This document shows, piece by piece, positions 1 through 16,637 of a DNA stretch of 16,637 nucleotides (positions within the stretch are counted from its first letter, which is position 1; each line of letters starts with the position of its first letter). The translations under genes and the position numbers were made by a program. Source of the DNA: Propionibacteriaceae bacterium (GTDB lineage: Bacteria; Actinomycetota; Actinomycetes; Propionibacteriales; Propionibacteriaceae). The notes under the pieces are model-generated. The model was not told the DNA's origin. It did not search any database and worked only from the letters and a program-made list of their open reading frames with translations. The DNA lies in the NCBI GenBank assembly GCA_003451975.1, contig DMIX01000366.1, positions 1 to 16,637 on the forward strand. Reading direction: 5' to 3'.

Positions 1-1
1 C

Positions 2-751
2 GACTTCGCCGAGGTCGCTGCCGAAGGCGTGAGGCTGGCCAAGTTCGGCTTCGGTCGCTACCTCGATCCCGCCGACGGCTTCCAGCAGATCCGCGACGCG
101 CAGGCAAACGGAATCATCGTCACCTGCCATTCCGGCGGGGCGTCGATTCCCGGCTCCAAGCCGATCACCACCGATCATCTGCTGCACCTGCACCCCGACG
201 TGTGCGGCCACCTCAACGGCGGCCCCACCTCGCTAGACGAGACCGGGCTGGCCACCATCGTGCGCGACACAGAAATGGCCATTCAGCTGGTGCAGGCCGG
301 CAATCTGCGCAGCTCGATTCTGCTGGTGAAGCTGGCTGCCGAAGCCGATCAACTGCACCGAGTGGTGATCGGCTCCGACACCCCCACCGGCACCGGCACC
401 ATGCCGCTGGGCATCATCAAGACCGTTGCCGAGCTCAGCTCGCTGACCGATCTTGATCCGGCCGTGGCGTGGGCCCTGGCCACCGGCAACTCCACTGCGG
501 TCTATGGGCTGGAGACCGGTGTGGTCGCGGTGGATCGTCCCGCCGATCTGGTCGTGATGGACGCACCGTGGGGCTCGCTAGCCCCCGACGCTCTCAGCGC
601 CCTGACTCGAGGCGATGTGCCCGGCATCTCGGCGGTCCTCATCGACGGCGAGATCAAGGCACTTACCAGCCGCAACACTCCGGCCGCCGCCCGCAGTGCC
701 CGCACTGATCCGCCTCAAGGCCTCCCAGCCGGCTCGGCCCACGTGTGCTGA
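2..751 (+). CDS. Amidohydrolase, enamidase-like (5' truncated)
   Basis: The reading frame is open from base 2 with no start in the window, so 249 C-terminal residues of a protein normally near 380-400 residues are present. Visible features are TCHSGG (a metal-ligand type His), CGHLNGGPT and GSDTPTGTGTMPLGIIKTV, followed by a C-terminal stretch reading DRPADLVVMDAPWGS, which is the usual end of the composite beta-sandwich of the amidohydrolase superfamily. The GHLNGGPT and SDTPTGTG blocks resemble enamidases such as the Eubacterium barkeri enzyme that opens 6-oxo-tetrahydronicotinate. From this I infer hydrolysis of a cyclic amide or enamide, but the substrate is unknown and no other nicotinate-pathway gene is visible. 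The last 25 or so residues are Ala/Pro/Arg-rich and look like an unconserved tail. It is the first visible gene of a co-directional cluster, 34 nt before the DUF1989 gene. Confidence 0.8.
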   Translation, partial: DFAEVAAEGVRLAKFGFGRYLDPADGFQQIRDAQANGIIVTCHSGGASIPGSKPITTDHLLHLHPDVCGHLNGGPTSLDETGLATIVRDTEMAIQLVQAGNLRSSILLVKLAAEADQLHRVVIGSDTPTGTGTMPLGIIKTVAELSSLTDLDPAVAWALATGNSTAVYGLETGVVAVDRPADLVVMDAPWGSLAPDALSALTRGDVPGISAVLIDGEIKALTSRNTPAAARSARTDPPQGLPAGSAHVC

Positions 752-775
752 GCGAATACCAACACAATCACGAAT

Positions 776-780
776 AGGAG
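776..780 (+). promoter_or_regulatory. Ribosome binding site of the DUF1989 gene
   Basis: AGGAG lies 5 nt before the ATG at 786. It fixes that start against the longer in-frame extension that runs back to 615 inside the upstream amidohydrolase gene. Confidence 0.75.
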
Positions 781-785
781 ACCCG

Positions 786-1394
786 ATGACCGCGCTGGTC
801 GAACGAGTACACATTCCCGCTTATGAGGGACGCGGAGTGATGCTGCGCGCTGGCCAATTACTCGACATCGTCGACGTGGAAGGCCAGCAGGTGGCCGACC
901 TGGTGGCCTTCGATTCGACCGACCCCAGCGAGTATCTCAGCACCGGTCATACCGTCTCCTGCAACGCCAAGGTGACGTTGGCTGTGGGCGATCAGGTGTT
1001 CACCAACCACCGCAATCCGGTGTTCACGATCATCGCCGACGACATCGGCAAGCACGACATCGTGGTGCCCTGCTGCGACCCTGAGCGCTACAGCCGTGAC
1101 TACGGCTTGCCCGACCATCCCAGCTGTTTGAACAACCTGCGGCAGGCCCGCGAACTGTTGGGCGTCGATGTCGAGGTGCATGGTGAGAACGCCTGGAATG
1201 TGTTCATGCACAACCGGGTCACCCCCGAGGGAGACGTCGTTACCGATCCGGCGATGAACCCGCCGGGCTCCACGATCACCTTGCGCGCCGAGCGTGACCT
1301 GATCGTGTTGGTCTCGGCGTGTCCACAGGATCTGAGTCCGTGCAACAACTTCAACCCGACCTCCATGGAACTGATCGTTCGAGAGGACGCCTGA
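786..1394 (+). CDS. DUF1989 / urea-carboxylase-associated family protein
   Basis: This 202-residue protein has the full set of DUF1989 signatures: VPCCDPERY (Cys96, Cys97), HPSCLNNL (Cys114), the NVFMHNRV block near 138-145, and LVSACPQDLSPCNNFNPTS (Cys179, Cys186). The conserved cysteines suggest a metal site. Two members of this family (urea-carboxylase-associated proteins 1 and 2) work together as carboxyguanidine deiminase in guanidine breakdown. Here there is only one copy and no urea/guanidine carboxylase or allophanate hydrolase beside it, so that role does not transfer directly. I infer a hydrolytic or deiminating step on a guanidine, amidine or related C-N group of this operon's own substrate. 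The stop overlaps the next start (TGATG). Family assignment is firm; function is open. Confidence 0.88.
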   Translation: MTALVERVHIPAYEGRGVMLRAGQLLDIVDVEGQQVADLVAFDSTDPSEYLSTGHTVSCNAKVTLAVGDQVFTNHRNPVFTIIADDIGKHDIVVPCCDPERYSRDYGLPDHPSCLNNLRQARELLGVDVEVHGENAWNVFMHNRVTPEGDVVTDPAMNPPGSTITLRAERDLIVLVSACPQDLSPCNNFNPTSMELIVREDA

Positions 1395-2428
1395 TGACCG
1401 CCTTGGCACCGGAGACTCGACTACCGGTATCGCAGCGCAAGATACGTCACCCCTTCGAGCTCGATCCGACGATGTGCTTCTACTCCCCTCAGGCCAACCT
1501 GGACGCCTTGAAGCACCCTCGGGTGGCTGCCTGGTTGGAGTTCATCACCACCGGCTGGACGCCCCCGGTGGTGCCGGGAGCCACCACCCGGCTGGCGCTG
1601 TTGCTGCCCTGCACGAAATACAAGCCGTATGTGACCAGCCGGGAGCATCGCGGCATCAACGCGGCGTTGTTGGCCGACGGCTGGCGTCCGGTGAACCGGG
1701 AGCCGCTGCCTCCGGGTTTGAGCGCGATCCTGGAGCCTGAGGAGAGCGAAGACCTGTTGCAGGTGGGTCCTCTGCAACGCGATGGCGTCGTGCTGGATCG
1801 TTTCGTGATCTCGGAGCCGCTAGCACTGGTCCCCTACCCCGAATCGATGTATCACGCCGGTGCCCAAAGCCCAGCCACCTCCTACGACGACCCCGGACTG
1901 TTCGAAAGCCGCGGCACCTCGGTGTCGCCCGAACGCAGCGATTGCAGTGCCCGAATGGCCGCCGACGGTAGTTGGCGCTGGGGCCCCGCCGAGCGGGAGG
2001 CCTACGTGGCGATGCACAACGCGATGTCGTCCCATCTGGTGACCGCATTGGGCCGACTCGCCCCTGACTACGCGGCGATCACGGCATGGGTGTCGCCAGG
2101 CTTGACCCACCGCAGTTTCCTCGCCGACGCCGCCCTGCGCGCTGATGAGGGACTGCCCACCACCCGAAAGGGAAGCGCCGGGGTGTTGCGGCTGCGCGGC
2201 GTGCTGGACGCGCTGCCCGGCGCCGTCCAGGTGCTACCCACCCGCGACCAAATCAGCGCCGCGCAGGATGCGCTTTCCCAAAGGCTGGCCGCCACCGGGC
2301 GTCCCAGTGGAACAGGCTCGGTGCGGTCGGTCTTCGCTCGCGGTGACGGTCACGACACTCCACTGGGGCTGCCGGAACTGCTGGAGCATTTGTTGGCCGC
2401 ACTCAATCAGGCGGCGACTAATGCGTGA
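1394..2428 (+). CDS. ArcS catalytic-core-like (DUF5591-type) protein
   Basis: The protein has 344 residues. Residues 72-85 read PCTKYKPYVTSREH, an exact match to PC-X3-KPY-X2-S-X2-H, the signature of the catalytic core of archaeosine synthase ArcS as I remember it from the literature. The surroundings also fit the DUF5591 fold: HPRVAAWLEFITTGWTPP before it (41-58), then RLALLLPC leading into the motif, and FVISEPLALVPYPE (137-150) with SYDDPG (163-168) after it. In archaea this core joins lysine to the nitrile of preQ0 in tRNA. This protein lacks any recognisable PUA or full tRNA-guanine transglycosylase domain, so a free small-molecule substrate is more likely than tRNA (inference). Residues 175-210 and the C-terminal 110 residues are not recognised. 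GAGAGGA at 1381-1386 supports the ATG at 1394, which overlaps the previous stop. The 3' end overlaps the aldehyde dehydrogenase gene by 8 nt. Confidence 0.75.
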   Translation: MTALAPETRLPVSQRKIRHPFELDPTMCFYSPQANLDALKHPRVAAWLEFITTGWTPPVVPGATTRLALLLPCTKYKPYVTSREHRGINAALLADGWRPVNREPLPPGLSAILEPEESEDLLQVGPLQRDGVVLDRFVISEPLALVPYPESMYHAGAQSPATSYDDPGLFESRGTSVSPERSDCSARMAADGSWRWGPAEREAYVAMHNAMSSHLVTALGRLAPDYAAITAWVSPGLTHRSFLADAALRADEGLPTTRKGSAGVLRLRGVLDALPGAVQVLPTRDQISAAQDALSQRLAATGRPSGTGSVRSVFARGDGHDTPLGLPELLEHLLAALNQAATNA

Positions 2429-3809
2429 GATCACCGCCATTGCCGATGCCCGCAGACTCGGCGAGGTCGTCGAGTTGGGCACTGAGGCGGTTCCCGGCCT
2501 GGTTGCCCACGCACAGTCCGCGTTCACCCAGTGGGGTTGCAGCGCGCCGCATGAGCGCGCCGACGCACTGCAGGCCGGGGCGTCCCAACTCGCCGCGCTG
2601 AGCGCTCAGTTGGCACCGATTCACGCCGCCGAGTCCGGCAAGGTGATCACCCAGGCGCGCGGCGAATTGGCCGGTGCGGTACGCATGGTGTCGCGCAATG
2701 CCGAGCTGTGCCGATATGCCGCCGCCGAGGTGGCACCGACTGGGGCATTCCCCGGTGGTGAGAACGATTTGACCATCGTCGAGCGGGTACCCCTGGGCGT
2801 CGTGGTCGCAGTCATCCCTTTCAACTTCCCGGTGGAGTTGGCCATGGAGAAGGCGGCGGCTGCGCTGGCTGCCGGCAACACCGTGATCGTCAAATTGCCG
2901 CCGCAGAACCCCTTGGCCACTCGGGCTGCGGTCGATGCCGTTGCCGCTGGCCTTCCCGAGGGCGCCCTGCAAGCGGTCTACGGCGACAACGAGTTCGCCG
3001 CCGCCCTGTGCGCTGCTCCCGGTGTGGCCGCGGTATCCCTGACCGGCAGCGTGGGTGCCGGTGTGGCGGTAGCCACAGCGACCGCACGGCTGCTGCGTCC
3101 GCTGCATCTGGAGTTGGGTGGCAACGGCGCGGCGATCGTGCTCCCCGATGCCGATCTGGATTATGTGGTCAGTGAGTCGCTACGCGGTCGCCTGCTGATG
3201 AACGGCCAGGCCTGCGCAGCCACCAAACGCATCATCGCCCACCGATCCATCGCCGCCGAGCTCACCGATCGCTTCGCCGCTGCACTGTCCTCGGTCAGCC
3301 CGAGCGATCCGCTGCTGGAGACGGCGCGTCTGGGGCCACTGATCGATGCTCGCGCCGCCGCCCGCGTGCAGGCGCAGGTAGAGGCCACCATCGCAGCCGG
3401 CGCCACCCGGGTGTTGGGTGGTGCTGCCGATGGCCCCTGGTTCGCCCCCACTGTGCTGAGCGCAGTCCCGGCCAGCGCGCCGATCATTGGTGATGACGAG
3501 GTCTTCGGGCCGGTGTTTCCGATCGTCGAGGTCGATTCCGCCGAAGAAGCCCTCGTCGTAGCCAACGCTACGTCGCTGCGGCTCACCGCCGCGGTGTTCA
3601 GCAACGATTGGCCCGCCGCCATGCAATTGGCTCAACGCCTCGACTTCGGTGGCGTCGTGGTCAACGGCACCAACAACTACCGCCCACCCATCGTGCCGTT
3701 CGGCGGTGTGGAGTTGGCAGGCGCCGGGCGCGAAGGCCTCGGCTACACCATGGATGAGCTGTCCCGAACGCGTTTCATCGCCCTGCGTCGCCTGCGCGGA
3801 GGCCAGTGA
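2421..3809 (+). CDS. Aldehyde dehydrogenase family protein
   Basis: This 462-residue NAD(P)-dependent aldehyde dehydrogenase has the expected length and all key residues: FNFP with the oxyanion-hole Asn135, VKLP with Lys158, the LTGSVGAG nucleotide loop (207-214), LELGG with general base Glu231, catalytic Cys265 in NGQACAATKR, and EVFGP (360-364) near the C-terminal domain. It should oxidise an aldehyde to an acid. The PFGGVELAGAGREG end motif (426-439) is typical of the NAD-dependent family. The ATG at 2421 starts inside the upstream gene (8-nt overlap), with AGGCGG at 2409-2414 as a weak ribosome site. The aldehyde could come from the neighbouring aminotransferase or aldolase-fold enzyme (inference). 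The exact substrate class cannot be assigned. Confidence 0.93.
   Translation: MREITAIADARRLGEVVELGTEAVPGLVAHAQSAFTQWGCSAPHERADALQAGASQLAALSAQLAPIHAAESGKVITQARGELAGAVRMVSRNAELCRYAAAEVAPTGAFPGGENDLTIVERVPLGVVVAVIPFNFPVELAMEKAAAALAAGNTVIVKLPPQNPLATRAAVDAVAAGLPEGALQAVYGDNEFAAALCAAPGVAAVSLTGSVGAGVAVATATARLLRPLHLELGGNGAAIVLPDADLDYVVSESLRGRLLMNGQACAATKRIIAHRSIAAELTDRFAAALSSVSPSDPLLETARLGPLIDARAAARVQAQVEATIAAGATRVLGGAADGPWFAPTVLSAVPASAPIIGDDEVFGPVFPIVEVDSAEEALVVANATSLRLTAAVFSNDWPAAMQLAQRLDFGGVVVNGTNNYRPPIVPFGGVELAGAGREGLGYTMDELSRTRFIALRRLRGGQ
3798..3802 (+). promoter_or_regulatory. Ribosome binding site of the aldolase-fold gene
   Basis: GGAGG lies 6 nt before the ATG at 3809 and only 3 nt before an in-frame GTG at 3806, so the ATG is the better start. 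Confidence 0.7.
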
Positions 3810-4471
3810 TGCCTGCGCTCGATGAGCTACGAGCCCAGGTGGCCGCGACCGCCCGCCACCTAGCCAGGGCCGGCCAGTTGGAGGCGTTCGGTCATGTTTC
3901 GGCACGGTCCGGGGAGGTGATCGCCATCACCACGACCCGTCCGCTGTTCGCCTGCACGAGCGCTGATGTGGTCGTCATCAACGCTGACGGGACGCCCGTG
4001 GACCCCGCAGCCACTGATTTGCCGTTGGAACGGTTCTTGCACCTGGCCATCTACTCAGCGCGTCCCGAGGTGGCCGCCATCTGCCGCGGGCACGGGCGCT
4101 GGTATGTGGCCTGGGGGGTCAATGACGACCCTGTCCCGGTGCGCCACGGTCTCGGGTTGCTGGCCGGCGAACGGGTGGGGGTGCATTGTGATCCCCTCCT
4201 GATCAGCACTCCAGCTCGTGCGACGGCCGCAGCGTCCGCGCTGGGCCAGGCTCACTGCCTGATCCTGCGCGGCAACGGGGCTGTGGCCACCGGGGCATCC
4301 CTGCCCGAGGCAGCCGCCCGCCTCTACGCCCTCGACGAGCGCTGCCGGGTGGCCCTCGACGCCCCGGGGTCGGGGCCCGAGGAAGAAGACCTGTGGCAAC
4401 GACGCGCCGTCGATACGGCCGTCGAAATGGCCCGCCACACGGCCTGGTTCACCGCCAGGTTCGCCGATTGA
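3809..4471 (+). CDS. Class II aldolase/adducin-fold protein with altered metal site
   Basis: This 220-residue protein has the length and layout of the class II aldolase/adducin family: FGHVSAR (27-33), LPLERFLHLAIY (71-82, keeping the usual catalytic/metal-proximal Glu74), a RGHGRW segment (93-98) and LILRGNGAVATG (151-162). In classical members such as fuculose-phosphate aldolase, zinc is held by His-x-His and by a His in an NHG motif. Here the first His is Arg93, His95 is kept, and the third is Asn156. The enzyme therefore probably does not bind zinc in the classical way. Some decarboxylases share this fold, so decarboxylation or a retro-aldol step are both possible. The TGATG junction with the ALDH gene indicates translational coupling. 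Confidence 0.8.
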   Translation: MPALDELRAQVAATARHLARAGQLEAFGHVSARSGEVIAITTTRPLFACTSADVVVINADGTPVDPAATDLPLERFLHLAIYSARPEVAAICRGHGRWYVAWGVNDDPVPVRHGLGLLAGERVGVHCDPLLISTPARATAAASALGQAHCLILRGNGAVATGASLPEAAARLYALDERCRVALDAPGSGPEEEDLWQRRAVDTAVEMARHTAWFTARFAD

Positions 4472-4490
4472 GTACTAGAGAGGAACGATC

Positions 4491-5747
4491 ATGTTGAGCC
4501 CGTTGGCACCAACGCCCACCATGACTGAACAGGAGGTGGAGTCCTACCGCGATCGGTTCGCGGCCAAGCTCTCCCAGACCGTTCCCGGACGCAAGGAAAT
4601 CGTCGTCGCTGAGGCCCGCGGCTGCACCCTGAAGACTGCCGAGGGCCGGTTGTATCTCGACATGACCTCCGGGATCGCGGTGGCCAATGTCGGGCATTGC
4701 CATCCGGCGGTGGTAGAGGCGATTCAGCAGCAGGCCGCCCGTTACTGCCATGTCAACGTCTATGGCCGCTTCGCGGTGCCCGAGCAGGTGGAGATCGTGG
4801 AGCGGATCACCTCGGTGGCTGGTCCAGGCCTGGACGTGGCCTACCTCACCAGCACCGGAACTGAAGCCACCGAGGCCGCCTTGAAGCTGGCCCGCAAGTA
4901 CACCGGACGGCCCAAGTTCGTCGCCTTCACCCGCTCATTCCACGGCCGCACTTTCGGTTCGCTGTCGGTCAGTTGGCGCGAGGAGTGGCGCAAGCCGTTC
5001 GAGCCACTGCTGCCCGGGGTCACCTTCGTGGACTACAACGATCTGGAGGCGGCCGCCGCGGCGATCGATGACCAGACTGCCGCGGTGATCGTGGAACCGA
5101 TCCAAGGCGAAGGCGGCATTCGCATCCCTGATGCCGACTTCCTGCCGGGCCTGCGCGGACTGTGTGACGAAGCTGGCGCGCTGCTGATTGTCGACGAAGT
5201 GCAAGGCGGCATGGGCCGCTCTGGCAAATGGTTCGCCCACCAACACTTCGACGTCAACCCCGACATCATCACCATGGCCAAGGCGCTGGGCGGCGGACTG
5301 CCGCTGGGCGCAGTAATTTCGCGGGCCGACATCTTCGCCACCTTCGTCGATCCGCCGCTGTCGCATCTGACCACGATGGGTGGCAACCCGGTGGCCTGCG
5401 CTGCAGGCATCGCCGCCTTCGACACCATCCTCAACGAAGGTCTGCTGGAGCACGCCACCAACACCGGGGCCTACCTGCTGGAGCGGCTGGAGTCGGTGCG
5501 CTCACAGTTCCCCGATCTGGTGATCGATGTGCGCGGCAAAGGTCTGTGGTGCGCCTTCGAGCTGAGCGTCGATGCCCAACCGGTTGCCAACGCGCTGCAG
5601 GATCGCGGCGTGCTGGTGGGCTCGGTACTCAACTCCTCGGGCACTATTCGAGTCACTCCGCCGCTGGTGATCAGCCCGGCCGAGATCGACGTGTTCATCG
5701 GCACGCTGCGCACCGTCCTGGCCGGCATGGAAGCCGCCACCCTATGA
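4491..5747 (+). CDS. Class III PLP-dependent aminotransferase
   Basis: The 418-residue protein is a complete fold-type I omega-aminotransferase. It shows LYLDMTSGIAVANVGHCHP (54-72), the phosphate-binding STGTEATEAALKLA (121-134), VEPIQGEGG (201-209), cofactor Asp235 in IVDEVQGGMGR, the Schiff-base Lys264 in TMAKALGGGLPLGA, and TTMGGNPVACAAG (294-306). The pattern resembles 4-aminobutyrate and acetylornithine aminotransferases, so the donor or acceptor is probably an omega-amino compound, but the specificity cannot be read from sequence. It lies 19 nt after the aldolase-fold gene, with AGAGAGGA just upstream of the ATG at 4491. A second in-frame ATG at 4521 would drop ten residues. Together with the ALDH it could convert a primary amine through an aldehyde to an acid, or the reverse order in synthesis (inference). 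Confidence 0.92.
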   Translation: MLSPLAPTPTMTEQEVESYRDRFAAKLSQTVPGRKEIVVAEARGCTLKTAEGRLYLDMTSGIAVANVGHCHPAVVEAIQQQAARYCHVNVYGRFAVPEQVEIVERITSVAGPGLDVAYLTSTGTEATEAALKLARKYTGRPKFVAFTRSFHGRTFGSLSVSWREEWRKPFEPLLPGVTFVDYNDLEAAAAAIDDQTAAVIVEPIQGEGGIRIPDADFLPGLRGLCDEAGALLIVDEVQGGMGRSGKWFAHQHFDVNPDIITMAKALGGGLPLGAVISRADIFATFVDPPLSHLTTMGGNPVACAAGIAAFDTILNEGLLEHATNTGAYLLERLESVRSQFPDLVIDVRGKGLWCAFELSVDAQPVANALQDRGVLVGSVLNSSGTIRVTPPLVISPAEIDVFIGTLRTVLAGMEAATL

Positions 5748-7186
5748 CCTGGATGCAACGCACCGAGGTGCTGGTCAGAGGCGCCTTCGTGATTACCATG
5801 GCTGGGTGCCGCGATGCCCGCAGCCACACGGCCCCGGCTGCTACCCACGGTGTCATCGCCGACGGTGCGGTGCACCTGCGCGACGGTGAGATCATCAATG
5901 TCGGCAGCTTCGCCGAACTGGCTGCCGCCGCACCCGAGGTGCAGGTGGTGGGCGACGGCACCGGAGTGGTCATTCCCGGGCTGGTGAACACCCATACTCA
6001 CCTGTCTGAAGCCCTGGCAACCGGCATGGGCTCTGAGCTCAGTTTGTTCGAGTGGGGCACCCGCATCATCGGCCCGCTGTCGGCAGCACTCAGTGCGGAA
6101 CTGGCTCGCGAGGGCACCGCACTGCGGGCTGTCGAGATGCTTCTCAGCGGGGTCACCTGCGTCAACGACATGTTCGTCCACACCGCCGAAGGCAGCCTGG
6201 CCAGCCTGGGTGTGGTGGACGGGTTGGAGGCCGCCGGGCTGCGCGGCATCGTCTCCTACGGTGCCGAAGACATCACCGGGTTGGACGCCACCGGCGATCC
6301 GCAACGGGTGCTGGAGGTCGCCGCGGTTGTAGCCGAGCAGTATGCCCTGGCCCAGCGCTGCGAATCCAGCGAGTTGGTGAGCTTCCGTTGGGGCATCGGC
6401 ACGCTGTTGGGACAAAGCGATGAGCTGCTGAGCGAGGCGGTGAGCCAGTGCTCGTCCCACGGCTGGGGTGTGCACACCCACCTGGCCGAAGTTCGAGAAG
6501 AACTGGTCCTGGCCAATGCCCGCTGGGGACGGCGCACCATCGCCCACGCCGAAAACATCGGTCTACTGGATCAGCCGCTGGTCGCCGGCCACGCCATTTG
6601 GATCTCCGAGGCCGAGATCGACACCTTGGCCACTCATCAGGTGGGGGTGGCGCACAATCCGGTGGCCAATATGATTCTGGGCTCCGGTGTCTGCCCGGTC
6701 ACCGCCCTGCGCCACCGCGGGGTGGCGGTGGGGATCGGTACCGACGGCGCAGCATCCAATGACTCCCAGGACATGTTGCAGGCGGTGAAGAGCGCAGCTT
6801 TGCTGCAAAAGGTCAACGCCCGCGATCCGTGGGTGATGGACGCCTATGACGCCTTGGAGATGGCAACCATCGGTGGCGCGCGTGCGCTCGGATTGGACGA
6901 CCGGATCGGTAGCTTGGAGGTGGGCAAGCGGGCCGATGTGGTGCTGCTGCAGGATTCGGTCGACATCGCCGTACTGCACGACCCGGTCTCCCAGGTGGTT
7001 TATGGCGCATCGCCGCGCGCGGTGGCCGCGGTGTTCGTGGATGGCCGCCAGGTGGTGGCCGATCACCGCTGCCGCAGCATTGAGGAGGCCGAGCAGGTGG
7101 CGCGATGCCGTCCACTGGCGGCCGCACTCGCGGCCGAATCGGGGTTGGCCCGCGATGGTTTCTCGCTGTACCGGGGCCAGCTATGA
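5744..7186 (+). CDS. Amidohydrolase of the TrzA/MtaD/guanine-deaminase type
   Basis: The 480-residue protein has the complete metal site of subtype III amidohydrolases: NTHTH (His84, His86), HTHLAE (His244, His246, Glu249), AGHAIW (His283), VAHNPVANM (His304) and GTDGAASND (Asp334). Relatives deaminate or dechlorinate N-heterocycles: guanine, S-adenosylhomocysteine or methylthioadenosine, triazines, isoxanthopterin. Deamination of a heterocyclic amine is the likeliest role. A start at 5744 gives the normal N-terminal beta-sandwich (EVLVRGAFVITM) and an ATGA overlap with the aminotransferase stop, so it is preferred over the long upstream in-frame extension, which only mirrors the aminotransferase gene. 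It is the second amidohydrolase of the cluster and belongs to a different subfamily from the first. Confidence 0.9.
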   Translation: MTWMQRTEVLVRGAFVITMAGCRDARSHTAPAATHGVIADGAVHLRDGEIINVGSFAELAAAAPEVQVVGDGTGVVIPGLVNTHTHLSEALATGMGSELSLFEWGTRIIGPLSAALSAELAREGTALRAVEMLLSGVTCVNDMFVHTAEGSLASLGVVDGLEAAGLRGIVSYGAEDITGLDATGDPQRVLEVAAVVAEQYALAQRCESSELVSFRWGIGTLLGQSDELLSEAVSQCSSHGWGVHTHLAEVREELVLANARWGRRTIAHAENIGLLDQPLVAGHAIWISEAEIDTLATHQVGVAHNPVANMILGSGVCPVTALRHRGVAVGIGTDGAASNDSQDMLQAVKSAALLQKVNARDPWVMDAYDALEMATIGGARALGLDDRIGSLEVGKRADVVLLQDSVDIAVLHDPVSQVVYGASPRAVAAVFVDGRQVVADHRCRSIEEAEQVARCRPLAAALAAESGLARDGFSLYRGQL

Positions 7187-8712
7187 AGGTTGCCGTGATC
7201 GGTGCCGGCCATCAAGGCCTGGTGGGTGCTCTCATCCTGGCAAGGGCGGGCGCTGAGGTCACCGTCTTCGAGCAGGCGACGCAGGCCGGTGGCTGCGTGT
7301 GGAGCGAGCAGCGTGGCCAGGTGCTGGTGGAGCGCGGCGCCTGGGAACACGGCGGCATCGTTGAGCTGGCCGAAAGCCTCGGACTGGAGGCCTACGGCTT
7401 GCACTATCGGGAACATTCCCTGCTCAGCGCCACCCGATTCGGCGACGGTGAGCAGCGTCTGTTCGCCACCGACCTGGAGCAGACTGTCGCCGGCCTGGGT
7501 GCGGATGCCGACCGCTATCGACAGTTCGCTGAGTTGGCCGGCTCACTGTTCGACATGCTGGACGCCTTCGCCACTCCGCCCACACTGACCGAGGTGGCTG
7601 CCACCCTGAGCCCCCTGCGCGGTGGCGACCGGCTGTTTCGCACCCTGCTGCGTCCCGCCCAGGTCGTCATCGCCGAGGCTGTGCGCGATCCCCATACTCG
7701 GGCCGCTTTGGAACTGTACGCCGCTCACGGCCAGATTCCGCCGTGGGCACCGGGCAGCGGAATGTTCGGATTGCTGCTTCCTGCCGGTCACGGCGGGCGC
7801 GCGGCGCGTCCGGTGGGAGGTTCGGGGGCACTCACTGCGGCGCTGGTGGGGGCACTCGAAGCCGCGGGCGGACGGCTACTGCTGGGTCAGGCGGTGACCC
7901 AGATCCGCCCGCAGCCACAAGGCGCGGTGGTGTGTACCGCTGAGGATCAACTGCGGGTCGATCGGGTGCTGTCGTCGATCGATGTACGCCGGCTCGCGCG
8001 GCTGGTGCCCGAACTGCCCGCAGAGCTGGCCGGTGAGCTGGGCGCGTTGCACTCCGGACACTTCAATATCAGCGAACTCACCGTCTCGTTGAGCTATCGC
8101 ATCGCCCCGCTGCTGCCACTGGATGCCGATCGCGACGCAGTTTGGTTCACCCAGAAGGCCCCCAGCGATCTGGGTGTCGGCCTGGCTGAGGTATTGGCCG
8201 GACAACTCCCCTCTCGCCCCTCAGCAATGGTCGGCCAGGTAGACCAAGGCCCAGGCACAGGTGGTGCGGTGTGGCTGTCCTCGGTGGTTCCACTGCAGCG
8301 CAACGACGGCGCGTGGAGCACTACGACCGAGCAGGAAGCCGGAACCCGCGTGGTGGATGCGGTCAGTGAGATCCTCGACTGCGATCTGTGGCAGGGGTTG
8401 GACGAGATCGTGGTCTCCGGGCCGCTCACCTGGGGGGCGCGGCTGGCCTCTGATGGCAATCCCAATCACCTCGACCTGAGTATTGATCAGCTATTGGGCT
8501 GGCGACCTGGCGGTCTGGATCGCTGGCAACAGCGTTACCCCTGGCTGTCGTGGTGCGGGGCGGGAGTGCATCCGGGCGGAGGCCTGTCGGGCGCTTCCGG
8601 TGTTGCCGCAGCCGAGGCGATCCTCGCCGGCAACCACGCGCTGCGAAGGACCAACGAATTGGTGGGCCTGTGGCAGGCATTCGGGGCCTACCGCCAACTG
8701 CGAAGGAAGTGA
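7183..8712 (+). CDS. FAD-dependent oxidoreductase, phytoene-desaturase-like
   Basis: This 509-residue flavoprotein begins with the dinucleotide-binding motif VIGAGHQGLVGALILARAG (GxGxxG at 7-12) followed by the ribose-binding FE at the end of strand two. Near the C terminus it has GAGVHPGGGLSGASGVAAA, the conserved FAD-closing motif of the phytoene desaturase / PYROXD2 group. No membrane segment or carotenoid gene is visible nearby, so carotenoid desaturation is unlikely. A two-electron oxidation or desaturation of the operon's small molecule is inferred. The ATG at 7183 overlaps the preceding stop (ATGA), which fixes this start against the longer in-frame extension. Confidence 0.87.
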   Translation: MKVAVIGAGHQGLVGALILARAGAEVTVFEQATQAGGCVWSEQRGQVLVERGAWEHGGIVELAESLGLEAYGLHYREHSLLSATRFGDGEQRLFATDLEQTVAGLGADADRYRQFAELAGSLFDMLDAFATPPTLTEVAATLSPLRGGDRLFRTLLRPAQVVIAEAVRDPHTRAALELYAAHGQIPPWAPGSGMFGLLLPAGHGGRAARPVGGSGALTAALVGALEAAGGRLLLGQAVTQIRPQPQGAVVCTAEDQLRVDRVLSSIDVRRLARLVPELPAELAGELGALHSGHFNISELTVSLSYRIAPLLPLDADRDAVWFTQKAPSDLGVGLAEVLAGQLPSRPSAMVGQVDQGPGTGGAVWLSSVVPLQRNDGAWSTTTEQEAGTRVVDAVSEILDCDLWQGLDEIVVSGPLTWGARLASDGNPNHLDLSIDQLLGWRPGGLDRWQQRYPWLSWCGAGVHPGGGLSGASGVAAAEAILAGNHALRRTNELVGLWQAFGAYRQLRRK

Positions 8713-8717
8713 GGGCC

Positions 8718-9674
8718 ATGGACGATTTCGCACTGATGAATCTGATGACCGGCTACCAGCAGGCAGCTGTCATCGCGGCCGGGGTGCGACTGGGCATCTT
8801 CGATGCGCTCGCGAAGACCCCTCGCACAGCCGCAGAACTGGCCAACCAGTTGGGCACAGCCGAGGCACCCACCCGGGTACTGCTGGCCGCTCTGGAGCGC
8901 CTGGGTTTAGCCACGGACGGGCCCAGGATCTGCCTTACCGACGCCGGTGCTCGCCTCGTCGGTGACGAGGCGTTGGCATTGCTGAGCCTGAAAGAAGCAT
9001 TCTTCGCCAGGGTGTGGAACGACTTGGACCAGGTGGTACGCACCGGCGCTCCGAAGCTGACCAGTTGGACCCAGCGGTGGGCCGATGACCCCCAGCAGTG
9101 TCGCCTGTTCTTGCGTGCCCTGCGGGTGATCGCCGAGGTGAGCGGACCGGACATGATCGCCACGGGGGTCTTCACCAGTGGTGCGAGAGTGCTCGACGCC
9201 GGCGGCGGGTTCGGCTCCTATGCCGCCACTTTGGCCCAGGCCGGTTGCGCGGTGACCCTTGCCGAACTGCCTGTCGTGGCACCCTGGGCGAGTGACGAAG
9301 TGGCCCGGCTGACGACAGGTTCAGGCAGTGTGCAGGTTGTCGCTGAGGACCTGCTCGCGCCGGCCTCGATCGGGGATTTCGAAGCCGGGCTGGTCTCCCA
9401 TGTGGTGCATGACCTCGATGATGCAGATGCGGTAGCGCTACTGGCCGGGGTGCGTGCTCGACTTCGTCCGGGTGCCCCGGTAGTGGTTTTCGAGTTGGCC
9501 GGCGACTCCCCCGGCTTCTTCGGGCCGAGTTTCGATCTGATGATGATGGTCGAGGGGCCCGGCCGTGCCCGCAGCGCCTCAGAAGTCACCACCCTGTTGG
9601 AGGCGTCAGGTTGGACTCAGGTGCGAGAGTTGCCCGCGCAACGCCCACATCTGCTCATCCAGGCGGTGGCGTGA
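8718..9674 (+). CDS. SAM-dependent O-methyltransferase (acetylserotonin-OMT-like)
   Basis: The 318-residue protein has the two-part layout of Methyltransf_2 enzymes. A winged-helix dimerisation domain comes first (about 1-85, with GVRLGIFDALA and PTRVLLAALERLGL). The Rossmann methyltransferase domain follows: the SAM-binding motif VLDAGGGFGSYAATLA at 158-173 and SHVVHDLDD (227-235), whose His231 sits where the catalytic His usually is. The C-terminal FDLMMMVEGPGRARSASEV is typical. Such enzymes methylate hydroxyl groups of aromatic or secondary-metabolite substrates. It starts 5 nt after the flavoprotein gene, with a purine-rich ribosome site (AAGGAAGTGAGGG, 8703-8715). Its presence tilts the operon towards biosynthesis or tailoring rather than pure catabolism (inference). 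Confidence 0.88.
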   Translation: MDDFALMNLMTGYQQAAVIAAGVRLGIFDALAKTPRTAAELANQLGTAEAPTRVLLAALERLGLATDGPRICLTDAGARLVGDEALALLSLKEAFFARVWNDLDQVVRTGAPKLTSWTQRWADDPQQCRLFLRALRVIAEVSGPDMIATGVFTSGARVLDAGGGFGSYAATLAQAGCAVTLAELPVVAPWASDEVARLTTGSGSVQVVAEDLLAPASIGDFEAGLVSHVVHDLDDADAVALLAGVRARLRPGAPVVVFELAGDSPGFFGPSFDLMMMVEGPGRARSASEVTTLLEASGWTQVRELPAQRPHLLIQAVA

Positions 9675-10603
9675 TGGCCGCCGCGCCCGGGGTTGATGAG
9701 GTGTACTCGGCGTTGTTGAGCCGCCTGCAGACGGGGCTGTATCCCACTGGTTCTCGACTGCCGAGTTGTCGGCAACTGGCAGATACCTTGGGCTCCAACC
9801 CCTCCACGATCGATCGCGCGCTGCATCGCTTGGCCGATCAGGGGCTGATACGCACCGTGGCCCGCCAGGGCAGTTTTGTTGCCGCGACCAGCCTGATTCG
9901 CAGCGCGTCGACTCAGGAACTCGCCGGGGAGTTCGAAGACCTGGTGCGGCGGGCTCGCCGCGCAGGCATCAGCGCGACCGACATTCGCACGATGTGGGAG
10001 GAGGGACTTCATCGGGTTACGCGAAGCCCCCGGGTAGCTCTGGTGGAGTGCAATCCGCGCGACCTGGAAACGTTGGGAGCCCGGCTCCAAGCGATCAGCG
10101 GGCTGGAGATCACCGGAGTGCTGATCGACGGGGTGAGCGCCCTGCCCTGTTTGAACTCCAGCTTTGATGTGATCATCACTCCCTTCTTCCACCTCAACGA
10201 GGTGACCCAGTTGGTCGACGATCCCGACAAGCTCGTGGCGGTGAATGTGACCGCCTCACCGAAAGTGCTGCGCCGCATCGCGATGCTCGACCCTCGCCAC
10301 TGCGTGGCGGTGGCCGCCCCCACTGAGCGAGGCCTGCAACAGGTGGGGGGCCTGGTGCGTCAGATCTTCGGTGGCCCGGTGCTCGACTTCTTCATCGGAC
10401 GCGACGATCCCGACGCACTGTCCGAAGTTGGAGCCGTCGTCATGAGTAATGCCAGCGATGCGCTGCCACCGTTGCCCAGTGACGCTGCGGTGATCGCGGT
10501 GGAGTGGGTCATCGAGGACGCCTTTGGGGGCTTCTTGATGACCCAGGTGGAGCGGCTGCTCTCCAGCGAGGTGGACGAGAAGCCGAATCCGGCGGACTCT
10601 TGA
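9674..10603 (+). CDS. GntR-family regulator with a periplasmic-binding-protein-like effector domain
   Basis: This 309-residue regulator has an N-terminal winged helix (about 8-72) with the GntR pattern: LQTGLYPTGSRLPSCRQLADTLG... then STIDRALHRLADQGLIRTVARQGSFV. A linker helix (80-112) follows. From about 118 to 290 there is an alternating beta/alpha domain (VALVECNPRD, EITGVLIDG, FDVIITPFFHLNEV, LVAVNVTASPKVL) that looks like a small-molecule-binding fold, distinct from the common FadR (FCD) and HutC (UTRA) effector domains. I infer that it senses a substrate or product of the operon and controls it. Its start overlaps the methyltransferase stop (TGATG), so it is coupled to the operon it probably regulates. 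The operator is presumably upstream of the first gene, outside the window. Confidence 0.85.
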   Translation: MAAAPGVDEVYSALLSRLQTGLYPTGSRLPSCRQLADTLGSNPSTIDRALHRLADQGLIRTVARQGSFVAATSLIRSASTQELAGEFEDLVRRARRAGISATDIRTMWEEGLHRVTRSPRVALVECNPRDLETLGARLQAISGLEITGVLIDGVSALPCLNSSFDVIITPFFHLNEVTQLVDDPDKLVAVNVTASPKVLRRIAMLDPRHCVAVAAPTERGLQQVGGLVRQIFGGPVLDFFIGRDDPDALSEVGAVVMSNASDALPPLPSDAAVIAVEWVIEDAFGGFLMTQVERLLSSEVDEKPNPADS

Positions 10604-10630
10604 TCAGGCCGGTGCTCGCCAGTAGGACCA

Positions 10631-10673
10631 ATCGAGGGTGGGTACCGACTGTGTGTCGTTACCCACCCTCGAT
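10631..10673. terminator. Large inverted repeat, probable bidirectional terminator
   Basis: The 14-nt arm ATCGAGGGTGGGTA (10631-10644) is perfectly complemented at 10660-10673. Inside, after one mismatch, CGAC (10646-10649) pairs with GTCG (10655-10658) around a TGTGT loop. It sits 27 nt after the stop of the regulator and before the end of a convergent gene, where a terminator for both directions is expected. There is no clear U-run, as is common for actinobacterial terminators. A protein-binding operator is an alternative. Confidence 0.7.
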
Positions 10674-10726
10674 CGATTCTGGTCGTCAAGCCCTCGATTG
10701 CCACATCGCGACCGGCTCGGCGAGGA

Positions 10727-10960
10727 CTACTCCAGGCCGTGCTGAGGCGGCTGCGGTTCCTCCGGAACCGGCTCACCGGATTGGGTGTTCGCCGCTCCCA
10801 AACCTCGCTGAGTTGGATCCTCATCGGGCTGAGGCTCCACGAAATCGTCCGGGGTACCCAACCCCGTGGACAGTGGATTGCCTTGCGAATCGTGAGTGGG
10901 TGTCTCACCAGGCTGTGACTCGGGACTGCCCAAGCCATAGTCATTGACCGAATCAGTCAT
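10727..10960 (-). CDS. Small acidic, proline-rich protein with GLG repeats
   Basis: This 77-residue protein matches no family I recognise. It is rich in Pro, Glu, Asp, Gln and Gly, has no hydrophobic segment and no Cys, and is probably disordered. A short motif recurs: GLGSP at 9, GLGTP at 33, GLGAA at 53 and HGLE at the very end. The gene is supported by a strong ribosome site (AGAGGAGG) 6 nt before its ATG and by the convergent terminator-like hairpin beyond its stop. It follows the HdeD-like gene on the same strand after about 140 nt. Function unknown; a role in binding a partner or in stress is only a guess. Confidence 0.7.
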   Translation of the reverse strand: MTDSVNDYGLGSPESQPGETPTHDSQGNPLSTGLGTPDDFVEPQPDEDPTQRGLGAANTQSGEPVPEEPQPPQHGLE

Positions 10961-10966
10961 CGTCGA

Positions 10967-10974
10967 CCTCCTCT
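10967..10974 (-). promoter_or_regulatory. Strong ribosome binding site of the small GLG-repeat gene
   Basis: On the minus strand AGAGGAGG precedes the ATG at 10960 by 6 nt. It is one of the best Shine-Dalgarno sequences in the window and argues that this short frame is a real, well translated gene. A second AGGAGG lies a little further upstream. Confidence 0.7.
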
Positions 10975-11053
10975 AATTCCTCCTAGGGGTACTGACCCGA
11001 GCCTAGGTCCCCCACCGCAATGGGTAAACCGCTATGGACAGAACGGACGGATT

Positions 11054-11078
11054 CCCACGCCCAGGGTGCCAGCGTGGG
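11054..11078 (-). terminator. Candidate hairpin after the HdeD-like gene
   Basis: CCCACGC (11054-11060) and GCGTGGG (11072-11078) form a perfect 7-bp stem with an 11-nt loop, 24 nt beyond the stop of the minus-strand membrane protein gene. No U-run follows it on the minus strand, so it may be a weak terminator or an RNA-stabilising element. Confidence 0.4.
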
Positions 11079-11102
11079 TAAAAGTGGCAGTGGTGCGCCA
11101 AA

Positions 11103-11711
11103 CTACTGAGCTGCCAACCCGCGGATCGGCTGAGTCTTGGCCGCCATCATCGGCGGTCGCGCAAACCGCCAGGCACGCCACGTCTGAAGCGCTCCCAGGG
11201 TGAGCAGGATGCCTCCAGCAAGGAGGGCCAGCGTCTGGAGGTCGTGCAAGGGTGCGGTCATCAGCAGCACACCGGCAGCGATGTTCACCACGCCATGGAG
11301 CACTGTGGAGACCCGCACCGAGACATCGTTGAGGACGGCGATCATGATCACCCCATTGACGATCCACACCGCACCGATGAGGATGCCCACGATCGGACCC
11401 CAGGTCTGCATGAACGGGCCGAGGTTGATGAAGGCAGCCACTGAAGCGGCAACGAAGGCACCACCAAGGACCCCATAGCCAATGCGTGAGGATATCCTCA
11501 TGTGCGAGGCAAAGACGCCCATGGCGAGGTTGATCAAACCGGTCACTCCGGCGTAGCCGGCCAGTACCGCACCGACCGCCACCGCACTGCGGTCGGGCCA
11601 GGCGAGGATGAACAAGCCACTCACCATGCCAATGAGACCTAAAAGGCCTAGTGTTGCGCGTATTGCCGTAGCAGCAGCGCGATCATACCGACGTAGGACG
11701 TTAGCGGCCAT
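11103..11711 (-). CDS. HdeD/DUF308-like six-helix membrane protein
   Basis: The 202-residue protein has six hydrophobic helices separated by short loops (LGLLGLIGMVSGLFILAWP, then an AVAVGAVLAGYAGVTGLINL helix, IGYGVLGGAFVAASVAAF, WGPIVGILIGAVWIVNGVIM, VSTVLHGVVNIAAGVLLM and LALLAGGILLTLGALQTW) and a short positively charged C-terminal tail. Helix count, glycine-rich packing and length fit the HdeD/DUF308 family, whose E. coli member is linked to acid resistance. The function here is not shown. AAGGAG at 11719-11724 lies 7 nt before the ATG at 11711, so this start is chosen over the GTG at 11717, which would leave only 1 nt of spacing. Confidence 0.82.
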   Translation of the reverse strand: MAANVLRRYDRAAATAIRATLGLLGLIGMVSGLFILAWPDRSAVAVGAVLAGYAGVTGLINLAMGVFASHMRISSRIGYGVLGGAFVAASVAAFINLGPFMQTWGPIVGILIGAVWIVNGVIMIAVLNDVSVRVSTVLHGVVNIAAGVLLMTAPLHDLQTLALLAGGILLTLGALQTWRAWRFARPPMMAAKTQPIRGLAAQ

Positions 11712-11733
11712 GGGCACGCTCCTTGACGCGATC

Positions 11734-11756
11734 CCCGCAGCACCTAGCTCTGCGGG
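11734..11756 (-). other. Hairpin in the leader of the HdeD-like gene
   Basis: CCCGCAG and CTGCGGG form a perfect 7-bp stem with a 9-nt loop ending 22 nt before the ATG at 11711 and about 9 nt before its ribosome site. It could be a leader structure on the minus-strand transcript. In the plus direction it is followed by TTTC but no plus-strand gene precedes it. The rest of the 11718-11869 gap holds an AT-rich patch (TAGAATTATT on the minus strand) that may contain the promoter. Confidence 0.35.
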
Positions 11757-11869
11757 TTTCCGCCCCTCTCACAATAATTCTAACCGGTGGTCGACCGTCG
11801 CACCGGGACGATAGCGATCCCGACCGTGCGTGTCATGCCGCCAGGGCCGCACGCTGGTGTGTCATCAGT

Positions 11870-12184
11870 TCAGGGCAACAATCGTGAGAGGAGCGTTCCC
11901 ACCATGATCAATGGCTGGATCATCATCACCACGATGAGGCCCGCCACTGCCAACCCAACGTAGATCATCACTCGGATGAATCGCACGATGACGTGGATGT
12001 CGTCGGAAGCTCGCTGGGTCAGCCCGAATGAGTAGTAGGGACTCGCGAAACCCCGCAGCGACCCAACGAGCTGATCGGTGGCGGTCTGGATCGAAGGCGG
12101 ATTCCAGGCACTTCGCTGTGGTGAATTGGCTTGGCGCGGTGGCGCCCACGCGGCACCGGGTGGATAGGGAGTCGGCTCAGGCAT
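11870..12184 (-). CDS. Small proline-rich single-helix membrane protein
   Basis: This 104-residue protein is not one I recognise. Residues 1-31 are rich in Pro, Ala and aromatic residues (MPEPTPYPPGAAW...). Residues 32-68 are amphipathic, and one strongly hydrophobic segment lies at about 73-97 (MIYVGLAVAGLIVVMMIQPLI), ending close to the C terminus. Short actinobacterial proteins with a Pro-rich cytoplasmic head and one or two helices are common and mostly uncharacterised. The minus-strand start at 12184 has a weak ribosome site (AAGGGGG). The gene is divergent from the hydroxyacid dehydrogenase, with about 98 nt between the starts. Confidence 0.65.
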   Translation of the reverse strand: MPEPTPYPPGAAWAPPRQANSPQRSAWNPPSIQTATDQLVGSLRGFASPYYSFGLTQRASDDIHVIVRFIRVMIYVGLAVAGLIVVMMIQPLIMVGTLLSRLLP

Positions 12185-12282
12185 CGGTGTCCCCCTTCAC
12201 GTCGGCAGCAATCGACGACCACTGGCACGGGCCTCAAGGGTGGGGCATTCATCACGCAGCCTTCGGCTGGCAGACTCTTTCC

Positions 12283-13230
12283 ATGCTCACCGTCACCGTG
12301 CCCGATACCGATCTGCTCCAACGGCTGGCTGATCTCAGCGACCGAGTGGAGCTGGTGGTGTGGGATCTGGTCGACCCGCTGCCGGCCGACATCGCCGAAC
12401 GGGTCGAACTGGTTCAGATCGGCCACTACTGGGTGCAGCCGCAACGCTGGCGCCGTCTGTTTGAACTCCCCCGGCTTCGCTATGTGCAGCTTCCCTCGGC
12501 TGGCTATGAACACGCCCTGCCGCTGACACCGGCCTACGCCACGGTATGCAACGGTCGAGGTATCCATTCCGCTGGCACCGCCGAGTTAGCCATTGGACTG
12601 CTGCTGGCGTCCCAGCGGGGCTTGGTCGAGGCGATCGACGCGCAGCGTGCCGAACAGTGGCACAGCCCTGAACTCAGCTCGCTCGCCGATCGCCGAGTGC
12701 TGGTGATCGGTGCCGGCTCGGTCGCACAGGCAGTGGCCGCCCGGCTGCGGCCCTTCGAAGTCGATCTCACCATGGTCGGACGCAGCGCCCGCGACGGCGT
12801 CCACGCGGTCGCGGAGCTGCCGGAACTGTTGCGCTCAGCCGAGATCGTGGTGGTGACGGTGCCCTACTCCGAACAGACTCATCACCTGCTGGATGCGCGG
12901 GCATTGGCGGTACTCCCGGACGGAGCGCTAGTGGTGAATGTGGCCCGAGGTCTGGTCGTCGACACCGAAGCACTGCTGGCCGAACTACGCAGCGGACGGC
13001 TGCGAGCCGCCCTCGACGTGACCGATCCGGAGCCGCTGCCGACCGGACACGGACTGTGGCACGCACCCCACACCATCATCACCGCTCATCAGGGCGCCAA
13101 CACCACCGCGACCTATCCGAGGGTGGCCGCACTGCTGCGTCGTCAACTGGAGCATGTCCTCGCCGGTGAGCCCTTGGACAATGTGGTGGGACCCGGTGAA
13201 GGCGGCGCAGGCGCAACTCAGCGTCCGTAG
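12283..13230 (+). CDS. D-isomer-specific 2-hydroxyacid dehydrogenase
   Basis: Starting at the ATG at 12283 gives 315 residues, the family's normal size; the longer upstream frame has no family similarity and overlaps the divergent gene. The NAD-binding motif is VLVIGAGSVAQAVAARL (139-155, GxGxxA rather than the usual GxGxxG). The catalytic set is Arg222 in NVARG, Glu250 in DVTDPEPLP and His269 in ITAHQG. It should reduce a 2-keto acid to the D-2-hydroxy acid, or the reverse, with NAD(P)H in the cytoplasm. There is no Shine-Dalgarno sequence directly before the ATG (CTCTTTCC), so a leaderless or very weakly initiated mRNA is possible. Its stop lies inside the convergent deacetylase gene. Confidence 0.9.
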   Translation: MLTVTVPDTDLLQRLADLSDRVELVVWDLVDPLPADIAERVELVQIGHYWVQPQRWRRLFELPRLRYVQLPSAGYEHALPLTPAYATVCNGRGIHSAGTAELAIGLLLASQRGLVEAIDAQRAEQWHSPELSSLADRRVLVIGAGSVAQAVAARLRPFEVDLTMVGRSARDGVHAVAELPELLRSAEIVVVTVPYSEQTHHLLDARALAVLPDGALVVNVARGLVVDTEALLAELRSGRLRAALDVTDPEPLPTGHGLWHAPHTIITAHQGANTTATYPRVAALLRRQLEHVLAGEPLDNVVGPGEGGAGATQRP

Positions 13231-14702
13231 CGGTACATCACGCCCGGCTGCGGGTTGCCCAGTAGGTCGGTCACCGTCACGAAGGTGTAGCCCTTGGCCT
13301 GCAGCCCGGCGATGATGTCGGGCACGGCAGCCACGCTGGTCTTGTGAATGTCGTGCAGCAGAATGATCGATCCCCGACGGGTATCACGCAGCGCGGCTTT
13401 CACCGTCTTCGGGGTGCTGCGGGTCTTCCAGTCCAGGGTGTCGACATTCCAGAGCACAACGGCCAATCCGGCCTTTCGTGCTTCTTTCCTTACGGTGCTG
13501 TTCACCGCGCCGTAGGGCGGACGCAGCAGCGTCGGCGTCACACCGGTCTCGTTGCGGATGATGTCGACAGTGGAGGTGATCTCCTTGTCGATCTGAATCG
13601 GGCTGAGCCGCGTCAGATCGCGGTGGCTCCAGGTATGGACGCCGATTTCGTGGCCGGCCTTGGCCACGGCGCGCGCAGTGGACGGATAGGTGTCGACCTG
13701 CTGACCGAGCATGAAGAAGGTCGCGGGCACATTGCCGGCCTTGAGGTATCCCAGGAGCTGCTTGGTGTAGGCGCCGGGGCCGTCGTCGAAGGTGATCGCC
13801 ACGCACTTGAGTTTCTTACAGTTCACCTTCTTGGCGGTCGGCTGCGGCGTCACGACCGGCACCGGGCTGGGCGATGAGGCCGAGGCGGTGGTGGTCGGGT
13901 CTACCGGATCCATCTCGGCGGCCTGTGCCCGTTTCCCGGCCGCGGTGAGCATCGGCGCCACAGTCGTGGCCGGAATGGTCATCGTCACCCGGTCTTCGAC
14001 ACAGGCGGCGACTTGGCACTCGTCGAATCCGACGATGAGGTCACCGTTTCCGGTGAAGGCCACCAGCGTCGCAGCGCCGTAGGGGTTTGATCCCAGCGGC
14101 GACAAGTCGAGCGTGGTCACCATGGTGCGCCGGCTGGGCTCCAGGCCGACGAGCGCGGTGCTGACCGCGTAGCTGTTCACCAAATCGGCGGGTTGATACA
14201 CCGTGTCGGTGCTCGGGTCGAACCACATCGAATGCCACAGGTCGCTGGCGTCCGCCCCGGCGAATTGATAGCCGTCGGCCACGATGCCGATCATCGAAGG
14301 CGAGGCTGCCAGCAGATGCCAATCCAGGTTCAACTCCGGTGAGGGTGCCTCCGGGTCGGTGGGCTGAGGGTAATCCTGTTCGAACTGCTTGATAGTGGAC
14401 AGGTAGTAGCCGCGGATTGCTGCGTCGATCTTCGGTTTTCCGAACTCCGGCCACGTGGCAAAGATGCGCTGCTGGTAGCCGCTTTGGGAGTGGACCGTCA
14501 CCGGCAAATGTTCGAGCAGATCAGGATCCAACACCTGCGGCACATCACCGTTTCCGGTCAACGCGGTTTCCGCCGCCGTCGTGACCGACGGTGTTGGTGA
14601 GGGCGGTTCCGGCGTCGAAGAGGACATCGGACTTTGGGTAGCGCAAGCACTCAGTAGCAGCGCTACCGGCACAATGGCGGCGCGCAACCAGGCTCGTCTC
14701 AC
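13218..14702 (-). CDS. Lipoprotein polysaccharide deacetylase (NodB domain) with an RsiV-like N-terminal domain
   Basis: The 494-residue protein starts with GTG. A signal peptide ends in a lipobox, LLSAC, with lipidated Cys20. A Ser/Thr/Pro linker (22-45) and a 60-260 region follow that reads like the DUF3298/RsiV-type domain (VTVHSQSGYQQRIFATWP, IRGYYLSTIKQFE, TDTVYQPADLV). After a second Pro/Ser/Thr linker (268-292) comes a complete NodB deacetylase domain: TFDDGPG (Asp306, Asp307), HTWSHRDL (His356, His360), RPPYG (394-398), WNVDTLDW (418-425) and LLHD (His450). It should remove N- or O-acetyl groups from cell-wall polysaccharide or peptidoglycan outside the membrane. The 3' end overlaps the dehydrogenase gene by 13 bp. 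Confidence 0.92.
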   Translation of the reverse strand: MRRAWLRAAIVPVALLLSACATQSPMSSSTPEPPSPTPSVTTAAETALTGNGDVPQVLDPDLLEHLPVTVHSQSGYQQRIFATWPEFGKPKIDAAIRGYYLSTIKQFEQDYPQPTDPEAPSPELNLDWHLLAASPSMIGIVADGYQFAGADASDLWHSMWFDPSTDTVYQPADLVNSYAVSTALVGLEPSRRTMVTTLDLSPLGSNPYGAATLVAFTGNGDLIVGFDECQVAACVEDRVTMTIPATTVAPMLTAAGKRAQAAEMDPVDPTTTASASSPSPVPVVTPQPTAKKVNCKKLKCVAITFDDGPGAYTKQLLGYLKAGNVPATFFMLGQQVDTYPSTARAVAKAGHEIGVHTWSHRDLTRLSPIQIDKEITSTVDIIRNETGVTPTLLRPPYGAVNSTVRKEARKAGLAVVLWNVDTLDWKTRSTPKTVKAALRDTRRGSIILLHDIHKTSVAAVPDIIAGLQAKGYTFVTVTDLLGNPQPGVMYRYGR

Positions 14703-14773
14703 TTCGGTTCCACCCCTCTTACGGCTATCGACGGTACCTCACTGATCGGAAAACCACGGCACTGACCAGGGGA

Positions 14774-16081
14774 TCACTGCTTAGCAAGTTCACTCAACCG
14801 CACCGCCACCGCATCCAGCCAGCCGCCGACATTGCGTCGAGCTTCTTCGGTGTCGGGGTAGCGGGCGCGCAGGTGCAGCCCGGCATCCGCGGCGATGAAC
14901 CACACCATGACCCCGTCGTCACGCACCACCGCCGACACATACTGCACTTCGGCGTCGAATCCCAACTCCGGAAGCCGACGCGTGTCCAGCCAGGAGATGG
15001 CGAACATACCCGGAGCGACAGGCATCCCGCCGTAGGGTTCCACGATGGGCGCCAGTGGGTAGGAACCCAACGCGATAGCCTCCCGAACCGCCTGTCGGCA
15101 GGCCGTCGGATCAGCGTCGGCGGACTCCAACACAGCGTTGGTGATGTACCACCCCACGGAGTTGCGCCAGCGATCCTCGTCGCGGCTGTGGACCGGGAGC
15201 ACTGCCCGCAGCGGCACTCCGGCCAATTCGGCCGTCACTTCAGTCATCACCGACACCGCCAACGGCAGCAGCCGCACACCGTGGGCGTGCGCCTGGGCGG
15301 CCAAGGCTGCGATGCCGTCGGCGTCGACCAAGTCGCGGACTTCGACCACCGGGTCGGGTGCGTCGGTGAGATCACCGAGGGGCAGCGGGAAGGTGGGCAT
15401 CACTCCCCCTTCGGCTGCCAGAATCTCACGCCAGCGCTGGTGTATGTGCGCCGGCGCCGGCGGTTTGGCGGCCAGCAGGGCGCTGTGCTCGGCGAAGCTG
15501 GCCGCCGGCGGCAGGTCTGCGCAGGGCTGGCGTCCGACGGCAGCATCAGCCAGGCCGATGTTCAGATCACGCAGGATCACCAGGAAGGACCACATGTCCA
15601 CGTGGCAGTGATCGGCTCCCAGGATCAGCAGCGGACGCTGATCGACGCCATCGGGTTCGGGAAGCACCACCGCGAGCCGGTGGGACGGCTGCTGGAAGGG
15701 GGCACAGGCCGCGTCGAATAGTTCACGCAGCACGACTCGCGGGTCCTGCTCGGGCTCGAGGTGGTGCTCGACCCACTCCCCGTCAGTGAGGGTGATGTCG
15801 TTGAGATGAATACCGTCACGGTCCTGGCGGAAGCCGGTATGCAGGCTGCCGTGGCGGCGCTGCACCGCCCGCCAGGCCTGCGCCAGGCCATCCAGGGAGG
15901 TGCCTTCCGGGAGCCGGGCCGCCACCGCCATCCACGATCCGGGGCGCTGCCCGAGGCCGACATGGCGTCCTTGGTCGAACGACACGACGAGTTCATCACC
16001 GGGATCACCGACCGAGCTCACCGCAAAACTAAGCAGTCTGCCTGGTGGGAGCGCCATCTGTGTGACGTTCGTCAGCCGCAT
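14774..16081 (-). CDS. Stand-alone condensation-domain-like acyltransferase
   Basis: The 435-residue protein has the chloramphenicol-acetyltransferase-like fold seen in condensation domains, PapA and wax-ester synthases. RRHGSLHTGF (75-84) matches the first core block. ADHCHVDMWSF (156-166) is the active-site block HHxxxD, with the second, catalytic His158 and Asp162 kept but the first His replaced by Asp157. SVGWYITNAVL (308-318) matches the VG-F block. It is a single domain without carrier protein or adenylation partner, so a CoA- or carrier-dependent acyl transfer forming an ester or amide is inferred. Acceptor unknown. It lies 71 nt upstream of the deacetylase gene on the same strand and may be co-transcribed with it. 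It is divergent from an alpha/beta hydrolase. Confidence 0.8.
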   Translation of the reverse strand: MRLTNVTQMALPPGRLLSFAVSSVGDPGDELVVSFDQGRHVGLGQRPGSWMAVAARLPEGTSLDGLAQAWRAVQRRHGSLHTGFRQDRDGIHLNDITLTDGEWVEHHLEPEQDPRVVLRELFDAACAPFQQPSHRLAVVLPEPDGVDQRPLLILGADHCHVDMWSFLVILRDLNIGLADAAVGRQPCADLPPAASFAEHSALLAAKPPAPAHIHQRWREILAAEGGVMPTFPLPLGDLTDAPDPVVEVRDLVDADGIAALAAQAHAHGVRLLPLAVSVMTEVTAELAGVPLRAVLPVHSRDEDRWRNSVGWYITNAVLESADADPTACRQAVREAIALGSYPLAPIVEPYGGMPVAPGMFAISWLDTRRLPELGFDAEVQYVSAVVRDDGVMVWFIAADAGLHLRARYPDTEEARRNVGGWLDAVAVRLSELAKQ

Positions 16082-16089
16082 GCCGCCTT

Positions 16090-16095
16090 ACCCTA
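16090..16095 (-). promoter_or_regulatory. Possible -10 element for a leaderless transcript
   Basis: On the minus strand TAGGGT (a TANNNT-type -10 hexamer) lies 8 nt before the ATG at 16081. That spacing would place the transcription start at or beside the A of the ATG, a common arrangement in actinobacteria. AAGG at 16086-16089 could instead be a short Shine-Dalgarno sequence. No good -35 is seen. Confidence 0.35.
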
Positions 16096-16103
16096 GACAG
16101 CAG

Positions 16104-16115
16104 ATGCGAACGCAT
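16104..16115. promoter_or_regulatory. Short palindrome in a divergent promoter region
   Basis: ATGCG-AA-CGCAT is a perfect 12-bp palindrome in the middle of the 66-bp gap between the divergent acyltransferase and hydrolase genes. It may be an operator. A 12-bp palindrome can also occur by chance. Confidence 0.3.
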
Positions 16116-16137
16116 TGTTACGAGATCGAGCACTTTC

Positions 16138-16143
16138 GGAGGA
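16138..16143 (+). promoter_or_regulatory. Ribosome binding site of the alpha/beta hydrolase
   Basis: GGAGGA lies 4 nt before the GTG at 16148 and supports this GTG as the start codon. Confidence 0.7.
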
Positions 16144-16147
16144 TCCT

Positions 16148-16637
16148 GTGCCTGGCCTGGACGTCGGTGGCGCCCGTATCGACTACGACATTGCTGGACA
16201 GGATGGGCCATTGGCCGTGCAGTTGCACGGGCTGACCTCGTGCCGGGCCCGGGACGCCGCCATGGGTCTGAATCTGGGGCAGGCATTGCAGCACAATCGG
16301 GTGCTGCGCTACGACGCCCGCGGGCATGGCGAATCCAGCGGCGATGACGATCCGTCCAGCTACACCTGGCCGGCTTTGGCCGGTGATCTTTTGCAGATTC
16401 TGGATGAGTTGGCGCCCGGTGAGTCGGTGCACGCTGTGGGCACCTCGATGGGCACCGGAACTTTGCTGCACGCCGCGCTGCGCGACCCGGGTCGGTTCGC
16501 CAGCCTCACCCTGGTGCTGCCGCCGACCGCCTGGGAGACCCGCCGGGCGAAATCCGCGGATTACTCGGCCAATGCCGAACTGGTGCAACGTGACGGCATC
16601 GACGCGTTCGTATCGGCCTCGGACAACATTCCGGACC
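16148..16637 (+). CDS. Alpha/beta hydrolase (3' truncated by window end)
   Basis: A GTG start with a good ribosome site opens a frame that stays open to the right edge, giving 163 residues so far. Features of the alpha/beta hydrolase fold are visible: QLHGLT (25-30, oxyanion-hole HG), RYDARGHGES (54-63, the conserved D-x-RGHG-S block), and the nucleophile elbow GTSMGTG (98-104) with Ser100. The pattern resembles 3-oxoadipate enol-lactonase and related esterases of this superfamily. The cap and the Asp and His of the triad lie beyond the window. Substrate unknown. It is divergent from the condensation-like acyltransferase and might act on the same ester or thioester product, but nothing proves that. 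Confidence 0.85.
   Translation, partial: MPGLDVGGARIDYDIAGQDGPLAVQLHGLTSCRARDAAMGLNLGQALQHNRVLRYDARGHGESSGDDDPSSYTWPALAGDLLQILDELAPGESVHAVGTSMGTGTLLHAALRDPGRFASLTLVLPPTAWETRRAKSADYSANAELVQRDGIDAFVSASDNIPD

Follow-up and report, generated by a model that had tools for sequence, protein, structure and literature searches.

The locus described here raises the question of what the core domain of ArcS does in a bacterium when it is encoded on its own among small-molecule enzymes. As far as the available parts of the published accounts go, ArcS belongs to archaeal tRNA (PMC11298593, PMC5485725), homologues take part in phage DNA modification (PMC6884629), and a different purine route is treated in PMC4016543. 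No published account of DUF5591 in this cluster was found in the literature searched, which was short of most subscription journals. The window, i.e. the whole stretch of 16,637 nucleotides that was analysed, is the entire contig C221 of a draft genome (G000, 2.72 Mb, 74.74% complete), and the operon is therefore probably cut at its 5' end. Its genes were assigned as follows:

2..751 (+): amidohydrolase (Amidohydro_1, 26.1 bits against a cut-off of 25; Pfam)
786..1394 (+): DUF1989 protein, a relative of UAAP2 and of the TMAO demethylase domain (Pfam/NCBIfam)
1394..2428 (+): DUF5591 (ArcS-core) protein, 344 aa (translation, Pfam, alignment and profile-profile comparison)
2418..3809 (+): aldehyde dehydrogenase (Pfam/NCBIfam)
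3806..4471 (+): class II aldolase/decarboxylase-type protein (Pfam/NCBIfam)
4491..5747 (+): class III aminotransferase, nearest to acetylornithine and putrescine transaminases
5747..7186 (+): amidohydrolase of the Atz / SAH-deaminase / 8-oxoguanine-deaminase type
7186..8712 (+): FAD-dependent amine-oxidase/CrtO-like oxidoreductase (Pfam/NCBIfam)
8718..9674 (+): SAM-dependent O-methyltransferase-type protein (Pfam/NCBIfam)
9674..10603 (+): GntR-type regulator, the last gene of the operon (Pfam/NCBIfam)

The open frame at 2..751 reaches the contig edge and its orthologues are about 398 aa long, so the 5' end of this amidohydrolase gene is probably missing. The stop of the DUF1989 gene and the start of the DUF5591 gene overlap in a TGATG common to both, the start of the aldehyde dehydrogenase gene overlaps the end of the DUF5591 gene, the aldehyde dehydrogenase and aldolase genes overlap too, and from DUF1989 to GntR every junction is overlapping or at most 19 bases long. 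These tight junctions, together with the Pfam/NCBIfam calls on the neighbours, bear out the first-pass annotation, which had placed the DUF5591 gene in a bacterial operon of small-molecule enzymes. No radical-SAM protein was found among the ten window proteins scanned. Downstream of the operon lie a 2-hydroxyacid dehydrogenase (12124-13227, +), a polysaccharide-deacetylase-family protein (13221-14702, -) and a frame (14777-16081, -) with a weak Condensation-domain match of 16.9 bits, which is under its cut-off.

Residues 72-85 of the DUF5591 protein are PCTKYKPYVTSREH, in which P72, C73, K77, P78, Y79, S82 and H85 satisfy PC-X3-KPY-X2-S-X2-H exactly in the translation, as had been proposed from the sequence alone, and the flanking pattern was also present: ALLLPC directly precedes the motif, and ISEPLALVPYPE follows C-terminally at residues 139-150. 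A second motif, VISEPLALVPY, occupies residues 138-148, YDD residues 164-166, and VISEPLALVPYPE is likewise found C-terminal of PCTKYKPYVTSREH. The sole Pfam match of the protein at E <= 0.1 was DUF5591 (PF17884; residues 65-92, 20.7 bits, E 3.9e-4), which is under the curated cut-off of 26 bits, and the NCBIfam ArcS model NF040592 gave 19.6 bits (E 2.9e-4) against a far higher cut-off of 440. Two relatives, L024 and L025, exceed the PF17884 cut-off at 30.7 and 34.5 bits, respectively. No Pfam match to TGT (PF01702) or PUA domains was obtained in the window protein, and it therefore represents the ArcS core alone and not ArcS, in agreement with the earlier description of a 344-residue protein lacking visible PUA or transglycosylase domains. 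Full ArcS membership was rejected, as neither a TGT nor a PUA part was detected by Pfam or hhalign.

At least 105 archaeal ArcS proteins were gathered, among which 22 were aligned to build an ArcS profile. Profile-profile comparison of the bacterial family with the DUF5591 domain of ArcS gave a probability of 98.0 and an E-value of 2e-13, and hhalign aligned 122 columns at a probability of 98.4; the controls were negative, with 0.22% for the TGT part of ArcS, 0.17% for its C-terminal part and 0.07-0.31% for six column shuffles. Kinship with the ArcS core, suspected at first reading, was thus upheld at the family level (98%), while the window protein alone stayed under both the PF17884 and the ArcS cut-offs. 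With the motif masked, the match fell to a weak 25% (E 7.5e-4), so that much of the homology signal rests on the motif region. The alignment extends through the S-x-P...V-P segment, the YD pair and the W...E pair, all of which are shared with ArcS (NF040592; TGT + DUF5591 + PF22176 + PUA). Unlike ArcS, the bacterial protein has no TGT-like or PUA part, carries long insertions between the motifs and is encoded in a catabolic-type operon, and the ArcS-invariant residues S301 and R307 (P0130 numbering) align with E141 and Y148.

The predicted models of the bacterial protein and of an ArcS-type protein share a similar order of ten core secondary-structure elements; the bacterial model has extra elements without counterpart in the ArcS-type model, including two C-terminal helices. 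Helix H166-182 of the ArcS-type model belongs to its C-terminal PUA-containing part and was therefore not counted as a counterpart. When the family profile was compared with PDB sequences, 2q07 alone stood out, through the LLLPCTARKPYLTSRTHRAL segment (E 3.9e-4; next match 0.44). A Foldseek search of the PDB with the bacterial model gave no match at E <= 0.001 and did not retrieve 2q07, nor was 2q07 among the best 50 matches of VIA-align. This structure (AF0587) aligns with the ArcS-type model P0218 also across the PUA-containing C-terminal part, which is absent from the bacterial protein. The profile-profile match with its negative controls, the similar order of secondary-structure elements and the invariant motif show that the window family is homologous to the DUF5591 domain of ArcS.

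A protein search in which 7,997 candidates were scored yielded 478 relatives at E <= 0.001. By hand count, 66 of the 120 homologues listed from these 478 carry the precomputed PF17884 label, which the window protein lacks. An alignment of 32 sequences was made from the window protein, 29 of the 120 homologues listed and the proteins of two loci, and every one of the 32 matched PF17884 at E <= 0.01. All seven fixed residues of the motif were invariant in 32/32, as were E84, S140, E141, P142, V146, P147, Y148, Y164, D165, D166, W196, E200, H208, T238 and H239; the motif was also present in L023-L025. A six-frame scan of the window and 26 loci (853,860 residues) returned the motif 27 times, always inside a DUF5591 gene; in this count the window, L001 and L020 represent one gene, L021/L023 and L022/L024 are two genes counted twice, and L026 is the DUF5591 protein of an archaeal virus. 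A chance origin of the motif was rejected, since every occurrence fell in a DUF5591 gene and the fixed residues were invariant in all aligned relatives.

The prevalence of the protein is low in the phylum and class surveys. Centre genomes included, it was found in 3/396 genomes of the phylum, 2/394 genomes of the class (the second match lying on the same contig sequence as L004) and 3/385 genomes of the class to which the genome of L018 belongs (L028 being the L018 gene again). Two records were returned by a plasmid search, a clear relative on a Rhizobium plasmid (42%) and a record at E 0.5. The six records of a phage search had a best E-value of 0.01 and none spanned 80% of the query; one archaeal-virus protein among them was identified as DUF5591 by Pfam. 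This is STSV2_16 of Sulfolobus virus STSV2 (L026:2423-2980), a stand-alone DUF5591 protein of 185 aa (71.6 bits) annotated as hypothetical, which is encoded three genes downstream of the thymidylate synthase gene and may serve viral DNA modification. The DUF5591 operon is tightly coupled and conserved in Actinomycetota, with relatives in Alphaproteobacteria.

Gene neighbourhoods were compared across 22 loci, namely the window, 18 loci from named genomes, two from the phylum survey and one from the Rhizobium plasmid. L001, L020, L021 and L022 (shorter cuts of counted genes) were left out, and the viral L026 and L027-L036 stand outside the count, L031 and L032 being described separately below. 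Neighbours were counted by translated searches (E <= 1e-12, >= 40% of the query), and some of the stretches compared are short (L004, L005). Some of the matches counted are distant (26-33% identity), such as the Atz-type ones in L018, L019, L024 and L025, and may be general paralogues. The Atz-type amidohydrolase was the most frequent neighbour (19/22), followed by the class III aminotransferase (15/22), a second amidohydrolase and DUF1989 (14/22 each), the CrtO-like FAD enzyme and the O-methyltransferase (13/22 each) and the class II aldolase (12/22). Importer genes occur in part of the loci (ABC ATPase 11/22, binding protein 10/22, permease 9/22), together with hydantoinase and isochorismatase-fold proteins (10/22 each), aldehyde dehydrogenase (9/22), nitrilase-fold and cytidine-deaminase-like proteins (7/22 each) and GntR (5/22). 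AA_synth (PF06684; L011:7555-8133, +, and orthologues) accompanies the hydantoinase and isochorismatase-fold genes in 10/22 loci. Clustering of the 22 DUF5591 proteins at 80% identity gives 16 groups, one of which holds seven loci; at 70% there are 13. DUF1989 served as a control for chance linkage: with 24 occurrences in 81.8 Mb from 21 carrier genomes, 0.15 loci would be expected to have it within 20 kb against the 14 observed. The Atz-type query is a weaker control, having 1 to 19 matches per carrier genome at E <= 1e-20.

The best matches of the hydantoinase are dihydropyrimidinase/allantoinase models, and those of the isochorismatase-fold protein are biuret hydrolase and RutB, all under curated cut-offs. 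PuuE-like proteins occur in L019, L025 and L002, relatives of HpaB-type oxygenase and AtzE-type amidase in L018, L019 and L025, and a 4,5-dihydroxyphthalate-decarboxylase-like protein in L018, L019, L025 and L014. Among the binding proteins, that of L023 is NMT1/THI5-like and the others show weak similarity to a solved ABC binding protein (E 0.0025); L024 encodes a PnrA-type importer and a histone-deacetylase-family hydrolase. Hydrolases of the latter family recur near the DUF5591 gene (L005, L006, L017, L024 and L025).

An alphaproteobacterial copy, L031 (genome G1067, of the same class as the genome of L018), lies inside a purine-catabolism cluster. Ahead of its DUF5591 gene (9386-10423, -), and on the same strand, lie genes for a Rieske protein, an amidohydrolase, an alpha/beta hydrolase, xanthine permease, ureidoglycolate lyase, allantoicase and PuuE-UraD, after which HIUase and urate oxidase are encoded on the opposite strand. 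On the other side of the DUF5591 gene are molybdenum hydroxylase genes (two subunits scanned), an AtzD/TrzD ring-opening hydrolase (547.6 bits against a cut-off of 360), a RutB/biuret-type hydrolase, a dihydroorotase/allantoinase-type protein and an ArgE/DapE-type hydrolase. The adjoining L034 encodes an NMT1-type binding protein, three VanA-type Rieske oxygenases, a creatininase-family protein, an amidase, an isochorismatase-fold protein and a second ureidoglycolate-lyase-family protein. L031 and L034 together (G1067:C3:738900-778700) form an island of about 40 kb for N-heterocycle catabolism including the urate pathway. L032 (G1145), another alphaproteobacterial copy, has cytidine-deaminase-like and TIM-barrel neighbours and no clear cluster. 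The DUF5591 neighbours fall in the classes of bacterial purine/pyrimidine ring catabolism (urate oxidase, HIUase, PuuE, allantoicase; AtzD- and RutB-type hydrolases); to our knowledge, none of the standard pathways of this kind includes a DUF5591 protein. Linkage to ring-opening or deaminating enzymes, importers or purine-pathway genes was observed, the full purine cluster being confined to L031.

We propose, at a probability of roughly 0.55, that the protein is a stand-alone DUF5591 enzyme working on a free purine-like, possibly 7-deazapurine-like, heterocycle in a catabolic operon. The suggestion that the substrate is a free metabolite came from the first-pass annotation, and the neighbourhood survey it called for lends it contextual support, as a nucleobase-like compound is indicated by the recurrent amidohydrolases, DUF1989, the allantoinase/hydantoinase-type enzymes, the NMT1-type or PnrA-type importers at some loci and the one copy in a purine-degradation cluster. 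The earlier interpretation is thereby supported in part; a nitrile, amidine or deazapurine as the substrate, and the use of lysine, are hypothetical. The importer would take up the heterocycle, and the Atz-type deaminase and other amidohydrolases would strip or open its amidine, urea and lactam parts. The attacking residue would be Cys73, predicted at the end of a beta-strand with Lys77, Tyr79, Ser82 and His85 in the loop and helix that come next, and its target an electrophilic carbon (nitrile, amidine or imine-like) in the ring system or side chain; an amine or water would resolve the adduct. The parts of this reading differ in strength. Catabolism of a nucleobase-like heterocycle is, judging from gene context, probable. 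The Cys-dependent reaction at an electrophilic carbon, suggested by the residues, is tentative; the thioimide route is described for QueF and QueF-L in the part of PMC5485725 available, where the thioimide of QueF-L was followed by its absorbance at 376 nm, and would be putative for ArcS. That the ring is a 7-deazapurine, by analogy with the known substrate of ArcS, we regard as doubtful.

It is equally speculative that these operons constitute the first dedicated pathway degrading 7-deazapurines (preQ0, preQ1, queuine or archaeosine-type bases). In such a pathway the DUF5591 protein would bind the side chain of 7-deazaguanine in the manner of ArcS. An aminomethyl group would be converted to a carboxyl group by the aminotransferase together with the aldehyde dehydrogenase, and the carboxyl group removed by an enzyme of decarboxylase type, either class II aldolase-like or 4,5-dihydroxyphthalate-decarboxylase-like; the ring would then be deaminated by the Atz-type enzyme and the two rings opened by oxidases and hydantoinase/AtzD-type hydrolases.

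Among the alternatives, the one that survives best is biosynthetic, yet we consider it improbable: the operon would build a small nitrogen-rich natural product, with the DUF5591 protein joining an amine to a nitrile or activated carbon to give an amidine, and with oxidation and O-methylation as later steps. The O-methyltransferase and the CrtO-like oxidoreductase, each at 13/22 loci, fit no obvious purine pathway, so that biosynthesis could be possible; the class III aminotransferase resembles acetylornithine/putrescine enzymes handling terminal amines, and ArcS is itself an amidine maker, amidines being its products in the available portions of PMC11298593 and PMC5485725. Set against this are the association with importers (binding protein 10/22, ATPase 11/22, permease 9/22), the hydantoinase/allantoinase, biuret/RutB-type and PuuE-type neighbours and the purine-degradation cluster at one locus. 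Somewhat less probable still is a nucleoside or base N-glycosidase, in which a uracil-DNA-glycosylase-like fold would be reused to free the base from an imported nucleoside.

A genuine ArcS-type reaction, in which bacteria would add lysine (or ammonia) to preQ0 or to its nucleotide, is a little less likely again. The motif is fully conserved and, according to the accessible part of PMC11298593, Thermococcus ArcS needs no tRNA to act on the preQ0 nucleoside or the corresponding 5'-phosphate, and the use of ammonia, asparagine or glutamine is reported for M. jannaschii ArcS. The same part of that source describes Thermococcus ArcS as inactive on the free base and as requiring RaSEA; moreover, the window offers no radical-SAM protein among the ten proteins scanned, and E141 and Y148 stand in place of S301 and R307. 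As for the supply of substrate, queC exceeded its cut-off in 3/21 carrier genomes, some of which are drafts, and five more gave short sub-cut-off matches alone, with no match in G000 (draft, 74.74% complete); endogenous preQ0 is therefore unlikely to be the usual substrate. A usual role in endogenous archaeosine or queuosine synthesis was rejected for the same reason. TGT was found in 15/21 carriers, some of them drafts, while 18/21 lack queC over the cut-off, a pattern that would be compatible with queuine salvage or with retention of TGT for another reason.

Modification of bacterial tRNA or DNA, as by archaeal ArcS or the phage homologues known, e.g., from Vibrio phage nt-1 (PMC6884629, as far as its available text goes), has in its favour the domain common to both and the TGT of 15/21 carriers and is nevertheless very improbable, given the missing PUA and TGT domains (Pfam), the metabolic gene surroundings in most of the 22 loci and the 6/21 carriers without a TGT match. 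Like the bacterial family, the phage homologues stand outside archaeal tRNA modification; according to the same text they are accompanied by genes for preQ0 synthesis and DpdA that serve 7-deazaguanine modification of DNA, and no such gene was found among the scanned neighbours of the bacterial DUF5591 genes.

The ArcS core domain thus seems to have come to reside in a metabolic, probably catabolic, bacterial setting, with an enzyme part from RNA modification apparently reused for growth on nitrogen-rich rings. If the proposed action on a free purine-like heterocycle is true, this bacterial branch would extend ArcS chemistry to free metabolites, would offer a small enzyme, independent of RNA, as a model in which to study the ArcS core, and would point to an unassigned bacterial route for breaking down purine-like or deazapurine-like rings.
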